IMG/VR virus record: IMGVR_UViG_3300030329_003954
Location: 27,107 to 91,106 of that record
Source of the DNA: a virus
DNA length: 64,000 nt
Direction: 5' to 3' (one strand)
The notes under the pieces were generated by a model that saw only the letters and a list, made by a program, of their open reading frames with translations, was not told the DNA's origin and did no database searches. Positions 1-64,000 of this stretch are shown here, piece by piece. Both the position numbers and the translations under genes were made by a program. Numbering within the stretch: position 1 is the first letter of the stretch; each line of letters opens with the position of its first letter.

Positions 1-1
1 T

Positions 2-1840
2 GAAGAAGAAAACTACGTAGACATTGAAAAAGGTATATCGGAACCCTTTCTATTTGATCCTAATTTAAATTTCTTTAAAACTGAGCCAACCCAGGAAACC
101 ATTATTGTATCCAACAACCTAAATTTAAATGTATTCAAATCTGAAGTGACCGAAGAGGTTGCTAATTTACTTCAATCCAAAAATTCTACTGGTCCTTGGG
201 ATGAGATAACTCTTCAAAATTTATCGGACGATAAGTTGCTAATCAGCTTGAACCCTCTTCTATCAAATACTTTTCAATATTTAAGGTACCCTGGTGGTCA
301 ACCAATCGGTGTTTCTACGTTATTGAATGTCGTAAGAAAACATTTACTTGAGGGCACCATTGATGAATTCGATCCTAATTACTACTTACAAGCTGCTGAG
401 GGGCAACTAAATCAAAAGTTTGATGTGTTGGAAAGACCGAAGGACAAAGAGCTAGCCGACCGTCTAGCCATTAAATTTCTAACTAACGCTGCTAACACCT
501 ACGAGAATAGTAAAAATTCCTCGTGGAGAAACTTTCAAATCAATAGAGTTAGACCCCTTAATGAAGACGTTAAATTACAGGTGGCTGTTACAACTTTAGA
601 CGGCACAGTAAAAGATTTAAATATACCTAATGATGGTTTTGAAGTTAGCACACTTAGTGCGGTGGGTCAGGTAACTATCCCAGCTTTGGGTGCTCCAAAC
701 AAACTAAACATTGGAGATGGTGGCGGTTATTACATTGATGCTTTAAAGTCTGGTAATGAGGCAGACGCTGTGTACACAGGTAATATTATACCTGATTCAT
801 ATTATGCCCCTCCGTCAGTTAGATTGAAAGTTCTAGAGATGCTGGATATAGATCCAGCCATCACTATTACGGCATCATCAATTCCAAATCAACATGAATT
901 TATCGCGGGAGATCTCGGTGCCTCTGCCACAAAGCCTCTGTATTTCATTCTTGACCTAAGTTCTGTTAATGGAAATTATGCTAGCAATTCGTTGGTTGAG
1001 AATTATAGCGGAACTTACACACTGCTCACCGCTTCCGCAGACATTCAAAGACACGTAAACAATAACGCTTTGAATACCCCTATGCTTTCTATTGATTACA
1101 GAGATCCAATATACAGATACATTCTTGATACTTCTGGATTTACGGCATCACTCAACGACTTCAACCTTAATGGATTTAAAGACAAAGGGTTCTCTTCGAT
1201 AGGATCGCGTTTTGTTAAAAATATACCTTTTGGATTTGTAGTAACTCCAGTTGCTGGTGGTAAATATAATCCATTTAACGGAAATTCAAATCTGAAAACT
1301 CACGGTGAGACTCATGTAAGATCTCTCTCTGTACTACCTGCAACAGATGCTTTCATTGACGGAGGTAATCCGCCCATGTTCAGATCTTATAGTTTAAATG
1401 TTGTAAGCGGAGTAAATAGTGTCGGTAATGGTGAAGAGGAGAGTGATCAAAATATTGGGTATCAATATTTGGAAGAAGATTTCACACAAACCTTCTATTC
1501 CGCCAGTTCCGACGAATATGGCACTAGCTCCACGCCTGTATCCGCTCAAGGCACGGCTTACATGCTTAGAGAGGTTATTGATTATTTGTCGTCAACCTAT
1601 AGCACCACAACGCTAACTTGGTATGACGTTTTCAGTAGGATGCCCATTAATAAGATGGGTCAAGTTTTCTACGACAGTGATAAAGATTTAATACTTAAAA
1701 TTGCAAATGGCCTAAGGGGCGGCATCAAAATAGAAAATATCGAGGCGGGATTTAATACCTCGTCTAGGATTATTGCGGAAGACTCTAAAACTATCGTATC
1801 CTCGGAGGATAGGAAGAACGTTAGTAAGATTAGAGTATAA
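2..1840 (+). CDS. Virion structural protein, 5'-truncated by window edge
   Basis: The frame is open from base 2 to the TAA at 1840, so the gene begins upstream of the window and at least 612 residues are visible. An internal GTG at 146 could be mistaken for the start, but the frame upstream of it reads as normal coding sequence. The protein is soluble and rich in Ser, Thr, Asn and Gly, with no transmembrane segment, as in phage tail or baseplate proteins. It sits just before the prohead genes, where T4 keeps portal gene 20, but I see no portal-like sequence. Calling it structural is inference from position and composition. Confidence 0.6.
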   Translation, partial: EEENYVDIEKGISEPFLFDPNLNFFKTEPTQETIIVSNNLNLNVFKSEVTEEVANLLQSKNSTGPWDEITLQNLSDDKLLISLNPLLSNTFQYLRYPGGQPIGVSTLLNVVRKHLLEGTIDEFDPNYYLQAAEGQLNQKFDVLERPKDKELADRLAIKFLTNAANTYENSKNSSWRNFQINRVRPLNEDVKLQVAVTTLDGTVKDLNIPNDGFEVSTLSAVGQVTIPALGAPNKLNIGDGGGYYIDALKSGNEADAVYTGNIIPDSYYAPPSVRLKVLEMLDIDPAITITASSIPNQHEFIAGDLGASATKPLYFILDLSSVNGNYASNSLVENYSGTYTLLTASADIQRHVNNNALNTPMLSIDYRDPIYRYILDTSGFTASLNDFNLNGFKDKGFSSIGSRFVKNIPFGFVVTPVAGGKYNPFNGNSNLKTHGETHVRSLSVLPATDAFIDGGNPPMFRSYSLNVVSGVNSVGNGEEESDQNIGYQYLEEDFTQTFYSASSDEYGTSSTPVSAQGTAYMLREVIDYLSSTYSTTTLTWYDVFSRMPINKMGQVFYDSDKDLILKIANGLRGGIKIENIEAGFNTSSRIIAEDSKTIVSSEDRKNVSKIRV

Positions 1841-1893
1841 TTTTATAAAATTTATTCAGAGAAATTGAGTACATAGTAATACAGGAGTATATT

Positions 1894-2259
1894 ATGCGTT
1901 ACATTAATGTTGAAGATGACTACGTCGGTAAGATTCTTGCCGCCAACCAACTCGTTGAATCGAAAGAGGTGAACGAGGCTCAAGAAGTTGAGACCGTTGA
2001 AGAGGCTTGTGAAGAAGGCCATGTTTGCCCGCTGTGTGAGTCGGAGTTAGATGCCCCGATCTCGGAAGAGGCGATGCAAGAGTGTGTGGACTTCATCCTT
2101 GGCACCATCAACGAAGCCCTTGAGCAAGATGGTGAGTTCCTTGAGGAAGACGAGGACCTCGATGAAGCCGAAGATAACGACGACGAGGACGAGGACGACG
2201 ACAAGAAGAAGAACGGCAAGAAGAAGGACGACGACGAAGATGACGACGACGAAGAGTGA
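1894..2259 (+). CDS. Small acidic prohead-core-like protein
   Basis: A 121-residue protein preceded by AGGAG. It has a CPLC motif near residue 45 and a C-terminal third made almost only of Asp, Glu and Lys. It lies upstream of the prohead protease, where T4 has gene 67, a small acidic prohead core protein that the protease degrades. Position and charge suggest a gp67 analogue; sequence similarity is not evident. The low-complexity tail also creates a serine-rich minus-strand shadow frame. Confidence 0.6.
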   Translation: MRYINVEDDYVGKILAANQLVESKEVNEAQEVETVEEACEEGHVCPLCESELDAPISEEAMQECVDFILGTINEALEQDGEFLEEDEDLDEAEDNDDEDEDDDKKKNGKKKDDDEDDDDEE

Positions 2260-2268
2260 GGTTAAAAG

Positions 2269-2718
2269 ATGAGTGCTAGCACTAAAGATCTTTTAGCCCT
2301 CTCCGAAGGCATCCTAGCTCAAACTCCTCCCGTGAAGGAGGCGTCTGTCCCCACTGTGGAAAGTCCAGTCATGGCGAGTCCTATGGTGGGGAGACCTGTC
2401 GAGGATGGTGGTATAGAGTCTGTCGTTGTACCCAACTCTTATGTTGATCAGATTGTTGGTTTCAGTAACGCTTTAAACGAAAGCTCTGACCCCGAAAAGA
2501 AACAAGAAATGATGCCTGTGTTTGAGCCTATCTCAGAGGCAGGCATACTGAAAGAGAGGCTTGAAACTTTAGTAGAGCATCTTAAGCAATTGTTGAAAGA
2601 AGCGAGAGATGTCATGGAAGAGATGACAACCACTGGCATGATTGGCGTTAACCTAGTTGCTAATAAGAAAAAGAAATATGGATCTCGTAAACGTAATAAA
2701 AGAAACAAGAGCAAGTAA
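2269..2718 (+). CDS. Prohead-region protein of unknown function
   Basis: A 149-residue protein starting at an ATG 9 nt after the previous stop, with GAGG upstream. The N-terminal half is Pro/Val/Ser-rich and looks disordered. A helical segment follows (about residues 85-120), ending in a Lys/Arg-rich tail. It lies between the acidic core-like protein and the protease, so a prohead-internal role is plausible. Its 3' end overlaps the next frame by about 40 nt. No family recognised. Confidence 0.55.
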   Translation: MSASTKDLLALSEGILAQTPPVKEASVPTVESPVMASPMVGRPVEDGGIESVVVPNSYVDQIVGFSNALNESSDPEKKQEMMPVFEPISEAGILKERLETLVEHLKQLLKEARDVMEEMTTTGMIGVNLVANKKKKYGSRKRNKRNKSK

Positions 2719-3076
2719 AGCTCGGGGGTCTGCTGAAGGTAGATCTAAAATGAAAAAGGGTGGGGCTAAAACCAAAGCCTCTAAATCCCGTGTTAAAGTT
2801 TACGACTCTATTACAACTGCTTTAAAGAAAGGCTTTGTTGGTCAAATCTTCTCTACAAAAAATTCAAACCGTCTTTATGTCATTACTAAGCGTAAGTGGG
2901 GTAAAGATGATGAGCAGGAAGTTGGAGGTCGTGTTGCCAAAGGATTCTCTCCCGGCACCATACCCTCCAAGTTTTCAGATGTGAAGAAATATGCCGTCAG
3001 AACTCTGGTCAGGCATGGTAAGCAAAAATCCAGTAAGTTCAAGAGCAAGAAATACTGGTCTCGCAAGCAGAAATAG
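2678..3076 (+). CDS. Small basic protein, prohead region
   Basis: A strongly basic protein of about 132 residues, with KKGGAKTK-type stretches near the N-terminus and a Lys/Arg/Ser C-terminus. The start is uncertain. ATG 2678 overlaps the previous gene. ATG 2750 follows GAAGG and avoids the overlap, but codons between the two also look coding. It could bind DNA or the scaffold inside the prohead, in a position like T4 gene 68. That role is inferred from location and charge only. Confidence 0.5.
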   Translation: MDLVNVIKETRASKARGSAEGRSKMKKGGAKTKASKSRVKVYDSITTALKKGFVGQIFSTKNSNRLYVITKRKWGKDDEQEVGGRVAKGFSPGTIPSKFSDVKKYAVRTLVRHGKQKSSKFKSKKYWSRKQK

Positions 3077-3084
3077 GATTTATT

Positions 3085-4320
3085 ATGTTACTCGTCGAGT
3101 GCAATGTTTTAGAAAAGGTAGAAGTTATTAATGAAGGCAAAGAGGGTAACACCCGCCTTCGTCTGCGAGGCAAGTTCCAACAATGCGATGAGCAGAACAA
3201 TAACGGAAGAATCTATCCTAGAAAGATTCTGGAGGGCCAAGTTAAAGCCATTCAGGAGAAGATCGGTGATCGCTCTTTAGTTGGTGCTCTCGATCACCCA
3301 GCCAATGATGCTATTCACCTTTCGCAGGCTTCCCACCTTATCACTGGTTTGAATGTTGCTAAGGATGGCTCCGTCATAGGTGAGTGTGAGATTCTCTCGA
3401 CTCCCAACGGCAAGATTGTTGAAGCTCTTATTAATGACGGTGTGAAGATTGGGATCTCCAGCCGTGGTGTCGGTAGTGTTACAGAGGGCATCAAGGGTAA
3501 GATTGTCAACGAAGACTTTAAACTTATCACGTTTGACCTTGTATCGGATCCGTCCACACGAGGCGCTTTCCCTGAGCTTTCTGAGTCTATGCGTGAGAAC
3601 AGTCAGCGTGCTCAAGAGATTGTCTCCAAGCACAAGAAAGATCGAGTTCTGCTCACCATGCTGGAGAGCAAGATCAGTGAGGCTTTGAAGGGCAAGCAGA
3701 AGAAGCTTGATAAGAACAAGAATAACAAGATCGATTCCGAAGACTTCAAGATGCTCAGAGGTGAAAAGAAAGATGACGATAGCATGGACGAAAAATCGTT
3801 TCCTGATTTAAGTGGTGACGGCAAGGTCACGATGAAGGACATCCTTATGGGCCGTGGTGTCATTAAGAAAGGTAAGAAGAAAAAGTCTATGGAAGAGGGG
3901 AGTATTAAAGATGATCCAGAAGCTTTCAAGAAAGCTAAGGCTAAAGCGAAAGCTAAAGGCCAGCAAACAGAAATGCCCAAACCCAAAGAAAGCATCGACA
4001 TTGGAGCGGTGGCAGTTGAAGGCCTAAAGAAAGTTTGCTGGGGTGATCGACACGATGAAGGCGAGACGAAAAGAATGAATAAGCGCAGAAGACAAGCCAT
4101 GGATACACGAGCCGGAGCACAGAGGCCAAGTCTTGACACGCCAGATACGGCCCGCTCAAAAGCTTATGATGCTCTCAAAGGTGACTTTAGTCGAGTGGCA
4201 AAATCCTACCTTAAGGCCAAGGAATATGGCAGAAGCGGTGAAGCAGCAGCAGCCAGAGCACGCGCTAGAGCGACCGGAGTGAGAGCACCTGTAAAGCCCA
4301 AAAAACGAAACAATCAATAA
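3085..4320 (+). CDS. 21: Prohead core protease (T4 gp21-like) with EF-hand extension
   Basis: Maturation protease that digests the scaffold and trims capsid proteins inside the prohead. The N-terminal ~165 residues carry gp21-family (peptidase S77) landmarks: NGRIYP at 40-45, the ALDHP segment with candidate catalytic His71, and GISSRG at 123-128 with candidate catalytic Ser125/126. The protein is 411 residues, much longer than T4 gp21 (about 212). The extra C-terminus holds two canonical EF-hand or dockerin-type calcium loops: Asp199 to Asp210 (D-x-N-x-N pattern) and Asp231 to Asp242 (D-x-S-x-D-G pattern). A Lys/Ala/Arg-rich tail follows. AGGA precedes the ATG, and the gene lies just upstream of scaffold and capsid, as in T4. 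Confidence 0.88.
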   Translation: MLLVECNVLEKVEVINEGKEGNTRLRLRGKFQQCDEQNNNGRIYPRKILEGQVKAIQEKIGDRSLVGALDHPANDAIHLSQASHLITGLNVAKDGSVIGECEILSTPNGKIVEALINDGVKIGISSRGVGSVTEGIKGKIVNEDFKLITFDLVSDPSTRGAFPELSESMRENSQRAQEIVSKHKKDRVLLTMLESKISEALKGKQKKLDKNKNNKIDSEDFKMLRGEKKDDDSMDEKSFPDLSGDGKVTMKDILMGRGVIKKGKKKKSMEEGSIKDDPEAFKKAKAKAKAKGQQTEMPKPKESIDIGAVAVEGLKKVCWGDRHDEGETKRMNKRRRQAMDTRAGAQRPSLDTPDTARSKAYDALKGDFSRVAKSYLKAKEYGRSGEAAAARARARATGVRAPVKPKKRNNQ

Positions 4321-4336
4321 ACCCAAGGAATGAACC

Positions 4337-4822
4337 ATGTCAAAACATGAAGACTATGACGATTACAACACCGGAAAGCAGACATTTATTGTGAAAGACG
4401 AAAAGGCAGCACTGAAGATGAAGCGGGAGGAGGCGAAAGCCGCCCGTGATAAGTATAAGGCTGTCGTAGCTCGCGAGAGAGAAGAAAAGGCTGCTGAACG
4501 TGCTATTCAAAGAGATAAGATTCAACTTGAATTAACTAAGCTGAAGCTGTCTCAGAGTGCTAGTGAGAAAGCTCGTACTAACATCGCTCTCACAACGCCT
4601 GCTCTTCTTGTTCTGTTGATTGGTGGCTTCATTGCCATGCTTGGCACAGGCTCTATCCCTGATGATCAAGTATCAGTTGCTTCAGCATTGTTAACTCTTG
4701 TAGCAACCGCTTTAATGCAAAACTTACGATCCATCGTGTCTGAAGGTGCTGCTGAAGCATCTGATGCCAATGGCAACGGTAATGGTCGTGATGACAAAAA
4801 GTCTAAGGAATCTAAGAAATGA
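4337..4822 (+). CDS. Membrane protein with N-terminal coiled coil
   Basis: A 161-residue protein. Residues about 20-75 form a charged Lys/Glu/Ala/Arg heptad-like helix. Two hydrophobic segments follow (about 90-110 and 118-138), then a polar Asn/Asp/Lys tail. AAGGA lies upstream. The ATGA overlap with the next gene suggests coupled translation. Holins can have two membrane segments, but its place inside the prohead operon argues against a lysis role. Function unknown. Confidence 0.6.
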   Translation: MSKHEDYDDYNTGKQTFIVKDEKAALKMKREEAKAARDKYKAVVAREREEKAAERAIQRDKIQLELTKLKLSQSASEKARTNIALTTPALLVLLIGGFIAMLGTGSIPDDQVSVASALLTLVATALMQNLRSIVSEGAAEASDANGNGNGRDDKKSKESKK

Positions 4823-5376
4823 CCGACAAGTCTAAAGTTTTAGACAAGATTGCAAAGGAGTTGGACAAGGCTGTCGAACTCCATGCCAGTCAAGCTAAAA
4901 GGATTAGAGCATTATTGAATAAAAAAAGCGAAGCCAACGAGTCTCTCATCTACGAAGACTTACGTAAATGGGTTCAACAACGCTGGGTTGATATCGGTGC
5001 TCCTAAGAAAGGTGGCGGTTTTAAACCCTGCGGTCGTCAAAAAGGTGAGAAACGCAAGGGGTATCCAAAGTGTGTGCCCGCTGCGAAAGCTGCTCGTATG
5101 AGCAAAGGTCAGAGAAGATCTGCTGTTAAACGTAAAAGAGCAGCAGGAAATCCAGGAGGTAAACCTACCATGGTTTCTACATTTAAGAATAGAGCTAAGA
5201 AAAGAGAAGCCTTTGAAAGGCTTGGTCAAATAATTGAAGGTAAGTTATGTCCTAAGGGAAAAGCTGCTGCGAAACGTAAGTTCGCTGTCTACCCTTCGGC
5301 ATATGCTAACATGTACGCTTCGGCTGTTTGTAGTGGCAAGGTAACCCCTGGAGGTAAGAAGGGTAAGAAAAAATAA
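4819..5376 (+). CDS. Basic DUF5872-like phage protein
   Basis: A 185-residue very basic protein starting at an ATGA overlap. It contains two short Cys/Gly/Lys modules. One has W-VDIGAPKKGGG followed by PCG and PKCVPAAKAARM (residues about 50-92). The other has CPKGKAAAKRKF and YPSAYANMYAS near the C-terminus. I recall this arrangement from the DUF5872 family of tailed phages and giant viruses. Head cargo or a DNA-associated role fits the charge and the neighbours but is not shown. No catalytic motif seen. Confidence 0.65.
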   Translation: MTDKSKVLDKIAKELDKAVELHASQAKRIRALLNKKSEANESLIYEDLRKWVQQRWVDIGAPKKGGGFKPCGRQKGEKRKGYPKCVPAAKAARMSKGQRRSAVKRKRAAGNPGGKPTMVSTFKNRAKKREAFERLGQIIEGKLCPKGKAAAKRKFAVYPSAYANMYASAVCSGKVTPGGKKGKKK

Positions 5377-5378
5377 TT

Positions 5379-5401
5379 GGTATTAAAAACATACTAATAC
5401 C
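5379..5401 (+). other. Intergenic hairpin before scaffold gene
   Basis: GGTATTA at 5379-5385 and TAATACC at 5395-5401 form a perfect 7-bp inverted repeat with a 9-nt loop, between the basic protein gene and the scaffold gene. There is no T-run, so it is a weak terminator at best. It may be an mRNA processing or stability element. Confidence 0.4.
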
Positions 5402-5426
5402 CTACATACCTACATAGAGGTTTAAC

Positions 5427-6080
5427 ATGTCGCAACAAAAAGATATTTTAGATTCGGTTGCTGAGTATCTTCCTGAGGGTCTGGATGAAAGCACCCTTGA
5501 AAAGGTATCTGAGCTTGTCGCTGTGATCATTGAACAGCGCGTCGAAGAGCAAGTTAGTGACCTGTCCACGAAGGTCCAATCTTTTATTCGTGGTAACATT
5601 GAGAAGCTGAAAGAGCAAGCCCTTAAAGAGCTTGAACTTGAAAACGAGACGTTCCGTAACGCTCAAATGTTCGAAACCGTCCGCTCGATGTTTGCACTAG
5701 AGAACACCCAGCAAGATGAAATGAACGGCATGGAAGTTCTCGCGTCCCTTGGCGAGCAGCAGGAAGAGAAGAACCAAGCTCTGCTCCGTCAGGTTGATAA
5801 GCTCCTTAAGGAGAACGTTAACCTGAAGCGTCAGTCTAAGGTCGCAAATGATAAGAACCAAAAGTTAGAAGAGGCTTTGCAAACAATCCATGGTGAAATG
5901 GAAAGTCTGCAAGAATCTAATAACGCTGAGAGGCAACTCTCGGAAACGGCACTGGTCATCAGTGAGGATAACTTCAAAGTGAAGGAAGCTGATGAAAAGT
6001 TAAATGAAAACCACGCTGGCCACGGTAATGAGTGGATCAATCAAGGCGTGTTAGCAAAACTCAACAGTTATAGAGGTTAA
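5427..6080 (+). CDS. 22: Prohead scaffold protein (gp22-like)
   Basis: Assembly scaffold that forms the prohead core and is digested by the gp21-like protease. It is 217 residues, almost wholly helical and highly charged, with long coiled-coil stretches (about 20-75 and 95-165). It lies directly between protease and major capsid, as gene 22 does in T4. AGAGG precedes the ATG by 7 nt, and the stop is 2 nt before the capsid ATG. The assignment rests on synteny plus coiled-coil character. Confidence 0.8.
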   Translation: MSQQKDILDSVAEYLPEGLDESTLEKVSELVAVIIEQRVEEQVSDLSTKVQSFIRGNIEKLKEQALKELELENETFRNAQMFETVRSMFALENTQQDEMNGMEVLASLGEQQEEKNQALLRQVDKLLKENVNLKRQSKVANDKNQKLEEALQTIHGEMESLQESNNAERQLSETALVISEDNFKVKEADEKLNENHAGHGNEWINQGVLAKLNSYRG

Positions 6081-6082
6081 TT

Positions 6083-7774
6083 ATGACCGCAATTGATAGA
6101 AACGATTTACTGAAGCGTTGGGAACCACTCCTTGAAGGTATCGGGGATGATCACATCGCGTACCAGACTGCTCGTCTCTTTGAAAACCAAGCCAAAGAAT
6201 TCACGAAGCAGACTCTGAATGAAGAATTAAGCCCTGCGGCTACGACCACAGGTAAGATCGGCACTTTCCAAAAGTTCGCCTTCCCGCTGATTCGTCGCAC
6301 CTACCCTGAGCTTATGTTCAACAAGATCGGTGCCACGCAAGCGATGGACGGCCCGGTGTCGCAAATCTTCTACATGGGCAACTCGCGTGCTCTGGGTGGT
6401 GATATCGAGCAAACGATGTACTCGAAGTTCAACATCACTCCGCGTAACCTGACTGCCACGAAGATTGGTTCTTACGATGGTTCTGCACCAAGTGAACTGC
6501 TCGATGATTGGACCACTGGTGGCACTTTTGCTAGCGGTTTACAAAACAGAGCTAGCACCAACTCAACCTCTAGCTTTGATAACGTCGCTTCGTCCTTCGA
6601 TCTGTCCAACGTTATCAGTGATGTGAACGGTTCGCCCTCGACCACGATGGGTGGTAAGCTTGCTTCGTTCCCGAGTGGCACCTCGATCCTGGGTTACGCT
6701 GTTTCCGCCGCTGAAAGGTTGAAGAGCAACGAGATTCCTGAGGTCAACCTGCACATCCAAAAGCAAACGGTTCAAGCGCGTGAGCGTAAGATGAGAGCCC
6801 TTTGGACTCTGGAAGCTGCTCAAGACCTGAAGGCTTACCACAACCTGGATATGGAAGCTGAACTCACGGATCTGCTGTCGAAGGAAATGAACCTTGAAAT
6901 CGACCGTGAACTGATCGAAGACATCCGCATGCTTGCTTACGGCCCTGCCGCTGTCGGCTCACTTGGTGGCTGGACTCTCGATTCGCTTTACCAAGGCGGT
7001 GCTGATAACTTCACCGGCATGGGTGGTACGGGAGCTAACAATACTGGCCCTGGTGGCACTTTTGTTGCTGGCGCTTACGAATACGACTTCTCGACGGCTC
7101 TGACCAACGAGGACAAGACTCCTGCTGGTCAAGGCGGTGGTATGGATCGTAAGTACTCGAACATCTTCGTCATGGACCTTAAGCAGTTCATTGAAGGTTC
7201 GCAGACCAACCTTCGTCCGAGACACCTCGGTGAAGTGTACTCGAATGTCCTTGCTCTGATTAACTTCGCGAGCACCGACATCTACAAGACGACCCTACGT
7301 GGGCCGGGTAACGTCCTGGTTTGCTCGCCTGTCATGGCGTCGATGCTGGAGTCGGCTGCGAAGCTTGAGGGTGGTATCGATCGCACTGAAGGTCCGACCA
7401 ACATGGGTGCCAACCAGATCTCTTACGCTGGTAAGTTCGCTGGTAAGTACGACATGATCATCGATCCGATGTTCCCAGAGGACGAAATCATTGTTGGCTA
7501 CAAGGGCAACAACGCGATGGACGCTGGCTACTTCTACTGCCCGTACATCCCGCTGCAAACTCTGGATACCGTTACGGATCCTGAGACCTTCCAGCCGAGA
7601 AAGGGCATCCTGACTCGCTACGGCAAGGTTGCGGTTCAACCCGCCTCGCGCTTCTACCGCGTCATTCGTGTTATCGGTCAAGGTAGTGACTTCCTCACGC
7701 CGCAGATCTTCAGAAACACGGGCCATGGTGGCACGGCGTTCGCTGGTGACTACGCTGTGGGTGGCGATCTCTAA
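6083..7774 (+). CDS. 23: Major capsid protein (gp23-like)
   Basis: Forms the icosahedral head lattice. It is 563 residues with the composition and conserved stretches of T4-type capsid proteins, such as TTGKIGTFQKFAFPLIRRTYP near residue 52 and RFYRVIRV near the C-terminus. An L-N-E tripeptide at residues 45-47 is a plausible gp21-type maturation cleavage site and would leave an N-terminus near residue 48. AGAGG precedes the ATG. Codons are more GC-ending than in neighbouring genes, typical of a very highly expressed gene. A strong terminator follows. Confidence 0.95.
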   Translation: MTAIDRNDLLKRWEPLLEGIGDDHIAYQTARLFENQAKEFTKQTLNEELSPAATTTGKIGTFQKFAFPLIRRTYPELMFNKIGATQAMDGPVSQIFYMGNSRALGGDIEQTMYSKFNITPRNLTATKIGSYDGSAPSELLDDWTTGGTFASGLQNRASTNSTSSFDNVASSFDLSNVISDVNGSPSTTMGGKLASFPSGTSILGYAVSAAERLKSNEIPEVNLHIQKQTVQARERKMRALWTLEAAQDLKAYHNLDMEAELTDLLSKEMNLEIDRELIEDIRMLAYGPAAVGSLGGWTLDSLYQGGADNFTGMGGTGANNTGPGGTFVAGAYEYDFSTALTNEDKTPAGQGGGMDRKYSNIFVMDLKQFIEGSQTNLRPRHLGEVYSNVLALINFASTDIYKTTLRGPGNVLVCSPVMASMLESAAKLEGGIDRTEGPTNMGANQISYAGKFAGKYDMIIDPMFPEDEIIVGYKGNNAMDAGYFYCPYIPLQTLDTVTDPETFQPRKGILTRYGKVAVQPASRFYRVIRVIGQGSDFLTPQIFRNTGHGGTAFAGDYAVGGDL

Positions 7775-7804
7775 GATCTAGCACTCAGCTAACAACGGAA
7801 GAAA

Positions 7805-7833
7805 GGGCTCAGTTTTATACTGAGTCCTTTTTT
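7805..7833 (+). terminator. Intrinsic terminator after major capsid gene
   Basis: GGGCTCAG (7805-7812) pairs with CTGAGTCC (7820-7827) as an 8-bp stem with one G-T pair and a 7-nt loop, followed by six T residues. It separates the capsid operon from the neck genes. Confidence 0.88.
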
Positions 7834-7841
7834 CATTTCTA

Positions 7842-7850
7842 GGGTAAATA
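7842..7850 (+). promoter_or_regulatory. Late-type promoter box GGGTAAATA
   Basis: GGGTAAATA ends 8 nt before the neck gene ATG. It resembles the T4 late promoter TATAAATA and recurs before other late genes here (9983, and on the minus strand at 21999, 52291 and 53491). The predicted start of transcription falls at or next to the ATG, and no Shine-Dalgarno is present. Confidence 0.6.
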
Positions 7851-7858
7851 TATTTGTT

Positions 7859-8731
7859 ATGCCTGAGTATGGAGACAAAGTAGTAGTACCAGTCGTTAGA
7901 TCCTACGGATCTTCCTACGGCACATATGGTGGTAATCGCCTTAAAGATTACAAAAGTCCGAAGGATACTGATTTAAATAATAAGGATGCCAAGGACGTAA
8001 ACGAGTTTAAGACCTTTAACAGGACTATAAAAGACTACGTTCTGGCAAAGCTAGGGCATCCAGTCATTGATGTTGAACTTGATGACTTTCAAATTCAAAT
8101 ATGTGTGGATGAAGCCATCTCTAAATTAGAGTATCATGCTCCTGATTGGATGACACAGTACGCTGTCTTTAAGACAGAAGCAAATAAGAATGTTTACGAA
8201 CTTCCTCAAGAGATTGCAGACAACTTAAATGACTGTTGGTATCGCAGAGATTTTTTCAAGTTTGGTGCAAACCCTGGCTCACTTGAGTTTGATTTTGCTA
8301 TCATGTTCTTTACGAATACTGGTTTATTTAACAATTACAATGTTAGCCAGTATCTTCTTATGCAGCAATACCTAAAACAAGTTAAGAATGTTTTAGGTCA
8401 GATGTCTACATGGCAACTCGTTAACAACAAGTTTCTGCATATTTGGCCAGTGCCCGAGAACAACGACGAGGATGTTCTCTTAGAGTTTAGAGCTTTTGAT
8501 CCTAATACTCTACACCATGCGTATAAGAGTTGGTTGCAGAGATACACTTTAGCATTAGCCAAAGAAATTCTAGGTGGTATCAGAGGTAAATATGCGACTC
8601 TTCCTGGCCCTGGCGGTGGCACGAGACTGAATGGTGCTGAATTATCTGCTGAAGCTCAGAGAGAGAAAGAGATGCTTGTAGAGGAACTCAAAACTGAGAT
8701 CGAACCACCTGCGTTATTTGATATCTTCTAA
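7859..8731 (+). CDS. Neck / head-completion protein (gp13-like)
   Basis: A 290-residue protein that likely belongs to the head-tail connector. The N-terminus is Tyr/Gly-rich. It then has the segment LGHPVIDVELDDFQIQ (about 66-81) and an RGKYATLPGPGGG motif near residue 245, both seen in neck proteins of T4-like environmental phages. It directly precedes gp14- and gp15-like genes with TAATG stop-start overlaps, reproducing the T4 13-14-15 order. Equivalence to gp13 comes mainly from order. Confidence 0.62.
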   Translation: MPEYGDKVVVPVVRSYGSSYGTYGGNRLKDYKSPKDTDLNNKDAKDVNEFKTFNRTIKDYVLAKLGHPVIDVELDDFQIQICVDEAISKLEYHAPDWMTQYAVFKTEANKNVYELPQEIADNLNDCWYRRDFFKFGANPGSLEFDFAIMFFTNTGLFNNYNVSQYLLMQQYLKQVKNVLGQMSTWQLVNNKFLHIWPVPENNDEDVLLEFRAFDPNTLHHAYKSWLQRYTLALAKEILGGIRGKYATLPGPGGGTRLNGAELSAEAQREKEMLVEELKTEIEPPALFDIF

Positions 8732-9276
8732 TGTCTAGATTTAAGGTAAATACCCCTCCTACAAATTTTCCAACGGAGAGGGACACTAGGTTATCGTTAT
8801 TCAAAAAGAAGAACGATAAGAATCTCTTTAATATGGTGGACTACGAAAACATTAAGTTGTCTGGTTCACGAATTAAAGTGTTTGAATACATACCCTCTAA
8901 TGACATTGATGATGTGTATCAAGAATCCAGACAGAAAACAATTGCTCAAGAACCAGTAACTGTTTGGGCTCACTATGATCCTCGACCAATAGAGGAGAAC
9001 CTTTCTCAATTTGGTGTTGAGATGCAAATAGATCAGGTGTTTGTATTTAATAAATCTTACACGGAAAACTCCTTGGGTAGATCAATCGCTATTGGTGACG
9101 TTCTTCAACCTGAGTTTCAAGAGATGAAGTTTGAAGTGTTTGAGGTTCAAGAGGATAGCTTTGAAGCCTATGGTGTTTATCACTTAATGGTACACGCGAA
9201 ACTCCTCAGAGACTCTCAAGACATTCACAATCAAGATTTCTTTGATCGTCCTGATCAGGTAGGAGGCAGATACTAA
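8731..9276 (+). CDS. 14: Neck protein (gp14-like)
   Basis: Head-closure protein to which the tail attaches. It is 181 residues with stretches typical of gp14 homologues: VFNKSYTENSLGR (about 110-122), then GDVLQPEFQEMKFEV and a C-terminal YHLMVHAKLLRDSQD. The ATG overlaps the upstream stop (TAATG) and the stop overlaps the next ATG, so translation is coupled with its neck partners. Confidence 0.72.
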   Translation: MSRFKVNTPPTNFPTERDTRLSLFKKKNDKNLFNMVDYENIKLSGSRIKVFEYIPSNDIDDVYQESRQKTIAQEPVTVWAHYDPRPIEENLSQFGVEMQIDQVFVFNKSYTENSLGRSIAIGDVLQPEFQEMKFEVFEVQEDSFEAYGVYHLMVHAKLLRDSQDIHNQDFFDRPDQVGGRY

Positions 9277-9959
9277 TGCGTAAGGAATCACTTAAAAGCG
9301 ACTTGAGTGTGCGAAACAAAATAGTTGATCTTACATCAACCAAGCTTTTGCCTGTAATTGATAACGTCTATAAAGAGAGCCTTCGTAGCATGTTACACAT
9401 CTTTGGTAACATGTACTACATTGATGGTAACGGGAATAGAATTAAGATCAATTGCTCGCATGGTAACCCTGAAAGAATAGCGGGTCGCTTAAAGGCAGAT
9501 AATACGTTAATTCTCCCTATGATCACAGTTGTGGAGACTCAAACAGAGAGCGATCAGAATAGGATGAGATATCAAAACATCATAAGTGAGAAAGCTTATG
9601 ATCCTAAAAAACGTAGAGCCACACGAGTCCTCAGCTTACCACCCAGACCAATAAATATTACGTATGAGGTCAATCTGTGGTGTAAGTACAAAGCTGATTT
9701 AGACATGATTAGGTCCAATATCTTCTCGATGTTTAGCCCTGATTTAAACATTGAAACCCTCTATTCGGTCCATAATAAAGCCTTCATAAATAACGAACGA
9801 GAGGTCGGAAATGTTACCGCGTCTGACACTGGGGACAGGATCCTTCAGAAGACCTTGTCCATCACTTTAGAGACCTACATACCCAGTCCTAAGTTTGCGT
9901 TTACAAATACGGGTGAAATTGAGGAGTTTAATTTCAATATCACCCTCGATGAAAGCTGA
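9276..9959 (+). CDS. 15: Proximal tail sheath stabiliser (gp15-like)
   Basis: Caps the assembled tail tube and sheath and joins them to the neck. It is 227 residues with several gp15-family stretches: CSHGNPERIAGRL near residue 62, ILPMITVVE near 80, and RVLSLPPRPINITYEVNLWCKYK (about 115-137). The order neck, neck, tail completion, sheath, tube agrees with the T4 programme. Start overlaps the preceding stop. Confidence 0.85.
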   Translation: MRKESLKSDLSVRNKIVDLTSTKLLPVIDNVYKESLRSMLHIFGNMYYIDGNGNRIKINCSHGNPERIAGRLKADNTLILPMITVVETQTESDQNRMRYQNIISEKAYDPKKRRATRVLSLPPRPINITYEVNLWCKYKADLDMIRSNIFSMFSPDLNIETLYSVHNKAFINNEREVGNVTASDTGDRILQKTLSITLETYIPSPKFAFTNTGEIEEFNFNITLDES

Positions 9960-9982
9960 AATTAACTATTTTTAAATCTCTA

Positions 9983-9994
9983 GGGTAGTAAATA
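9983..9994 (+). promoter_or_regulatory. Late-type promoter box before sheath operon
   Basis: GGGTAGTAAATA, a second copy of the CTAGGGTA...TAAATA arrangement seen at 7839-7850. A ribosome site AGGAG follows at 9999-10003 and an ATG at 10011, so this transcript would have a short leader. Confidence 0.5.
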
Positions 9995-10010
9995 TAGTAG
10001 GAGCTTTTAT

Positions 10011-10262
10011 ATGAAAATTGTTAAAAATACAAGTATGCAAGGTTTAAACATACCCTTCGGAACACCGGATGGTACTAAAACTTTTTTCTTGGCTCCTAAG
10101 GATAGGCTTGAAGTTCCTCCTACATGGAAAAGCAAGATTGCGGAGAACTTGGTTCATCGCAGATTAGTAAAAATAATCAACATCGCAGATCCGGCTCCCA
10201 AGCAAGCAGTGCCTGTCCAACCTAACCTTAAGAATAAAAAAACCATCCGTAAAAGTAGTTAA
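10011..10262 (+). CDS. Small protein of unknown function before tail sheath
   Basis: An 83-residue protein with a strong AGGAG site. It has a compact middle with a PP-W-K segment near residue 42 and a basic, Pro-rich C-terminus. The stop is 2 nt before the sheath ATG, so the two are co-transcribed. No family recognised; a minor virion or assembly factor is a guess from location. Confidence 0.6.
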   Translation: MKIVKNTSMQGLNIPFGTPDGTKTFFLAPKDRLEVPPTWKSKIAENLVHRRLVKIINIADPAPKQAVPVQPNLKNKKTIRKSS

Positions 10263-10264
10263 TC

Positions 10265-12307
10265 ATGGCAATTCCAACCAGTCCATCCGTTGTAGTTCTT
10301 GAAAATGATATTTCGATTTTCACCCCGAATATCAACTCAAGCGTTGTAGGCATAGTCGGCTTCGCTAACAAAGGTCCGATCAATAAGCCCACTCTTATTA
10401 CGAGCCAAGAGAATCTCATTAGAAAGTTTGGTAAACCAGACACAACCCTTTTGGGCCAAGGGCTTGAAGGCGCTCTTGAAGTGTTAGAAGCTACTAATCA
10501 ATTGTACTTTGTTAGAGGTATTGATACTGATTCTGCTTCCTCTTATGCCTCAGCCGCTATTACTGTTGGTGCGTCTCCGGCAGTTTTAGTTAGTGGCTAT
10601 GTTCCCAGCGTCAACGCCTCCTCTATCCTGTATCAAACGAAGAGTAACGACGGCACAAAGAGTGCCCAGGGGGTTGTTACTCTCGTAAGCTCGACAGACA
10701 CAGTTGGAGACACCTCTGCGGTTACCCGTGCAAAGATTTTTGAAAAAGCATTTGACCCTGGCATTGTTGGGAATCAGGATGTCTTTGCATTTGTTGATGG
10801 CAATGATGTTTTCTTGGGTTCCCGATTCGCAGGTTCCGGTGCAACTCTTCAATTATCGGCTAACTACCTCGATGGACACGATCAAGAACCTTTAGGTTTC
10901 TCAGGTCTTAATATCATGGGGGTTGCCGATGAAGGCTTCTTACCAGATAATTATGGTGTTAGTGGTAACAATGTGACGGTCAGCGGCTACAGTTCTTCTG
11001 ACGTTGCTCTCAATGCATACTCAATCTACCCTGGCATGGGTTACAACTTTAGTAGCCTTAGGGATGGCTCAACACAAGGAATTTCAATTGAGCTTAACAA
11101 CGTCTCGGTTAGGGATCAGTTGGTGATTAATGACAGCGGCTCTCAAGTTGAATCCTACAATGCGATTGAGCTTGCTGCTTCAAGTGCCAATTCTGTTGAG
11201 TTCTTACTTAATGTTGATGAAGACAATAATGAGTCGGAATACGTGTTTGTGGAGCTTGAGAAAGACACAAGTGATTATGAGGCTCCTTCCTCATTCGGCG
11301 TGACAGCAGCGGCGGGTGGCTTCATAGGTGGTTCAGCCTTGGATAACAGGCCAGACGCTACACCTAGATTCTTGAAACTTGTTGATGGCGACTACAGATT
11401 TATTGACGGGGATAGTGGTGCTACTAATGCAACGTCCTTAATTGGAACGGCTGCAAAGAAAACTGGAATCTATGCTCTCGATGATGATTCTTTAAACATC
11501 TCGATTGGTATTGTTCCTGGTGTTACCGATGATGCTGTTCAAAATGCCTTTATTACTTTGGCTGAGTCTTCCAAAAACTTCTTAGCCTTAGTTGCTCCGC
11601 CGTTTGGGTTGGATGAGGTTCAAGATGCGATTCAATGGATCAACGGTCAAGACGCTGCAACCAGAGCAACTGCACTGAACTCCTCTTACGCTGCCGTTTA
11701 CTGGCCGTGGGTTCAGATCTTCAACGCCTTTGCGGGTGCAGAAGAATACTATGATCCGTCGATCTTTGCTGCTAGACAGTGCGTCTTCACAGATGCTGTC
11801 TCGGAGCCTTGGTTTGCTCCGGCTGGTTTCCGAAGAGGGCGTTTAACTAAGCCTACGGACGTTGAGATCGCTCTTAACCAAGGCGATAGAGATGCCCTTT
11901 ACTCTAACTCGATCAACCCGATCACTAAGGATCCAACCACGGGTATTACAATCTTTGGTCAGAAGACCACGCAAAGAGCACCAACTGCTCTTGACCGAGT
12001 CAACGTCCGCAGATTGATGATCTATACTCGTAAGGTTCTGCTTGAGCTTGGTAAGCCCTTCCAGTTTGAGCCTAACGATCAATTCACATGGGAACTGGTC
12101 GAGGAGTCGATCAACCCGTTCCTCGACGACCTTCTGGCTAGAAGAGCCATCGTTGAAGGTTCTGTTAAGTGCGACTCGACAACGAACACTCCCGCAAGAG
12201 TTGATAGAAATGAGCTTTGGTGCTCGGTGACAATCAAGCCTACGAAGGCTGCTGAAACGATTGTCTTCGAGGTCAACCTCACTAGCCAATCGGCAACCAT
12301 TAACTAG
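10265..12307 (+). CDS. 18: Contractile tail sheath protein (gp18-like)
   Basis: Polymerises around the tail tube and contracts on infection. It is 680 residues, like T4 gp18 (659). The N-terminus (PSVVVLENDISIF ... VVGIVGFANKGPINKPTLITS) is characteristic of myovirus sheaths, and the C-terminal ~200 residues contain the conserved tube-facing domain with RRLMIYTRKVLLELGKPFQFEPND. The variable middle third probably faces outward. The tube gene follows after 8 nt. Confidence 0.93.
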   Translation: MAIPTSPSVVVLENDISIFTPNINSSVVGIVGFANKGPINKPTLITSQENLIRKFGKPDTTLLGQGLEGALEVLEATNQLYFVRGIDTDSASSYASAAITVGASPAVLVSGYVPSVNASSILYQTKSNDGTKSAQGVVTLVSSTDTVGDTSAVTRAKIFEKAFDPGIVGNQDVFAFVDGNDVFLGSRFAGSGATLQLSANYLDGHDQEPLGFSGLNIMGVADEGFLPDNYGVSGNNVTVSGYSSSDVALNAYSIYPGMGYNFSSLRDGSTQGISIELNNVSVRDQLVINDSGSQVESYNAIELAASSANSVEFLLNVDEDNNESEYVFVELEKDTSDYEAPSSFGVTAAAGGFIGGSALDNRPDATPRFLKLVDGDYRFIDGDSGATNATSLIGTAAKKTGIYALDDDSLNISIGIVPGVTDDAVQNAFITLAESSKNFLALVAPPFGLDEVQDAIQWINGQDAATRATALNSSYAAVYWPWVQIFNAFAGAEEYYDPSIFAARQCVFTDAVSEPWFAPAGFRRGRLTKPTDVEIALNQGDRDALYSNSINPITKDPTTGITIFGQKTTQRAPTALDRVNVRRLMIYTRKVLLELGKPFQFEPNDQFTWELVEESINPFLDDLLARRAIVEGSVKCDSTTNTPARVDRNELWCSVTIKPTKAAETIVFEVNLTSQSATIN

Positions 12308-12315
12308 TAATAATC

Positions 12316-12903
12316 ATGGTAGATAGTTTTTTAAAGAACGACTACAGAGCGAACTTTGAGCCTGGGAAGAGCCTTCCTAAGATCTCCACGAAGCTCGACG
12401 CTGTAAGATCGTATCAGTTTGAAGTGAAGTTCTTTGGTGTTCCGCCTGAGTTCATCGGTACCCAACAAGTTTTAACTGCTGCTGCGAAGCAAGTCAGTCC
12501 GGTTGGTGGTGCGGTTGATGACATCGTTGTTGATCGTCTTAATGATAAGATGTACTACCCTGGTAAGTTCACGCCTGAGGCTGTCACGATCACCTTTGAT
12601 AATCAGTTATTGACTCAAACCACTCCTGCTCTTTGGAATTGGTTTAAGACAATCTATGATCCGATTTCGGGTGACATGACCAAGCTGGCTGCTCCTGGTG
12701 GTCCTGGGAACAGATCATTCAAGGCTAACAAACTTACTATTCTTGAGCTTGATAACACTAACGAGCCACATGCCTTCATCGAAATGTATGGTGTGTATCC
12801 CACAGGTGTTAGATACTCGGAGAAGAACTACGCCACGAATGATTTCTCCACTGTCGAAGTGACCTTCCGCTACGACTTCGTGGACTACGACAAGATCAAC
12901 TAA
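12316..12903 (+). CDS. 19: Tail tube protein (gp19-like)
   Basis: Forms the inner tube through which DNA passes. It is 195 residues, close to T4 gp19 (163), with typical features: an N-terminal LDAVRSYQFEVKFFGVP segment and a C-terminal YPTGVRYSEKNY ... VTFRYDFVDYD ending. It directly follows the sheath gene and is followed by a hairpin terminator. Confidence 0.9.
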   Translation: MVDSFLKNDYRANFEPGKSLPKISTKLDAVRSYQFEVKFFGVPPEFIGTQQVLTAAAKQVSPVGGAVDDIVVDRLNDKMYYPGKFTPEAVTITFDNQLLTQTTPALWNWFKTIYDPISGDMTKLAAPGGPGNRSFKANKLTILELDNTNEPHAFIEMYGVYPTGVRYSEKNYATNDFSTVEVTFRYDFVDYDKIN

Positions 12904-12925
12904 CCTCTTAGATCTAATTCGGGTA

Positions 12926-12952
12926 GCCTTCTCCCTAAATAAGGGAGAGGGC
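12926..12952 (+). terminator. Hairpin terminator after tail tube gene
   Basis: GCCTTCTCCC (12926-12935) pairs with GGGAGAGGGC (12943-12952) as a 10-bp stem with one G-T pair and a 7-nt loop. Only a short T-rich stretch follows, so termination may be partial. Confidence 0.7.
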
Positions 12953-12960
12953 TATTTGTC

Positions 12961-12966
12961 TATTAT
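12961..12966 (+). promoter_or_regulatory. -10 box TATTAT at leaderless start
   Basis: TATTAT ends 5 nt before the ATG at 12972, right after the terminator that closes the tail tube unit. No Shine-Dalgarno is visible, so the message would begin at or next to the start codon. Confidence 0.45.
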
Positions 12967-12971
12967 AAGTT

Positions 12972-15329
12972 ATGGATAAAAGAGATTTACTAAAAAGGTT
13001 TAGCAAAGTTCACAACAAAAAATTAAGATTGTTGGAACAACAGGATGACCCTCGCATTCAACAGGCTGAGGGTCTTCTCGCAAACATACAATTCTCTCAG
13101 GATCCTACATCGCCCTACTTAAATGTGGGGCAAACCCTAGACGGTAAAACAGTAAAGTACAATCCAAAAAGCGGAAAATTGACAGGGGCAAATAGCTTTC
13201 AAAGGGCTACTTATCTTAATGGGAGGTTAAGTCCCCCAGAGGGTAAAAATCCTGAGGATGCTTTCAATAAAATGATAGGCTACCTTGTTGATGAGGCAAG
13301 CCCTGAAGCAGATCAACCTGTTATTGACCCTGTCTTAGATGAAAAGTTAACTGAATTAGGTGTAGACATAAAAGATCCTGAGTTAGTTCAACCCCTTATA
13401 ACTTTGCTGGATAAAGCAAAGGCTAGCAACGTTGGTCGTGATGGCGGTAAAAACGCTAGAAATCTTGTGAGATCTTTAGTGGCTGATTATCCAGTTGTGG
13501 TAAAAGAAGGGGAATTCTACAGAGTCGAGCCGAGAGAGTCTAGTGTGGAAAGAGCTTTTAATTTAGCTGAGGCTCTCAACGGTATAGGATCCGAAGGTTA
13601 CTGCGAAAGGTTTCAACGCACTGACAAGGGTGACATGGTAGTGTATACTGACTCTGGTGAAGGGCAAGAAGGGACTGTCTTCAGTAAAGGTAAAGCCAGA
13701 GCAATAGCTAACATGATCAGTGATTGCGATGACATTAAGGAGATCAATATAATACAGGAAGCCGCCGAAAGCTTGGGAGGCGAAAGTAATATACGAGGTA
13801 ATACTTTAGAGTATCCCCCAGACTTATTCGCATTAAGTAGAACCTACTTCAAGAATAGAGAATCGCTTACTGAGGAACAACGTAAGAGATCTGAGAAGTT
13901 AATTAAAGACGTAGCACTTAAAATTGAAACAGGGATTAGATCCTTAATCGAAAATCGCGAAACATGGTTAAGGACAGCTAGAGATGCTGCCATCCCACTA
14001 GAGAGCCAAGCTGAGTTTGATAAACTGATGAGTTTGTTGGAAGACAATGGTAGGAATATTCAGGCTTCATTTCATGTGGCTTCCTTATCCAATAAAGAAA
14101 GGCTACCTGATTTATCGGTCAGATCTGGAGAAGTTACTAAAAAAGGTAGGAAGCAAGACTCAGTAGAGATTTGGTATGAGGAGGGTGCAGCTAAAAAAGC
14201 TTTAGATCAGGAGAAGCTAGAAGCTGTTGATGCTAAAGATCTATTCGATAGCCTCAACAAAACAGATTACTACAATGAGTTAGTTGATGCTGGTTACTTA
14301 AAGCCAGGGCAGCAAGTGTATGTGGGTGAGATTAGTTACAAAAACTATATCGCAAATGCTAACACAATTATGGGGAGCTTTTCAGATAATAACACTGGGG
14401 ATTTTATGAGCGGTAACGCTAAAGACAACCCCGTATGGAAAACTTTCACAAAAGAAATAAGTTCGAAGACGATGGCTCAATATCGAGGTGAGTTTGATGC
14501 TATTCACAAAGAGCAGATGCAGATTAGGAAAGAGATTAACTCATTATCGAATAACATAGAGACAGAAGTAAACGGGAAAAAGGTGACAGTTAAAGCTTTA
14601 AACGAGATTATCAAGACCACACTGAACAACATACAGAAGAACTCTACGTTCACAGACACGCAACGAAACCAATTATTCAATAAACTAAGTAAACAAGCTA
14701 CGGCATACAAGAATTCTAAAACTAATAAAGAAAGAAAAAAGATAGAATCTCAAATGAAATCCGCTCTTCTCATGCCTGCGTTAATGAGTAATCTAAAGGA
14801 AAGAGGTCCGCACAATAAGGCTGTGCAGATTTATGCATTAGGCTTAAACTATGCTGCGGGGGCCTCATATAGTAACAACACTGTGTTGCAGACAAACATG
14901 CTCAACGAAGGTATTAGCTACACTACTACTCAGAACAAAGCTTATCAAGAGATTGCAAAGTCTATTAGGCTCAACAATGATTCATGGGATTTAAATATCA
15001 CTCAGAGTGGGTTATCCTTTACTAGGGCGGGTAATAAAAAATCTTCAATCTCTCTAGCGATGACAAGAGGAAACCTACAGTCTAAAAAATCTGACACACT
15101 GACGAGAGAGGGTAAGAAGATAAGATTCCTTGGTGCGGGTGGTGAGAGACGAACTGTTTCAAAAAAACCTAACCCATTAGGAGCAGCAGATACTTCTAAT
15201 CCTGATAGGTTAGCTCCTTATGATAAATTGATCACACCAAGAGAAAGCTTGATGTGGGATGCATTGAACAAACTTCATGAAGCTTTAGGCGTCATCAAGG
15301 AAAAAGTAAGAATCATCAATGTTGACTAG
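12972..15329 (+). CDS. Large protein of unknown function, probably virion-associated
   Basis: A 785-residue, mostly helical, highly charged protein with no membrane segment or recognisable catalytic motif. A Lys-rich central coil lies around residues 520-610. The last 30 residues form an amphipathic helix (ESLMWDALNKLHEALG) like C-terminal tails of other large T4-like virion proteins. It starts just after a terminator and a TATTAT box, so it has its own promoter. The 3' end overlaps the convergent nuclease gene by 45 nt. Virion placement is inferred from location. Confidence 0.6.
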   Translation: MDKRDLLKRFSKVHNKKLRLLEQQDDPRIQQAEGLLANIQFSQDPTSPYLNVGQTLDGKTVKYNPKSGKLTGANSFQRATYLNGRLSPPEGKNPEDAFNKMIGYLVDEASPEADQPVIDPVLDEKLTELGVDIKDPELVQPLITLLDKAKASNVGRDGGKNARNLVRSLVADYPVVVKEGEFYRVEPRESSVERAFNLAEALNGIGSEGYCERFQRTDKGDMVVYTDSGEGQEGTVFSKGKARAIANMISDCDDIKEINIIQEAAESLGGESNIRGNTLEYPPDLFALSRTYFKNRESLTEEQRKRSEKLIKDVALKIETGIRSLIENRETWLRTARDAAIPLESQAEFDKLMSLLEDNGRNIQASFHVASLSNKERLPDLSVRSGEVTKKGRKQDSVEIWYEEGAAKKALDQEKLEAVDAKDLFDSLNKTDYYNELVDAGYLKPGQQVYVGEISYKNYIANANTIMGSFSDNNTGDFMSGNAKDNPVWKTFTKEISSKTMAQYRGEFDAIHKEQMQIRKEINSLSNNIETEVNGKKVTVKALNEIIKTTLNNIQKNSTFTDTQRNQLFNKLSKQATAYKNSKTNKERKKIESQMKSALLMPALMSNLKERGPHNKAVQIYALGLNYAAGASYSNNTVLQTNMLNEGISYTTTQNKAYQEIAKSIRLNNDSWDLNITQSGLSFTRAGNKKSSISLAMTRGNLQSKKSDTLTREGKKIRFLGAGGERRTVSKKPNPLGAADTSNPDRLAPYDKLITPRESLMWDALNKLHEALGVIKEKVRIINVD

Positions 15330-15806
15330 ATCACTAAGTCTAAACATTGCAACTTTAACATCACCAACAGAACCCACAAAGCTTGGACCCTTAACTGGCA
15401 GGCTTAACTCGTTGGTTATAGCTATTGGCTCCTTTCGATTCTGACCAATAAGCAACAAAAACTTTCTTGAAGATTTCTTGGAATCTCGATGAGATTGAGC
15501 TATCATCTTTGAAATTGTTGATTTAGGATTTAATAAATCACTTACTTGTTCATCATTATATCCTTTCTTACATTCAATAATGAATCTAAACTTTTCAGGA
15601 GTTATTAAGTCTCCATATACTTTCAAGTATTCAGGCAACTTGTGAGTTGTAGCAAAGGCCCCAGATCCTGGGGTGCGACAGAACTCTTTTGTGTCAAATC
15701 TCTCGTTCAGAGTCTTAGCAATCTTGTTCTCGAACCTGTTACCTTTAGCTCTTGAGTTTACCTTTTTCTTTTTTCTTAATGGCGATACATCAAAATCGTC
15801 TTTCAT
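15285..15806 (-). CDS. PD-(D/E)XK nuclease, resolvase-like
   Basis: A 173-residue nuclease with the Hjc-like pattern: RAKGNRFE with Glu26, a CRTPGSGA segment at 43-50, GD with Asp66, and IIECK with Glu78 and Lys80. These form a complete PD-(D/E)XK site for metal-dependent DNA cleavage. Junction resolution or DNA processing is likely. AGAGG precedes the start. The gene is divergent from 15835, and its -10 overlaps the partner's in a symmetrical ATAAT/ATTAT core. Its 3' end converges on the 785-residue gene. Confidence 0.75.
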   Translation of the reverse strand: MKDDFDVSPLRKKKKVNSRAKGNRFENKIAKTLNERFDTKEFCRTPGSGAFATTHKLPEYLKVYGDLITPEKFRFIIECKKGYNDEQVSDLLNPKSTISKMIAQSHRDSKKSSRKFLLLIGQNRKEPIAITNELSLPVKGPSFVGSVGDVKVAMFRLSDLVNIDDSYFFLDDA

Positions 15807-15822
15807 TTTAAAACCTCTAGAC

Positions 15823-15828
15823 TATAAT
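15823..15828 (+). promoter_or_regulatory. -10 box TATAAT at leaderless start
   Basis: TATAAT ends 6 nt before the ATG at 15835. The same core read on the minus strand gives TATTAT for the divergent nuclease gene. Confidence 0.6.
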
Positions 15829-15834
15829 AGCTGC

Positions 15835-16197
15835 ATGGATAAAGTATCATTATCGTTTAAGGATACCAAATTTAAATTAGTTGAACGCAGTAGAGGACGT
15901 ATGAAAATTCAGATTAAGTTTTCCAAGGAAGAAGCCGAGGGCTTCAAGAACTTTTGTAAACTCAAGCCACCAGAACTTGAGGATGACACCTTTTATAAGC
16001 AAATCTTCTTTGCTGGTTGTAACGCAATGACTGAGCAGATTCAGTCGTTGGTTGAAGCTCATAAAGCCTCTCAGGAGGAAGGAGTGACTGAGGATGTAGC
16101 AGGGGTTGAACCTCTCAGTCCTGATGGAAAAGATCTTATTCAAGAAGACGATGGTCACCAAGATGAGCAAACAGAAGAACAACTTCAAGACAAATAG
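15835..16197 (+). CDS. Small protein of unknown function
   Basis: A 120-residue protein. The start is set at the ATG placed 6 nt after TATAAT; the frame runs further upstream but would cross the divergent promoter. The N-terminal 80 residues are mixed Lys/Glu/Phe. The C-terminal 40 are acidic and Gln/Glu/Asp-rich, likely disordered. No family recognised. Confidence 0.6.
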   Translation: MDKVSLSFKDTKFKLVERSRGRMKIQIKFSKEEAEGFKNFCKLKPPELEDDTFYKQIFFAGCNAMTEQIQSLVEAHKASQEEGVTEDVAGVEPLSPDGKDLIQEDDGHQDEQTEEQLQDK

Positions 16198-16534
16198 TAT
16201 CCAAAACTCGAAGCATTTGAGTTCTATTGTAACTTCAAATATTGAGAGTAAGCAAAACTCGTACTACCTTATCACCAACACATGGGATAAGGTTTGCAAT
16301 CATTTCAACGATAGGCTTCCGTCAGATGGCACTACGGATTTAAACGTTGTAGACATTTTTAATGTGCCTAATGCCCTGGACGTAATTAAGTCCGCGATTA
16401 AATCTCATAGAGAGACAATATCAACATCCTGTCTCTCGCGTTATGACCAACTACCCATGTTGGTTGTGATTCATAAGTCCTTCCCAAGAGTCGTATCTTA
16501 TAATGGCTCAGTTGGCGCAGAGATTGGAGTCTAG
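16163..16534 (+). CDS. Protein of unknown function
   Basis: About 123 residues from ATG 16163, overlapping the previous 3' end by 35 nt. The frame is open further upstream, so 16151 is also possible. The N-terminal 35 residues are Asn/Lys/Ser-rich and the remainder looks globular. It converges on the late sigma factor gene with a 4-nt overlap. No family recognised. Confidence 0.5.
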   Translation: MSKQKNNFKTNSIQNSKHLSSIVTSNIESKQNSYYLITNTWDKVCNHFNDRLPSDGTTDLNVVDIFNVPNALDVIKSAIKSHRETISTSCLSRYDQLPMLVVIHKSFPRVVSYNGSVGAEIGV

Positions 16535-16884
16535 ATAGAGCTTGGATCCTTAGGAGTACCCATTTTATGGCTCCTATAGGATTCAAGTTTTTCGTTATAC
16601 TTCTTGTTCTTGGAGTATAGAAGGCGTAGGTTATTCAGTATTACTGTTGTGAAGTAATTGAAAGCCTGCCCAGATTCCCTGTTGAAGTTTTTGAGTACTT
16701 TAAGTATAAGTAGGAAGCATTCCTGTTTAGCTTCTTCATGATCAACATTAAACTTGAAAGACAACATGAGTCTATTGATTAATATGTCGAACATGTTGAA
16801 CAGTTCATCCTCGTTAGTTCGAATATCAAGTTTGAATTCTTGGATCAAATCCTCAAATCTTTTGTTGTCAATATAATAACTCAC
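16531..16884 (-). CDS. 55: Late-transcription sigma factor (gp55-like)
   Basis: Directs host RNA polymerase to phage late promoters. The 117-residue protein resembles the short gp55 homologues of T4-like phages: HEEAKQECFLLILKVLKNFNRESGQAFNYFTTVILNNLRLLY (residues about 49-90) corresponds to the sigma region 2 core. T4 gp55 is 185 residues, so this is a compact version. The start is GTG, 6 nt after a TATGAT box, so the message is probably leaderless. It would recognise the GGTAAATA-type boxes found upstream of several late genes. Confidence 0.78.
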   Translation of the reverse strand: MSYYIDNKRFEDLIQEFKLDIRTNEDELFNMFDILINRLMLSFKFNVDHEEAKQECFLLILKVLKNFNRESGQAFNYFTTVILNNLRLLYSKNKKYNEKLESYRSHKMGTPKDPSSI

Positions 16885-16889
16885 TTACC

Positions 16890-16896
16890 TATCATA
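16890..16896. promoter_or_regulatory. Symmetrical -10 core shared by late sigma and polymerase genes
   Basis: TATCATA reads as TATCAT on the plus strand (16890-16895) and TATGAT on the minus strand (16896-16891). Both divergent genes start exactly 6 nt from their box, at ATG 16902 and GTG 16884. One core therefore serves two leaderless promoters. Confidence 0.6.
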
Positions 16897-16901
16897 GTCT
16901 T

Positions 16902-17936
16902 ATGCCACAACTAAGTTTCCAGGGTGTCAACTCCAAGTGTGAGGGTTGCCCTGCGTTGAAGATGAATCTACCGACGCATACGATCTTGGACTATGAGTAC
17001 AAAAACACTCCAGTAGACATCCTCTTCATATCTGATTCAGCAAAGATGTTTGAAGGTGAGTTTACCGCCTTTCGACCGCAAGAGTACAGCATCATCCAGC
17101 GTGAGCTTGCCAGATTTTCAAAGGATTGGGATGTTGGCTATACAACCGCTGTAAAGTGTCCCAATATTACTTCTGAGAATCTCAGCACTGGTATAAAAAA
17201 ATCATGTAAGATTCACCTACATGATACAATCGATCACTACAAGCCTCGACTTGTCTTCGCTTGTGGAAAGGTCGCGACCACCCTTTTATATGGTAAAGCA
17301 AAGGAGGAGAGTAAGATTCGAGGCAAGGTTGATACCTTGGCAACGGAGACTGGGACAGAGTTCCAGGTTGTCCCAGTTATTCACCCGTTCCAAGTCGTGG
17401 CAGAGCCTAAGAACGCTTATCTTTTCAGGACCGACCTAGAGAATGCTCTAAATAACGAGCTATTAGGGAAGGCTACAGACGCTCAAGTGGACCATACTCT
17501 TGCTTTGAGCATAGGGGAATTGGACGAGGTAAGTGGTGATTTTATTGATACCAACATGGATCTTGCTGTGGATATTGAGACTACGGGTCTCAATTTTCTT
17601 GAGGATACAATTCACACAATCTCAATGACGCTTGTCAATCGCGATAGTGGTGAGCTTGGCAGAACCTTAGTATTACCCATTGATCATAAAGAAGCAAAGC
17701 TTGGTTATAAGGTGAAAGGTGCTTTTATGCGATTCATCTGTCAGGCTATGGCGAATAAAAATAACAGAAAGATATTGCAGAATGCGGGTTTCGACCTTAA
17801 GTTCTTGAAGAGGTATGGTGTCGAAGATGTGTATAATGTTTACGACACTAAACTCCTCCAACACCTATACAAAGAGGATGTTCCTAAGTCGCTTGCTGAT
17901 CTCGTGTACTACTACTTCCCAGAAGAAAAGTTCTAA
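16902..17936 (+). CDS. Uracil-DNA-glycosylase-like domain fused to 3'-5' exonuclease (DNA polymerase A part 1)
   Basis: A 344-residue protein. Residues 1-190 resemble the SPO1-polymerase-related uracil-DNA glycosylases: CEGCPAL at 14-20, a GYTTAVKCP segment near 79, and the late VIHPFQV motif. Residues about 220-344 form a DnaQ-like proofreading exonuclease with LAVDIETTGLN (Asp/Glu pair) and NAGFDLKFLKRYGV ... YDTKLLQHL. The polymerase continues in the next two frames, reproducing the SPO1 type architecture as separate polypeptides. Leaderless start 6 nt after TATCAT. Confidence 0.8.
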   Translation: MPQLSFQGVNSKCEGCPALKMNLPTHTILDYEYKNTPVDILFISDSAKMFEGEFTAFRPQEYSIIQRELARFSKDWDVGYTTAVKCPNITSENLSTGIKKSCKIHLHDTIDHYKPRLVFACGKVATTLLYGKAKEESKIRGKVDTLATETGTEFQVVPVIHPFQVVAEPKNAYLFRTDLENALNNELLGKATDAQVDHTLALSIGELDEVSGDFIDTNMDLAVDIETTGLNFLEDTIHTISMTLVNRDSGELGRTLVLPIDHKEAKLGYKVKGAFMRFICQAMANKNNRKILQNAGFDLKFLKRYGVEDVYNVYDTKLLQHLYKEDVPKSLADLVYYYFPEEKF

Positions 17937-18460
17937 TGCTAACAGTTGAAGGTAAGAAGTTTGATTGGAAGAATATCCCATTGATTCAATGCGTTGAGGG
18001 TAATGCAAAGGATACCTATGCCACCGCAAAGGTGTATGTAAAACTACTCGAAGAGGTTCGTCAGAAGAAGTTAGAGCACCTATACGAGAAGTTAATCGCA
18101 CCTCTGACAGTTGCCTTTCGTGACATGGAGTTTGAAGGATTGCTTATCGATGAGGATAAGCTCAACGAGTTGGATCAGCAACTTCAAGACAAGCTCAAAC
18201 TGGCTGACATTGCTTTGCGAGACGCTGCTGGTTTGGAGGAGGACGCCAACCTTAATTCCACTAATCAGCTTGTGAAAATTATCTATTCATTTGAGAAGAA
18301 TGATGAAGGTGAATGGATTCAAGTTGACGACTTCGGTCTTGGACTGTATCCTTTCGAGTTTACTAAAAAGGGCGCACCTTCTACCAACGAAGAAACGTTG
18401 ACTAAGGTGAAAGCCATGGTTGAAGAAGAGTTCACAGCGAGAGGCTTGAAGGTTGAATAA
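17936..18460 (+). CDS. DNA polymerase A part 2 (exonuclease end and thumb)
   Basis: A 174-residue protein matching the middle of a family-A polymerase: the last exonuclease helices (AKDTYATAKVYVKLLEEV) and the helical linker and thumb entry (LIAPLTVAFRDMEFEGLLIDEDKLNEL). It has no catalytic site of its own. The ATG overlaps the upstream stop (TAATG), so it looks like a stable coupled split, not a random frameshift. Confidence 0.75.
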   Translation: MLTVEGKKFDWKNIPLIQCVEGNAKDTYATAKVYVKLLEEVRQKKLEHLYEKLIAPLTVAFRDMEFEGLLIDEDKLNELDQQLQDKLKLADIALRDAAGLEEDANLNSTNQLVKIIYSFEKNDEGEWIQVDDFGLGLYPFEFTKKGAPSTNEETLTKVKAMVEEEFTARGLKVE

Positions 18461-19517
18461 CGAAGAAGTAAGCATCGCCAAGGCAGTCCTGAACAACATG
18501 TCGAATGACCAGTTGAAGGCTGCTAAGAAGTTCTTTGATCGTTTCTCGGAGTATAAAAAGCTGACCAAGCTTCACTCTGTTTACATTGAAGGTGCTCGCA
18601 CCGCACTACAGAATACTGGTAACAGTAGAATGTATGTGAAGTATAACATCGATGGTACGGTTACAGGGCGAATCTCAAACTCTGGTGCCAACGTTGGTAG
18701 GAAGAAGACTGATAAAATTGGAGTGTCCTTCCACACTCTTCCTCGTGAGTCACTTGATGTAAATATTCGTGATTACGTGGTAGCCCCAGAGGGTCACGAC
18801 TTTATCACGATCGACATGAAAGCCATGGAGCTAAGAGTTCTCGCTCATGTTGCCAATGAGGAGAACATGATTCACGCCTTTAAATCTGGCGTGGACTTGC
18901 ACAGCTATTCTGCTGGATTGACGTTCAATAAGGACCCCAAAGATGTGAGTAAACTTGAACGACAGATCGCGAAAGAAGTGAGCTTCTTAACAGTGTATGG
19001 CGGAACTGCATACACTCTTGCTTCGAAGCGTAACATTCCAGAGGATCGCGCTGAGGAGATTATCAATAGTTGGCTAGCGGCTTTCCCAGGTGTAGGCCGA
19101 TACATGAACACTATCGACGAATACATTAAACAGTTTGGTTACGCTAAGACCATCTTCGGTCGTTATCGCCACCTCCCTAATGTCCGCTCACCATTCAAGG
19201 GCGTCCGTCGCGAGGCGTTCCGACAAGGTTTGAACTTTACAATTCAATCTGCCGCCAGCGATATCCTACTGTGCGGTATGCTTGGTGTGATTGAGAAGCT
19301 TAAGGGTATGAAGGCTAAAGTTGTAGCCACTGTTCACGACTCAATTGAACTCATAGCTCCTAAAGAAGAGACTAGGAGGGTCGTTGAAATTGTTAGCGAC
19401 GAGCTTGAAAACTACCACTATCTAAAAGACAACTTCAACATTCACTTGAAGGTACCGCTGGGTGTTGATGTTGAAGTTGGTTCTAGCTTTGGTAATGGTG
19501 TTGAGTATGAACTTTAA
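18453..19517 (+). CDS. DNA polymerase A part 3 (polymerase domain)
   Basis: A 354-residue palm and fingers domain. Motif A is ITIDMKAMELRVLAH (about 110-124), motif B is RQIAKEVSFLTVYGG (about 159-173), and motif C is VATVHDSIEL (about 280). The catalytic aspartates are present, although motif C reads HDS where many family-A enzymes have HDE. The likely start is TTG at 18453, just inside the previous gene, after GAAGG; an in-frame TGA lies upstream, so it is not continuous with part 2. It replaces the family-B gp43 of T4. Confidence 0.85.
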   Translation: MNNEEVSIAKAVLNNMSNDQLKAAKKFFDRFSEYKKLTKLHSVYIEGARTALQNTGNSRMYVKYNIDGTVTGRISNSGANVGRKKTDKIGVSFHTLPRESLDVNIRDYVVAPEGHDFITIDMKAMELRVLAHVANEENMIHAFKSGVDLHSYSAGLTFNKDPKDVSKLERQIAKEVSFLTVYGGTAYTLASKRNIPEDRAEEIINSWLAAFPGVGRYMNTIDEYIKQFGYAKTIFGRYRHLPNVRSPFKGVRREAFRQGLNFTIQSAASDILLCGMLGVIEKLKGMKAKVVATVHDSIELIAPKEETRRVVEIVSDELENYHYLKDNFNIHLKVPLGVDVEVGSSFGNGVEYEL

Positions 19518-21007
19518 CGACCTAGGTAATCCATCACTCCTAGCCATTTAGGGGCAGTGCTCTTGTGTTGAGTTTGCCATTCTAAAAGACCGAAAGAGCC
19601 GTATCTCCCAAAGTCTCCTGTGAGCCTATACAGCATAAAGAGATCGGCTCCCTCACTAAACCACTCATCGAGATCGATGTAGTAAAGCTGCCGCATACCT
19701 GGATCTCTGTTGGCTGCTACAAATAAGTTTGTAAGCGTTTGATTGTTTTGTGCGGCACCTACACCTACAAGATGCTGACCCCCTTCGTAGGCAAGCAATC
19801 TCAAGCCTCTTTGGTTTGTGTCAATTTTATTTTGCCTAGTGAACACATGGTGATTATTGACTATGTTTGCCTGACAGAGGGTGAGAAGATAGGGTATCGA
19901 AAAGGTCGGAGCTAGCGGAACGTTGTTTAGATTCCCAAAACCACCGCCAAAGTAAGGGGCGACCGCAAATGCATCAGCACTTTCATATGCATTCTGCCAG
20001 TCCATGATCTGCCTATTAATCCAAGGGTTAACACTCTGACCTGCAAGCACTCGTACAAGTCTCCTGTCATTTAACTGATTATACATGTTAGAGAACAGGT
20101 TGAAAACTTCCACTGATCTTTGAGAATAAAATAACCAGCCAGCGTGCCAAGGCTGTGGATTAAGCCCCAAAGCCATGCCTTCATTTTGTGCGTAAGTATT
20201 TTGATCGAAGATTCCGTTCCATACTTCATTACTATATTCCAAATAAATTGTAAGTGATGGGTCTAGAGCGATTCGACATAATAAAGCAAGATACTGAACA
20301 TATAGGTCGTTTGCCATGTGAGGCACACAGATCCACATGTTCTTACATGTCTTGTTGCACAGATCAATCATGTACAACGGGTGGACACCTTCTGATGTAG
20401 CCTGCGTGTAATTATAAAAGTTGGTAGCATCATACCAATTGATCACAGGATTATCGTTGGTCCTACCCCAATTCATGAACCTAATCGTATCGAAAGGCTC
20501 CAAGCTCTTCATGAAATCAGGATGAAATATTCTTTGTGAGTTATCATATCCAGGTAAGTAGACTCTAATATTTTCAATGGGCTGGACGATGTCAGTAATT
20601 CTAAGTGTAAAATACCCATCGCTTGGGACCTGTAAATTAATTTTAATGTGGCCTTGAGTCTGTTGAACTATTGTAACAGAACCATTACCTCCTGCTAAGG
20701 GTTGGACAGTTCCGACACCGTCGTATCGAATATTGTAGATGCCGTCAGGGTAGTTGGGAGAACCATTGGAGAATATGATAGATTCAATCCACTGATTAGA
20801 CTGAAGACTCTGAGGCCATCCCAACTCATCTGTAATGACTGTTGGGCCTGTGCCCCATGAGAATGGACTTGCTTGGTGGCTTATCCATTCACGGGAGCTT
20901 TTAAAAGCGTCTACGAAGGGAGTCTGCTGGTGCCAGTCAGTGACTGTCTCTAAATTAATACCAACAGGGCCTTGTGGGGCGAGAGCGAGCAGCATTGAAA
21001 GTAGCAT
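19514..21007 (-). CDS. Secreted glycoside hydrolase, clan-A-like
   Basis: A 497-residue protein starting with a short hydrophobic leader (MLLSMLLALA). It resembles TIM-barrel glycoside hydrolases of bacterial origin. YLEYSNEVWN places a clan-A Asn-Glu acid/base at Glu261, and LLAYEGGQH gives a likely nucleophile at Glu408. Substrate is unknown; it could degrade host capsule or exopolysaccharide. It is the second gene of a minus-strand unit behind a late-type promoter box, 18 nt after the basic protein gene, so it is probably made late and is virion-associated or released at lysis. Confidence 0.72.
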   Translation of the reverse strand: MLLSMLLALAPQGPVGINLETVTDWHQQTPFVDAFKSSREWISHQASPFSWGTGPTVITDELGWPQSLQSNQWIESIIFSNGSPNYPDGIYNIRYDGVGTVQPLAGGNGSVTIVQQTQGHIKINLQVPSDGYFTLRITDIVQPIENIRVYLPGYDNSQRIFHPDFMKSLEPFDTIRFMNWGRTNDNPVINWYDATNFYNYTQATSEGVHPLYMIDLCNKTCKNMWICVPHMANDLYVQYLALLCRIALDPSLTIYLEYSNEVWNGIFDQNTYAQNEGMALGLNPQPWHAGWLFYSQRSVEVFNLFSNMYNQLNDRRLVRVLAGQSVNPWINRQIMDWQNAYESADAFAVAPYFGGGFGNLNNVPLAPTFSIPYLLTLCQANIVNNHHVFTRQNKIDTNQRGLRLLAYEGGQHLVGVGAAQNNQTLTNLFVAANRDPGMRQLYYIDLDEWFSEGADLFMLYRLTGDFGRYGSFGLLEWQTQHKSTAPKWLGVMDYLGR

Positions 21008-21025
21008 ACCTTTATATAGGCATGG

Positions 21026-21979
21026 CTACTTTCTTATTCTTCTACCTTGTTTGTCGAATTTGAGCACGCCCATATCCTTCATCAATTGAATGTTGGCTGC
21101 CCCGGTCTTTTTACCCATCGCTCTCTTCTTAGCAGCGATCTTAGACTCCTGACCTCTGACACCCATTTTGTTGACATTCTTTTTGGACATAGGCTTCTCA
21201 CTAGTGCCTTTCTTAAAGTTTTCTTTACCGCCCTTTACATCCTTTTTTACCGGGATTTGACGAGTCGGAGCACTTGGGCCTTCCGCACCTTTAGCAGGTT
21301 GAATTCTTTCTCTGCGGAACTTGCCACCGCTTCTTCCAATAGCGGCTCTGCGGCTAGGGTTCTTCTTCTTTGACACAGGCTTAGGATCTTTTTTAGCCTT
21401 TTCCTTCTTGTATGCCTCGGGATCACCTCCAGCCTGCTGAATTGAAGCAGGTGTGGTTTTCATTCGAGGATCGTTTTCTTCTTTAACACAGTTGGGGACC
21501 ATCTTTTTACCCTTCTTCTTTAATCCTTTCTGAGTCCAGCCGACCCAACACCTTTCAGCTAAATCTAATCTTGCATTTTTCACACGACGAAGCATTGCCT
21601 TGGGAACAACTTTAGGCTTTCCTTCGTTGAGTAACTTATTCACGATCATTTCACTCATTCTGTCTAAAGCGTCAGAGTTTATATCGGTTGAACAATTCCA
21701 TCTACGACGAGCCGCCTTACCACGCTCACCTGTCCATCCTCTACTTCTAGCACAGAATGACTTCCGACGTTTAGCCGCTTTGCTGCCGGGTTTCAGTTTG
21801 GAGGGAGGTGTGGTCACAGCAGTCTTCAGTTTAGAGCCTGGGTTTTGACGACGATACTTCTCAACACCTTTCTGTGTCAACCCAGCACCGCTTTTAGTAG
21901 ACCTCTTGTGCCCACCCTTCTGTGTCATACCAGACATATCACCTTTTTCTAGCAAAGCTTGCTTAAACTTTCCAACCAT
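21026..21979 (-). CDS. Basic late protein with DUF6321-like cysteine motif
   Basis: A 317-residue protein, extremely Lys/Arg-rich. Residues about 29-95 contain GLTQKGVEKYRRQNPGSKLKTAV and KAAKRRKSFCARSRGWTG ... RRRWNC, a pattern I know from phage DUF6321-type proteins. A second Cys/Trp module lies near 140-165. The C-terminal half is Lys/Pro/Gly-rich and probably disordered. A GGGGTAAATA box and AGGAG precede the start. The charge suggests a DNA-binding or packaged protein; function unproven. Confidence 0.65.
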   Translation of the reverse strand: MVGKFKQALLEKGDMSGMTQKGGHKRSTKSGAGLTQKGVEKYRRQNPGSKLKTAVTTPPSKLKPGSKAAKRRKSFCARSRGWTGERGKAARRRWNCSTDINSDALDRMSEMIVNKLLNEGKPKVVPKAMLRRVKNARLDLAERCWVGWTQKGLKKKGKKMVPNCVKEENDPRMKTTPASIQQAGGDPEAYKKEKAKKDPKPVSKKKNPSRRAAIGRSGGKFRRERIQPAKGAEGPSAPTRQIPVKKDVKGGKENFKKGTSEKPMSKKNVNKMGVRGQESKIAAKKRAMGKKTGAANIQLMKDMGVLKFDKQGRRIRK

Positions 21980-21982
21980 GGC

Positions 21983-21988
21983 TATAAT
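21983..21988 (+). promoter_or_regulatory. -10 box TATAAT upstream of thyX
   Basis: TATAAT 22 nt before the ThyX ATG, leaving a leader of roughly 15 nt without a Shine-Dalgarno. The box lies next to the start codon of the divergent basic protein gene. Confidence 0.45.
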
Positions 21989-21998
21989 ACTCCTATCC

Positions 21999-22008
21999 TA
22001 TTTACCCC
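21999..22008 (-). promoter_or_regulatory. Late-type promoter box GGGGTAAATA
   Basis: Read on the minus strand as GGGGTAAATA, followed by AGGAG and the ATG at 21979. It matches the other late boxes of the window and drives the basic protein and glycoside hydrolase pair. Confidence 0.55.
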
Positions 22009-22009
22009 T

Positions 22010-22786
22010 ATGATAGACTTTCTTCAAGATAAAAAGAGTTCCGTTTCTTTGGTTGATCGCATGATGGCTGACTCAGCCCTTAAAACTGTCAACGCAGCTA
22101 GATGTTCTTATGATAATGAGAAAGACCTATTTGATGATAGAGATAGGAAGCTTACAAATTTTCTGTGGAAACATGAGCACACATCTCCCTTCCGTCACAG
22201 CTACTATACATTTCAATTGAAGCTGCCAATTTTTGTGGCTAGGCAGTTAATGAAATATCAGGTTGGTTCGGGGTTTAGGTCAGTAGAGGCTGACGGAAGG
22301 GAGATATTTATTGAGGAGTTTGATCATTTGTATGATATTGACAAGGGCTGCTCCTGGAATGAAGTCAGCGGTAGATACACTAGGACATCGGATGATTATT
22401 ATCTCCCGACAGAGTTGAGATCTAATCCTCCTCATGGAAACAAGCAATCATCTGAGGAATATGAAAACCCCATGGATGAGAATACCATGGGTTATATGTA
22501 TCCAGGTGAGATTATTGAATATATGGATCAGCTATGCACTAATTCCCTACACATGTATAATCGAATGATTAAAAACGGTGTAGCTAAAGAGCAAGCAAGA
22601 GGCATCCTTCCCCAATGCATGTATACCAAGGCATACTGGACTCTCAGCCTGCAAAGTGTTATTTGGTTCTTGCATCAACGTCTAAAGCCAGACGCTCAGT
22701 ATGAGATTAGGATGCTGGCTGAAGGCATCTACGAATTGATGAGAGATGATCTTTGCAAACTAGGCATTACAAAGGAGAGTCTGTGA
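22010..22786 (+). CDS. thyX: FAD-dependent thymidylate synthase
   Basis: Makes dTMP from dUMP. It is 258 residues. The ThyX signature is split. RQLMKYQVGS (about 78-87) stands where RHR...S is usual, and the WNEVSGRY part follows only at 116-123, separated by an insertion of about 30 residues. HEHTSPFRHSYYTFQLKLPIFVARQ (54-79) and a C-terminal RLKPDAQYEIRMLA stretch are typical of the family. The start is the ATG at 22010; an upstream in-frame codon would cross the divergent gene's promoter. The next gene overlaps by GTGA. Confidence 0.85.
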   Translation: MIDFLQDKKSSVSLVDRMMADSALKTVNAARCSYDNEKDLFDDRDRKLTNFLWKHEHTSPFRHSYYTFQLKLPIFVARQLMKYQVGSGFRSVEADGREIFIEEFDHLYDIDKGCSWNEVSGRYTRTSDDYYLPTELRSNPPHGNKQSSEEYENPMDENTMGYMYPGEIIEYMDQLCTNSLHMYNRMIKNGVAKEQARGILPQCMYTKAYWTLSLQSVIWFLHQRLKPDAQYEIRMLAEGIYELMRDDLCKLGITKESL

Positions 22787-23835
22787 AGAAATGCCTGATC
22801 ATTGGAGACACTCACTATGATACCAAATGTGAAGGCTATCTCCAAAGCCAAATAGAATCTACGATTAGGCTTGTCAATGAGCACAAGCCAACTCATATTG
22901 TTTTCCTTGGTGACATCTATCACCATCGAAAGCCTTCACCTGATGTGATCGTAGAAACTCATAAGATGTTTCAGAAACTGGCTCTTATCCCAGGTCTAAA
23001 ACTCATGTATGTGCTTAGAGGGAACCATGATTCGCAAAATAGAAACGATGACGGGTTGACTGCGCTGGAAACACTTTGCTACCCAGGGTCAAAAGTGCGG
23101 CTTGTCCAGCAGACTCACGTTGATACTAATCTTAAGTTATTACTAATACCACACTATGAAAATGAAGAAACGATTAAGGAACACTTACGTAGAGGACCTG
23201 ATGATAATTATATCGCTTTCGGCCATTTCAGCTACTGTCCTGATCACCTTGGCATTCGTGGCTTTAACTCTAGCCTTACGCTGAAAGACTTTGAATGTCG
23301 TACAATTCTTGGTCACATTCATAAGTATTTAGAGGATGAGCACGTAACTATTCTCGGAACTCCCTGGTCTACAAACTTCGGAGAAGCTGATAATGAACAT
23401 TACGTTGGCATCCTAGAGGAAACTCCTAACGGCTGGGGGCCACTTAATAAATTTAAAGTAGGATTTGGACCTCGCTTCTACGAGGCCCCCTACGATGCTC
23501 TTGAGGCAATGGAAGAGGAGATCTCAGATCCGAGCTACTTTACTCTTCTGCGCGTTACTATTGACAAGTTCTCAGAGGATCCACCTTCTCTTCTTCGCGC
23601 TGACATTGCTAATAAATTTAAAGTGGCTTATGTCGATTTAAAGTTTCAACCCGTTTATGATGATACTTTGAACGAGAGATTGTCGGGCTATGATCCTAAT
23701 GTGCCTTTAACTGTAATTGATGCAGATATCATTGGGAAGTATATCGAAGAGCAATGCTCCACAATACCTAAGGAGAGATTAGAGGAAGGGCTAAACCTTA
23801 TCAAAGATTATGCAGATCAAGAAGATCACAGCTAA
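22783..23835 (+). CDS. 47: SbcD/Mre11-like nuclease subunit (gp47-like)
   Basis: With gp46 it forms the ATP-dependent nuclease that resects DNA ends for recombination-dependent replication. The GTG start overlaps the thyX stop and follows AAGGAG. The 350-residue protein shows the calcineurin-like phosphoesterase motifs in order: GDTHYD (near 8), GDIYHHRK (near 45), RGNHDS (near 80) and GHIHKY (near 175). These supply the di-manganese ligands. The 3' end overlaps the gp46 start by 26 nt. Confidence 0.92.
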   Translation: MKKCLIIGDTHYDTKCEGYLQSQIESTIRLVNEHKPTHIVFLGDIYHHRKPSPDVIVETHKMFQKLALIPGLKLMYVLRGNHDSQNRNDDGLTALETLCYPGSKVRLVQQTHVDTNLKLLLIPHYENEETIKEHLRRGPDDNYIAFGHFSYCPDHLGIRGFNSSLTLKDFECRTILGHIHKYLEDEHVTILGTPWSTNFGEADNEHYVGILEETPNGWGPLNKFKVGFGPRFYEAPYDALEAMEEEISDPSYFTLLRVTIDKFSEDPPSLLRADIANKFKVAYVDLKFQPVYDDTLNERLSGYDPNVPLTVIDADIIGKYIEEQCSTIPKERLEEGLNLIKDYADQEDHS

Positions 23836-25411
23836 AAACTTCTACTCATTCAAACATTTAGACCTAAACTTCTCGGACCTCGATGGGATAACCAGGATCC
23901 TGGGTCGGAACAAAGATAGTGGAGGATCCAATGGCGCTGGCAAGAGTGCTCTGTTTGAGGCTGTCACCTGGGGCATCTATGGCACCACGATTCGCAAGTC
24001 TACCGAGGCGGCTCTAGTTAACGCTCAGGCTGGCAAGGATTGCTCTGTATGCGTTGAAATTGAAAAGAAGGGTATTGGGACCATCGTAATTACGAGGTCT
24101 AAGAGACCCACTGGTTTGGACGTAGAAGTTAACGGCACCTTGGTAAACAAGTCTAATGCGACTCAAACTCAAGAGGCATTAGAGGAATTGCTTGAGAGCG
24201 ACTACAAATCTTTCCTTGCATCAGTGGTGTTTGGTCAACACTCTACATTCACCTTTCTCGATTCGACCCCAGAAGATAAGCGTAAGATTATTAAGAACTG
24301 TTTTAACCTTGATGACATTTTCTCAAAGCGTGCATCCGTTAAGCAATTAAAGTCTTCGTACCAAGGCGAGTTAAAGGTAATTGGAACTCTGTTAGCTAAT
24401 CTTATCAACGAGAGAGATAAGTTGCAGGCTGAAGTCCCTGATGAGAAGTATAAGCTCATGAAGCTCCCAAGCCTGGAGAATATTCTAAAAGATGAATCCA
24501 AGATCGCTGAAAATGAGAAACACATACGAGAGTATCAACGAGCGATAAAAAAAGAACGTGACCGTCTTCGTAGAGTTAACGATGCAATTAAGGAAGGAGT
24601 CTACGAGGAAGAAAAAGAATGCCATGTCTGTAAAAGCACTTACTCCAAGTCTCAAACAAAAAAGGACATAGCGGAACTTAAGAAAGAAGCGAAAGAGTTA
24701 ACAAGCCAACTTAAAGATAAGGAGATCTTGGTAAAGGACCTCAGAGACATTAATGACACATCAAAGCCGAAGATTTCTTCGTCTGAGTGGGCAAAATACA
24801 ATAAGAAAAATAAACAGATTGAGAATGCTCAAAGTAGCATACATAGATTATCCCAAGTGTCAGCGCAGTTAGAGGAATATGAAGCCAAAAGACTTGAGCT
24901 TGATTCTTTACTTGAGGTTATGAAGTTCTGGGAGATTGCTTTCTCAGAAAAGGGGCTTATTCGTTACATCATTAGGAACATTTTGGATTACTTTAACTTA
25001 CGATCTAACGAGTATGCTTCAATCCTTACTGGTGGACAGTTCTCTTTGGAGTTCAACGATGAACTGTCAGAAACCATTTGTAACAACAACGTAGAGACCA
25101 AGTATATTTCTTTATCTGGGGGTGAGAAAAGGAAGGTCAACCTAGCTATAATGCTTGCCCTTCAAGATCTTAGCTCTAAGATTTCGAGAACTGATTGCAA
25201 CCTCTTGTTCTTTGATGAGGTTTGTGATAACATCGACAATCCTGGTATCTTGGCCGTTAACAGTCTTCTTCGCACTTTAGAATCCCAGAACCCTGAGAAG
25301 AAGGTCTTAGTGATTACACATAATAACTATTTACAGGAACTTCTGGGGGATACGAACGCAATTACAGTTAGAAAACACAAAGGTATTAGCAAGATTAGCA
25401 ATGGCAATTAA
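23810..25411 (+). CDS. 46: SbcC/Rad50-like ATPase subunit (gp46-like)
   Basis: SMC-type ATPase partner of gp47. Walker A is GSNGAGKS at residues 39-46, the zinc-hook motif CHVC lies near residue 270 between two coiled-coil arms, the ABC signature is LSGGEKRK near 440, and Walker B is NLLFFDEVCDNID. At 533 residues it is near T4 gp46 (560) and much shorter than cellular Rad50. It overlaps both gp47 and the nrdJ start, so the three are translationally coupled. Confidence 0.92.
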   Translation: MQIKKITAKNFYSFKHLDLNFSDLDGITRILGRNKDSGGSNGAGKSALFEAVTWGIYGTTIRKSTEAALVNAQAGKDCSVCVEIEKKGIGTIVITRSKRPTGLDVEVNGTLVNKSNATQTQEALEELLESDYKSFLASVVFGQHSTFTFLDSTPEDKRKIIKNCFNLDDIFSKRASVKQLKSSYQGELKVIGTLLANLINERDKLQAEVPDEKYKLMKLPSLENILKDESKIAENEKHIREYQRAIKKERDRLRRVNDAIKEGVYEEEKECHVCKSTYSKSQTKKDIAELKKEAKELTSQLKDKEILVKDLRDINDTSKPKISSSEWAKYNKKNKQIENAQSSIHRLSQVSAQLEEYEAKRLELDSLLEVMKFWEIAFSEKGLIRYIIRNILDYFNLRSNEYASILTGGQFSLEFNDELSETICNNNVETKYISLSGGEKRKVNLAIMLALQDLSSKISRTDCNLLFFDEVCDNIDNPGILAVNSLLRTLESQNPEKKVLVITHNNYLQELLGDTNAITVRKHKGISKISNGN

Positions 25412-27305
25412 ACAATTGGATAGTATAGGTCAAGAAATTTTCATGTCTCGTTACGCTTACCCAGGCGAAACGAAATATTCAGAGAGATGTAAGGCGATGG
25501 CGAAGCACATCGCATCTGTTGAAGGTGATGAAGAAATTGAAAAGTATGAGAAGAAGTTCTACGACGCCCTCAGCACTGGTGATCTTGTACCTGGGGGTCG
25601 TATTATTTATGGTGCTGGCCGTAGTCAGCAAAATCTTCTCAATTGTTACGCTATTGAGCCTGACGACAGTGTAGAATCTATCGGTAAGACCATTCAAGAT
25701 ATGTATCGCATCTCCTGTGGGGGTGGTGGCATTGGTTTTAACTTCTCTAAGATTCGCCCGAAGGGCGATGACATTGGTAACGTGAAGAACTCTGCTCCTG
25801 GCTCTGTGTCGGTGATGCAAATGATTAACGAGGTAGGAAATCATGTTAAAGCAGGTAAAAACAGACGAACAGCACTTATGGCAGAACTTAATGTGGATCA
25901 CCCTGATCTACTGGACTTTTTGCATATTAAGCTGGATCTTTCTCAGTTAACAAACTTCAACATCTCAGTTGCGATTACTGATAAGTTTATTGAAGCATGT
26001 GAAAATGATGACACTTGGCAGTTTAAGTTTGGCAACCGGGATTACAAGGTGTACTCGGCAAACAGAATCTCCAGTGATGGACACAGTGAGGTTATCAACA
26101 TTGTCGCACTGTCTGAAGAGGATGCTCTTGGTCGTGCGAAGCAACACCATCTTCGTGGCTGGGATGACCAATTTGAGGATGTTCAGGAAGTTCAATTCAA
26201 GGCTATTGACCTGTGGAATCGACTGTGGAAGAATGCTGTGAAGTCTGGTGAGCCGGGTATCTTTAACCTGTCGCTGACAAATCGTTACACCAACATGTCC
26301 TACTTCCTTCGCATGAATGCCACTAACCCTTGTGGTGAGATTCCATTAGACTCTTACGCCAATTGCTGCTTGGGTCATATCAATCTGTCCAACATGGTGA
26401 ACGAGGATTCTAGCGATTTGGATTGGAATCGGCTTGCTAGGACTATTCGCACTGGCATTCGATTCCTCGACAATACTCTAACTGCAAATCACTACCCTAT
26501 TGAAGAGTGTAAGATTGCAGGTGATCGCTCCCGCCGTATTGGTTTGGGCACGATGGGTTTGCACCACATGCTTATCAAACTTGGCATCAAGTATGGCACG
26601 GACAAATGCATTGAGTTTATTGATCGACTCTATACCACGATTCGTAACGAGTCTTACCTTGCGTCGGTTTACATCGCCCGTGAGCGTGGCTCTTTCCCCG
26701 AGTTCAATGCTCGCAAATACCTGAACGAAGAGTTCGCTAAGACGCTTCCGGCTCGTATCAGGATGCTTATTAAGGAGCATGGCATTCGTAATGCTGTCAT
26801 GCTTACTGCCGCTCCCACGGGTACTGTCGGTATGATTCACGGTGCGTCTACGGGTATTGAACCCATCTTTGCCCCGATGTATGATCGCCGCTACCGTGAG
26901 GGTAATACTTGGAAGTCTCAGATGGTTCTCGATCCTCTGTTCAAAAAAGATCTAGAATCTGGTGGCAATGGTCGTCACATTGTAGGATCCTATGATATTA
27001 CTCCTGAGCAACACATGGCTGTTCAGGCATGTATTCAAAAGTATGTGGACAATGCAATCAGTAAGACTATCAATCTCCCTGAAGATGCTGATTACGAAGT
27101 TGTTTCCAAAATGGCTTTGAAGTATGCTCCTTATCTTAAGGGCATGACTGTCTATCGTGCGGGTTCGAAGGGCATGGAGCCACTCAAAGCCCTGCCACTT
27201 ACTGACGAAAATATTGCCAAGGCTAAGGAACTTATTGCAAGCGATCAAGCTGAATCAGAAATGGCTGTGGAAGCCTGCAAGATTGGTGGGGAGTGTGGAG
27301 CCTAA
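25401..27305 (+). CDS. nrdJ: Class II (cobalamin-dependent) ribonucleotide reductase
   Basis: Reduces ribonucleotides to deoxyribonucleotides. It is 634 residues. The active-site loop is NATNPCGEIPLDSYANCCLGHINL (Cys and Glu of the N-x-C-x-E motif), with the phosphate-binding APTGTVGMIHGASTGIEP stretch further on. The C-terminal CKIGGECG is the redox cysteine tail. No radical-generating beta subunit lies nearby, consistent with class II use of adenosylcobalamin. Residues about 215-265 look like a small insertion in the barrel. It overlaps gp46 upstream and the zinc-ribbon gene downstream. Confidence 0.88.
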   Translation: MAIKQLDSIGQEIFMSRYAYPGETKYSERCKAMAKHIASVEGDEEIEKYEKKFYDALSTGDLVPGGRIIYGAGRSQQNLLNCYAIEPDDSVESIGKTIQDMYRISCGGGGIGFNFSKIRPKGDDIGNVKNSAPGSVSVMQMINEVGNHVKAGKNRRTALMAELNVDHPDLLDFLHIKLDLSQLTNFNISVAITDKFIEACENDDTWQFKFGNRDYKVYSANRISSDGHSEVINIVALSEEDALGRAKQHHLRGWDDQFEDVQEVQFKAIDLWNRLWKNAVKSGEPGIFNLSLTNRYTNMSYFLRMNATNPCGEIPLDSYANCCLGHINLSNMVNEDSSDLDWNRLARTIRTGIRFLDNTLTANHYPIEECKIAGDRSRRIGLGTMGLHHMLIKLGIKYGTDKCIEFIDRLYTTIRNESYLASVYIARERGSFPEFNARKYLNEEFAKTLPARIRMLIKEHGIRNAVMLTAAPTGTVGMIHGASTGIEPIFAPMYDRRYREGNTWKSQMVLDPLFKKDLESGGNGRHIVGSYDITPEQHMAVQACIQKYVDNAISKTINLPEDADYEVVSKMALKYAPYLKGMTVYRAGSKGMEPLKALPLTDENIAKAKELIASDQAESEMAVEACKIGGECGA

Positions 27306-27862
27306 TGCCTTACTATAACTATTACTGCGTGGAGTGTGACAAAGAAGAAATGCGTCACATTCCTTTGGTGGATGACGTATTCACTGAACAAGTTTTAGTT
27401 AGTAGCCTCAGTCAGGAAGAGATTGATGCTCTCCCTGACTGGGACGATCCTAGGGATTATGAAGTTTATAAGGAAGTTAAGTATGGAGATATGCCACCTG
27501 ATGTGGTAGACTGTCTCTGTGGAGGCAAAGGCGAGCGTCTGGTTGACGGAGCACCAATGATTAAGCATGGTAGAAACTCTTACCAAGCAATGAAGGAACG
27601 TCAACGCTACCACACTGAAGGTATGGATAAAGTGCAAGCAGAAAAGTTCTATAAAGAATCTTGCGAAGCAACAAAAGAAAGAATTAAAACAGGCGATCAG
27701 CACTACAAGAGGGTGGTTCCTAATTGGAAAGTCCTTGAGAAGGAAGGAGTCGTCAAAAGAACTAGCTCTGATCAAGCCACAAAGAACAGAGAAATTTTAA
27801 AGCAAGCAAACATTCAAGCAACAAAAGACGGTACCATCGGAAAAGCAGCTAGGAAAAAGTAG
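27305..27862 (+). CDS. FmdB-type zinc-ribbon protein
   Basis: A 185-residue protein starting MPYYNYYCVEC, the start pattern of FmdB-type zinc ribbons. The second Cys pair is CLCGG near residue 75. The C-terminal half is helical and Lys/Glu/Gln-rich. The start is the ATG of a TAATG overlap with nrdJ. Function unknown; zinc binding follows from the Cys pattern. Confidence 0.65.
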   Translation: MPYYNYYCVECDKEEMRHIPLVDDVFTEQVLVSSLSQEEIDALPDWDDPRDYEVYKEVKYGDMPPDVVDCLCGGKGERLVDGAPMIKHGRNSYQAMKERQRYHTEGMDKVQAEKFYKESCEATKERIKTGDQHYKRVVPNWKVLEKEGVVKRTSSDQATKNREILKQANIQATKDGTIGKAARKK

Positions 27863-27872
27863 ACCCTGACCC

Positions 27873-27878
27873 TATCAT
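27873..27878 (+). promoter_or_regulatory. -10 box TATCAT at leaderless helicase start
   Basis: TATCAT ends 5 nt before the helicase ATG. It is the same box and spacing as before the polymerase gene at 16902. No convincing -35 is seen. Confidence 0.45.
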
Positions 27879-27883
27879 AAACT

Positions 27884-29194
27884 ATGCCCTACCATATTAG
27901 CGACAACACCAAGCGTGGTTGTCTGTACCTTCTCAAGAAGGACATTGAGTTCTTCTCTGAGATCGTTCCACTTCTAAAGGCTGATTACTTCGACTTTCCT
28001 GCTTACAAGAATGTTTTCTTGGGGGTAAGGAATTACTACGATAAGTATCGAAAGCTGCCCTCTGACTCAGTTCTGCCAGACTACATTAATGCTAGCGTCT
28101 CTGGTGCGGCTGACACTGGTATTGATTACGAGAATACCATTGCAGAGATCAACACTATCGACAAGTCTTGCCTTGGTGACCGTGAATTCCTTCTCGACAC
28201 CGTAGAAGAGTTCGCTCGCCAAAAGGCAATGGACGGTGCGGTTCGTAAAGCGATGGTCATCCTAAACGAAGAGGGTGAAATCGCAGAGGTTGAGGAGCTT
28301 GTAAAGAACGCGCTACTCGTAAATCGCAACGTAGACGTTGGCCAGGACTACTTTGAAGAAGTTAACGCTCGCCTATACAGATCTTACCAGGATAACAACC
28401 AGCGAAAAATTTCTACAGTCTTCGCTACCCATGATAGGCACCTTGAAGGTGGTTTAGCAGCTAAAGAGCTTGCCATTGTGGTCGCACCTCCAGGTGTTGG
28501 TAAGTCACTATACCTTGTGAACCAGGGTGCTCATGCCATCTATGAGGGTAAGAATGTCTTGTATCTCTCATTGGAGATGAGCCAAGATAAGATCGCAGGA
28601 CGATTCGACTCTGTGCTCACAGAGATTCGTAATGCTGATCTCAAGAAGCCTCATGCTCAGTTGAAACTTAAGGATCGCCTTAAAGAAGTTCAGAAGAAAA
28701 CCAACGGCAGGCTGATTATTAAAGAATTCCCAACGGGTGCATCTAATGTAAATCAGTTGCGAGCCCTGCTGGTACAGTTGCGACTTCACAAGGACTTCGT
28801 ACCTGATCTGATTATTGTAGACTACCTGGAGCTTCTACGTCCAAACCGTATTATTGATTCTGAGTATCAAGCTCAACAGAGAATCGCAGAGGAGCTTCGA
28901 GGGCTTGCGGTCGAGCATAATTGCCTTGTCTGGACAGCCTCTCAAACCAACCGTCAGGCACGCCGTGTCAACATTATCACAGACGCAGAGCTTGGCGACT
29001 CCTATGGAAAAATCCGCCCTGCTGACTGGGTCATCTCTTTGAATCAGACTCAAGAGGAGTATGATGAGGGTCAAATGCGGGTCTTCGTTATTAAGGCTCG
29101 TGACTCGAAACAGCACTATCTAATTAATATTGGGATCGACTACACGACCCTTCAGATGAGAGAACCATCACATGAAGAACAGCAAGCCGAGTGA
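27884..29194 (+). CDS. 41: Replicative DNA helicase, DnaB family (gp41-like)
   Basis: Hexameric 5'-3' helicase of the replisome. It is 436 residues. The N-terminal ~160 residues form the helical DnaB-type domain. Walker A is APPGVGKS at 201-208, followed by VLYLSLEMSQDKIAGRF (H1a/H2 region). DLIIVDYLELLRP is Walker B, and SQTNRQARR is the DNA-binding loop. Start by TATCAT spacing; its 3' end overlaps the next gene. No separate primase is recognised in the window. Confidence 0.92.
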   Translation: MPYHISDNTKRGCLYLLKKDIEFFSEIVPLLKADYFDFPAYKNVFLGVRNYYDKYRKLPSDSVLPDYINASVSGAADTGIDYENTIAEINTIDKSCLGDREFLLDTVEEFARQKAMDGAVRKAMVILNEEGEIAEVEELVKNALLVNRNVDVGQDYFEEVNARLYRSYQDNNQRKISTVFATHDRHLEGGLAAKELAIVVAPPGVGKSLYLVNQGAHAIYEGKNVLYLSLEMSQDKIAGRFDSVLTEIRNADLKKPHAQLKLKDRLKEVQKKTNGRLIIKEFPTGASNVNQLRALLVQLRLHKDFVPDLIIVDYLELLRPNRIIDSEYQAQQRIAEELRGLAVEHNCLVWTASQTNRQARRVNIITDAELGDSYGKIRPADWVISLNQTQEEYDEGQMRVFVIKARDSKQHYLINIGIDYTTLQMREPSHEEQQAE

Positions 29195-29573
29195 TTTCCC
29201 TTTTATAAAAGACAAAAAACATATCTACAATAAATTTGTAGATAAAGAAATCGGTGAGATAGAACTGGGGTGGGCCACGTTCACCTTTGAGCTTCACTCA
29301 GACTTGCATCAGGACGATCAGAAAGTTGACGGCGTATGCTGTTGGGATGAGCGTGCAATAAAATTAGAGATGAATCTCTCTGATTTCGATGCTCGTGAGA
29401 CTATAATTCATGAAATCTACCACTGTATGCTAGAAGGTGTAGGATTAGACGAGAAAAACTTTGACCAGCAGAGGATGTTTATGTCTAATGAGCAGCTTGT
29501 GGTAGCCCTCACTAAACAGACCATGTTAATTCAAAAGTTTAACCCCAAATTATTCGCAACAATTTATGCTTGA
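29172..29573 (+). CDS. Mini HExxH metalloprotease-like protein
   Basis: A 133-residue protein with TIIHEIYHCML near residue 80, an HExxH zinc site like that of ImmA/IrrE or SprT-type proteins, and a conserved C-terminus (MSNEQLVVAL ... KFNPKLFATI). A paralogue sits at 51932-52285 on the minus strand. It overlaps the helicase 3' end by 23 nt. Protease activity is predicted from the motif only; substrate unknown. Confidence 0.62.
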   Translation: MKNSKPSDFPFIKDKKHIYNKFVDKEIGEIELGWATFTFELHSDLHQDDQKVDGVCCWDERAIKLEMNLSDFDARETIIHEIYHCMLEGVGLDEKNFDQQRMFMSNEQLVVALTKQTMLIQKFNPKLFATIYA

Positions 29574-29988
29574 TCCAGAAAACATTACGCAGGAATCCTA
29601 CGAAACCGCTATTAGGGACGTAGGGCAAGTGGCCCGTGATCCAAACGAGGTCGCCAACCAGCTTCGTGAAATCTCAGCACTCTACGGCTATTATTATGGT
29701 GTCATGATTAAGGTCAAAAGACTCCTAGACAACGCTGAGGATGCTTTGGAGAACTATAAGGCATCTGCTCGTACCGCCAAAAGAAGCGAAGGCGTTAAGC
29801 TGACTGCTGTCGCCGCTGAAGATTACGTTCAGTCGCTTGAGGTGACTGGAGAATTAAACAACGAATTTCGTCGTCTCAAGGAAAGCTACGGCTATGCTAA
29901 GGGTATCTGTAGCACCTTGGAGATGAAGAAAGATATGCTTGTCCAGCTTTCCGCTAACAGTCGGCAGGAATCCAAGCTTTACCAGTAA
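29566..29988 (+). CDS. Helical protein upstream of SSB, possible recombination mediator
   Basis: A 140-residue, almost fully helical protein. The core YGYYYGVMIKVKRLLDNAEDALENYKASAR and the C-terminal YAKGICSTLEMKKDMLVQLSANSRQE resemble proteins found next to SSB genes in other T4-like phages. Size and position match T4 UvsY (137 residues), which loads UvsX on gp32-coated DNA, but I see no clear sequence match. The mediator role is inference. Confidence 0.55.
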   Translation: MLDPENITQESYETAIRDVGQVARDPNEVANQLREISALYGYYYGVMIKVKRLLDNAEDALENYKASARTAKRSEGVKLTAVAAEDYVQSLEVTGELNNEFRRLKESYGYAKGICSTLEMKKDMLVQLSANSRQESKLYQ

Positions 29989-30034
29989 CTTGTTAGAACT
30001 CGATTGCAAACCAACAGCCTAAAGGAGAAATAAA

Positions 30035-30859
30035 ATGGCAAAAACACTAGCAGAACTTCGCGAGATGCACAAGAAGATTATGAACGACGACAAGCCACAA
30101 GGTGGTGGCGGTGGTCAGGGCGTATCTAACTGGGCTACGTTCCAGGAAGGCGATAACTTCGTCCGGTTCCTTCCCGGTAAGGATGACCCGTTGGAATTCT
30201 TTGTGGAAGGCGCTGTCCACAAATATCAAAACAGCGAGGGTCAATGGCGGAACTTTAAGTGTCGTAAGACTCAGGGTGAAAAGTGCCCTGTGTGCGACTT
30301 CTACTTTGACCTGTGGCGTCGTCACAAGGAACTGAACCTGGGTAAGGATGCGACTGGCAAGAACGTCAAGTCGAAGTTTGGTGACCTTGCAACTCAACTC
30401 AAGGCAAAGCCGAGATTTTACTCGATCGGTGTAGTGCGTGCTCTTGAGGAGGCTGATGAGGATCCAGTCAAGTACATCGCCATGAGCAAGCAATTGTTTG
30501 ATCGTGTGATGTCGGCCATGATTAACGAGGACTTCCAAGATGAGGATGATCCTGATAACAGCACGATCATTGATTTGGAGCGTGGTAACGACTTCAACAT
30601 CCGCATCACCAAGCAAGGTCAATGGCCTAGCTTCATCGAGTCTAATGCTAAGTACAAGAAGACTCGCGCTGGAACACCCGCTCAGGTTGCTGAGTGGATG
30701 GATAATGAATTGAACCTCCAATCTCTTGTTGAGATTGGTAGCTATGAGGAGGGCAGGGAACTTGTAATGAACCTTGAAGCCTCTCTCAACCCCGTTAAGA
30801 CCGAGACCACCTCGGACGCTCCACCTTGGAGTGATGACAAGGGAGATTTGCAAGTATGA
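30035..30859 (+). CDS. 32: Single-stranded DNA-binding protein (gp32-like)
   Basis: Coats ssDNA in replication and recombination. It is 274 residues with a strong AAAGGAG site. A basic N-terminus and glycine linker lead to the OB-fold, starting VSNWATFQEGDNFVRFLPG. CRKTQGEKCPVC (about 75-86) supplies gp32-type zinc ligands. The C-terminal ~25 residues are acidic with a PPW segment, as expected for partner docking. GC-ending codons suggest high expression. Confidence 0.92.
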   Translation: MAKTLAELREMHKKIMNDDKPQGGGGGQGVSNWATFQEGDNFVRFLPGKDDPLEFFVEGAVHKYQNSEGQWRNFKCRKTQGEKCPVCDFYFDLWRRHKELNLGKDATGKNVKSKFGDLATQLKAKPRFYSIGVVRALEEADEDPVKYIAMSKQLFDRVMSAMINEDFQDEDDPDNSTIIDLERGNDFNIRITKQGQWPSFIESNAKYKKTRAGTPAQVAEWMDNELNLQSLVEIGSYEEGRELVMNLEASLNPVKTETTSDAPPWSDDKGDLQV

Positions 30860-31413
30860 TGAATAAGAAATTTTGGTTGACAGGCTTTTTCGTTACAGTA
30901 TTTGGCCTTCTGTGTACTGGTTGTGCGTTAGCGGAGAGTCTCTTCTCTGATAAAGTGGTTACCACCATTGGAAACGTGCGTCCCGAAGCTCGCGCTGAAG
31001 CCGTTCCGGCTGATTTAGGTATGCTTCCTCCAGAGGTTGCAGGCAAGATGGCAGCTAAAGGTGAGACTTTAGTTCTCGTAGACAAGGCCCACGTTTTGGA
31101 CCCCACAGGGGATGTCGTGGATGTGATGGATCCTGGTTCGGAGGCTTTGGACTCTGCAATCAGCATGGCTCTTGGGGGTCTGAATACAGTCTTCCCGGGT
31201 GTTGCTGCTCTTGAGGGTCTTGGCCTTCTCTTCTCAAAGAGAAAGCGTAAACACTACGGTGCTGCTGTTAAGGCTGCTGTTCCTGGCAATGGCAAGATGG
31301 AGTTGAAAGATGCCGTGATGTCGCTTGGTAAGGCTATTGGTGCGGCTCACAGTTCGGATGGTTCGAAGAAGGTCTTCGAAGAAGAAGATAAGAAACCTAC
31401 GGCTTCAGCATAA
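30856..31413 (+). CDS. Predicted lipoprotein
   Basis: A 185-residue protein overlapping the SSB stop (ATGA). The N-terminus is Lys followed by a hydrophobic stretch ending LLCTGCA, a plausible lipobox with Cys near residue 23. The mature part is Ala/Val/Gly-rich, with a second hydrophobic stretch (about 92-118) and a basic KRKRK turn. Envelope anchoring is predicted. A role in superinfection exclusion or lysis is possible but not shown. A strong terminator follows. Confidence 0.6.
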   Translation: MMNKKFWLTGFFVTVFGLLCTGCALAESLFSDKVVTTIGNVRPEARAEAVPADLGMLPPEVAGKMAAKGETLVLVDKAHVLDPTGDVVDVMDPGSEALDSAISMALGGLNTVFPGVAALEGLGLLFSKRKRKHYGAAVKAAVPGNGKMELKDAVMSLGKAIGAAHSSDGSKKVFEEEDKKPTASA

Positions 31414-31438
31414 AAAAACAAAGGGCGAACCAATGTTT

Positions 31439-31473
31439 CTAACCCAGGTCCTTGGATCTGGGTTAGTTTTTTT
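31439..31473 (+). terminator. Intrinsic terminator after SSB operon
   Basis: CTAACCCAGGTCC and GGATCTGGGTTAG (31439-31466) form a 13-bp stem with one G-T pair and a TT loop, followed by seven T residues. It is the strongest terminator in the window and separates replication from glycan genes. Confidence 0.92.
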
Positions 31474-31486
31474 ATACTCATAGGAC

Positions 31487-31492
31487 TATTAT
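31487..31492 (+). promoter_or_regulatory. -10 box TATTAT starting the glycan cassette
   Basis: TATTAT ends 6 nt before the first glycosyltransferase ATG and lies just after the terminator. The first cassette message would be leaderless. Confidence 0.5.
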
Positions 31493-31498
31493 GTCCCT

Positions 31499-32662
31499 AT
31501 GCGTAAACTGAAGATACTAGTTGTATTCGCAAACCACGGAGGGTGTAGTTACTATAGGCAATTAAGTCCCATAGGAATGATGTCTCAGGAATTAAGTGAT
31601 AAGGTTGAAGTTAGATTCAACGACAACCCTTTAGAGGTGGACCCTGAAAAGAACTACGCTCCTCCAGCAGAGAAGCTCAATGACATGAATTGGGCTGACA
31701 TTGTCTTTGTCGCAAACATTCTAAAGTATGGAGGCCCCTATACCGCTCGTGTTGTTGGGATCGCTAAAGAATTAAAGAAGTTTGTTCACTTTGACACAGA
31801 TGACTTGCTGACCGATCTTTATGAAGAGCATCACTTATTTGAAACCTACAGAGACAACAAGCTTGGTGAAGTTACAAAGTATTGCTATTACAACGCTGAC
31901 CTAGTGACTGTTACGTCTGCTAAGTTTGCTAATAGAATTAGACCTTTCATAGGTAGATGTTTAGCTGTAGTTAAGAACAACCTAGATTACCAGCTACCTG
32001 CGTGGAACCACCCAAAAACCAAAGCGAAGTTTACAAGAATTGGTTACGCGGCAGGTATTCACCACCGGGGTGATGTTAAGGTCTTCAACGCCATCCCTCA
32101 CCTTGTCAATCAAAAGGTTGGCAAGGAAAATGTGCAATGGAATTTCTATGGCCACCCACCCCCAGACCCCAAGAAGCCTAAGGATAGTTGGGAGGCTAAG
32201 GTCTGGCCTGAGTACCTCTCACAGCTTCTGAGGGGCTTCAAGGGGCACAAAAACTATAACATCCACTACGCGCTACCTCCTGATGCTTACGGACGTTATT
32301 ACGCGGATATGGACGTTGCGATAGCACCCTTGCAGATGAACAACTTTAACGATTCTAAATCAGATATTAAGGTGGCTGAATGCTCTCGGTACAAGATTCC
32401 GCTGGTTGCCAGTAACGTTGGCTGCTATGAAGATACAATTATTAACGGTGAGACAGGCTATTTGATTGATCCTGATGCTCCTAAGAGTGAATGGATAAGG
32501 ATACTTACTAAACTTTGCAAGGATAAAAAGCATCGTATTGAATTGGGTAGAAACTTACATGAACGAACAAAGGATTTGTTTGATGGGCGAAAGTCGTGCC
32601 AGGGGAGGTATGACTTGTACATGCAAGCAATGCAGCAAGTGGGGTATAAATTAAATGATTAA
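31499..32662 (+). CDS. Glycosyltransferase, GT4-like
   Basis: A 387-residue GT-B-fold enzyme. The N-terminal domain starts KILVVFANHGGCSYYRQ. The C-terminal domain carries RIGYAAGIHHRGD, the helix MDVAIAPLQMNNFNDSKSDIKVAECSRYKIPLVAS, and GETGYLIDPD, the usual nucleotide-sugar-binding region of retaining GT4 enzymes. Donor and acceptor are unknown. It opens the ~13-kb cassette and overlaps the next gene. Confidence 0.78.
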   Translation: MRKLKILVVFANHGGCSYYRQLSPIGMMSQELSDKVEVRFNDNPLEVDPEKNYAPPAEKLNDMNWADIVFVANILKYGGPYTARVVGIAKELKKFVHFDTDDLLTDLYEEHHLFETYRDNKLGEVTKYCYYNADLVTVTSAKFANRIRPFIGRCLAVVKNNLDYQLPAWNHPKTKAKFTRIGYAAGIHHRGDVKVFNAIPHLVNQKVGKENVQWNFYGHPPPDPKKPKDSWEAKVWPEYLSQLLRGFKGHKNYNIHYALPPDAYGRYYADMDVAIAPLQMNNFNDSKSDIKVAECSRYKIPLVASNVGCYEDTIINGETGYLIDPDAPKSEWIRILTKLCKDKKHRIELGRNLHERTKDLFDGRKSCQGRYDLYMQAMQQVGYKLND

Positions 32663-33422
32663 ATTTGTTAGTGGTTGGGGTGGTCCTGGCGGTTCCACCA
32701 TCGCTTTTAATAGTCTTGTAAACGCTCTTAATGCGAAGGGTATCAAGTCTTGTTTTTACACTCCGCATAAGTGGGAGGGTATAACCTGTGAATGGAAGCA
32801 TCATGATGAGGTGTCTCCTTTAAAAGAAGATGTGTTTGTATACCACTACATGCGTGTGACTGACAAGTTGCCTGTTAAGAAACAGATACTATCTTGCCAT
32901 GAGACAGAGATCTTCCCGATCAAAGAGATGAATGACTTGGTGTTTGATGACGTTCACTTTGTCTCTAACTTTCAAAGAGATTGGCACGGTATCGATGGGC
33001 ATGTTATCCCGAACATTGTTCAAAAATACACGCCCAAAGATAATAAATTTAAAGTGGCTGGTATTATTGGTAGCGTAGATGAGAACAAAAGAACTCACGA
33101 ATCTATCGAGAGAGCCCTAAAGCATGGGCACGACGATGTTAGAATTTATGGAGCGGTTACCTCTCCTGAATATTTTAACGATAAGGTGTTGCCTTTGCTT
33201 GGTAACAAAGTCTCCTACAGAGGCGTCTCCACGGACATGCAGTCAGTGTATGATGTATTAACTGATGTCTTCCACTCTCCAAAGCTTGAGACCTTTAACT
33301 TAATCAAGCCTGAGTGTAAGAGTGCAGGAGTGAAATACCACGGCAACGAGGGTAATGACACCCAGGCTGAGTACTGGGAAGACGATAAGGTTCTTGAAGC
33401 ATGGATCGACTTATTGAACTAA
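32655..33422 (+). CDS. Glycosyltransferase-like protein (GT-B type)
   Basis: A 255-residue protein beginning MIKFVSGWGGPGGSTIAFNSLVNAL, as in GT4 enzymes. The C-terminal half has a PNIVQKY turn, then GIIGSVDENKRTHESIERAL and a TDVFHSPKLETFNLIKPECKSAG segment that resembles the donor-site Glu region. It is short for GT4, so the second domain may be trimmed. Overlaps on both sides indicate tight coupling. Confidence 0.6.
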   Translation: MIKFVSGWGGPGGSTIAFNSLVNALNAKGIKSCFYTPHKWEGITCEWKHHDEVSPLKEDVFVYHYMRVTDKLPVKKQILSCHETEIFPIKEMNDLVFDDVHFVSNFQRDWHGIDGHVIPNIVQKYTPKDNKFKVAGIIGSVDENKRTHESIERALKHGHDDVRIYGAVTSPEYFNDKVLPLLGNKVSYRGVSTDMQSVYDVLTDVFHSPKLETFNLIKPECKSAGVKYHGNEGNDTQAEYWEDDKVLEAWIDLLN

Positions 33423-34015
33423 CTAAAACTAAGAACTACGTCATCAATGTAGACTCATCAAAGGAGTCCATGGCAGAGTGTAAAAATGTCTTGGACCAGC
33501 TTGGTGTGCCTTTTGAGAGATCATCTGCTAACACTACGTCTTCACCATCAAATCCCTACGGTAATCACTTTGTGGGTTGTGGCTTGTCTCACTTGCATCT
33601 TCTGAAAAACATGAAGCCGGGGACTGTAGTGTTTGAGGATGATATTGTGCCAACAGACGCTTTCAAGTTAAAGTTTTCAGTGCCTGAATATACTGACGCT
33701 GTCTATTTAGGGGTGTCTAATCATGGCACAATTAGGAATAATAATTTTGGATATCCTGGTATCGTGATGGCTACTCAAGAGACACCAGAATTTAAAAGAG
33801 TGTATAACATGTGCGGAACTCATGCCATGTTGTTCTTGAGTCAGAGATACATCGACGCTGCTGCTGAAGTTATTGAATCTTATCTTAATGACTTCATTCC
33901 TTGCGATGTGGCGTTAGCTTCCATACACAAGGACTTCAAGGTTCTAACGCCAAATAGCCCTTACTTCTACCAAAAAGATCAACCAGATCTTACTAACTTC
34001 ACATTGAAAGTATGA
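33401..34015 (+). CDS. Glycosyltransferase, GT25-like
   Basis: A 204-residue protein with the pattern of LPS glycosyltransferase family 25: YVINVDSSKE at the start, GCGLSHLHLLKNM near residue 62, and VFEDDIVP near 78 (the acidic pair for metal and donor binding). GTHAMLFLSQRYIDAA follows. A sugar transfer on an LPS- or glycan-like acceptor is expected; specificity cannot be read. Confidence 0.68.
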   Translation: MDRLIELTKTKNYVINVDSSKESMAECKNVLDQLGVPFERSSANTTSSPSNPYGNHFVGCGLSHLHLLKNMKPGTVVFEDDIVPTDAFKLKFSVPEYTDAVYLGVSNHGTIRNNNFGYPGIVMATQETPEFKRVYNMCGTHAMLFLSQRYIDAAAEVIESYLNDFIPCDVALASIHKDFKVLTPNSPYFYQKDQPDLTNFTLKV

Positions 34016-34797
34016 GTAATATAATCACTTCAGATGTTATTGGGCCATCACCTGGATGTGCAGGTATTGGCAATCAGCTATTTCAAATAGCCTCAGTTCT
34101 AAGTTACTCAAAAGACAATGGACACAAGGCAATCTTCCCAATCATAAAGAGTCCAAACCATGGGGGCTACTTCAATAACTTCTTAAGGAGATTATGCACC
34201 GACGAGTCCGAGGGTCATGCCTTCGTATTCACCGAGTCTTCATTTGAGTTCGAACCTATTCCAGTGGTTAATAACTCAGTTTTTATTAAGAATAGTTACC
34301 TTCAAAGTCATCGCTACTTTCAACACAATAGAGACCACATTCTAAAAATGTTTGAGATGACCGATGAGGATTTAAACTATCTGAAGAGCAAGTATAAGGT
34401 AGATGAGTTTACGACTGGAATGCACATCCGCAGAGGAGATTACCTAGAGCTTCCTTATTCAAACTATCATGCTGATCTGACGAGCACAGACTACTATGAG
34501 AGAGCCTTAGACTTGCTCAAGCCATCCAACCTACTCATCTTCACTAACGATAAGGAGTGGGCAAGAGAGAGGTACCCAGGCCATGTAATAGCTGATGAGG
34601 ATAAGGATTATATGGAGATTTACCTCATGTCCTTGTGTCAGAACAATATAATTGCTAACTCTAGCTTCTCTTGGTGGGGAGCTTGGTTAAACAATAATCA
34701 AGGTAGGAAGATTGTTGCTCCCACCAAATGGTTCGGGCCTTTAAACGCTCATTTATCAACAAAGGATATGCATCCGAAGGATTGGATTTTAATATGA
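34012..34797 (+). CDS. Alpha-1,2-fucosyltransferase-like (GT11)
   Basis: A 261-residue enzyme with all GT11 hallmarks: GIGNQLFQIASVL near residue 20, GMHIRRGDYLELP near 136 (GDP-fucose-binding Arg pair), and IIANSSFSWWGAWLNNN near 213. In animals and bacteria this family adds fucose to galactose, making H-type ends. The GDP-mannose dehydratase at 43442 would supply the GDP-fucose intermediate. ATGA overlaps on both sides. Confidence 0.9.
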   Translation: MSNIITSDVIGPSPGCAGIGNQLFQIASVLSYSKDNGHKAIFPIIKSPNHGGYFNNFLRRLCTDESEGHAFVFTESSFEFEPIPVVNNSVFIKNSYLQSHRYFQHNRDHILKMFEMTDEDLNYLKSKYKVDEFTTGMHIRRGDYLELPYSNYHADLTSTDYYERALDLLKPSNLLIFTNDKEWARERYPGHVIADEDKDYMEIYLMSLCQNNIIANSSFSWWGAWLNNNQGRKIVAPTKWFGPLNAHLSTKDMHPKDWILI

Positions 34798-35492
34798 AAA
34801 TAGCTTTCGTAATTGTAGCGACCAATGACTATGTGAAGTTTGTTAACCCCCTGTTAGACTCTATTCACAAGTACTTTCTAAAGAATCACGATAGAGATTT
34901 CTTCGTGTTCACGGATAACGTGAATCATCCTTTGAATCACGATGCTGTCGCATTAAAGATTGAGCCGAGGGGTTGGCCTGGAGATTCCTACTATCGTTAT
35001 CACTACTTCCTAACAATAAAGGATAAGCTAAAGGACTACGATTACATTTACTATTTAGATGCAGATATGCTTGTCGTTGATCATGTTGGCGAAGAAGTCC
35101 TTACTGATCTTTTAGGAGTTCAGCATCCCGGCTTTATAGTTAACAAGCAAGGTACACCAGAGGATGTACAGACAGAATCCACAGCCTATCTTAAGAAGGA
35201 AGAGGTGTCACAATACTGTTGTGGAGGCTTCCAAGGAGGTTCCGCTGACGAGTATCTTAAGCTTTGTGAAGTGGTGTCAAAAAATATTGACAAGGATGAC
35301 TCTAAGGGCATATTAGCAATATACCATGATGAATCACATGTTAATAGGTATTTCGCGGATAATCCTCCAACGAAAATCTTAGATGCAGGTTATTGTGCTC
35401 CTGAATCAGCTTGGTCGATACCATTCCCCAGCATGATATTAGCGTTGGATGTTTCTGTAGATCAGATATTAAAGAAGGATTCCCGTGGATAA
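34794..35492 (+). CDS. ABO-type glycosyltransferase (GT6)
   Basis: A 232-residue GT6 enzyme, the family of blood-group A/B and alpha-1,3-galactosyl transferases. The metal site is YLDADM with Asp89 and Asp91. The acceptor region has CCGGFQGGS at 142-150 and HDESHVNRYF at 178-187, then PTKILDAGYCAPE. As with other microbial GT6 proteins there is no membrane stem. GT6 enzymes usually act on fucosylated H-type acceptors, and a GT11 gene lies immediately upstream. The ATG overlaps its stop. Confidence 0.88.
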   Translation: MKIAFVIVATNDYVKFVNPLLDSIHKYFLKNHDRDFFVFTDNVNHPLNHDAVALKIEPRGWPGDSYYRYHYFLTIKDKLKDYDYIYYLDADMLVVDHVGEEVLTDLLGVQHPGFIVNKQGTPEDVQTESTAYLKKEEVSQYCCGGFQGGSADEYLKLCEVVSKNIDKDDSKGILAIYHDESHVNRYFADNPPTKILDAGYCAPESAWSIPFPSMILALDVSVDQILKKDSRG

Positions 35493-36126
35493 TTATCTAA
35501 AAGGAAAGAGAGTAGCCTTGGTTGGCCCTGCTAAATCGATTGAAGGGAGCAACAATGGTGCTTACATAGATTCTCATGATGTGGTCGTTAGATTGAATCA
35601 TGCTAAAATTGGTAATCCGTTAGACTCAGGAACCAGAACAGACATCATCTATTATGATGGTTCCTACCATGATTATGGAGATACAAAGCTTAAATATCTC
35701 GTTTGCTCTTATCCTCCTTCGGAATGGTTCTTCAATGAACGATGTCTGGAAACTTGCCATGTGTATGGTTACACTTATTTAAACAAGCACGAGATAATAG
35801 ATTCGGATCTGTATTCTAATATTAAAACAAGCTTGAATGAAAACAATAAGAGCAGACCTAATACTGGCCTAATTGCCATGGTGGATTTGCTGAACTATGA
35901 TATCGATAGCTTATTTATCACTGGATTGGACTTCTACCGCACCAGTTACGCTAAAGAGCATCCTGATTACGGGGATACCGATTTGGAGAGAATAAGCGAA
36001 ATATTCAAAATTGGAGACAATGGGGACTATCATGATATCGAAGGTCAATTTCAATACTTTTTAAACAACGTAGCGACTGACAAACGTTTGAAGGTGGATG
36101 ACTTTCTTAGCGATTATTTACCGTAA
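35485..36126 (+). CDS. Sialyltransferase-like protein (GT29-like)
   Basis: A 213-residue protein. VALVGPAKSIEGSNNGAYIDSHDVVVRLN (about 10-38) followed by GTRTDIIYYD resembles the CMP-sialic-acid-binding L-motif of GT29. RPNTGLIAMVDLLNYDIDSLFITGLDFYRTSY (about 124-155) matches the S-motif region. GTG start overlapping the GT6 stop by 8 nt. The CMP-sugar synthetase two genes downstream supports a nonulosonate role. Family placement is good; the actual sugar is unknown. Confidence 0.72.
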   Translation: MDNYLKGKRVALVGPAKSIEGSNNGAYIDSHDVVVRLNHAKIGNPLDSGTRTDIIYYDGSYHDYGDTKLKYLVCSYPPSEWFFNERCLETCHVYGYTYLNKHEIIDSDLYSNIKTSLNENNKSRPNTGLIAMVDLLNYDIDSLFITGLDFYRTSYAKEHPDYGDTDLERISEIFKIGDNGDYHDIEGQFQYFLNNVATDKRLKVDDFLSDYLP

Positions 36127-36128
36127 AC

Positions 36129-37118
36129 ATGTTAGACATTGAACACTTTGATCACAAGTTTAGAACTATAATATCAACTCCTGAGTTTGACGAGTTGAAG
36201 AAGTTATACAGTGAGGCAACCCATGTTTTTTACTTTGGACACGGTGGCAACATGTCAATCGCGGAGCACGCTGCAATTGACGCTTCACGCCTGACGGATA
36301 AAAATATCGTGGCACCTGCGGGTGGAGTTTTATGCACCTCAATTCAGAGCGATACTAATTTTAATGATTGGTTGATGCACTGGTTGGATATGCGTACTCG
36401 TGGTTTAGATAAGAGTAAATGCCTTGCAATAGGTATGTCTTGCTCAACCAGCGGCAAGTCCTCAGACTGTTTAGCTACTGCCTTAAACTGGGCATCTAAT
36501 AACGGTATAAAATCTTGCTTGTGGGCGGCTCAACCGAAAGAAAAAGACATCAATTCAGATGTTCTTCAAATTATACAGAACGTGAAGTATTATCATACTT
36601 CTGAGTTAATGTCATTAGCACTAACTTACGAGCTTATTCACGGTGCGGGACATACGTGCCCCAGCATATCCAAGAAAGCTAAAAGCAGACGTTTTGATTG
36701 CTTAGGTATTAAATCAGAAGTTGAAGAGGGTACATTATACAATCAGCAGGTGCCCCCAGGTCTTGAAGAAGAACTTGATACATTGGCCATCGACTTTGAT
36801 GGAGTCATTCATACCTTTGATAAAGGGTGGCATGATGGCACTTGCTACGGTGATCCAATAGAGGGCTCGTTAGAAGCTATTAAGGAGCTAGCTAAAGATT
36901 GGAGGATAGTGATATTCTCAGCAAAAGTAAAGCCAGACCGCCCCCTAGTAAACGGTAAATCTGGTTATGAACTTGTGGATGAGTGGTTACGTGATCATGG
37001 TATTCGAGATCTTATTGATGAGATAACTTTTGAAAAGCCGCGAGCCGATTATTACATTGACGATAAGGCCATAGAATTCAAGGGAGATTGGTCTGATGTA
37101 ATTAGGAGATTAGCATAA
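36129..37118 (+). CDS. SIS-domain isomerase fused to HAD phosphatase-like domain
   Basis: A 329-residue two-domain protein. Residues about 1-200 form a GmhA-like SIS domain (VFYFGHGGNMSIAEHAAIDASRL; AIGMSCSTSGKSSDCLATALNWA) of the kind that isomerises sedoheptulose 7-phosphate. Residues about 215-329 form a small HAD domain (LAIDFDGVIHTFDKGW with the Asp pair; VIFSAK; KPRADYYIDDKAI). The fusion recalls the GmhA and GmhB steps of heptose synthesis, but HAD substrates cannot be read from motifs. It stops on the next ATG. Confidence 0.7.
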   Translation: MLDIEHFDHKFRTIISTPEFDELKKLYSEATHVFYFGHGGNMSIAEHAAIDASRLTDKNIVAPAGGVLCTSIQSDTNFNDWLMHWLDMRTRGLDKSKCLAIGMSCSTSGKSSDCLATALNWASNNGIKSCLWAAQPKEKDINSDVLQIIQNVKYYHTSELMSLALTYELIHGAGHTCPSISKKAKSRRFDCLGIKSEVEEGTLYNQQVPPGLEEELDTLAIDFDGVIHTFDKGWHDGTCYGDPIEGSLEAIKELAKDWRIVIFSAKVKPDRPLVNGKSGYELVDEWLRDHGIRDLIDEITFEKPRADYYIDDKAIEFKGDWSDVIRRLA

Positions 37119-37771
37119 TGAAAAAGGTAACTGCCATAGTTCCTGTAAGAAAAGGATCTCAACGAGTTAAGAATAAAAACATAAAGCCTTTTGGAGGTTC
37201 TTCCCTCTTAGAAATTAAGCTTGATAAGTTACTGAAACTTAAGTCTAGGTTACAGGACATCGTGGTGACCTCAGATTGTCCTGAAATGTTGCAAAAAGCT
37301 AAAGACATGGGGGTGACCACCCATGAAAGAGACCCTTATTTTGCTGGATCTCAAGCGAGTAATTCAGAGTTTTTTGATAATTTGAGCACGATTACTGATT
37401 GCGAAAATATCATGTATAGTCCTGTTACTTGCCCCTTCATCTCTCTGGAAACCTATGAGGAGTGCCTAAAGGAATTTGAGAGATCAGAAAGTGTGGTTAC
37501 CGTCAAGCCAGTAAAACATCACTTGTGGTTGAACGGTAAGCCCCTTAATTATAATTTAACTAATTCACCAAATAGCCAAGATCTGCCAGATATTTACCAG
37601 ATCACATATGGTGTTTGCTTACTAAGCAGAAAACAGATGAAAACTCATAGGAATGTTGTCACTAAGAATCCAACATTTAAAGTTTTAAATGAGATAGAGT
37701 CAATGGATATTGATACCGAGTTTGATTTCATGATGGCAGAGACTCTTTATGATAAGGTGAGAGGGCACTAA
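37118..37771 (+). CDS. CMP-sugar synthetase (NeuA/KdsB-like cytidylyltransferase)
   Basis: A 217-residue protein that likely activates a sialic acid or related acid sugar with CTP. The nucleotide-binding N-terminus is VTAIVPVRKGSQRVKNKNIKPFGG, the NeuA-type signature, followed by VVTSDCPEMLQKA and a SPVTCPFIS metal-region segment. No sialic acid synthase is seen in the window, so the substrate must come from the host or from genes elsewhere. Confidence 0.75.
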   Translation: MKKVTAIVPVRKGSQRVKNKNIKPFGGSSLLEIKLDKLLKLKSRLQDIVVTSDCPEMLQKAKDMGVTTHERDPYFAGSQASNSEFFDNLSTITDCENIMYSPVTCPFISLETYEECLKEFERSESVVTVKPVKHHLWLNGKPLNYNLTNSPNSQDLPDIYQITYGVCLLSRKQMKTHRNVVTKNPTFKVLNEIESMDIDTEFDFMMAETLYDKVRGH

Positions 37772-37772
37772 G

Positions 37773-38213
37773 TTGAAAAGAATTCACGAGGGCGAGCGAT
37801 CTCAGAGCTTGTACCTACCCCCAGGGTATGGAGTTAGATCGGCAGAAATAAGAACAGTGAAGCTTGAGAATATAGTAGATCAGATCTGGGGGTCTCAGGT
37901 TGCTATAAGCATTAAAGAAACTCCTCACTTCAAATACCTTACTGAGGATAAGCAGCCACTGAGAGAATACTTTGAATCGTGTAGAGGACACACATGGGCA
38001 AGGAAGGGAACTCCTAATGAGAACATGACTGTCGAAGAACTTCTTGAAGAATTTGAAGATGTCATAAACTCTGATAAAGATTACTTGGAGCCACCATATG
38101 AGAGCTATTATATCATCGTGAGAGATAATTGGCACTGTGTAGATGGCTTAAGAAGAGCTTGCACCTTGTTAGCAAACGGAGTGGAGGAAGCACCAGTTGC
38201 TTGGGTTAGTTGA
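37773..38213 (+). CDS. ParB-like-domain protein in glycan cassette
   Basis: A 146-residue protein with TTG start 1 nt after the previous stop. The C-terminal YIIVRDNWHCVDGLRRACTLLANGVEEAPVAWV matches the end of ParB-N-like domains (D-G-x-R...L...G...P-V). Such proteins occur in some surface-polysaccharide clusters. No DNA-binding HTH is present, so a partition role is unlikely. Function unknown. Confidence 0.5.
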   Translation: MKRIHEGERSQSLYLPPGYGVRSAEIRTVKLENIVDQIWGSQVAISIKETPHFKYLTEDKQPLREYFESCRGHTWARKGTPNENMTVEELLEEFEDVINSDKDYLEPPYESYYIIVRDNWHCVDGLRRACTLLANGVEEAPVAWVS

Positions 38214-38214
38214 T

Positions 38215-38769
38215 ATGAGTGATATAAAATTACACTTGGGCTGTGGGCCTCGTCACTTAGAGGGATTTATTCACATTGATAAGGACACTCTGCCGCACAT
38301 AGATCATCCAAATACAGACTTGGGCGATTTGTCCATGTTTAAGGATAACTCCGTGGACATGATTTACACTTGCGGGTCCTTCGAATATTATGACAGGCAA
38401 GAGGCTGTAATCATTTTAAAAGAATGGTTGAGAGTGCTGAGAAAGGGAGGTGTGCTTAAAGTATCAGTTCCTAATTTTAAATCCGTTGTTAAGGCTTATC
38501 AAGAACATGGAGACGTTGACGGCATCGGAATTCTTGGACCCTTGTATGGTAAGTGGAAACTCAACAGTGAAGAGCACCTTTACCATAGAACAATTTACGA
38601 TAACGATTCCTTAACGAAGCTTCTCTTTGAACAAGGATTTACTGAGGTGCAGGAGTATGACGCGCATGAGTTCTTGCCAGAAAACTACGATGACTTCTCA
38701 TTAGCTTACGTGCCTCATATGGACAAGACTGGTATTCAGATGCACTTAAATCTGGAATGTAAAAAATGA
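38215..38769 (+). CDS. SAM-dependent methyltransferase A
   Basis: A 184-residue class I methyltransferase: KLHLGCGPRHLEGFIHID (motif I), then a DNSVDMIYTCGSFEYYDRQEA acidic loop and LRVLRKGGVLKVSVPNF (motifs IV-V). The ATG at 38215 follows the upstream TGA. It is a paralogue of the gene at 40764, sharing the GPLYGK and AYVPHMDK motifs. A sugar or glycan O-methyl transfer is likely from context. Confidence 0.75.
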   Translation: MSDIKLHLGCGPRHLEGFIHIDKDTLPHIDHPNTDLGDLSMFKDNSVDMIYTCGSFEYYDRQEAVIILKEWLRVLRKGGVLKVSVPNFKSVVKAYQEHGDVDGIGILGPLYGKWKLNSEEHLYHRTIYDNDSLTKLLFEQGFTEVQEYDAHEFLPENYDDFSLAYVPHMDKTGIQMHLNLECKK

Positions 38770-39941
38770 AAACCATAATTAAATTAGGGATGCATCCCTT
38801 TGCAGACACCTTTATTTCTGAGGATCAGTATCACTTATCAGAGCCCACCTACCCGTTGGAGTGTGGCTTAAATAAGGAGACTGGTGAGATACGTCTGAAG
38901 TTTGAAACAAAGGATGATGATAGGTACAACCTTTACAATTATTCTTACACATCTTCAAACTCAAAAGTGTCGCGCAAGCATTGGGAGGATTACGCTCATG
39001 ACGTGAGCGACCTATTGCCTGCTGGCTCTAAAATTCTTGAAGTAGGGTCTAATGATGGCTTCCTAACTAAGCAGTTCATAGATAAAGGCTATCAAGCGGA
39101 GGGTGTTGATCCGTCCAAGTCGATGGCGAATATTGCTAGCCAGAACGGAGTGAAGACACATAATGTTCTTTTTGGTCTAGATTCTCTTGATCAGTTGAGG
39201 AGCGACTTTGGTATTGCAGACGTTGTCATTGCAAATAATGTCTTCAATCATGCCAATGACACTTCAGCTTTTACAAAAGCTGTTTCCGAAATCCTTAGTG
39301 ACGACGGAGTCTTTATCTTTGAATTGCCTTACTGGCTCTACACTATTCAAGATAAGAAGTTTGATCAAGTTTATCACGAGCATGTTACTTACTTTACGGT
39401 TAAGTATGCTTTCAATTTATTGAAAGAACATGGTTTGGAAATATTCAAAGTTCAAATAGTTGATTATCATGGAGGTTCAATCAGAGTTTTCTCTCGAAAG
39501 AAAGACAATGTTCAAATGATTAAGCAGGTTGAGAACTTAATAATTGAAGAGGAGGACTTTGGACTCTTTAAAGAAGAAACCTATCAAAATTTCATGAATG
39601 AAATTACAAAGGATAGGAATAAAGTTATGTCCAAGCTGTATGAGATTAAAAACGAAGGATACCCTATCATAGGAATCGGAGCAGCCGCTAAGACAAATAC
39701 ATTCTTAAACTTCTACAACATAGATAACACACTGCTGGATTGTATCACGGACGCTTCTGAGCACAAGAAAGGTAAGTATACACCTCTTACCAGAATACCT
39801 ATCGTGGGCGACGAAGCTCTCTCTAGTTACGGTAAGTTTTATGCTTTGATACTGTCCTGGAATATCTCATCAATGTTGAAGGAAAAGATTGAGCAGATAA
39901 ACAGTAACGTAGAGTTTTTGTGCTTGGAGGAATTATCATGA
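38766..39941 (+). CDS. Sugar C-methyltransferase (NovU/TylCIII-like)
   Basis: A 391-residue three-part enzyme. The N-terminal ~75 residues match the zinc-binding lead domain but lack most of its cysteines. The SAM core starts GSKILEVGSNDGFLTKQF (about 92-109). The C-terminal domain has PIIGIGAAAKTNTFLNFYNI and VGDEALSSYGKF, typical of NDP-sugar 3-C-methyltransferases. It would make a branched sugar donor for the cassette. ATGA overlap upstream. Confidence 0.78.
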   Translation: MKTIIKLGMHPFADTFISEDQYHLSEPTYPLECGLNKETGEIRLKFETKDDDRYNLYNYSYTSSNSKVSRKHWEDYAHDVSDLLPAGSKILEVGSNDGFLTKQFIDKGYQAEGVDPSKSMANIASQNGVKTHNVLFGLDSLDQLRSDFGIADVVIANNVFNHANDTSAFTKAVSEILSDDGVFIFELPYWLYTIQDKKFDQVYHEHVTYFTVKYAFNLLKEHGLEIFKVQIVDYHGGSIRVFSRKKDNVQMIKQVENLIIEEEDFGLFKEETYQNFMNEITKDRNKVMSKLYEIKNEGYPIIGIGAAAKTNTFLNFYNIDNTLLDCITDASEHKKGKYTPLTRIPIVGDEALSSYGKFYALILSWNISSMLKEKIEQINSNVEFLCLEELS

Positions 39942-40357
39942 ATATAAAAAACGTTTGGCGTGACGTTGAGGCCCCGTTAGAATTATTTGAAGATGCTAGA
40001 GGTAGCATATCAGATATCTTCTATAAGAAGAATATAGATCATGTCGCTATAATTAACTCAGAGCCAAATGTAATGAGGGGTAATCACTACCACAAGGTAA
40101 GCACTCAGCACATGCTCATAACTAAAGGATCATTAGAATACTGGTATAAGCCTCTCGATTCAGAAGATGAGCCTAAGATGGTTGTAGCTAAGGTTGGCGA
40201 TCTTGTCTCTACTCCTCCTTTTGAGGTACACACTTTGATAGTGAGAGAAGATGGGAATGAGTTTGTCGTCTTTAGCGAGGGAGTTCGTGGTGGCTGTGAC
40301 TACGAGTCCGACACGTTCAGAGTTGATTGTATAGTTCCTGAGGAGAAATTAGTGTGA
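39938..40357 (+). CDS. Cupin sugar isomerase/epimerase-like protein
   Basis: A 139-residue cupin. VMRGNHYHKVSTQHMLITKGSLEYWY (about 45-70) carries the metal-type His pair, and PPFEVHTLIVREDG gives the second cupin motif. It resembles RmlC/FdtA/WxcM-type sugar-nucleotide epimerases and ketoisomerases. Start ATG 39938 overlaps the upstream TGA and follows GGAGG. Confidence 0.62.
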   Translation: MNIKNVWRDVEAPLELFEDARGSISDIFYKKNIDHVAIINSEPNVMRGNHYHKVSTQHMLITKGSLEYWYKPLDSEDEPKMVVAKVGDLVSTPPFEVHTLIVREDGNEFVVFSEGVRGGCDYESDTFRVDCIVPEEKLV

Positions 40358-40767
40358 AAGAAATTTACTCAAAGCTAAACAGTGAGAAGTTGCTTCACAT
40401 GCTTTATCGGTTTGATGAGTTCACTGAGGCAAGGACAGAACTGGTTGCAGCAGACAATTTCATTCAGTGCGCTCATCTTAAGATGAAAAAAGGTTTAACC
40501 TTTAGACCACATCAGCATATCTGGAAAAAGCCAAACTATGATTCATGCATAGCTCAGGAGAGTTGGGTTGTAATGAGAGGTAGCATCTTGGTTACTTATT
40601 ATGATACCGATGGTACTTTGCTAGAAAAAGTAATTTTGAACACTGGAGATATATCTTTCACTTTAGAGGGTGGACACACCTACGAGATAATGGAGGATGA
40701 TACATTAGTGTACGAATACAAGACTGGTCCGTATGAAGGCCAGGGGAAGGATAAGGTATTTCTGTGA
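40354..40767 (+). CDS. Cupin protein, WbuC-like
   Basis: A 137-residue second cupin: LTFRPHQHIWKKPNYDSCIAQESWVVMRGSILVTYYD (His-rich motif 1), then GDISFTLEGGHTYEI (motif 2). Similar proteins occur in O-antigen clusters. GTG start overlapping the previous stop. It may modify a nucleotide sugar; substrate unknown. Confidence 0.58.
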   Translation: MKEIYSKLNSEKLLHMLYRFDEFTEARTELVAADNFIQCAHLKMKKGLTFRPHQHIWKKPNYDSCIAQESWVVMRGSILVTYYDTDGTLLEKVILNTGDISFTLEGGHTYEIMEDDTLVYEYKTGPYEGQGKDKVFL

Positions 40768-41294
40768 AACTTCACTTAGGTTGTGGTAAGAGAGATTTTG
40801 GTAAAGACTGGCACCACATCGATTACGTGGATTATCCTCATGTAGTCTCTAATGATGTTGTTAAGCTTCCTTACGATGATGATAGTTGCGACTTACTGTA
40901 TGCCTCCCATTTATTGGAGTACTTCGACAGAGACGAAGCTGCACATGTGCTTAAGGAATGGCGAAGAGTTCTGAAAAAAGATGGCATCCTTCGCTTGGCT
41001 GTTCCTAATTTTGCCGTTCTTACTGGTCTTTATGATCAGGGTGAAATAACGTTAGATCAAGTCTTAGGTCCTCTTTATGGTAAGTTTAATGATCCTGCAA
41101 TTTACCACAAAACAACTTACGACTTTCTCTCAATTCAAAGAATATTAGTCGATGCTGGTTTTAGATTCGTGAAAGCTTATGACTGGAGAACCACCGAGCA
41201 CGCTAATTTTGATGATCACTCACAAGCTTACATCCCTCACATGGACAAGGATAATGGTGTTTTAATTAGCTTGAATGTTGAGGCGATAAAATGA
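40764..41294 (+). CDS. SAM-dependent methyltransferase B
   Basis: A 176-residue class I methyltransferase with KLHLGCGKRDFGKDW (motif I), DDSCDLLYASHLLEYFDRDEA and WRRVLKKDGILRLAVPNF. It is a paralogue of the gene at 38215 and probably arose by duplication within the cassette. GTG start overlapping the cupin stop. Confidence 0.75.
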   Translation: MKLHLGCGKRDFGKDWHHIDYVDYPHVVSNDVVKLPYDDDSCDLLYASHLLEYFDRDEAAHVLKEWRRVLKKDGILRLAVPNFAVLTGLYDQGEITLDQVLGPLYGKFNDPAIYHKTTYDFLSIQRILVDAGFRFVKAYDWRTTEHANFDDHSQAYIPHMDKDNGVLISLNVEAIK

Positions 41295-41893
41295 GTTTTG
41301 ATGATGTAGCAAAATTCGAGACTGAGGTGGCCAGATTCTATGGCGCACCTTACGCGGTCGCTACAGATTGTTGTACTCACGCCATTGAACTATGTTTGAG
41401 ACACACAAAGGCTGATGACATTGTCATTCCTTGTAGAACTTATATCTCAGTTCCCTTTACGGCAGAGAAGCTGAAACTTAACTGGTCCTTTGACGACTGG
41501 GACTGGAAGAACTACTACACTCTTGGGAATACATATATCATAGACGCTGCCGTTCATTGGCAAGAGAATGGCTATGTTCCTGGAAGTCTCATGTGCCTAA
41601 GTTTTCAATTTCAAAAACATTTAAGCTTAGGTAAGGGGGGTATGATACTAACTGATAGCCTATCGGATGCAGTGGCACTTAAGAAGATGTCTTATGATGG
41701 TAGACTTCCCAACATTCCCTGGAGGAAGCAAGACATAGCATCAACCGGATACCACTATTACATGACACCTGAAACGGCAAGAGCAGGCATCGAAAAACTC
41801 AAAGAAGCAAAGCAGCGCACTCCTCGTGAATGGGTTGTTACTGATTGGCCAGATCTCAGGAATATGACCGTTTTTAAAGATAAGAGACTATAA
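41291..41893 (+). CDS. Short DegT/DnrJ-type sugar aminotransferase
   Basis: A 200-residue PLP enzyme of the DegT/DnrJ/EryC1/StrS family, in which full-length members have about 370 residues. YAVATDCCTHAIELCLR is the cofactor-phosphate region, TYIIDAAVHW the Asp-x-Ala region, and SFQFQKHLSLGKGGMILTD contains the Schiff-base Lys. The C-terminal small domain is largely missing. It may act as a compact aminotransferase or as part of a complex; activity is uncertain. Confidence 0.65.
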   Translation: MSFDDVAKFETEVARFYGAPYAVATDCCTHAIELCLRHTKADDIVIPCRTYISVPFTAEKLKLNWSFDDWDWKNYYTLGNTYIIDAAVHWQENGYVPGSLMCLSFQFQKHLSLGKGGMILTDSLSDAVALKKMSYDGRLPNIPWRKQDIASTGYHYYMTPETARAGIEKLKEAKQRTPREWVVTDWPDLRNMTVFKDKRL

Positions 41894-41894
41894 T
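41889..41894 (+). promoter_or_regulatory. -10 box TATAAT before sulfotransferase
   Basis: TATAAT overlaps the end of the aminotransferase gene and ends 7 nt before the sulfotransferase ATG, an internal leaderless promoter within the cassette. Confidence 0.6.
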
Positions 41895-41901
41895 AGGTCA
41901 T

Positions 41902-42612
41902 ATGCTTGATAGAATCCTAGTAAGTAACCAGCACAAGTTCATGCTCGTCTGGAACGCTAAGTGCGCTTGCGCTACGGCTAAAGTTTGGTTCTTAAATACT
42001 CATGGTGTTTTTGAGTGGGCTAAGTCTCCTCATGCAGAGTGTAATAATCGTGGTTATGCTTTAAGTAATCCATACATCTTAATGGAGGAACCCTACAAGG
42101 ACTTTTATAAATTCATAGTTGTAAGAAATCCATGGAAACGACTGGTGTCTTACTATGTGAATAAGAAGATCTTGATGAGGGATAAGAATCTGAACTTCCC
42201 CATAGAACTTGGGAATAACTCCTACAGTGGTGACATGACGTTCACCGATCTCGTAAACCTTTTAGAGAATGTTCATCCGTCTAGAATGGAAGAGCATGTG
42301 AAGTGTTACTCTTACGGAAATGTAGGACTACAATTCGATAGAGTGGTAAAGGTTGAGTCTCTTGCAACTGACATGAAGAAAGTTCAAGAAGACTTAGGTT
42401 TGAGTGATATCATTAACTTTGAGGATTTTTATTACCAGCCCCCATCCCCCTATACTGACACAACTCAGAATGTTTCAGACAAGAAACCCTTAGACTTCGA
42501 CAAAGATGATATTCCTTCTTACGAATATTTCTACACAGATGAGTTGATAGAGAAGGTTGGCAAGATCTACAAGCAAGATATAGATTTGTTTGATTACAAG
42601 TTTGAGGATTAG
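41902..42612 (+). CDS. Carbohydrate sulfotransferase-like protein
   Basis: A 236-residue protein of the Sulfotransfer_2 type. KFMLVWNAKCACATAKVWF (about 12-30) is the 5'-phosphosulfate loop region, and FIVVRNPWKRLVSYYVNK (about 73-90) is the 3'-phosphate loop with the Arg-Asn-Pro signature. The C-terminal YKQDIDLFDYKF is also typical of the family. PAPS from the host would be the donor. It suggests that the glycan made here is sulfated. Confidence 0.75.
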   Translation: MLDRILVSNQHKFMLVWNAKCACATAKVWFLNTHGVFEWAKSPHAECNNRGYALSNPYILMEEPYKDFYKFIVVRNPWKRLVSYYVNKKILMRDKNLNFPIELGNNSYSGDMTFTDLVNLLENVHPSRMEEHVKCYSYGNVGLQFDRVVKVESLATDMKKVQEDLGLSDIINFEDFYYQPPSPYTDTTQNVSDKKPLDFDKDDIPSYEYFYTDELIEKVGKIYKQDIDLFDYKFED

Positions 42613-42614
42613 GT

Positions 42615-43445
42615 ATGTACAAACACACCATAGGATTTCATCATGATTTCCTGTCTCCAGACATAACAGGAGCAGAAAATCAATGCTCTAACCACATTAC
42701 CCTTGTGAGAGGTAAAAGCTCAAACATGACAATCTATGTTGATTCGCTCATACCTCAAGTGAGTGATGTAAGCAAGTACAAGGTTGCCATGCTTGTAGAG
42801 CCGATCACAATACTACCAGGGATATATTCTTGGGTGGCTGAGAATTACGATAAATTCGACATGATTCTTACGCACCATAAGCCTTTACTTTCTCTAAGTA
42901 GTAAGTTTAGATACTATCCTGTGTGGCCCAGAATAAAGATGGACAAGACTAACTTTGGGTGGAAGGAACCCAAGAGTAAAAACATGTCCGTAATCTTTTC
43001 TAACAAAAGAGAGACTGCTGCACAAAAGTATAGGCACGACATAGTTGAAAAGTTTTCCAAACACTTTGATTTGTATGGCACAGGTTATCAACCTATAGAG
43101 GATAAGTCCACAGGCACGAAGCCTTACAGGTATCAAGTGGTTGTTGAGAATATATTCAGCGGATACACCTCTGAAAAAGCTAATGACTGTTTTGCTTGTG
43201 GAACAGTGCCTATTTATTATGGTGATAAGAATTCTAACATACATGACTATTATGATTCGAGAGGTGTGATCATTTTTGAAACGTTAGATGAGTTGTCCCA
43301 CATCATAAACAACGTCGCCAATGAGTCCTGGTATAACTCTAATTTAAAGGCGGTGGTAACTAATTACGAACTCGCAATCAACAATAGTGTCCATAAGGTT
43401 TTATGGGATCACGGAATTAGTGAGTTCTTTGAAAAGAGCGTATGA
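42615..43445 (+). CDS. Fucosyltransferase-like protein (GT10-like)
   Basis: A 276-residue protein. The C-terminal half has the GT10 pattern: IFSNKRETAAQKYRHDIVEKF, LYGTG, then KPYRYQVVVENIFSGYTSEKANDCFACGTVPIYYGD (about 175-210), which binds GDP-fucose in alpha-1,3/1,4-fucosyltransferases. The N-terminal acceptor domain is divergent. The next gene is GDP-mannose 4,6-dehydratase, on the GDP-fucose route. Confidence 0.72.
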   Translation: MYKHTIGFHHDFLSPDITGAENQCSNHITLVRGKSSNMTIYVDSLIPQVSDVSKYKVAMLVEPITILPGIYSWVAENYDKFDMILTHHKPLLSLSSKFRYYPVWPRIKMDKTNFGWKEPKSKNMSVIFSNKRETAAQKYRHDIVEKFSKHFDLYGTGYQPIEDKSTGTKPYRYQVVVENIFSGYTSEKANDCFACGTVPIYYGDKNSNIHDYYDSRGVIIFETLDELSHIINNVANESWYNSNLKAVVTNYELAINNSVHKVLWDHGISEFFEKSV

Positions 43446-44413
43446 CTATGAGTAATAAGAAAGCTTTAATAACTGGCATCGCAGGCCAAGACGGTAGTTA
43501 CTTGGCAGAACTTCTTCTGTCCAAGGGGTATGAGGTTCACGGCATTGTGCGTCGTAACTCTGTGTCTGAAAATCAAGACAGCAGAATTAGAGATCTTGAT
43601 CTTACGTTGCACTACGGGGATCTTTTAGATGTCCCATCACTGACCAGAATTATATCAGAGGTTAAGCCTGATGAGGTTTACAACTTAGGCGCTCAAAGCC
43701 ATGTTAGAGTCAGCTTTGATGTCCCCTCCTTCACGATTCAAACAAACGCATTAGGTGTTCTAAATCTATTGGAGGTTTGCCGACAAGTTGTCCCCAACGT
43801 CAAGTTCTATCAAGCGAGTTCCTCTGAGATGTTTGGAAACTCTGTTGATGACGATGGGCATCAAAGAAAAACCACACCCATGACACCAACCTCGCCTTAC
43901 GGCTGTGCTAAGGTAATGGGCTACAACTTAGTTAGACACTATCGAGCAGCTTACAATATGCACGCTTGTAACGGTATTCTGTTTAATCACGAGTCTCCAA
44001 GACGAGGTTCAAACTTTGTTACTAACAAGATTGTAAAGGGTGCTGTGGAGATTAAGAAAGGTAAGAGAAAGAAGCTTGCCTTAGGCAATCTGAATGCTTC
44101 AAGAGATTGGGGGCACTCTAAGGATTACGTTCGAGCGATGCATATGATTGTAAACAATGACAAAGCCGGAGACTGGGTTGTGGCGACAGGTGAAAGCCGA
44201 ACGATTAGAGACATGTGCAAAGTTACTTTCGAAAAGCTTGGACTTAACTACGAAGACTACGTTGAAGTAGACCCCAAGTATTTTAGGGCTCAAGAGCTTG
44301 ATTTCTTAAAAGGAGATTCCTCTGAGATTAGAGAGGTGTTAGGCTGGAAACCTGAATATACTTTTGAAAGTATGGTTGAAGAGATGGTTGACCACTGGAT
44401 GGAGATTGTGTAA
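43442..44413 (+). CDS. gmd: GDP-mannose 4,6-dehydratase
   Basis: Converts GDP-mannose to GDP-4-keto-6-deoxymannose, precursor of GDP-fucose and related 6-deoxy sugars. It is 323 residues. The Rossmann NADP site is LITGIAGQDGSYLAELL, the catalytic stretch is ASSSEMFG, and the Tyr-x-x-x-Lys pair lies in SPYGCAK. NHESPRRG and LGNLNASRDWGH are diagnostic of Gmd. No GDP-fucose synthase was seen here, so the reductase must come from host or elsewhere. ATG 43442 overlaps the previous stop; 43448 is also possible. Confidence 0.92.
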   Translation: MTMSNKKALITGIAGQDGSYLAELLLSKGYEVHGIVRRNSVSENQDSRIRDLDLTLHYGDLLDVPSLTRIISEVKPDEVYNLGAQSHVRVSFDVPSFTIQTNALGVLNLLEVCRQVVPNVKFYQASSSEMFGNSVDDDGHQRKTTPMTPTSPYGCAKVMGYNLVRHYRAAYNMHACNGILFNHESPRRGSNFVTNKIVKGAVEIKKGKRKKLALGNLNASRDWGHSKDYVRAMHMIVNNDKAGDWVVATGESRTIRDMCKVTFEKLGLNYEDYVEVDPKYFRAQELDFLKGDSSEIREVLGWKPEYTFESMVEEMVDHWMEIV

Positions 44414-44781
44414 TGGATCCTCGAAAGACAATAAAGTTTAATGAATATCAGGTAGCATGTAAGCGAACAGCCAACCCTGATATGTCTTGGGACGAAGCTA
44501 ATCTTAACTGGGCTTTAGGTATTGCTGGTGAGGCTGGTGAATACTGTGAATTAATTAAGAAAAAACATTTCCATGCAAAGCCACTGAATCGTCAAGATGC
44601 TAAGAAAGAACTTGGTGATATTCTTTACTATGTTGCAATGGCTGCTGCGAATCTTCAACTTGACCTCAGTGAAATTGCAGAGGCTAATGTAGAAAAATTA
44701 CTTGCTCGCTATCCTAATGGCTTTGTAAAGGGTGGTGGCGTTCGTCAAAGAAATAATGATCACGAAGACGATGGCTGCTAA
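44413..44781 (+). CDS. MazG-like nucleotide pyrophosphohydrolase
   Basis: A 122-residue all-alpha NTP-PPase. ALGIAGEAGEYCELIKK (about 35-51) and KKELGDILYYVAMAAANL (about 64-81) supply the Glu and Asp metal ligands of the MazG fold. It hydrolyses NTPs or dNTPs to monophosphates; phage versions may affect nucleotide pools or alarmones. TAATG overlap with gmd. Confidence 0.85.
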   Translation: MDPRKTIKFNEYQVACKRTANPDMSWDEANLNWALGIAGEAGEYCELIKKKHFHAKPLNRQDAKKELGDILYYVAMAAANLQLDLSEIAEANVEKLLARYPNGFVKGGGVRQRNNDHEDDGC

Positions 44782-44785
44782 CCAA

Positions 44786-44950
44786 CTAAGCGATTCGACT
44801 TTTAAGCTTCTCAATCTCATCCTCCAGCATTACTGAAGCATCGGCTAGCGTTTTTTTGTAGGTGTCTGTATCTTCGTAGGAAGAGCAAGGTCTCTCATCA
44901 CTTTGAATAGTGTTGATTTTATCAAGAAGCTGCCTGTGAGTATCAGTCAT
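44786..44950 (-). CDS. Small helical protein of unknown function
   Basis: A 54-residue acidic, coiled-coil-like protein whose ATG overlaps the upstream stop (TAATG). The frame is open further upstream, but this start fits the coupled arrangement. It converges on the MazG-like gene. No family recognised. Confidence 0.55.
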   Translation of the reverse strand: MTDTHRQLLDKINTIQSDERPCSSYEDTDTYKKTLADASVMLEDEIEKLKSRIA

Positions 44951-45228
44951 TAGCTTGCCTTTGTCATTAGAGTCGCGGCTGTGGTTATTAGTGAAAATAT
45001 CATACCCCAAAAAAGCCACCCCTGCTTCCACGTTCTTCTTTCTAGGGTCTCCAAAGCTCTTTTAATTCTTTTATGATCTTCAACGCAATTGGACAACTCT
45101 TCTAGTATTTCCTCCTGCTGTTTAGATAACAGTATTTGAAGCTCAATAGTTTTAGCGTGAACTTCAAGCTGTTGATTGAGGTCCGCTCTGGTGACCGTGT
45201 CGTTAGGGTTTTCAGGCACGATGGGCAT
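44950..45228 (-). CDS. Small membrane-anchored coiled-coil protein
   Basis: A 92-residue protein. Residues about 15-62 form a Leu/Glu/Gln-rich coiled coil, and GWLFWGMIFSLITTAATLM (about 70-88) is a single C-terminal membrane segment. A CTAAATA box lies about 16 nt before the ATG and may be a late promoter. The topology, cytoplasmic coil plus tail anchor, would suit an envelope or lysis-related role, which is unproven. Confidence 0.58.
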   Translation of the reverse strand: MPIVPENPNDTVTRADLNQQLEVHAKTIELQILLSKQQEEILEELSNCVEDHKRIKRALETLERRTWKQGWLFWGMIFSLITTAATLMTKAS

Positions 45229-45270
45229 GGTATATAAGTATTTAGTGCTGGTAAAAATAGAACTGGTTGG

Positions 45271-45276
45271 TATAAT
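45271..45276 (+). promoter_or_regulatory. -10 box TATAAT at leaderless start
   Basis: TATAAT ends 7 nt before the ATG at 45284; no ribosome site is present. Confidence 0.6.
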
Positions 45277-45283
45277 TTAAGCC

Positions 45284-45706
45284 ATGCAAACGTTCCTGCC
45301 GTATCCCGATTTCCTGTCCTCCGTCAAAGCTCTAGACTACCGCCGTCTTGGCAAGCAGCGCGTTGAGGCTATGCAACTAGTTAATAGCACCAATAAGCTC
45401 GCCGCTAACCCTAGTGCTAAGGTTGGTTGGGCTAATCACCCTGCCCGTACCATGTGGCGTGGTTACCTGCCTGCTCTCAAGCTGTACCATAATGTCTGCA
45501 TCCAGGAGTGGATTGACCGTGGTTACAACAACACCATGAAGTATTATGATCTTCCTGATGATATTCAAATGCCCGACTGGATTGGCGACGACCGAGTCCA
45601 CGCTAGCCATCGTTCTAACCTTCTTCGTAAGGATCCTGATTATTACGCTGTGCATGGCTGGACTGAGCCAGATAATATTGAGTATTTCTGGCCTGTAGAG
45701 CTATAA
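45284..45706 (+). CDS. Pyrimidine-dimer glycosylase family protein (endonuclease V-like)
   Basis: A 140-residue protein. MQTFLPYPDFLSSVKALDYRRLGKQRVEAMQ at the N-terminus and GWANHPARTMWRGYLPALKLYHNVCIQEWIDRGY (about 48-81) match the Pyr_excise / MSMEG_6728 group related to T4 DenV. Repair of UV-induced dimers is the expected function. Leaderless start; GC-ending codons. The recombinase gene follows after 6 nt. Confidence 0.75.
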   Translation: MQTFLPYPDFLSSVKALDYRRLGKQRVEAMQLVNSTNKLAANPSAKVGWANHPARTMWRGYLPALKLYHNVCIQEWIDRGYNNTMKYYDLPDDIQMPDWIGDDRVHASHRSNLLRKDPDYYAVHGWTEPDNIEYFWPVEL

Positions 45707-45707
45707 T
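45702..45707 (+). promoter_or_regulatory. -10 box TATAAT before uvsX
   Basis: TATAAT overlaps the stop codon of the upstream gene and ends 5 nt before the uvsX ATG. No Shine-Dalgarno is present. Confidence 0.6.
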
Positions 45708-45712
45708 ACTAC

Positions 45713-46690
45713 ATGAACAAAGACGTTTTAGCGAAGCTTAAGAATGCCTCTATGCTCTCGGAGCAGGAGCTTACACCAGACTTAATCTCTACGGGCTCGT
45801 ATGCTCTTAACAAAGTTATATCTGGTAAGTATAACGGTGGTGTGCCTATCGGCATGATCACGCAATTCATTGGTAAAGCATCCACGGCAAAGACCGTGTT
45901 TGGAACTCACATTTTACGTGAGGCTCAGAGAAAGGGCTACCACTCTGTCATCATAGATTCTGAGAACGCATACAATCCTAAGTTTGCAAAAACTCTGGGT
46001 GTAGATCCTGAGAAGTTGATCTATGCTGCACCGCCTACCGTTGAAGATTGCTTTGATACAATTGAGAAGATCATCAAAGCCATTCGTAGTGAGGACATGG
46101 GTACTCACCCTATCGTGATCTTCTACGATAGCTTGGCAGTGTCTCCCTCCAAGGCTGAGATGGATTCCGAGGGTTACGAGGGTAACAACATGCAAGGTGC
46201 GACTAGGGCCAAGCAGATAGGTGCAGCACTTCGTAAGCTTAACCCTACCTTGCGGCCAAATAACGTGGCTCTGGTTCTTGTGAATCAGATTAGAACAAAG
46301 GTCGGTGTCATGTATGGAGACCCCAGAACCTCTGCCGCAGGAGGCAATGCTCTTGAATATTATCTTGGAGTGAATCTAGAAACCTCAAAGACAGACCTAG
46401 TGGGTGATAAGGATAGTCCTACTGGGATTAGAGGTAAGGTCGTAAACAAGAAGAATAAGCTGATTGAGCCTTTCAAGACTTGTGAGTATGAGTTGATGTT
46501 CAACGAAGGTCTGAATCCCTACTATGGACTCTTGCCACACCTAGAACGCGACGGTATTGTAGAGCGTGGTGGATCCTGGTACACTGTCAAATCGACAGGT
46601 AAGAAATTCCAGTCTGCTCACCTCAAGGATCTTATTGAATCCGGTGATGAGGGAGTTGAACCTATTATTAATCTTCTAAATGAAGATTAG
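45713..46690 (+). CDS. uvsX: RecA-family recombinase (UvsX-like)
   Basis: Strand-exchange ATPase for recombination-dependent replication and repair. It is 325 residues. The P-loop is G54-KASTAKT, with Ala at position 59 where RecA/UvsX usually has Gly. Walker B is HPIVIFYDSLA, and VALVLVNQIRTKVGVMYGDPRTSAAGG contains loop L2 and the sensor Gln. It works with gp32 and the helical protein at 29566. Confidence 0.88.
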   Translation: MNKDVLAKLKNASMLSEQELTPDLISTGSYALNKVISGKYNGGVPIGMITQFIGKASTAKTVFGTHILREAQRKGYHSVIIDSENAYNPKFAKTLGVDPEKLIYAAPPTVEDCFDTIEKIIKAIRSEDMGTHPIVIFYDSLAVSPSKAEMDSEGYEGNNMQGATRAKQIGAALRKLNPTLRPNNVALVLVNQIRTKVGVMYGDPRTSAAGGNALEYYLGVNLETSKTDLVGDKDSPTGIRGKVVNKKNKLIEPFKTCEYELMFNEGLNPYYGLLPHLERDGIVERGGSWYTVKSTGKKFQSAHLKDLIESGDEGVEPIINLLNED

Positions 46691-46697
46691 TATATAC

Positions 46698-46703
46698 TAT
46701 AAT
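46698..46703 (+). promoter_or_regulatory. -10 box TATAAT at leaderless start
   Basis: TATAAT ends 5 nt before the ATG at 46709, just after the uvsX stop. Confidence 0.55.
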
Positions 46704-46708
46704 AACGT

Positions 46709-46924
46709 ATGGCAATCGAAGATAGACTTAGCATCATCATTGACGAGGCGTTGAAAAAGCAGTTATCTAACAGTAACGATATAAACGCCCCGTTTATTGA
46801 TATCGAGGACTACAAAAAGAAAACAGGCAAAAGATTTAGAATGACCAAAGCTCAACGTGAGTCTGGCCTTACACGAGAGCAAGCATTCCAGGAATTCATG
46901 GAAAATATGGTTGAAAAAGCATGA
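46709..46924 (+). CDS. Small protein of unknown function
   Basis: A 71-residue charged, helical protein with a basic centre (KKKTGKRFRMTKAQRE). It is leaderless after a TATAAT box and overlaps the next frame by ATGA. No family recognised. Confidence 0.55.
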   Translation: MAIEDRLSIIIDEALKKQLSNSNDINAPFIDIEDYKKKTGKRFRMTKAQRESGLTREQAFQEFMENMVEKA

Positions 46925-47133
46925 GTTTTATTCTTAAACGCATTGGGTTAATCATCTATGGTAATATATCAATATGGGAGTCGCTGGCAAATTTCGCCCT
47001 TTACGTCACACATCTCGATATCATTATCAAGCCTGTGGACTGGTCTATACCTTTTTATTTTTGGTATACAAACAAATTTATCAAAGGTAGCTACATCGCT
47101 AATCTTAAAACTAAACATGGGCAAGACATTTAG
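46921..47133 (+). CDS. Small hydrophobic protein of unknown function
   Basis: A 70-residue protein in an ATGA overlap. The first 55 residues are rich in Ile, Phe, Tyr and Trp, with two weakly hydrophobic stretches, so membrane association is possible. A competing frame (46958-47323) covers the same bases; the stop-start coupling favours this one. Confidence 0.42.
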   Translation: MSFILKRIGLIIYGNISIWESLANFALYVTHLDIIIKPVDWSIPFYFWYTNKFIKGSYIANLKTKHGQDI

Positions 47134-47323
47134 AAAAGAGAAAAGTTACGGACCCAGGCGTCCAAGACTAAATAGTCATAGAGATCTACCTGATTATCAA
47201 GATGACATCTTGGATGATGAGGACTTGTTTTATAACGACGAGGAATTATTAAATGGCAAACTACATTCTGAAGAACAAGATGTGGTCGGATCAGAAGATG
47301 AACCGACTCGTCAAGGAAATTAA
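47117..47323 (+). CDS. Small protein, basic N-terminus and acidic C-terminus
   Basis: A 68-residue protein starting MGKTFRKEKSYGPRRPR and ending in an Asp/Glu-rich tail. The frame is open upstream, but that part reads as a shadow of the previous gene. It overlaps the next gene by 71 nt, which is long, so confidence is modest. No family recognised. Confidence 0.45.
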   Translation: MGKTFRKEKSYGPRRPRLNSHRDLPDYQDDILDDEDLFYNDEELLNGKLHSEEQDVVGSEDEPTRQGN

Positions 47324-47654
47324 AGACAACGCAAAGTCTGATCGTGATGCAGCACAACAGTTGTTTGAGGACTGTAAAGATGCAATGCAGGATCTAGGTC
47401 AGGCTCGTGTTAACTTTGATGATAACGGCAATCCAAATGTGGATGCGTTCACAAAAATTATAGCTGCATCTACTAACGCACTTGGTCAGATGGGCACCGC
47501 AAACGAAAAACTTCTCAAATTGGCACAGACCATGCAGAAGTATCAACTTAAAGAGATGGATTTAGAGGGTAAAGCTGGCCCATCTCAGCAGGAGTTGAAT
47601 GGTTCACTATTTAGTAACTTAAATGCGATGCTCAACAAGGACAAAGATGCCTAG
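47253..47654 (+). CDS. Helical protein of unknown function
   Basis: A 133-residue, mainly helical protein (residues about 15-50 and 65-110) with a GAGG ribosome site. It overlaps the Clp-like ATPase start by 8 nt, so the two are coupled and may work together. No family recognised. Confidence 0.6.
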   Translation: MANYILKNKMWSDQKMNRLVKEIKDNAKSDRDAAQQLFEDCKDAMQDLGQARVNFDDNGNPNVDAFTKIIAASTNALGQMGTANEKLLKLAQTMQKYQLKEMDLEGKAGPSQQELNGSLFSNLNAMLNKDKDA

Positions 47655-49029
47655 AAAGACTAACAGTATTAAAGCGTTCTCTGCCGAGTTAAACTCCATC
47701 ATTCACGTTAAGCGTTTGACCGAGCGTCAAGGCAAAATCTTGTTTAATAAGTTGACAAAATTTATTAAGCAAACCGCCTCTGGTGAATTCGATTTCGTTA
47801 AGTATGTGAAGCTAGTCATCGCTGACTCGGTGACTACTGATGAGAAGAAAACTTTCATCTCAAGAATGGAGGAGGCTTCTAATGTAAAGGAGACAGTGAA
47901 TGATCCTTTGCTGGAGTATAAGCTGTTGGGTGCCTACTACAGTGCCATTGTCGAATACTACCCAGACTTTAGAATAGAGTATGTATGCTATGAGATCAAT
48001 GAAGTACTGCCTGAATCTTTCATCTTCGAAACTCTTGTTAATGATGCAAAAAAAGACGAAGAGTTTAAAAAGAAATTAGAAGAAAAGACAAACAAAAAGA
48101 AGAAGAAGAAAGAAAAGCCTCTAAGTTCTCTACAATCTATTGAATCTTTAGAGATTTTTTTAAAGAAAAATATCATAGGTCAGAACGAAGCCATTCGTGC
48201 AGTTCGCGATGCTGTGAAGCTTAAAGCTGCTGACTTTAGCACTCACATGAATCTTTTTTTTATTGGCAAGACGGGTCGTGGGAAGACTCAATTAGCTAGA
48301 AAGCTCGGCGAAAAATACTCAAAACATTTTTGGGTTATTAACTGTGCTGAGTTCACGAATGGACATGAAGTCAGCAGGCTTCTTGGCTCACCCCCTGGCT
48401 ATATTGGGCACTCTGAAAGTTCTTTGATAAAGGAGAAAGCAGACAAATCTAACAGATGGACAATTGTATTTGATGAAATCGAAAAAGCACATCCCAAGCT
48501 ATACAACATCCTGCTTAGTCTGCTGGATACAGGTACTCTTACTGATAATTCTGGCAATGAAATTGATCTCACAGACTCAATTTTTATTATGACATCGAAT
48601 TGTGGTCTTAAAGATTTAAAGACTGAAGCTGTGGGATTTAGGAGTGGCATCAGTTCGGCTGGTGACAAGGAGCAGATCATGAAATCTATTGAGACTACTT
48701 TCTCACCTGAGTTTCGTGGTCGCGTTGATGAATTTGTTTTCTTTAACGATTTAACACAAGATGACATTAAAGAAATAGCTAAACTGGCTCTTGCAAAATA
48801 TCCAATCAAAGCAACCCCAGAAATAGTTGATTACGTAATTAAACATGGTTATTCAGAAGAATTTGGAGCTAGAGATATTCAGCGCGTTCTTAAAAGACTC
48901 GTGGGCCTACCGCTTGCTGACGAAATCTTGGCTAATCGACAACCTGAGAACGGCACAGGTAAGTATGATGCAGAGGTTAGAGAAAATAAGTTAGAAATCA
49001 TTAACACTTTTGGCGGCTCATCACTATAA
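47647..49029 (+). CDS. AAA+ ATPase of Clp/Hsp100 D2 type
   Basis: A 460-residue protein from ATG 47647. The first ~165 residues are helical and phage-specific, ending in a Lys-rich linker. The AAA+ module follows: NIIGQNEAIRAVRDAVKL, Walker A FFIGKTGRGKTQ, pore-loop region GSPPGYIGH, Walker B WTIVFDEIEKAHP, and sensor regions IFIMTSNCG and FRGRVDEF. A Clp C-terminal small domain with EEFGARDIQRVLKRLV ends it. This matches only the second ATPase ring of ClpA/ClpB. An unfoldase or remodeller role is likely; partner unknown. Confidence 0.82.
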   Translation: MPRKTNSIKAFSAELNSIIHVKRLTERQGKILFNKLTKFIKQTASGEFDFVKYVKLVIADSVTTDEKKTFISRMEEASNVKETVNDPLLEYKLLGAYYSAIVEYYPDFRIEYVCYEINEVLPESFIFETLVNDAKKDEEFKKKLEEKTNKKKKKKEKPLSSLQSIESLEIFLKKNIIGQNEAIRAVRDAVKLKAADFSTHMNLFFIGKTGRGKTQLARKLGEKYSKHFWVINCAEFTNGHEVSRLLGSPPGYIGHSESSLIKEKADKSNRWTIVFDEIEKAHPKLYNILLSLLDTGTLTDNSGNEIDLTDSIFIMTSNCGLKDLKTEAVGFRSGISSAGDKEQIMKSIETTFSPEFRGRVDEFVFFNDLTQDDIKEIAKLALAKYPIKATPEIVDYVIKHGYSEEFGARDIQRVLKRLVGLPLADEILANRQPENGTGKYDAEVRENKLEIINTFGGSSL

Positions 49030-49036
49030 CTAAAAC

Positions 49037-49294
49037 ATGACATCTCAACAAACAGAACTCACTGCATATCTTATTGATGTGATGAGCCAGCTTAAAATAT
49101 TACAGTCTCGTGCTTCAAGAAGAAACAAGACTAAAAAGTTTAAAGCCATAGCCTCCATGCTCACTATCACATGGAGTCGAGCCAATGCAACATACAACTA
49201 TGTTAAAGCTGGCGGTCATGATGACTTCTCGGTGGTTATACAGCAGCAAATGTATGATCCCATTATTCAGTGGCTGGAGGGTGAGATTGCGTAA
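49037..49294 (+). CDS. Small helical protein of unknown function
   Basis: An 85-residue basic helical protein starting 7 nt after the Clp-like stop. The helices are Ser/Thr/Lys-rich up to residue 55, then it is acidic. No family recognised. Its end carries the GGAGG that serves the next gene. Confidence 0.55.
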   Translation: MTSQQTELTAYLIDVMSQLKILQSRASRRNKTKKFKAIASMLTITWSRANATYNYVKAGGHDDFSVVIQQQMYDPIIQWLEGEIA

Positions 49295-49478
49295 GCTTGC
49301 TGAGATAGGTAAATGCCAGTCTTGCGGAGACAAGGCTGAACTATACCTATACAACAAGGCTAAAACTTGCGCTACTTGTCTAGGAAGAGATGTTAGAGGA
49401 GTTACAAGACTAAGTATCTTAAAGAAGAATACAGGAAAGAAACATGAATTACGAAGACCTAGGAAAAGGAGTTGGTAA
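49287..49478 (+). CDS. Small zinc-finger protein
   Basis: A 63-residue protein with CQSC and CATC pairs about 18 residues apart and a very basic C-terminus, a probable single zinc ribbon binding nucleic acid. The start is taken as TTG 49287, which lies 6 nt after GGAGG; GTG 49281 is in frame but too close to that site. Confidence 0.52.
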   Translation: MRKLAEIGKCQSCGDKAELYLYNKAKTCATCLGRDVRGVTRLSILKKNTGKKHELRRPRKRSW

Positions 49479-49755
49479 GTTAGTGGCTGAAAAGCAGGCT
49501 GCTTACGGGGATTCTTTTGGAAAAGCTCATAAGATTCTTAAGGTATTGTTCCCAGATGGGATTAAGCCTGAGCAATATTTAGATGTGCTTACTATTTGTA
49601 GGGTAGTTGACAAACTCTTTAGATTGGCAACAGACCCAACTTATGGTGATGAATCTCCTTGGCGAGATATCTGTGGATACAGCCTTCTTAGTATGGGTAA
49701 GGATGCACGCGAATCTTCTAGAGAAGAATCTATCAGATTAGATGAAAATTCGTAA
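49444..49755 (+). CDS. Conserved phage protein (DUF1599/Nmad1-like)
   Basis: A 103-residue protein. GKLVAEKQAAYGDSFGKAHKILKVLFPDGI and YLDVLTICRVVDKLFRLAT, followed by ESPWRDICGYSLLS, are widespread in phages and resemble the nucleotide-modification-associated domain 1 group. Direct biochemical function is unknown; a nucleotide-handling role fits the MazG-like neighbour region. Confidence 0.58.
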   Translation: MNYEDLGKGVGKLVAEKQAAYGDSFGKAHKILKVLFPDGIKPEQYLDVLTICRVVDKLFRLATDPTYGDESPWRDICGYSLLSMGKDARESSREESIRLDENS

Positions 49756-49765
49756 CGTCCTGTGC

Positions 49766-49771
49766 TATAAT
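49766..49771 (+). promoter_or_regulatory. -10 box TGCTATAAT (extended) at leaderless start
   Basis: TATAAT preceded by TGC, an extended -10. It ends 7 nt before ATG 49779. An in-frame ATG at 49770 overlaps the box and is therefore rejected as the start. Confidence 0.62.
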
Positions 49772-49778
49772 GTCTTAC

Positions 49779-50372
49779 ATGGTAGAATTAACTGATAAAG
49801 AGTGGGCTCTCTATGAGGAGCGTTATGGCAAGCTGATGCACACCATCGCTATGAAGATTTCTGGCGATGATACCATCGCCAGCCACGAAGATAACTATGC
49901 GGACTTGTGTATCGCTGCCCTTGAATCAATAGAGGGCTTTGAAAAGAAAACGGGAGAAAAGTTTAAGGCAGCTATAAATAATAAGCTTTTTGATCAGTAT
50001 ACCAAAACTGTTCTTTGGAATCGTAAGGCAAAGAAGGGAATCCCTCTTTCCAAGAAGATGGACTTTAGGAACAAGCATTATTCAATCGATCAAGACCATG
50101 CCAACGGGGAGACCCAGGGCTTACATGATAGAATTGAAGACTCAAGGGCTCAATACGGACTGTCTGCCATCGAATTAGAGGACTTCACCAATGAGCAGCC
50201 TGAAGATGTTAAGAAAGTGATCAACGCGATCATGGGTAACCCTGGAATTCTTTCAAAAGATGGTAGCCTTAATCACTCGGCGTTAAGAAGTAGCACCGGA
50301 CTTTCAGTCCACTTCACTAACAAAGCGGTTAAAAAGCTTAGGCAGTCCATCAGGAGAGACTATGAGGTCTGA
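49779..50372 (+). CDS. Sigma-70-like factor (region 2)
   Basis: A 197-residue protein. Residues about 5-55 (YGKLMHTIAMKISGDDTIASHEDNYADLCIAALESIEGFE) resemble sigma region 2.1-2.2. The following segment with YTKTVLWNRKAKKG may be 2.3-2.4. The C-terminal VHFTNKAVKKLRQSIRRDY looks like a weak HTH end. It could redirect host RNA polymerase to a second promoter class. Similarity is modest. Confidence 0.58.
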   Translation: MVELTDKEWALYEERYGKLMHTIAMKISGDDTIASHEDNYADLCIAALESIEGFEKKTGEKFKAAINNKLFDQYTKTVLWNRKAKKGIPLSKKMDFRNKHYSIDQDHANGETQGLHDRIEDSRAQYGLSAIELEDFTNEQPEDVKKVINAIMGNPGILSKDGSLNHSALRSSTGLSVHFTNKAVKKLRQSIRRDYEV

Positions 50373-50571
50373 GCACTTAGAAGACATCATTAATAATGCT
50401 GTCCATAAAGTAGTGTGGGGAGATATGAAGCCCACAGAGTATGTGGCAGATTATGTGCATGGCACCATGCTTAGTCCTGAATGGGATGCTCTAGAAATGC
50501 TTCAATATGAGCTTATGGCTTTAAACATGCGTAAGCAATATGGCTTCGACCAACCTCCTGAACAGGATTGA
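50362..50571 (+). CDS. Small protein of unknown function
   Basis: A 69-residue acidic helical protein overlapping the sigma-like gene by 11 nt and the next gene by 32 nt. No family recognised. Confidence 0.5.
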   Translation: MRSEHLEDIINNAVHKVVWGDMKPTEYVADYVHGTMLSPEWDALEMLQYELMALNMRKQYGFDQPPEQD

Positions 50572-51235
50572 CTCCTACGTCCAAGCTCTCTTAGTTGATA
50601 ACAAGGAGAGAATTTGGACCTGTGCCACTGAGATTGCAAATAAATTTAAATTGCAAGTTGTTGAAACCACTGGCAGCACACGAATTGTTTTAAAGAAAAA
50701 AGGGTCTCGCACCGTAATCAAGGTGGGTTATCCAAACCACAATAAGGCTGAATATGCTGCCTACAAAGCCCTAGAATGCTCTGTGTTGGGTGATCTCCTT
50801 GCTCCCTGCCTCGGAGTAAGCAGCGGAGGTTACGCTCTTGAGATGCAATTTATACCGCGTGCCTTCCCTCAAGCGAGAGGAGAATATTACTGGTTCAACT
50901 CAGACTTTTCAAAGATGCGGGATCGACTTGAAAGCCACTTCTCCTTCATTAAGGAGTATAATAATTACGCATGGGGCGCAGACTTTCACGAGGAGAACAT
51001 GCGTGTTATGCGTAAAGGTAATGTAAAGATCATTGACTACAGCAACTTATTGGCTGACATGTTTTCTCGTAGATCTCAGACAACTGTGCAAGGAGCTATC
51101 AAAGGTGTTCTTAAGCTAAACTTCCCTAAGGTTAATATTCAACTGACGATGAAGGATCGTATCATCTCTTATCAGGATAATGACGTTTCTTACAAGGTTC
51201 CTGTTTATCCTCAACGATCAAAAGCTATAATCTAA
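50540..51235 (+). CDS. Protein-kinase-like phage protein
   Basis: A 231-residue protein. IVLKKKGSRTVIKVGY has the ATP-anchoring Lys pattern of a kinase N-lobe, and WGADFHEENMRVMRKGNVKIIDYSNLL (about 150-176) reads like the catalytic and metal-binding loops of aminoglycoside-phosphotransferase-type kinases (H-x-x-N...I-D). It lacks the full length of classical kinases. Substrate unknown. The tRNA promoter overlaps its 3' end. Confidence 0.55.
   Translation: MASTNLLNRIDSYVQALLVDNKERIWTCATEIANKFKLQVVETTGSTRIVLKKKGSRTVIKVGYPNHNKAEYAAYKALECSVLGDLLAPCLGVSSGGYALEMQFIPRAFPQARGEYYWFNSDFSKMRDRLESHFSFIKEYNNYAWGADFHEENMRVMRKGNVKIIDYSNLLADMFSRRSQTTVQGAIKGVLKLNFPKVNIQLTMKDRIISYQDNDVSYKVPVYPQRSKAII
51226..51231 (+). 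promoter_or_regulatory. -10 box of the tRNA cluster promoter
   Basis: GCTATAAT ends 11 nt before tRNA-Ile, so transcription would begin about 5 nt upstream of the first tRNA. It lies at the stop codon of the kinase-like gene. Confidence 0.6.
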
Positions 51236-51242
51236 GCATCAC

Positions 51243-51319
51243 GGGGTGATAGCTCAGTTGGTTAGAGCAGGGGTCTTATATACCTCAGGTCCCAGGTTCA
51301 AGTCCTGGTCACCCTACCA
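51243..51319 (+). tRNA. tRNA-Ile (TAT)
   Basis: Full cloverleaf with encoded CCA. The acceptor GGGGTGA pairs with TCACCCT, and the anticodon loop CTTATAT gives TAT, reading AUA. T-arm GGTTCAAGTCC present. Confidence 0.93.
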
Positions 51320-51320
51320 T

Positions 51321-51408
51321 GACAGTGTGGTGGAATTGGCATACACGACAGACTTAAAATCTGTTGACCATATCGGTCTTGCGGGTTCGAGTCCCGCCAC
51401 TGTTACCA
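51321..51408 (+). tRNA. tRNA-Leu (TAA)
   Basis: Class II tRNA with a long variable arm. The acceptor GACAGTG pairs with CACTGTT, the anticodon loop CTTAAAA gives TAA reading UUA, and the CCA is encoded. Confidence 0.93.
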
Positions 51409-51494
51409 TTAAGGAGGACTGTTGCGTGACTGCTGGATTTCCCTGGTCGTCAATCACAGGATACCTAAGCATGTATTCAAACTGCTTATTTTAT

Positions 51495-51570
51495 GCCTTC
51501 GTAGCTCAGTTGGTAGAGCAATCGGCTTTTAACCGATTGGTCCAAGGTTCGAGTCCTTGCGAGGGTACCA
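51495..51570 (+). tRNA. tRNA-Lys (TTT)
   Basis: Acceptor GCCTTCG pairs with CGAGGGT. The anticodon loop CTTTTAA gives TTT reading AAA. CCA encoded. Confidence 0.94.
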
Positions 51571-51591
51571 TACAATCAAGGAGTAAGTATT

Positions 51592-51792
51592 ATGAAGTTC
51601 ACACTATTAAGTGGAGTTAGAAAGTATGCTGAAGGCAACATTGCAAAGCATAGAGCAAATGTGCAAGCTTACCTCGATCACAGCGTAGCCATCGCAGAGC
51701 ACACTGACATCATTGAGTCGGTGGAAACTGAGTTGAAAAAGATTGCTGAGTATGAGGATATGCTAGACGTACTTGATAAATATTTCAGCTAA
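51592..51792 (+). CDS. Small protein between tRNA genes
   Basis: A 66-residue helical protein with an AAGGAG site 6-8 nt before the ATG, inserted between tRNA-Lys and tRNA-Asn. The C-terminal half is Glu/Asp/Leu-rich and coiled-coil-like. No family recognised. Confidence 0.6.
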   Translation: MKFTLLSGVRKYAEGNIAKHRANVQAYLDHSVAIAEHTDIIESVETELKKIAEYEDMLDVLDKYFS

Positions 51793-51798
51793 CAACAA

Positions 51799-51874
51799 TC
51801 CTCAATAGCTCAGTTGGTAGAGCAGATGACTGTTAATCATCGGGTCGTAGGTTCGAGTCCTACTTGAGGAGCCA
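51799..51874 (+). tRNA. tRNA-Asn (GTT)
   Basis: Acceptor TCCTCAA pairs with TTGAGGA. The anticodon loop CTGTTAA gives GTT. CCA encoded, with discriminator G as is usual for Asn. Confidence 0.94.
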
Positions 51875-51877
51875 TTT

Positions 51878-51953
51878 GCCCGTCTAGCTCAACTGGCAGA
51901 GCAACGGTTTTGTAAACCGTAGGTTACAGGTTCAAGTCCTGTGATGGGCACCA
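51878..51953 (+). tRNA. tRNA-Thr (TGT)
   Basis: Acceptor GCCCGTC pairs with GATGGGC. The anticodon loop TTTGTAA gives TGT reading ACA. CCA encoded. The 3' end overlaps the convergent metalloprotease-like gene. Confidence 0.93.
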
Positions 51954-52285
51954 CCTAATAAATAACTAAATAATTCAGGATTCAAGGTAGCAAGCTGCTG
52001 AATCATGTTGGATGTCATCGTGGTTAGATATTCGTTTGTCATCTGAGGGATTTGATCGTCGTGACCAAGTCCATAGATATCAAACCCAACGTGGCAGATT
52101 TCGTGTAGCAAAGTGCCCTTGTAATCCTCTATACTTTGGTTAGGATCGATAGTAATTAGTCCTTTGTGCATTTCCACACAACCGTGTAGTTCATCCTTCT
52201 CCAAGGACTGGAGCTTGATTTTGAAGGTTTTTATTCCAGTATGGAGTTCTAAAGGGTGAAGACGGTCCTTTGGCTTAACAGGCAT
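51932..52285 (-). CDS. Mini HExxH metalloprotease-like protein, late paralogue
   Basis: A 117-residue protein with GTLLHEICHVGFDIYG (HExxH near residue 63) and a C-terminus (MTNEYLTTMTSNMIQQLATLNPELFSYLL) that clearly parallels the plus-strand protein at 29172. It follows a GGTAAATA late-type box with no ribosome site, and its 3' end overlaps tRNA-Thr by about 20 nt. Early and late versions of one fold suggest different targets. Confidence 0.6.
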   Translation of the reverse strand: MPVKPKDRLHPLELHTGIKTFKIKLQSLEKDELHGCVEMHKGLITIDPNQSIEDYKGTLLHEICHVGFDIYGLGHDDQIPQMTNEYLTTMTSNMIQQLATLNPELFSYLLGGAHHRT

Positions 52286-52290
52286 ACATA

Positions 52291-52298
52291 TATTTACC
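52291..52298 (-). promoter_or_regulatory. Late-type promoter box GGTAAATA
   Basis: Minus-strand GGTAAATA ends 5 nt before the ATG at 52285, so the late message would be leaderless. Confidence 0.5.
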
Positions 52299-52302
52299 TC
52301 AT

Positions 52303-52405
52303 GGCAGTATCGTATAACAGTTATTACACCTCTCGTATTGACCGTCCAATGGCCTAATTACCTTAGACTAGAGAGGAGATGAAGGTGCGAATCCTTCTAC
52401 TGCCG
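52303..52405 (+). ncRNA. tRNA-like RNA with expanded anticodon region
   Basis: Perfect 7-bp acceptor GGCAGTA/TACTGCC directly follows a canonical 5-bp T-arm (GAAGG TGCGAAT CCTTC) at 52381-52397. A weak D-arm (GTA...TAC) and a CCTCTC/GAGAGG stem stand where the anticodon arm should be, but that stem closes a loop of about 36 nt instead of 7. The 3' end reads GCAA, not CCA. It is either a decayed tRNA or a tRNA mimic. It lies in the gap between two minus-strand genes. Confidence 0.5.
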
Positions 52406-52567
52406 CAACCTTTTTTGCTCATTAAACCACTTTTGATTCCTTTTGACAGGAATTTGTGGTTCTGGCTGAATCTCAACCTTGGGCTCAGGCGTAGGTTTAG
52501 GCGTGGGCTTTATGACCTTTTTAGGAGGCTCACGCCTGAGCACAGTCTCTTCAACGTTGATTCGCAT
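52397..52567 (-). CDS. Small proline-rich protein
   Basis: A 56-residue protein starting in a TAATG overlap with the upstream structural gene. It is a chain of Lys-Pro, Thr-Pro and Glu-Pro repeats (residues about 14-42) with a basic end, like a spacer or periplasm-spanning element. The stop lies inside the tRNA-like RNA on the other strand. No family recognised. Confidence 0.5.
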   Translation of the reverse strand: MRINVEETVLRREPPKKVIKPTPKPTPEPKVEIQPEPQIPVKRNQKWFNEQKRLRQ

Positions 52568-53463
52568 TATGCGTGACGGTTTTTGTCGTATTCCGGCAGA
52601 CCCTCATCTTCTATAGGGTATCCAACGAAATATTGGGCCGTGGTGGGGAAACCATTGGGTAGGGGCGAAGCAAATTGACTCTCATTAGTAATCAAAGTGG
52701 CTACCTGATCAATAAAGGTATTCACTGGTAAGAACTCCTTGTTTGTGGCGTATACTCCTGGAATTTGGTAGGCGAGGTGAGACATCGTGGCGAACTCATC
52801 CCTAATTGAGGCGTTCCCGATAACATTAAAGGGAGCATTTTGCTGAGAAAAGAAGTTAAGATCCGTAAAGTAATTTGTGTTGTCATACCTCTCGTATTCC
52901 CGACCGAAGGCGGATGGAGTCGCACTACTCGTAATTTCTTTGAAAATTGCAAACGATGCTCCGTTAGATACCTTTGAGAATAATGGTTGAGAAGACACTC
53001 CTGTGTATGGGGTTCTTCTGATGAAGGGCTTAGTTGTGACAATACTACCCATTGGACCCATCGTAGATGCAGCGAGCGATCCGTAAGTTACACCGTTTGG
53101 ATCGCCAGACGTTGCGATGAGTGAAAACTCTTGCGATTGCTGAACACTAGATGAATTGAAGTTTTGATAAACGACTGCTGCATCTACAGTCGCATTGTAT
53201 TTATAGACTAGCTTAGTTGACTGTATGTTGCCGTGAGTGGTGGTGAGACCACTTAGTGTGGCATCACAAACGTTGTTAAATGACTGCTCCGAGGGGACTC
53301 TAACATACTGAATGTCTAACGTTTGAGTCTCGACATACCAAGGACCAGCGAACGCACTGATAGCGCCCGAGGCGATATTACCACTTGCCGCGACGAAGTC
53401 GTTGGTTCCGGCGGCAACCGTGTTCGATTGAGTTTGAGTATCTGCTGCTCCCTTGGATGACAT
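52567..53463 (-). CDS. Late virion protein of unknown function
   Basis: A 298-residue soluble protein rich in Ser, Thr, Asn, Gln, Ala and Gly, with beta-like spacing and no membrane segment, as in tail or fibre proteins. A GGGGGTAAATA late-type box precedes it by about 28 nt. The following proline-rich gene is coupled. Structural role is inferred. Confidence 0.58.
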   Translation of the reverse strand: MSSKGAADTQTQSNTVAAGTNDFVAASGNIASGAISAFAGPWYVETQTLDIQYVRVPSEQSFNNVCDATLSGLTTTHGNIQSTKLVYKYNATVDAAVVYQNFNSSSVQQSQEFSLIATSGDPNGVTYGSLAASTMGPMGSIVTTKPFIRRTPYTGVSSQPLFSKVSNGASFAIFKEITSSATPSAFGREYERYDNTNYFTDLNFFSQQNAPFNVIGNASIRDEFATMSHLAYQIPGVYATNKEFLPVNTFIDQVATLITNESQFASPLPNGFPTTAQYFVGYPIEDEGLPEYDKNRHA

Positions 53464-53490
53464 AATAAAATATAGATTGTTGGTTACTAA

Positions 53491-53500
53491 TATTTACCCC
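53491..53500 (-). promoter_or_regulatory. Late-type promoter box GGGGTAAATA
   Basis: Minus-strand GGGGTAAATA upstream of the virion protein gene, matching the boxes at 21999 and 7842. A leader of about 20 nt separates it from the ATG. Confidence 0.55.
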
Positions 53501-53541
53501 CGAAAACAGGAACTAGATATTAAAAATATCCCATATGACGC

Positions 53542-53547
53542 TATAAT
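53542..53547 (+). promoter_or_regulatory. -10 box TATAAT at leaderless start
   Basis: TATAAT ends 6 nt before the ATG at 53554 and opens the run of small plus-strand genes. Confidence 0.6.
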
Positions 53548-53553
53548 ACGAAC

Positions 53554-53715
53554 ATGAAGACTAGATACCGAAACCACAAGACAGTTCGCGATCAGGCAAA
53601 GGCCAAGAAGCTCATGGAAAAGCTTCAAAAGGAGATGCCTGATCGCACTTTTTCCATCAAGCGTCGTAAGTTCTGGCGCAAGGATAAGGTTAGATACACA
53701 GTGAGGAGCATATAA
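53554..53715 (+). CDS. Small basic protein
   Basis: A 53-residue protein, strongly Lys/Arg-rich (KRRKFWRKDK near residue 38). Leaderless, with its stop overlapping the next ATG. No family recognised; nucleic-acid binding is possible from the charge. Confidence 0.6.
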   Translation: MKTRYRNHKTVRDQAKAKKLMEKLQKEMPDRTFSIKRRKFWRKDKVRYTVRSI

Positions 53716-53876
53716 TGGACGATTTATCAAAAGATTATCTCTATCAAACCATGGAGTCTTTAAAGGATCTCTGTGATGCGGTTAATACTCAGGGGGCAAG
53801 AGACATCAAGTCTAGGCTTACTGACCTTCAGACCGATCTTAACAATCAAGACAATCCAAGACCGGAGGGCGGGTAA
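53715..53876 (+). CDS. Small acidic protein
   Basis: A 53-residue, helical, Asp/Leu-rich protein between two TAATG overlaps, so it is coupled on both sides. No family recognised. Confidence 0.58.
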   Translation: MDDLSKDYLYQTMESLKDLCDAVNTQGARDIKSRLTDLQTDLNNQDNPRPEGG

Positions 53877-54142
53877 TGAATGGCAAAGGTGACAATCGTA
53901 GAGAGAATGAGAAGGTAAACAACAAGAAGTTTGTGGACAATTGGGATCGCATCTTTGGGGGCAAGGAAGACGAAGTAGATACCTCTGACGTTGAACCATT
54001 CCACATCAGAAATGCTAGGCACCTGAAAATGCAAGATCTGGAGTTCAGGGAAAAGCTGGCAGAGGAGAAGCGTAGAAGAGAGCAAGAACTGTTCGATCGT
54101 CTCGATAAAGAAGTAGAGGAGGAGAACAATGATGAGAACTAG
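53876..54142 (+). CDS. Small coiled-coil protein
   Basis: An 88-residue protein. Residues 45-85 form a Lys/Arg/Glu-rich helix (FREKLAEEKRRREQELFDRL). It starts in a TAATG overlap and its end overlaps the next ATG by 14 nt. No family recognised. Confidence 0.58.
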   Translation: MNGKGDNRRENEKVNNKKFVDNWDRIFGGKEDEVDTSDVEPFHIRNARHLKMQDLEFREKLAEEKRRREQELFDRLDKEVEEENNDEN

Positions 54143-54446
54143 TTTAATGACTGCGGTGTATGGTATTTTCATTGCCACCACTACATGGAACATAGTAAAA
54201 GCACCTCCATCCCGGCCACCAAATGAATTCTTCTACACTGAGGAGAAGACCAAAGATATTGAGGAAGTTCTGAACATGCGTCAGATCCTTAAAATGCAGC
54301 CTGCTTGGGACCCTACGATCCCCAATTCAAAAAGAACAAAGAAGAACGCAAAATGGACCTCGATCAAGCTTACAGATGGCTCTGTGGTGACTTTGAAGGA
54401 AGAGATGAAGAATGTCTTGAACAGGATGAGGAATGCACAACAATGA
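54129..54446 (+). CDS. Small membrane-anchored protein
   Basis: A 105-residue protein with one N-terminal hydrophobic segment (residues about 5-23), then a polar, basic remainder. It could be a signal anchor. The stop overlaps the next ATG. No family recognised. Confidence 0.52.
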   Translation: MMRTSLMTAVYGIFIATTTWNIVKAPPSRPPNEFFYTEEKTKDIEEVLNMRQILKMQPAWDPTIPNSKRTKKNAKWTSIKLTDGSVVTLKEEMKNVLNRMRNAQQ

Positions 54447-54634
54447 CTGGTGTGAAACCTGTAAAAATTGATGATGTAGTTGAATCATTGAATGAGCTTA
54501 AGTCTAAGCATGGGAACCTAGAAGTGCGTAGATTTGAGTTTCGTTACTCTCAAGAACCTTGCCCAGATGCCTACCCGAAGTTTTGTACAGTGCCTACAGA
54601 TAAGGGCAACACTAAAATAGTGGTGATACTATGA
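54443..54634 (+). CDS. Small protein of unknown function
   Basis: A 63-residue protein in an ATGA overlap with the previous gene, with VESLNELKSKHG and a CPDAYPKFC segment. The frame is open further upstream and looks coding from ATG 54353, which would give 93 residues and an unusually long overlap. The coupled start is preferred. Confidence 0.5.
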   Translation: MTGVKPVKIDDVVESLNELKSKHGNLEVRRFEFRYSQEPCPDAYPKFCTVPTDKGNTKIVVIL

Positions 54635-54984
54635 CAACACAACTAAAGCCTTGGGGCACTCACAAAGTAGTTTTTGATAGAACTAACTTTAAAGTTAAAT
54701 ACATTTGCATTCAGAGGGGGCAAAGAATATCCCTCCAAAGACACAATAAACGTAGTGAGAATTGGGTGGTTGTGGAGGGTCACCCTATCGTCACCAAAGG
54801 TAAATCAACGGTCCTCTTAAATCCAGAGGATAGCATCTATATACCCTTGGGTGAGGTCCACAGGATTGAGGCTGATAGAGATGATGTGCATATTATTGAA
54901 GTTCAACACGGAATCTGTGATGAGAACGACATCGAAAGATTACACGATGATTACTCTAGGAGAATCAGCGGAGGGATAGCCTAA
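54631..54984 (+). CDS. Mannose-6-phosphate isomerase, type II cupin
   Basis: A 117-residue cupin matching the C-terminal domain of ManC/AlgA-type enzymes: PWGTHKVV at the start, KVKYICIQRGQRISLQRHNKRSENWVVVEG (about 22-51, with metal-type Gln/His/Glu), then IYIPLGEVHRIE and the ending EVQHGICDENDIERLHDDYSR. It interconverts fructose- and mannose-6-phosphate and could feed the GDP-mannose path used by gmd. Stand-alone form. Confidence 0.78.
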   Translation: MTTQLKPWGTHKVVFDRTNFKVKYICIQRGQRISLQRHNKRSENWVVVEGHPIVTKGKSTVLLNPEDSIYIPLGEVHRIEADRDDVHIIEVQHGICDENDIERLHDDYSRRISGGIA

Positions 54985-55346
54985 TGTATGAGTACCGGAT
55001 TAAGGAAATTACTCACTTTGTAGACGGTGATACATTCGATTGTATCATCGATCTAGGCTTCGATATCTTTCATGAGGTCCGAGTCCGAATGTATGGAATG
55101 AACACACCTGAGAGCCGTACAAGGGACTTGGAGGAGAAGAAAAAGGGCCTCGCGAGCAAGGCTAGGCTGATAGAGATTCTCACTGAAGAAGATGCGTATG
55201 ATCTTGTACTTAGAACTAAAGAGAAAGGTAAGTTCGGTCGGTGGCTTGGCACTGTGATAAAGCAGTACAAGCATCATGTTCAAGATGTCAACGAGCAGAT
55301 GATTGAAGAGGGCTACGCTGTTCCATATTTCGGGGGCAAGCGATGA
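54984..55346 (+). CDS. Thermonuclease-family nuclease (SNase-like)
   Basis: A 120-residue SNase fold: FVDGDTFDCIID (calcium-site Asp), VRVRMYGMNTPES (Arg and Glu of the active site, about 32-44), KGLASKA, and EKGKFGRWLGTV (second Arg). It is a small extracellular-type nuclease without a signal peptide, so it probably acts inside the cell, for example in host DNA or RNA breakdown. Confidence 0.8.
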   Translation: MYEYRIKEITHFVDGDTFDCIIDLGFDIFHEVRVRMYGMNTPESRTRDLEEKKKGLASKARLIEILTEEDAYDLVLRTKEKGKFGRWLGTVIKQYKHHVQDVNEQMIEEGYAVPYFGGKR

Positions 55347-55570
55347 GCAAAGAGCCTGCAATGTTTGATGGGAAAGGTACCTGTCAGTATTGCGGTAAGC
55401 CCACCAGAGCCAAAGCTACCAGTTTGTGTAATGCCTGCTATAAATTAGATCTTGCTATCAAGAATAATCCCATTGCAGCGCAAAAAATTCTGAGAAATTA
55501 CACGGGTGATCCTATCATTGTAGGGTGGAAGAAGCCTTACCTAGGTATTAAACCCAAAGAGAATTCATGA
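55343..55570 (+). CDS. Small zinc-binding protein
   Basis: A 75-residue protein with CQYCGKPTRAKATSLCNACY (about 14-33), two CxxC pairs forming one zinc site. ATGA overlap with the nuclease, so coupled. No wider family recognised. Confidence 0.58.
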   Translation: MSKEPAMFDGKGTCQYCGKPTRAKATSLCNACYKLDLAIKNNPIAAQKILRNYTGDPIIVGWKKPYLGIKPKENS

Positions 55571-56124
55571 ACATATCAACAGTAACAGGACAACTCCCAA
55601 GACATCAATACGTTTGGATTGATACAAACTTCACACATAAAGAACCTCACGGATTTATTCCGGCTGTATGGTTTGGACTGGTAAGTATGCCAGCAAGAGT
55701 ATGGGGATGTACAGTAATGTTAGAGTGTGGAGCCATATACAGGAACCTACCACCACATGCAATCTCATTCGCAGAAGTGCCAAAGGAAAAGCAGTGGACA
55801 GAGAAAGATGCACAGAGATGGGACTGTTACGGACAGCAATTCCATGCTCACACATATGATTACCTGGATGAATTAGAATGCAAGGTAAGGACTAATGACA
55901 AGGAATTAGAGGGTGAATATATCTTTTCGGTAGCACCTGTAGGGGATGCATTCAGTCACTACCCAGATCAGGCAAAGGAGTTCACATTCATTAAGTTGAA
56001 GAACAATAGACTAACCATACAACCAACAGACTTCATAGTATTCCGCGAGAGAAGCTTCACAGACAACAAGATGGAATTCCCTAAAGGAATAAAGAGACAG
56101 AACAAGGTATACTACTGTGAGTAG
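55567..56124 (+). CDS. Conserved protein with atypical A-ending codons
   Basis: A 185-residue soluble protein (Trp/Tyr/Phe-rich, with PPHAISFAEVP and WDCYGQQFHAHTYDYL). Codon choice stands out: ACA, GTA, CCA, GGA, AGA and TTA dominate, where neighbours mix in C/T-ending codons. This may reflect recent transfer or adaptation to the phage's own tRNAs. ATGA overlap upstream. Function unknown. Confidence 0.6.
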   Translation: MNISTVTGQLPRHQYVWIDTNFTHKEPHGFIPAVWFGLVSMPARVWGCTVMLECGAIYRNLPPHAISFAEVPKEKQWTEKDAQRWDCYGQQFHAHTYDYLDELECKVRTNDKELEGEYIFSVAPVGDAFSHYPDQAKEFTFIKLKNNRLTIQPTDFIVFRERSFTDNKMEFPKGIKRQNKVYYCE

Positions 56125-56160
56125 CAGTGTATAAATGAAAAAGGATACGTATATAAGATT

Positions 56161-56508
56161 ATGAAACGTTTACTAATTGGTATGATCACCGCACTTGTAC
56201 TTGCTGCACCGTCACAAGCACAAAAGCCTCAACGCCCTTCACCTAAAACAAGCTATGAGTTAATAATTGAGTGGAGAAAGGCTATGTCTGACCTCAAACA
56301 AGAGGTTGCTACCCTGAGAAAGGAAGTCGATATGCTTAAGCAAATGGCTCGTAGACTTCGTATGGAGAAGGGTAAAGAAGAAGGAAACAAAGAGAGATCT
56401 AGGAGAGGTCGTAGAGGTTCTAGAGGATCAGAGTCTAAGCCTGATATGAGAAGGAGAGGTATGCCTGAGATGCGTAAAAAGGGACCTATTAAGAGCAAAA
56501 AGGGCTAA
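56161..56508 (+). CDS. Secreted coiled-coil protein with basic tail
   Basis: A 115-residue protein starting with a classical signal peptide (MKRLLIGMITALVLAAPSQA, cleavage predicted after SQA near residue 20). A coiled coil (about 35-75) and an Arg/Gly/Ser-rich tail with RRGRRGSRGS follow. Export to the periplasm is likely. It could bind nucleic acid or surface polymers; no family recognised. Confidence 0.62.
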   Translation: MKRLLIGMITALVLAAPSQAQKPQRPSPKTSYELIIEWRKAMSDLKQEVATLRKEVDMLKQMARRLRMEKGKEEGNKERSRRGRRGSRGSESKPDMRRRGMPEMRKKGPIKSKKG

Positions 56509-56573
56509 GAAAGGTGCAATTAAGGATATAATCCCATTTGTAAGACTATTTCCCATATTTGAGATATAGTCAA

Positions 56574-56612
56574 TAAAAAAGACTTCCTATTCAATTACGA
56601 ATAGGAAGTCTT
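56574..56612 (-). terminator. Intrinsic terminator closing the minus-strand RNA-rich unit
   Basis: A perfect 14-bp stem (56579-56592 with 56599-56612) and 6-nt loop. On the minus strand it is followed by TTTTTTATT. It ends transcripts coming from the tRNA-Arg and repeat region; plus-strand termination would be weak. Confidence 0.85.
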
Positions 56613-56724
56613 ATCATTTCTAGGGGGATGTGATTAGTTATATGTATGGCGCAAAGCTAATTACAACATTATTGCATAAAAGTCAAGCTAATTAAATGCC
56701 CTTGTAAGAAAAGTCAAGGTACAA

Positions 56725-56805
56725 TTATTCGCAATCTTTTACAAATAAACTAAAAATGTATAGAATTAGGAGTACAATTGCTGCACACCTGTAAAATAGT
56801 TCCAT
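56725..56805 (-). CDS. Micro-ORF, predicted single-pass membrane peptide
   Basis: A 26-residue ORF starting 6 nt after the 10-mer copy at 56812. Residues 8-22 are hydrophobic (AAIVLLILYIFSLFV) with charged ends, so a membrane peptide is plausible. No ribosome site. Support comes mainly from its matched placement with the next micro-ORF. Confidence 0.38.
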   Translation of the reverse strand: MELFYRCAAIVLLILYIFSLFVKDCE

Positions 56806-56823
56806 GGTAATAAAAGTCAAGGT

Positions 56824-56913
56824 TTAATTATCACTTGAAACTCTGCAAAGGGACCATATTATAACAGCAATTGTAATCCACAATAAAATTGCAATTAAAA
56901 GACCGTATGGCAT
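56824..56913 (-). CDS. Micro-ORF, predicted single-pass membrane peptide
   Basis: A 29-residue ORF whose ATG directly follows the 10-mer copy at 56914. Residues 4-22 are hydrophobic (GLLIAILLWITIAVIIWSL). The tandem 10-mers 31 bp apart upstream could supply a -35 and a leader. No family recognised. Confidence 0.4.
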   Translation of the reverse strand: MPYGLLIAILLWITIAVIIWSLCRVSSDN

Positions 56914-56962
56914 AAAAGTCAAGGTAAAAATAACCCCTTGCAAGAAAAGTCAAGGTATAAAA

Positions 56963-57039
56963 TGGTACACCCTATAGGAATCGAACCTATAACCTACGGC
57001 TTAGAAGGCCGTTGCTCTATCCAATTGAGCTAAGGGTGC
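56963..57039 (-). tRNA. tRNA-Arg (TCT)
   Basis: Full cloverleaf with encoded CCA. Acceptor GCACCCT pairs with AGGGTGT, the anticodon loop CTTCTAA gives TCT reading AGA, and the T-arm is ATAGG TTCGATT CCTAT. It lies between two 10-mer copies. Confidence 0.93.
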
Positions 57040-57057
57040 CTATGCAGAAAAGTCAAG

Positions 57058-57288
57058 CTATAATAGCCTGCCCTGGGAGTAGATTTTACCCCTATCTGAG
57101 GGGGTTCCACACTTATCTAATGCTGTTACGGTCACCTCGTACCCATACTCACCGTATTTTTTCTTACCCATCCTACGAGCAAGAGAGATAGCTTGCGGAA
57201 AAGTCAAGCTCCAATCTTTCTCAACCTCCTCGAAGAGGACAGAGATGTTATTCTTGGCAAGGTAACACCATTCTATGTGATATCTCAT
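57058..57288 (-). CDS. Small protein of unknown function
   Basis: A 76-residue mixed protein. The start is ATG 57288, which follows GAGGAGG and sits directly after a 10-mer copy; another copy lies inside the gene and encodes Leu-Thr-Phe. Coupled to the 54-residue gene upstream. No family recognised. Confidence 0.58.
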   Translation of the reverse strand: MRYHIEWCYLAKNNISVLFEEVEKDWSLTFPQAISLARRMGKKKYGEYGYEVTVTALDKCGTPSDRGKIYSQGRLL

Positions 57289-57293
57289 AAAAG

Positions 57294-57458
57294 TCAAGCC
57301 TCCTCAAAAGCTTCTGATAGGGTTTGAGCGAGAGCGTAAACATGGTCCTCTACAGAGTCACCATCCTCAAGACGCTCGTAATAATCAGACTCCTCAGATT
57401 GTATCACATACTCTAAGAGTAAGTCAAGAGCCTGTTGCTGCTTGTAGTTTAATCTCAT
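57294..57458 (-). CDS. Small acidic protein of unknown function
   Basis: A 54-residue protein rich in Glu, Leu and Tyr, likely helical. The start is ATG 57458, 6 nt after the TATGAT box of a complete promoter, so it is leaderless. The stop is 5 nt before the next ATG. No family recognised. Confidence 0.6.
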   Translation of the reverse strand: MRLNYKQQQALDLLLEYVIQSEESDYYERLEDGDSVEDHVYALAQTLSEAFEEA

Positions 57459-57464
57459 AGCTAC

Positions 57465-57492
57465 ATCATAACAAAGAAAAGAGAAAAGTCAA
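57465..57492 (-). promoter_or_regulatory. Promoter TTGACT-N16-TATGAT
   Basis: The -35 TTGACT (57487-57492) lies inside the 10-mer copy at 57484. The -10 TATGAT is at 57465-57470 and the ATG follows 6 nt later. This is the best case for the 10-mer acting as a -35 element. Confidence 0.72.
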
Positions 57493-57784
57493 GGATAAAG
57501 GGTGGGGTCGGGATCAATGCTAGCCGATGCATCCTACTGAAAGATGCCCACCGTCATCTCGCCTCACTTTATTTTTATTCGTGTGAGACCTAACCGCTAG
57601 AAAGCTACGAAGAAAAGAGAAAAGTCAAGCCTTTTAGTGACATGCTCAGGTCTCAAGTGGACGCATAGCGCCGTGAACAGTTTTGGACATGTCGAGGTCC
57701 GTTAGAATGAGAAACCCGACAGCGTAGCAGACACCAACTCTTTTAGCCTGATTTGTTGCAACGTGGTTATACGCTACCGGGTAA

Positions 57785-57868
57785 TGGTGGAGCCGGTGGG
57801 AATCGAACCCACGTCCAGGATTGGCCCACATTGAGGTTTTCCATCCTGTCGAAACCATAAACAGCCCC
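57785..57868 (-). ncRNA. tmRNA-like RNA lacking the mRNA domain
   Basis: An 84-nt RNA with both tmRNA ends. The 5' end is GGGGCTG then TGGTTTCGACAGG, the tmRNA D-loop signature. The 3' end is GGACGTGGGTTCGATTCCCA (T-arm) then CGGCTCCACCA. GGGGCTG pairs with CGGCTCC, including G3-U70, the alanyl-tRNA synthetase identity pair, with A73 and CCA. Helix P2 forms from CAGGAT and ATCCTG. Between the halves there are only about 30 nt, where normal tmRNA carries the tag reading frame and pseudoknots. It should be alanylated and could bind SmpB but encodes no tag. Confidence 0.78.
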
Positions 57869-57877
57869 ATAAAAAGT

Positions 57878-58020
57878 AACACCCCACCGGACTTGACCCA
57901 GGCACGCACTACTGCTTACTCATGTAAGACTCCCACTTACAAGACTGGCACTTCGGCAGCGACGCTAGTCTTTTTAGTAGCTCTCTCGGCTACCCCGGAG
58001 TATGTCCCCGGTGAGGTGTT
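57878..58020 (-). ncRNA. Structured RNA with 13-bp closing helix
   Basis: AACACCTCACCGG (58020-58008) pairs fully with CCGGTGGGGTGTT (57890-57878), with two G-U pairs. Internal hairpins include GTAGC/GCTAC, AGACT/AGTCT and GTAAG/CTTAC. CTCACCGG can instead pair with CCGGTGAG at 58060-58053, so two folds compete. A TTTTT run follows, directly before the tmRNA-like RNA. No known RNA family recognised. Confidence 0.55.
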
Positions 58021-58087
58021 GGATTGTGAAAGAACTACGCCCCCATATACTGCTCACCGGGCTACGATTTCATCGGTTTGGTGAGAG

Positions 58088-58172
58088 ACCCGAGAGGAGT
58101 ATCAGGCTGCGGCAGTTCTGGCTTCCAAAGGATTCATACGCTCCGCGCTTGCCTGTCCTACCCCTCTCGGGT
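58088..58172 (-). ncRNA. Structured RNA at promoter-proximal end
   Basis: ACCCGAGAGGGGTA (58172-58159) pairs with TACTCCTCTCGGGT (58101-58088) as 14 bp with one G-U, followed inside by CAGGC/GCCTG. It begins about 3 nt after the predicted transcription start. The apical region contains a short frame ending Ala-Ala-Ala-stop, which loosely recalls a tmRNA tag. No known family recognised. Confidence 0.5.
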
Positions 58173-58181
58173 ATGTCTTCC

Positions 58182-58208
58182 ATTATACATATCTCACAGG
58201 GCTGTCAA
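58182..58208 (-). promoter_or_regulatory. Promoter TTGACA-N15-TATAAT for the RNA locus
   Basis: -35 TTGACA at 58203-58208 and -10 TATAAT at 58182-58187. Its flanks resemble those of the promoters at 60888, 62233 and 63322 (TTGAC-GCCCC...AGGTATAAT). Predicted start near 58175. Confidence 0.72.
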
Positions 58209-58231
58209 CCCAGGGAATCGAATCTTTTCTA

Positions 58232-58300
58232 AATTGATGTAAGTGCTTGTGAATAAAGGACTTATGGCCGTCGCGGCGGCCCGCCCCAAACCCTTTATTT
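58232..58300 (-). repeat. 3' element copy 1
   Basis: The most divergent copy of the six. It keeps AAAGG...CCTTT flanks around a GC-rich hairpin and the ACTTACATC end. It lies downstream of the DUF932-like gene. Confidence 0.7.
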
Positions 58301-58338
58301 GCAAGGGTTTACGGCTGGCAGTTAAAAGTTAGAGCGGA

Positions 58339-59139
58339 CTAGTTCATCCGCGAGGCCCAGTCCTGGGTGATGGCCCAGAGTCCTTGGTTCCAGTCCGTGT
58401 CGGCCACGATGTTCCGACGCTCACGCACACGGCGCAGGCGGTTGTTGGCATCGGGCACCTTGAAGCCTCCACGGGTGCCGTTCTCCTGCACACGGTTGAA
58501 CACCGACCACAGATCGTTGGGCATGTCGTCACGACGACGAACCTGGAGCAGACCCGAGACGATGCGATCGTCTACGTTCTCCTCGGGATCAAGCCCGAAG
58601 CGCAGACGACCAGCCTCGCGGGCAAACTGGCGAACGTCACCGTCCGACAGGCTGGTGCCTTGGCACGTCTCAGCGAAGCCAAACAGGCCAGGAGCCGCAT
58701 CGATCGCACGCTGCACAGCAGCTTGCGTGTCCTCGTTGATACGGTCGTGCCGGATCTTGATCGTCTCGTTGGCAGCACCGAAAGGTGCGATCATGCCGTT
58801 CTCGCACACGAGACGGTAGAGGCCGACAGCCATGATGAACGTCGATGACCAGTTGCCCGAGTTCACGATGTTAACCGTGGGGAAGATCGACCCGAGCTTA
58901 CGGGTGTCGCCATTGTCCGTAGGCATACGCATGGTGATGCGGTGCTTTTGGAAAGCCTCGTTGCCAGCGGTGCGCTTCTGCGTCTTCTGCTGGCTTGCAG
59001 ACTTGATGGTGAACCCGTCGCTCATCATCTGCTCGACGATGTCGGCAGTGCGGACGTGCTGGTATCGGTCGCTGACGTGAGGAGCAGGCGAATCGGAGAA
59101 GGCCGCAGGGGCCACAACTTGCAGTTCTTGGAGATCCAT
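58339..59139 (-). CDS. DUF932-like phage protein
   Basis: A 266-residue protein. The centre VNIVNSGNWSSTFIMAVGLYRLVCENGMIAPFG (about 89-121) is the DUF932 signature found in phages and plasmids (N-S-H/G...R-x-x-C-x-N-G). No enzymatic function is established for the family. Start by TTGCAA-N16-TATAAT promoter, ATG 9 nt after the -10. GC-rich codons like the rest of this arm. Confidence 0.78.
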   Translation of the reverse strand: MDLQELQVVAPAAFSDSPAPHVSDRYQHVRTADIVEQMMSDGFTIKSASQQKTQKRTAGNEAFQKHRITMRMPTDNGDTRKLGSIFPTVNIVNSGNWSSTFIMAVGLYRLVCENGMIAPFGAANETIKIRHDRINEDTQAAVQRAIDAAPGLFGFAETCQGTSLSDGDVRQFAREAGRLRFGLDPEENVDDRIVSGLLQVRRRDDMPNDLWSVFNRVQENGTRGGFKVPDANNRLRRVRERRNIVADTDWNQGLWAITQDWASRMN

Positions 59140-59148
59140 GATGCGTAA

Positions 59149-59176
59149 ATTATAGCTATCTGATTTGCAATTGCAA
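59149..59176 (-). promoter_or_regulatory. Promoter TTGCAA-N16-TATAAT
   Basis: -35 at 59171-59176, -10 at 59149-59154, ATG at 59139. No ribosome site; near-leaderless. Confidence 0.68.
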
Positions 59177-59199
59177 CAAAAGTAATCGATATTTTCTTC

Positions 59200-59272
59200 A
59201 ATTGACGTAAGTGTCTATCAGTAAAGGACTTAGGGCTCGCGGGGCGGGCCGCCACGCCGTAAACCCTTTATT
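59200..59272 (-). repeat. 3' element copy 2
   Basis: Follows the stop of the gp88-like gene. The minus strand reads AAAGGGTTTACGGC, GC-rich apex, GAGCCCTAAGTCCTTTACTG, then ACACTTACGTCAATT. TAAGT can pair with the upstream TTTA side or the downstream ACTTA. Confidence 0.85.
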
Positions 59273-59281
59273 GACGGCAGG

Positions 59282-60070
59282 TTAGAACGCCAACCCCATT
59301 TCTTCGCACATTTCGTCGAAGTCTGCGAGATTTAGAACCTCGACTTGCCGTTCGGTGAGCTTGAACGGGGAATCCTCGCGCCGAAGCTTGCCCTTGGCAG
59401 TAAGCCCAACGTAAACACCGATAGGGTCCATGAAGCGCAGGTCGCTATCATCGCCATTATAAACGGGACGACCACGAAAAGTATTAGGAACACGATCAAA
59501 AACAATAGCAACATTGCCTCCATGGCGCAGGACTTTATCGCATTTATCATCGTTTAGCTCCGAACGGGAAAAGGTGAGGTGGTAGTTATCAGGGAAAGTA
59601 GGGTTGGTGAGGTATTCCATCATCAGCCCGTAGTCTTTGGTGTAATCGTAAAACTGGATATCTGAGAAACGATCGAACAGCGATGCACGGTATGCAGTAG
59701 CTCGGCACCAGTCAATATCGCTCGTGCCATTAAGACGCACGCACGCATTTAGCCCGAGCTTGGTAGCTTTCTTTTTGTGGGCTGTGATCTCCTTATATAG
59801 GTCTCCTAGGAAGGTCGCCCGATCATTTACATAGCGAGCCGTGCGAGCCTTGCGGGCTTCCTGGATCGCGTTAGTGGTCTCGCCCTTCCTGAAGATGCCA
59901 CCACGCCCCGCCTCATTCAGGCAGAAACGGATGCACTCTTTCGAGGCGTGCTTACAGACGTTGATCAGGCCCGACGCTTTGGACGGTGCAAGGTGCATGA
60001 TGGCAGACAGCCAGCCATACTTGACGCCCTTTTGAGTCTTGGGATTCGATGTTGTTAGCAGCTTAGGCAT
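59282..60070 (-). CDS. Gene product 88-like phage protein
   Basis: A 262-residue protein of the gp88 group: GWLSAIMHLAPSKASGLINVCKHASKECIRFCLNEAGRGGI (about 20-60, three Cys), RLNGTSDIDWCR near 112, FYDYTKDY near 140 and NYHLTFSRSELN near 161. The conserved Cys and acidic residues suggest a metal centre, but the function of the family is unknown. TTGCAA-N16-TATAAT promoter. Confidence 0.78.
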   Translation of the reverse strand: MPKLLTTSNPKTQKGVKYGWLSAIMHLAPSKASGLINVCKHASKECIRFCLNEAGRGGIFRKGETTNAIQEARKARTARYVNDRATFLGDLYKEITAHKKKATKLGLNACVRLNGTSDIDWCRATAYRASLFDRFSDIQFYDYTKDYGLMMEYLTNPTFPDNYHLTFSRSELNDDKCDKVLRHGGNVAIVFDRVPNTFRGRPVYNGDDSDLRFMDPIGVYVGLTAKGKLRREDSPFKLTERQVEVLNLADFDEMCEEMGLAF

Positions 60071-60078
60071 AGCCCGTA

Positions 60079-60106
60079 ATTATAGCAACCCTCCGGCAGA
60101 TTGCAA
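60079..60106 (-). promoter_or_regulatory. Promoter TTGCAA-N16-TATAAT
   Basis: -35 at 60101-60106, -10 at 60079-60084, ATG 8 nt further on at 60070. Confidence 0.68.
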
Positions 60107-60118
60107 GCGATAGTTTTC

Positions 60119-60192
60119 GATTGACGTAAGTGTCTATCAGTAAAGGACTTAGGGCATCGCGGGCGGCCCGCCCGCCCGTAAACCCTTTATTC
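60119..60192 (-). repeat. 3' element copy 3
   Basis: Same core as copies 2, 4 and 5. It lies about 70 nt after the stop of the 68-residue gene; the stretch between is G/T-rich with no ORF. Confidence 0.85.
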
Positions 60193-60263
60193 ACGGGGGT
60201 TTACGACGGCGAACGGATTTGGGGGGTTGGGCAGTTTTTCAGCGTGCCCAGGCTGTTCCGATG

Positions 60264-60470
60264 TTAGGCGGTAGCGACCCGCGTAAGGCGGTTGAAGACC
60301 TCGCGGCAGTGCTTGTAGCTGCCACGGTGCTTCACCTTACCACCAACCATCACGAAGTAGACCGGAGTCTGGTTAGGGCGATCCATGTAGAGGTGGATCT
60401 GGCCGGTCGAGTCGATGCAACGGATGTTGCGGGAAAAGAAGCCAGCAAACTGGCCTTGCGAAACTGTCAT
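60264..60470 (-). CDS. Small protein of unknown function
   Basis: A 68-residue basic protein with beta-like spacing (GQIHLYMDRPNQTPVYFVMVGGKV). A GAGGAG ribosome site lies in the 3' end of the upstream gene, and the intergenic gap is 2 nt. No family recognised. Confidence 0.6.
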   Translation of the reverse strand: MTVSQGQFAGFFSRNIRCIDSTGQIHLYMDRPNQTPVYFVMVGGKVKHRGSYKHCREVFNRLTRVATA

Positions 60471-60472
60471 AA

Positions 60473-60751
60473 TTACTCCTCAGAGTCGGAAGGGATACTG
60501 GTGTCCCACTCCAAGGGAGTGACACCCAGCTTGAGAAACTCCCGCCCTTCGGGCGAGAGGTTGGGGAAAGCATCTTGGATGCTAGCCCCGTTGACCCAAT
60601 CATACACCTGGGCCTCGGTGATTTCAAGTGGCATGGCGTGTTTTACGCCAGTAAACGCAGAGATAGCGCAGACGACCATCTGGTAGTCACCCAGCTTGTG
60701 AGCGCGGGTGATGTGAGGCTTGTTAGCGAATAGTGCGGTTACGTTTGCCAT
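60473..60751 (-). CDS. Small protein of unknown function
   Basis: A 92-residue protein, leaderless after TATACT. The N-terminal half is mixed and the C-terminal half acidic (LSPEGREFLKLGVTPLEWD). First gene of a two-gene unit. No family recognised. Confidence 0.62.
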   Translation of the reverse strand: MANVTALFANKPHITRAHKLGDYQMVVCAISAFTGVKHAMPLEITEAQVYDWVNGASIQDAFPNLSPEGREFLKLGVTPLEWDTSIPSDSEE

Positions 60752-60757
60752 GTCTCT

Positions 60758-60785
60758 AGTATATCAATCGGTATCGAAATGTCAA
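60758..60785 (-). promoter_or_regulatory. Promoter TTGACA-N16-TATACT
   Basis: -35 at 60780-60785 overlaps the end of the micro-ORF upstream, -10 is at 60758-60763, ATG 6 nt later. Confidence 0.75.
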
Positions 60786-60880
60786 TCGCGGCCAGTGGGA
60801 TTTTCAGGTTCAACCCTGAGTAGGCCATCCCGTTTGTCTGTCGGGCCTGCGCGAATTGGGGGGGTTAGTGCCTCTCTCAT
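60782..60880 (-). CDS. Micro-ORF of 32 residues
   Basis: ATG 7 nt after the TATAAT of a full TTGACG-N15-TATAAT promoter. The peptide is Pro/Arg-rich and polar (ALTPPIRAGPTDKRDG). It could be a leader or a stand-alone micropeptide. Its stop overlaps the -35 of the next promoter. Coding status is unproven. Confidence 0.42.
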   Translation of the reverse strand: MREALTPPIRAGPTDKRDGLLRVEPENPTGRD

Positions 60881-60887
60881 GCTATCA

Positions 60888-60914
60888 ATTATACATACTC
60901 TGAGGGGCCGTCAA
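60888..60914 (-). promoter_or_regulatory. Promoter TTGACG-N15-TATAAT
   Basis: -35 at 60909-60914 and -10 at 60888-60893. Same flanks as the promoters at 62233 and 63322. Confidence 0.7.
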
Positions 60915-60937
60915 CCCCTGTATTCGTGTTTTTCTTT

Positions 60938-61010
60938 AATCGACGTAAGTGTCTGTCAGTAAAGGACTTAGGGCTCGCGGGGCGGCCCGCCCGCCCGTAA
61001 ACCCTTTAAT
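60938..61010 (-). repeat. 3' element copy 4
   Basis: Directly after the stop of the 106-residue gene. AAAGGGTTTACGGGC and GCCCTAAGTCCTTT form the outer helix around a GC-only apex. Confidence 0.87.
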
Positions 61011-61019
61011 TACAGAGAG

Positions 61020-61340
61020 TTAGGACGGGAAGGGTTGATCGAATTGCATAATGGTACCCAATCCCGTTTTGGGATCGGCCATTTCCATATTGCGGATCTC
61101 GCCCTGCATTGCAAAGTATGCAGCACGGGCACCGAATCGTTTACCGTTCTCGTCTCGCGTTTGGATGGCACGCCTAGTATTCACGTAGGCTTGCATGAGG
61201 TCATCGGCCACATTTAGCGGACAGTTGTCCTTGTGCGAACTATGCCACGCCAGAGCGAGTTGCAGAGAAGTCTTGTGTAAAAGCGCATCGGTGTGATGTT
61301 GCCCCTGGTAGAGTTCTTCGGACCATTTAGGCTCAGGCAT
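61020..61340 (-). CDS. Small protein of unknown function
   Basis: A 106-residue helical protein from ATG 61340, overlapping the upstream stop by 8 nt. The frame is open 12 codons further up, but that part lies over the coupled neighbour. No family recognised. Confidence 0.55.
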   Translation of the reverse strand: MPEPKWSEELYQGQHHTDALLHKTSLQLALAWHSSHKDNCPLNVADDLMQAYVNTRRAIQTRDENGKRFGARAAYFAMQGEIRNMEMADPKTGLGTIMQFDQPFPS

Positions 61341-61506
61341 AGTAATACGGTGCTCCCATGTGTTGCATAAGGTCATTCTCGTAACAGGAAATCAGATCCT
61401 GCAAAACGGGATAAGGGATACTCTCGTCAAAGTGCTCGTAGATGTCATCTACGTCCAGCCCTTGATCGTAATACCCAATCGCCGCGTCAATTTCTTCGTC
61501 AGTCAT
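61333..61506 (-). CDS. Small acidic protein of unknown function
   Basis: A 57-residue acidic protein. An upstream in-frame ATG (61515) overlaps the TATAAT box, so the ATG at 61506, 7 nt after the box, is the start. No family recognised. Confidence 0.58.
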   Translation of the reverse strand: MTDEEIDAAIGYYDQGLDVDDIYEHFDESIPYPVLQDLISCYENDLMQHMGAPYYYA

Positions 61507-61513
61507 GTTGGTC

Positions 61514-61541
61514 ATTATACTAGTTCCTTCTGTGTTGTAAA
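61514..61541 (-). promoter_or_regulatory. Promoter TTTACA-N16-TATAAT inside an operon
   Basis: -35 TTTACA at 61536-61541 lies within the last codons of the upstream gene, -10 at 61514-61519. It gives the downstream pair an extra leaderless promoter. Confidence 0.62.
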
Positions 61542-61744
61542 GGGGTAAACCCGAAATCGTCGATCACCTCATCTTCGGATATGCGATGCTCTCCAAACCA
61601 AATCTCTAGGGTGTGATTTAGCATACCATCCCATCCATGCTGGCAGATCTCCTCGTAGAGGTCTTGATCCTCATCATGATCGAAATACCTAGCGATGCGG
61701 TTCTGGTTCGCATCGTCGTTCAGGTCGTCCGAGCTATGTAGCAT
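61520..61744 (-). CDS. Small acidic protein of unknown function
   Basis: A 74-residue Asp/Glu/His-rich protein with a GGAGG ribosome site inside the preceding gene, which it overlaps by 11 nt. No family recognised. Confidence 0.58.
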   Translation of the reverse strand: MLHSSDDLNDDANQNRIARYFDHDEDQDLYEEICQHGWDGMLNHTLEIWFGEHRISEDEVIDDFGFTPLQHRRN

Positions 61745-62225
61745 TGTTGGCCTCCTTCTTCGCCTCCTTAGCTACCTTATCCTGGTAGTCCTCGCAGATG
61801 TTGCGGAAGATCCTGCAACGGGCACGCAGGGTCTTTTCGAAGACTTCGACCGCGAAACGGCGAGCAGCCGCAACATCACCCGGTAGATCGGGTTCCTCAC
61901 CCGTGAACTTCGGTCGCACATCCCAGAACTTGAGAGCCGAGATCAGCAGCGGCAGAGCACTAGCCGGAACCCACCCGATGACTTGATCGGTCCACTCGTT
62001 GTCGTCATTGCGGACGAGGTCCACGATATCGCCGTTCGGCTCGAATACGGCCACCTCGAAGTCCGAAGACTCGTAGCCAGTCTCGTCCTCATGGTATGGC
62101 GCATTCTTGTTTTCGCAGTAGTTGCCAGGACCGAATGATACCGACAGCTTGTAGCCGTTGGAGATCGTGTACTGGAAACCACGCTGCCAGACGAAGAGCT
62201 TCGCGTTGTTGTGCTTGTGAACCAT
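61734..62225 (-). CDS. Protein of unknown function
   Basis: A 163-residue protein with a beta-rich N-terminal domain (VWQRGFQYTISNGYKLSVSFGPGNY, then a SSDFEVAVFEPNG segment) and a helical Ala/Arg-rich C-terminus. The start is ATG 62225, 7 nt after TATAAT; ATG 62234 overlaps the box. No family recognised. Confidence 0.6.
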   Translation of the reverse strand: MVHKHNNAKLFVWQRGFQYTISNGYKLSVSFGPGNYCENKNAPYHEDETGYESSDFEVAVFEPNGDIVDLVRNDDNEWTDQVIGWVPASALPLLISALKFWDVRPKFTGEEPDLPGDVAAARRFAVEVFEKTLRARCRIFRNICEDYQDKVAKEAKKEANNAT

Positions 62226-62232
62226 GCTATCC

Positions 62233-62259
62233 ATTATACCTATTCTCAGGGGCTGTCAA
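62233..62259 (-). promoter_or_regulatory. Promoter TTGACA-N15-TATAAT
   Basis: -35 at 62254-62259, -10 at 62233-62238, ATG 7 nt later at 62225. Confidence 0.75.
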
Positions 62260-62281
62260 CTAGGGAACTACACTTTTTTTA

Positions 62282-62354
62282 AATCGACGTAAGTGTCTGT
62301 CAGTAAAGGACTTAGGGCTCGCGGGGCGGCCCGCCACGCCGTAAACCCTTTAAT
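62282..62354 (-). repeat. 3' element copy 5
   Basis: Follows the stop of the 154-residue gene; nearly identical to copy 4 except at the apex. Confidence 0.87.
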
Positions 62355-62370
62355 TGCAGCGGGTTAGCTA

Positions 62371-62835
62371 CTACCAAGAACTTTGGTAGTAGGCTTCGCT
62401 CCATAGGCTGTCATTGGATTCCAGGTGATGGATCAGACTAGTACAGACTTTGATTGTCCGTCGCAGTTCGTCCGCGTAATAGGAATCGTAGTCAGTAGAG
62501 CCAAAGAAAAAGCCACTGACGGTAGGCATTGTCTCATGACAGGTTTTGTGGTCTCCTTCGTTGTAGGCATCCAGAGCGAACATACAATCCGCACGGAGTT
62601 CGTGCAGGTGTTCAGGCTTCACGTTGTACTGCCCGCAGTCATCATTGCCATCCTGCACATGCTCGACGAACCACTGATGAATGTGGTTTGCCTTGCGCCA
62701 ATATGCGACAGCATATTCTTTGGTGACGCACACCCAATCATTGGGATCGCGATGCATGGTATCACCATCACCGCCAAATCCCTTGATGCTACACTTGGAA
62801 TGCTCTTTGAGCCTGAGGTACATGTCTAGTCCCAT
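62371..62835 (-). CDS. Conserved phage protein of unknown function
   Basis: A 154-residue protein starting MGLDMYL, with AVAYWRKANHIHQWFVEHVQDGNDDCGQYNV (about 43-73) and SGFFFGSTDYD (about 107-117), a pattern I have seen in many phage and plasmid early regions without known function. It may be read from the upstream gene through GAGGAG or from a weak TAGAAT box. Confidence 0.65.
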   Translation of the reverse strand: MGLDMYLRLKEHSKCSIKGFGGDGDTMHRDPNDWVCVTKEYAVAYWRKANHIHQWFVEHVQDGNDDCGQYNVKPEHLHELRADCMFALDAYNEGDHKTCHETMPTVSGFFFGSTDYDSYYADELRRTIKVCTSLIHHLESNDSLWSEAYYQSSW

Positions 62836-62844
62836 AGCGGTATT

Positions 62845-63123
62845 CTACTCCTCTTCGCCTTCGGTGTCACTAAAAATCTCGCCAGCGTAGATGCTTTCGA
62901 GGTCCAAGATCAGAGTGATCATCTCCCAGATCATGGGATAGTTCTTTTTGAACTCATCCGCAGCCTGATCATTCATCCATGCCACCCCATGTTCTAGGTC
63001 GGCTTGTATAGCGTAGGATAGACGCTCCTGTAGCTCACTTAGTCTCACTTGTCTGTGCCTCTTCTTGGGCGTGCAATCACGGTAGCTGATGAGTTCAACT
63101 AGACGCTCGAATGGGTTGTCCAT
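62845..63123 (-). CDS. Small protein of unknown function
   Basis: A 92-residue helical protein with acidic C-terminus, in a TAATG overlap with the upstream gene. No family recognised. Confidence 0.58.
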   Translation of the reverse strand: MDNPFERLVELISYRDCTPKKRHRQVRLSELQERLSYAIQADLEHGVAWMNDQAADEFKKNYPMIWEMITLILDLESIYAGEIFSDTEGEEE

Positions 63124-63314
63124 TAGGATCGGATGGGGTCAATGAGGTAATAGATTTCGGAGGTAGTGAGACCCCAGTTGAGGTTCTGCATGTTGATGCG
63201 GAAGTAGGGTTCGCCCTGGAGTTCCATCTCGCTCACGATGTCCCGCATACGGGCGACATCCATCTTCGGGTCGATGCGTTGGACGATGGCGAGGAGTTCT
63301 TGCTTACTCTTCAT
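63123..63314 (-). CDS. Small protein of unknown function
   Basis: A 63-residue protein, first gene of a three-gene unit, leaderless 7 nt after TATAAT. No family recognised. Confidence 0.6.
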   Translation of the reverse strand: MKSKQELLAIVQRIDPKMDVARMRDIVSEMELQGEPYFRINMQNLNWGLTTSEIYYLIDPIRS

Positions 63315-63321
63315 GCTATCA

Positions 63322-63348
63322 ATTATACCTATTCTGGGGAGCCGTCAA
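63322..63348 (-). promoter_or_regulatory. Promoter TTGACG-N15-TATAAT
   Basis: -35 at 63343-63348, -10 at 63322-63327, ATG at 63314. Confidence 0.73.
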
Positions 63349-63369
63349 CTAGCTATCCCATCTTTTTTT

Positions 63370-63443
63370 AATTGACGTAAGTACCTGTCAGTAAAGGACT
63401 TACGGCCCGCGCCCCGGCCCGCTCGATCATAAGTGCCTTATTT
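63370..63443 (-). repeat. 3' element copy 6
   Basis: Overlaps the stop codon of the last gene. Its left arm reads AAGGCACTTA instead of AAAGGGTTTA, yet still pairs with TAAGT-CCTT. This compensating change supports a folded-RNA function. Confidence 0.8.
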
Positions 63444-63872
63444 GAAGCGACTTACAAACTTGGAAACATTGCGAATCCAGTGGACATTTAGTCCCTTGGG
63501 GTCATTCTTTGCGCCAACAGGACAATAAACACGCCCCAGAAAAATAATGAACTTGCCATGCTTACCAGCCTTCACCCAACGGTCGTAGTTCTTTTGAACG
63601 GTTGCAGCACACCAGCCAGCCTGCGAGCGATACGTAGGCTTCACACGAGGGTGCAGGATGCCATACTCACGACCCTTTCCACCATTCTCTGCATACCGAA
63701 TGGCAGCAACGATAGGAGCAAGCTCATTACGCATCTCGGGCCTGATGTTGGCACGTATGGCCTGATCGAATAGCTGAGAGCAACGGATACCGTCCTTCTG
63801 AAGGACCGCATCGTGGGCTTTGGTCTGAGCGTTGCAGGTGATGCAGAGGAGGAGAGCTACAAGGAATCGCAT
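63438..63872 (-). CDS. Secreted protein, lysozyme/transglycosylase-like
   Basis: A 144-residue protein from ATG 63872 with signal peptide MRFLVALLLCITCNAQ. The mature part has IRYAENGGKGREYGILHPR with a candidate catalytic Glu near residue 63, TYRSQAGWCAATVQKNYDRW, and a C-terminal FLGRVYCPVGAKNDPKGLNVHW. This resembles small lysozyme-like domains of phages and bacteria. Peptidoglycan cleavage is inferred. Full promoter, leaderless. Confidence 0.58.
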   Translation of the reverse strand: MRFLVALLLCITCNAQTKAHDAVLQKDGIRCSQLFDQAIRANIRPEMRNELAPIVAAIRYAENGGKGREYGILHPRVKPTYRSQAGWCAATVQKNYDRWVKAGKHGKFIIFLGRVYCPVGAKNDPKGLNVHWIRNVSKFVSRFK

Positions 63873-63879
63873 GGTTACC

Positions 63880-63907
63880 ATTATACCAATACTATCGACC
63901 AGCGCAA
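63880..63907 (-). promoter_or_regulatory. Promoter TTGCGC-N16-TATAAT
   Basis: -35 at 63902-63907, -10 at 63880-63885, ATG 7 nt later at 63872. Confidence 0.65.
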
Positions 63908-64000
63908 GCACCTTTCTTTAGCATGGCACCGGAATATTTCGCGGGACTCCGATGGAACGATGCGTCGCCTCCGCCCCATACCTTGTGTCTCATGAATTTA

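Follow-up and report, generated by a model that had tools for sequence, protein, structure and literature searches.

The window, a stretch of 64,000 nt of viral DNA, belongs to a phage record of 91,106 bases. The phage is T4-like, with genes for a major head protein, tail sheath, head protease, DnaB-like helicase, single-strand binding protein and UvsX. The features at the locus under study are all on the minus strand.

57785..57868, minus strand: tRNA-like-domain-only (TLD-only, or mini) tmRNA, 84 nt including CCA (RF00023, 75.1 bits; family model R1, 62.3 bits)
57862..57868, minus strand: 5' strand of the acceptor stem, GGGGCTG, with G3 paired to U70 (sequence and pair counts in relatives)
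57848..57861, minus strand: D-region, TTTATGGT followed by TTCGAC, equivalent to the conserved GGuUUCGAC of tmRNA (sequence)
57817..57847, minus strand: helix H2 capped by a short hairpin, in place of the mRNA-like domain and pseudoknots (RF00023 alignment and folding; H2 covariation in relatives)
57796..57816, minus strand: GGAC linker and T arm, GTGGG-TTCGATT-CCCAC (sequence and RF00023 alignment)
57785..57795, minus strand: 3' strand of the acceptor stem, CGGCTCC, discriminator A73 and encoded CCA (sequence)
57878..58020, minus strand: separate structured leader element, with a 13-bp closing helix around conserved GGGGACATACTCCG and GGGTCAAGTCC
58182..58208, minus strand: promoter-like TTGACA-15 nt-TATAAT (sequence; -10 conserved in relatives L142 and L143)

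Anatomy of the RNA and its leader

An earlier note on this DNA had described the RNA as the TLD of tmRNA without the tag-coding domain. The Rfam tmRNA model RF00023 matches 57785-57868 (-) with 75.1 bits (E=2.4e-27), and the alignment spans model positions 1-374 end to end on 57868..57785 (-). It skips 304 model positions, the mRNA-like domain and pseudoknots, with 13 nt in their place, so that a message domain with resume codon and tag is absent from the window RNA. Read along the minus strand, the 5' half precedes the 3' half in the layout GGGGCTG-TTTATGGT-TTCGAC-(31 nt)-GGAC-GTGGG-TTCGATT-CCCAC-CGGCTCC-A-CCA. The RNA has the 7-bp acceptor stem, D-region and T arm of a standard tmRNA, and both model ends are matched. 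As the earlier note had stated, the acceptor stem (GGGGCTG/CGGCTCC) keeps G3-U70 and is followed by A73 and an encoded CCA; G3-U70 and A73 are the determinants of alanylation. The anticodon arm with a 7-nt loop that defines a tRNA was not found in the window RNA, where the arm consists of H2 and a small hairpin cap, and ARAGORN called neither a tRNA nor a tmRNA there. Thermodynamic folding alone would not single out this RNA (z=-0.52), and the case for it is built on homology and covariation. At the level of sequence, these results confirm a complete tmRNA TLD from which the mRNA-like domain has been deleted and in which H2 is capped by a hairpin.

It is extremely unlikely that this RNA belongs to a full tmRNA with its message domain encoded elsewhere, as in a split or permuted gene. 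Permuted tmRNAs do exist in other phages, and the 310-nt structured leader of the window RNA holds a short ORF, MNPLEARTAAA* at 58102-58137 (-), with a tmRNA-tag-like ending. However, a permissive Rfam scan of 56400-58600 (2.2 kb) found no linked or permuted mRNA-like domain, the best tmRNA_permuted match being 14.8 bits (E=3.1), and a second or full-length tmRNA above the cut-off was found in 0/36 mini-carrying records, many of which are fragments. Since H2 is closed, it leaves no junction to join. Permuted tmRNA (RF04321) also places the 3' TLD half first, unlike the window RNA. The leader ORF, with its Ala-Ala-Ala-stop end, was rejected as a detached message domain because it is missing from the relative L143.

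The locus had also been credited with a promoter of its own. A promoter-like TTGACA-15-TATAAT lies 314 nt upstream of the mini-tmRNA, and the same arrangement precedes the mini-tmRNA leader in L142. Together with conservation of the -10 in L142 and L143, this partly supports a putative promoter, but the spacer is short. At another locus, L149, a promoter-like module (TTGAC, ~15-nt spacer, TATAAT) is repeated about 500 bp apart (12690-12720 and 13228-13257).

Counterparts of the leader element occur in L143 (2137-2243), L142 and L149 (12897-12991). The closing helix covaries among these three, with compensatory changes of the kind AACACCTCACCGG/CCGGTGGGGTGTT versus GATATCCTACCGG/CCGGTAGGGTATC. 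The L149 copy stands before a short ORF without a mini-tmRNA, which argues that the element is independent of the mini-tmRNA. It has no Rfam match in the window and is a candidate new RNA family.

L142 and L143 encode a neighboring DUF932 protein 98% identical to that of the window, and both keep the mini-tmRNA (61 bits in L143; the L142 copy overruns the contig end). L143 has the acceptor stem and T arm of the window but a different H2 stem, TTGCT/AGCAA where the window has CAGGAT/ATCCTG. Because the letters of H2 changed and the pairing was kept, the comparison indicates that the H2 helix matters and its sequence does not.

Extent and carriers of the family

To find further members, IMG/VR was scanned with the pattern TTCGAC-N18..48-GGACNNNGGTTCGANTCC, in which the acceptor stem was not specified. 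At least 120 contigs matched. The architecture of the window RNA recurs in at least 118 other viral contigs with at least 91 further distinct sequences. Among the matches listed there are 94 distinct sequences including the window, and 91/94 have a perfect 7-bp acceptor stem, compared with 8/101 pattern matches in cellular genomes; of the other three, one has six acceptor pairs and two are chance matches. A rarer sub-pattern found 18 IMG/VR contigs, and the first 120 had already included 9 of these; from this overlap the whole IMG/VR family is estimated at ~240 contigs, often fragments. L143 has TTCGATT and AAGACG, and the family is thus wider than the search pattern.

Across 84,980 genomes of bacteria and archaea, the same pattern gave 101 matches. 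Only 7 of these score as minis (53-85 bits), and all other matches scored reach at most 36 bits. Three of the seven adjoin phage head or terminase genes (L188, L190, L249) and a fourth, L219, adjoins a phage-type glycosyltransferase and tRNA genes. With so few minis in cellular genomes and most of them near phage genes, the family is mainly, perhaps wholly, phage-borne.

Five cultured phages carry the mini-tmRNA, and the RNA is unannotated in all of them. Four infect Streptomyces (pSt2308, LuckySocke, BRock and, by blast only, GiJojo) and one is Stenotrophomonas virus Jojan60. No near-identical named phages were found for the window locus, and blast with two other mini variants matched no named phages. 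ARAGORN called a tmRNA at only 3/92 mini-tmRNA loci (L007, L048, L075), with non-canonical tags, and these calls were set aside as probably spurious.

Several other phages were noted along the way. Tunturiibacter phage Tunturi_4 (L134) was rejected as a carrier, since it has a full tmRNA in permuted form; directly beside this tmRNA, at 1118-1879, lies a gene annotated as an RF-1-domain peptide chain release factor. Microbacterium phage Armstrong has an intermediate score of 34.6 bits with the family model R1 and no Rfam tmRNA match. In Gordonia phage GMA2 (L131), a Pistol ribozyme at 1852-1908 exceeds its cut-off with 56.8 bits, and a Y RNA-like match at 1567-1676 is weak, scoring 43.1 against a cut-off of 69. 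Both sites adjoin the tRNA array of the phage and a tmRNA of full length.

Covariation and the G3-U70 pair

A covariance model, R1, of 79 positions was built from 11 family sequences. It recovers 91 family members among the loci at 45-97 bits, with the window at 62.3 bits. In contrast, tRNAs stay below 27 bits, and no phage tmRNA of full-length or permuted form scores above 32 bits. In the model-fitted alignment of 91 rows, 96% of cells pair and 18/23 pairs have double changes. The covariation score is 0.720, versus 0.139 +/- 0.009 for shuffled alignments and at most 0.095 for slid partners; because the alignment was fitted to the structure these values are somewhat inflated, whereas the acceptor-stem count of 91/94 was made without the model. 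Clearly, the RNA is conserved, both in its covariation and in its retention by relatives.

Pairs 1-72 and 2-71 are always G-C in the 91 rows. Pair 3-70 is G-U in 91/91, which extends to the family what had been read in the window. The adjacent pairs 4-69, 5-68 and 6-67 use five or six pair types each, and H2 also covaries heavily. A stem that covaries freely yet keeps one G-U constant bears the hallmark of recognition by alanyl-tRNA synthetase. The discriminator is A in 92/92 and CCA is encoded in 26/92. The GG of the D-region is conserved even though the search pattern did not demand it; the pattern did demand TTCGAC, GGAC and the T loop, whose conservation is therefore partly selected by the search. 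The strict G3-U70 beside covarying pairs argues that charging matters and suggests that it is under selection.

The covariation bears on whether the RNA could be a non-functional remnant of host ssrA, an attachment-site copy or a pseudogene. Phages do carry the tmRNA 3' end as attP (PMC10865867), and the cluster K-type mycobacteriophage Niklas matches at the 3' end only, beside an integrase. An attP copy of this kind holds the 3' part alone, whereas the window RNA has both halves and the halves covary. Tyrosine integrase was absent from 21/24 records tested, and the record of the T4-like window phage has no PF00589 match. An attachment-site copy was accordingly rejected, and a remnant of any kind is very improbable.

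We also considered whether this tRNA-like RNA, charged or not, might act outside ribosome rescue; it could, for instance, donate alanine, bind EF-Tu or a nuclease of the host, or serve in regulation. A tRNA gene lies within 1 kb at 18/92 mini loci. No dedicated partner gene was found; the commonest neighbor family, which from its sequence we take to be probably phage portal protein, occurs at 11/92 loci. The role of the RNA is thus not tied to one gene set, which speaks for such a function. However, the family keeps the tmRNA-specific GGUUUCGAC D-region and GGAC along with the T arm, features that are partly search-selected, and not a generic tRNA body. A role outside rescue is unlikely.

Precedents and proposed function

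A TLD-only tmRNA in a phage is known already. The tmRNA of mycobacteriophage DS6A (tmID 11587) is described in PMC4131195 and PMC11915505 as little more than a TLD, which overturns the view of the earlier note that no such phage RNA had been described. Judged by that description, the DS6A tmRNA is, like the window RNA, phage-borne and composed of a TLD and little else. Both papers relate an experiment (Mao 2009) in which E. coli tmRNA was strongly inhibited by a DS6A-like TLD-only molecule, whether or not it could be charged, and PMC4131195 suggests that the molecule may act by titrating SmpB. The tmRNA database holds 9 'standard, no CDS' sequences among 97,179 (PMC11915505). DS6A is one reported case, whereas members of the family described here occur in many phage lineages. 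A literature search largely confined to open-access papers yielded no report of a broad TLD-only phage family. As far as checked, the breadth of the family, the shared capped-H2 fold and the invariant G3-U70 are new.

Standard (RF00023) and permuted (RF04321) tmRNAs share with the family the G3-U70 acceptor stem, A73, the GGUUUCGAC D-region, GGAC and the T arm. Unlike them, the family has no resume codon, tag frame or pseudoknots, its H2 is capped, and R1 separates the two groups (at most 32 bits for full and permuted phage tmRNAs). The CDS-less mitochondrial tmRNAs, mostly permuted, and the ~65-bp plastid tmRNAs of Mallomonadaceae also have no tag frame, but these are organellar and not virus-carried, and the mitochondrial form co-occurs with a nucleus-encoded SmpB (PMC11915505).

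SmpB was found in 0/36 mini-carrying records tested, many of them fragments. As these records also yielded no second tmRNA, host SmpB would be used. The window RNA belongs to a widespread phage family of TLD-only tmRNAs, and we consider it fairly likely that it acts on trans-translation as an alanylated decoy, with SmpB supplied by the host. Support comes from the RF00023 match with the mRNA-like domain deleted, the 118 or more further contigs, the perfect acceptor stems, the constant G3-U70 beside covarying pairs, the covariation, the H2 change, the want of a phage SmpB and the DS6A precedent. By analogy with known tmRNA biology, host AlaRS would charge the mini-tmRNA, and host SmpB and EF-Tu would bind it. 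The Ala-mini-tmRNA-SmpB complex would then compete with the tmRNA of the host, both for SmpB and for the A site wherever a ribosome has stalled. As the mini-tmRNA offers neither resume codon nor tag, trans-translation would halt there, and host ssrA tagging would be blunted during infection. The likely benefit would be that phage proteins are spared tagging or that host quality control is disabled. In short, the mini-tmRNA probably jams or bypasses host stalled-ribosome rescue. The earlier note had proposed a decoy or, alternatively, release without tagging. The decoy, the likelier of the two, gains from the inhibition reported for a TLD-only molecule in PMC4131195 and PMC11915505.

The inhibition related in PMC4131195 did not need charging, and a strict G3-U70 would thus be superfluous in a pure SmpB decoy. 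Were titration all, G3-U70 should drift among the 91 sequences, and it does not. Part of the function may therefore lie beyond titration: either charging helps the decoy enter ribosomes, or nascent chains are also transferred to the RNA. The latter is conceivable since tag-less mitochondrial tmRNAs, which co-occur with SmpB, are believed to retain a role in dealing with incomplete mRNAs (PMC11915505).

Nascent-chain acceptance is central to a second, less probable explanation that we hold tentatively. Ala-mini-tmRNA with host SmpB would take the nascent chain from a stalled ribosome, and the peptidyl-mini-tmRNA would be released or hydrolyzed, which would free the ribosome untagged and replace trans-translation during infection. 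Such tag-less rescue would explain the strict alanylation pair, as SmpB titration alone does not, because charging is needed for rescue and not for mere titration; a similar route has been suggested for mitochondrial tmRNAs without a tag frame. On the other hand, the sole reported experiment on such a molecule shows inhibition (PMC4131195). A phage-encoded release factor that could finish release, an RF-1-domain factor or ArfB (PF00472), was found in 0/36 mini-carrying records, many of them fragments. Furthermore, a codon-less peptidyl-TLD would be expected to jam the ribosome.

To our knowledge, trans-translation is nearly universal in bacteria and few phage countermeasures are known. A form published as a phage singleton, DS6A, thus seems to be common among phages and overlooked by annotation tools. 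The conserved alanylation pair makes it possible to ask directly whether the decoy must be charged, and the five cultured carriers, four of them on Streptomyces hosts, make such a charging test feasible.
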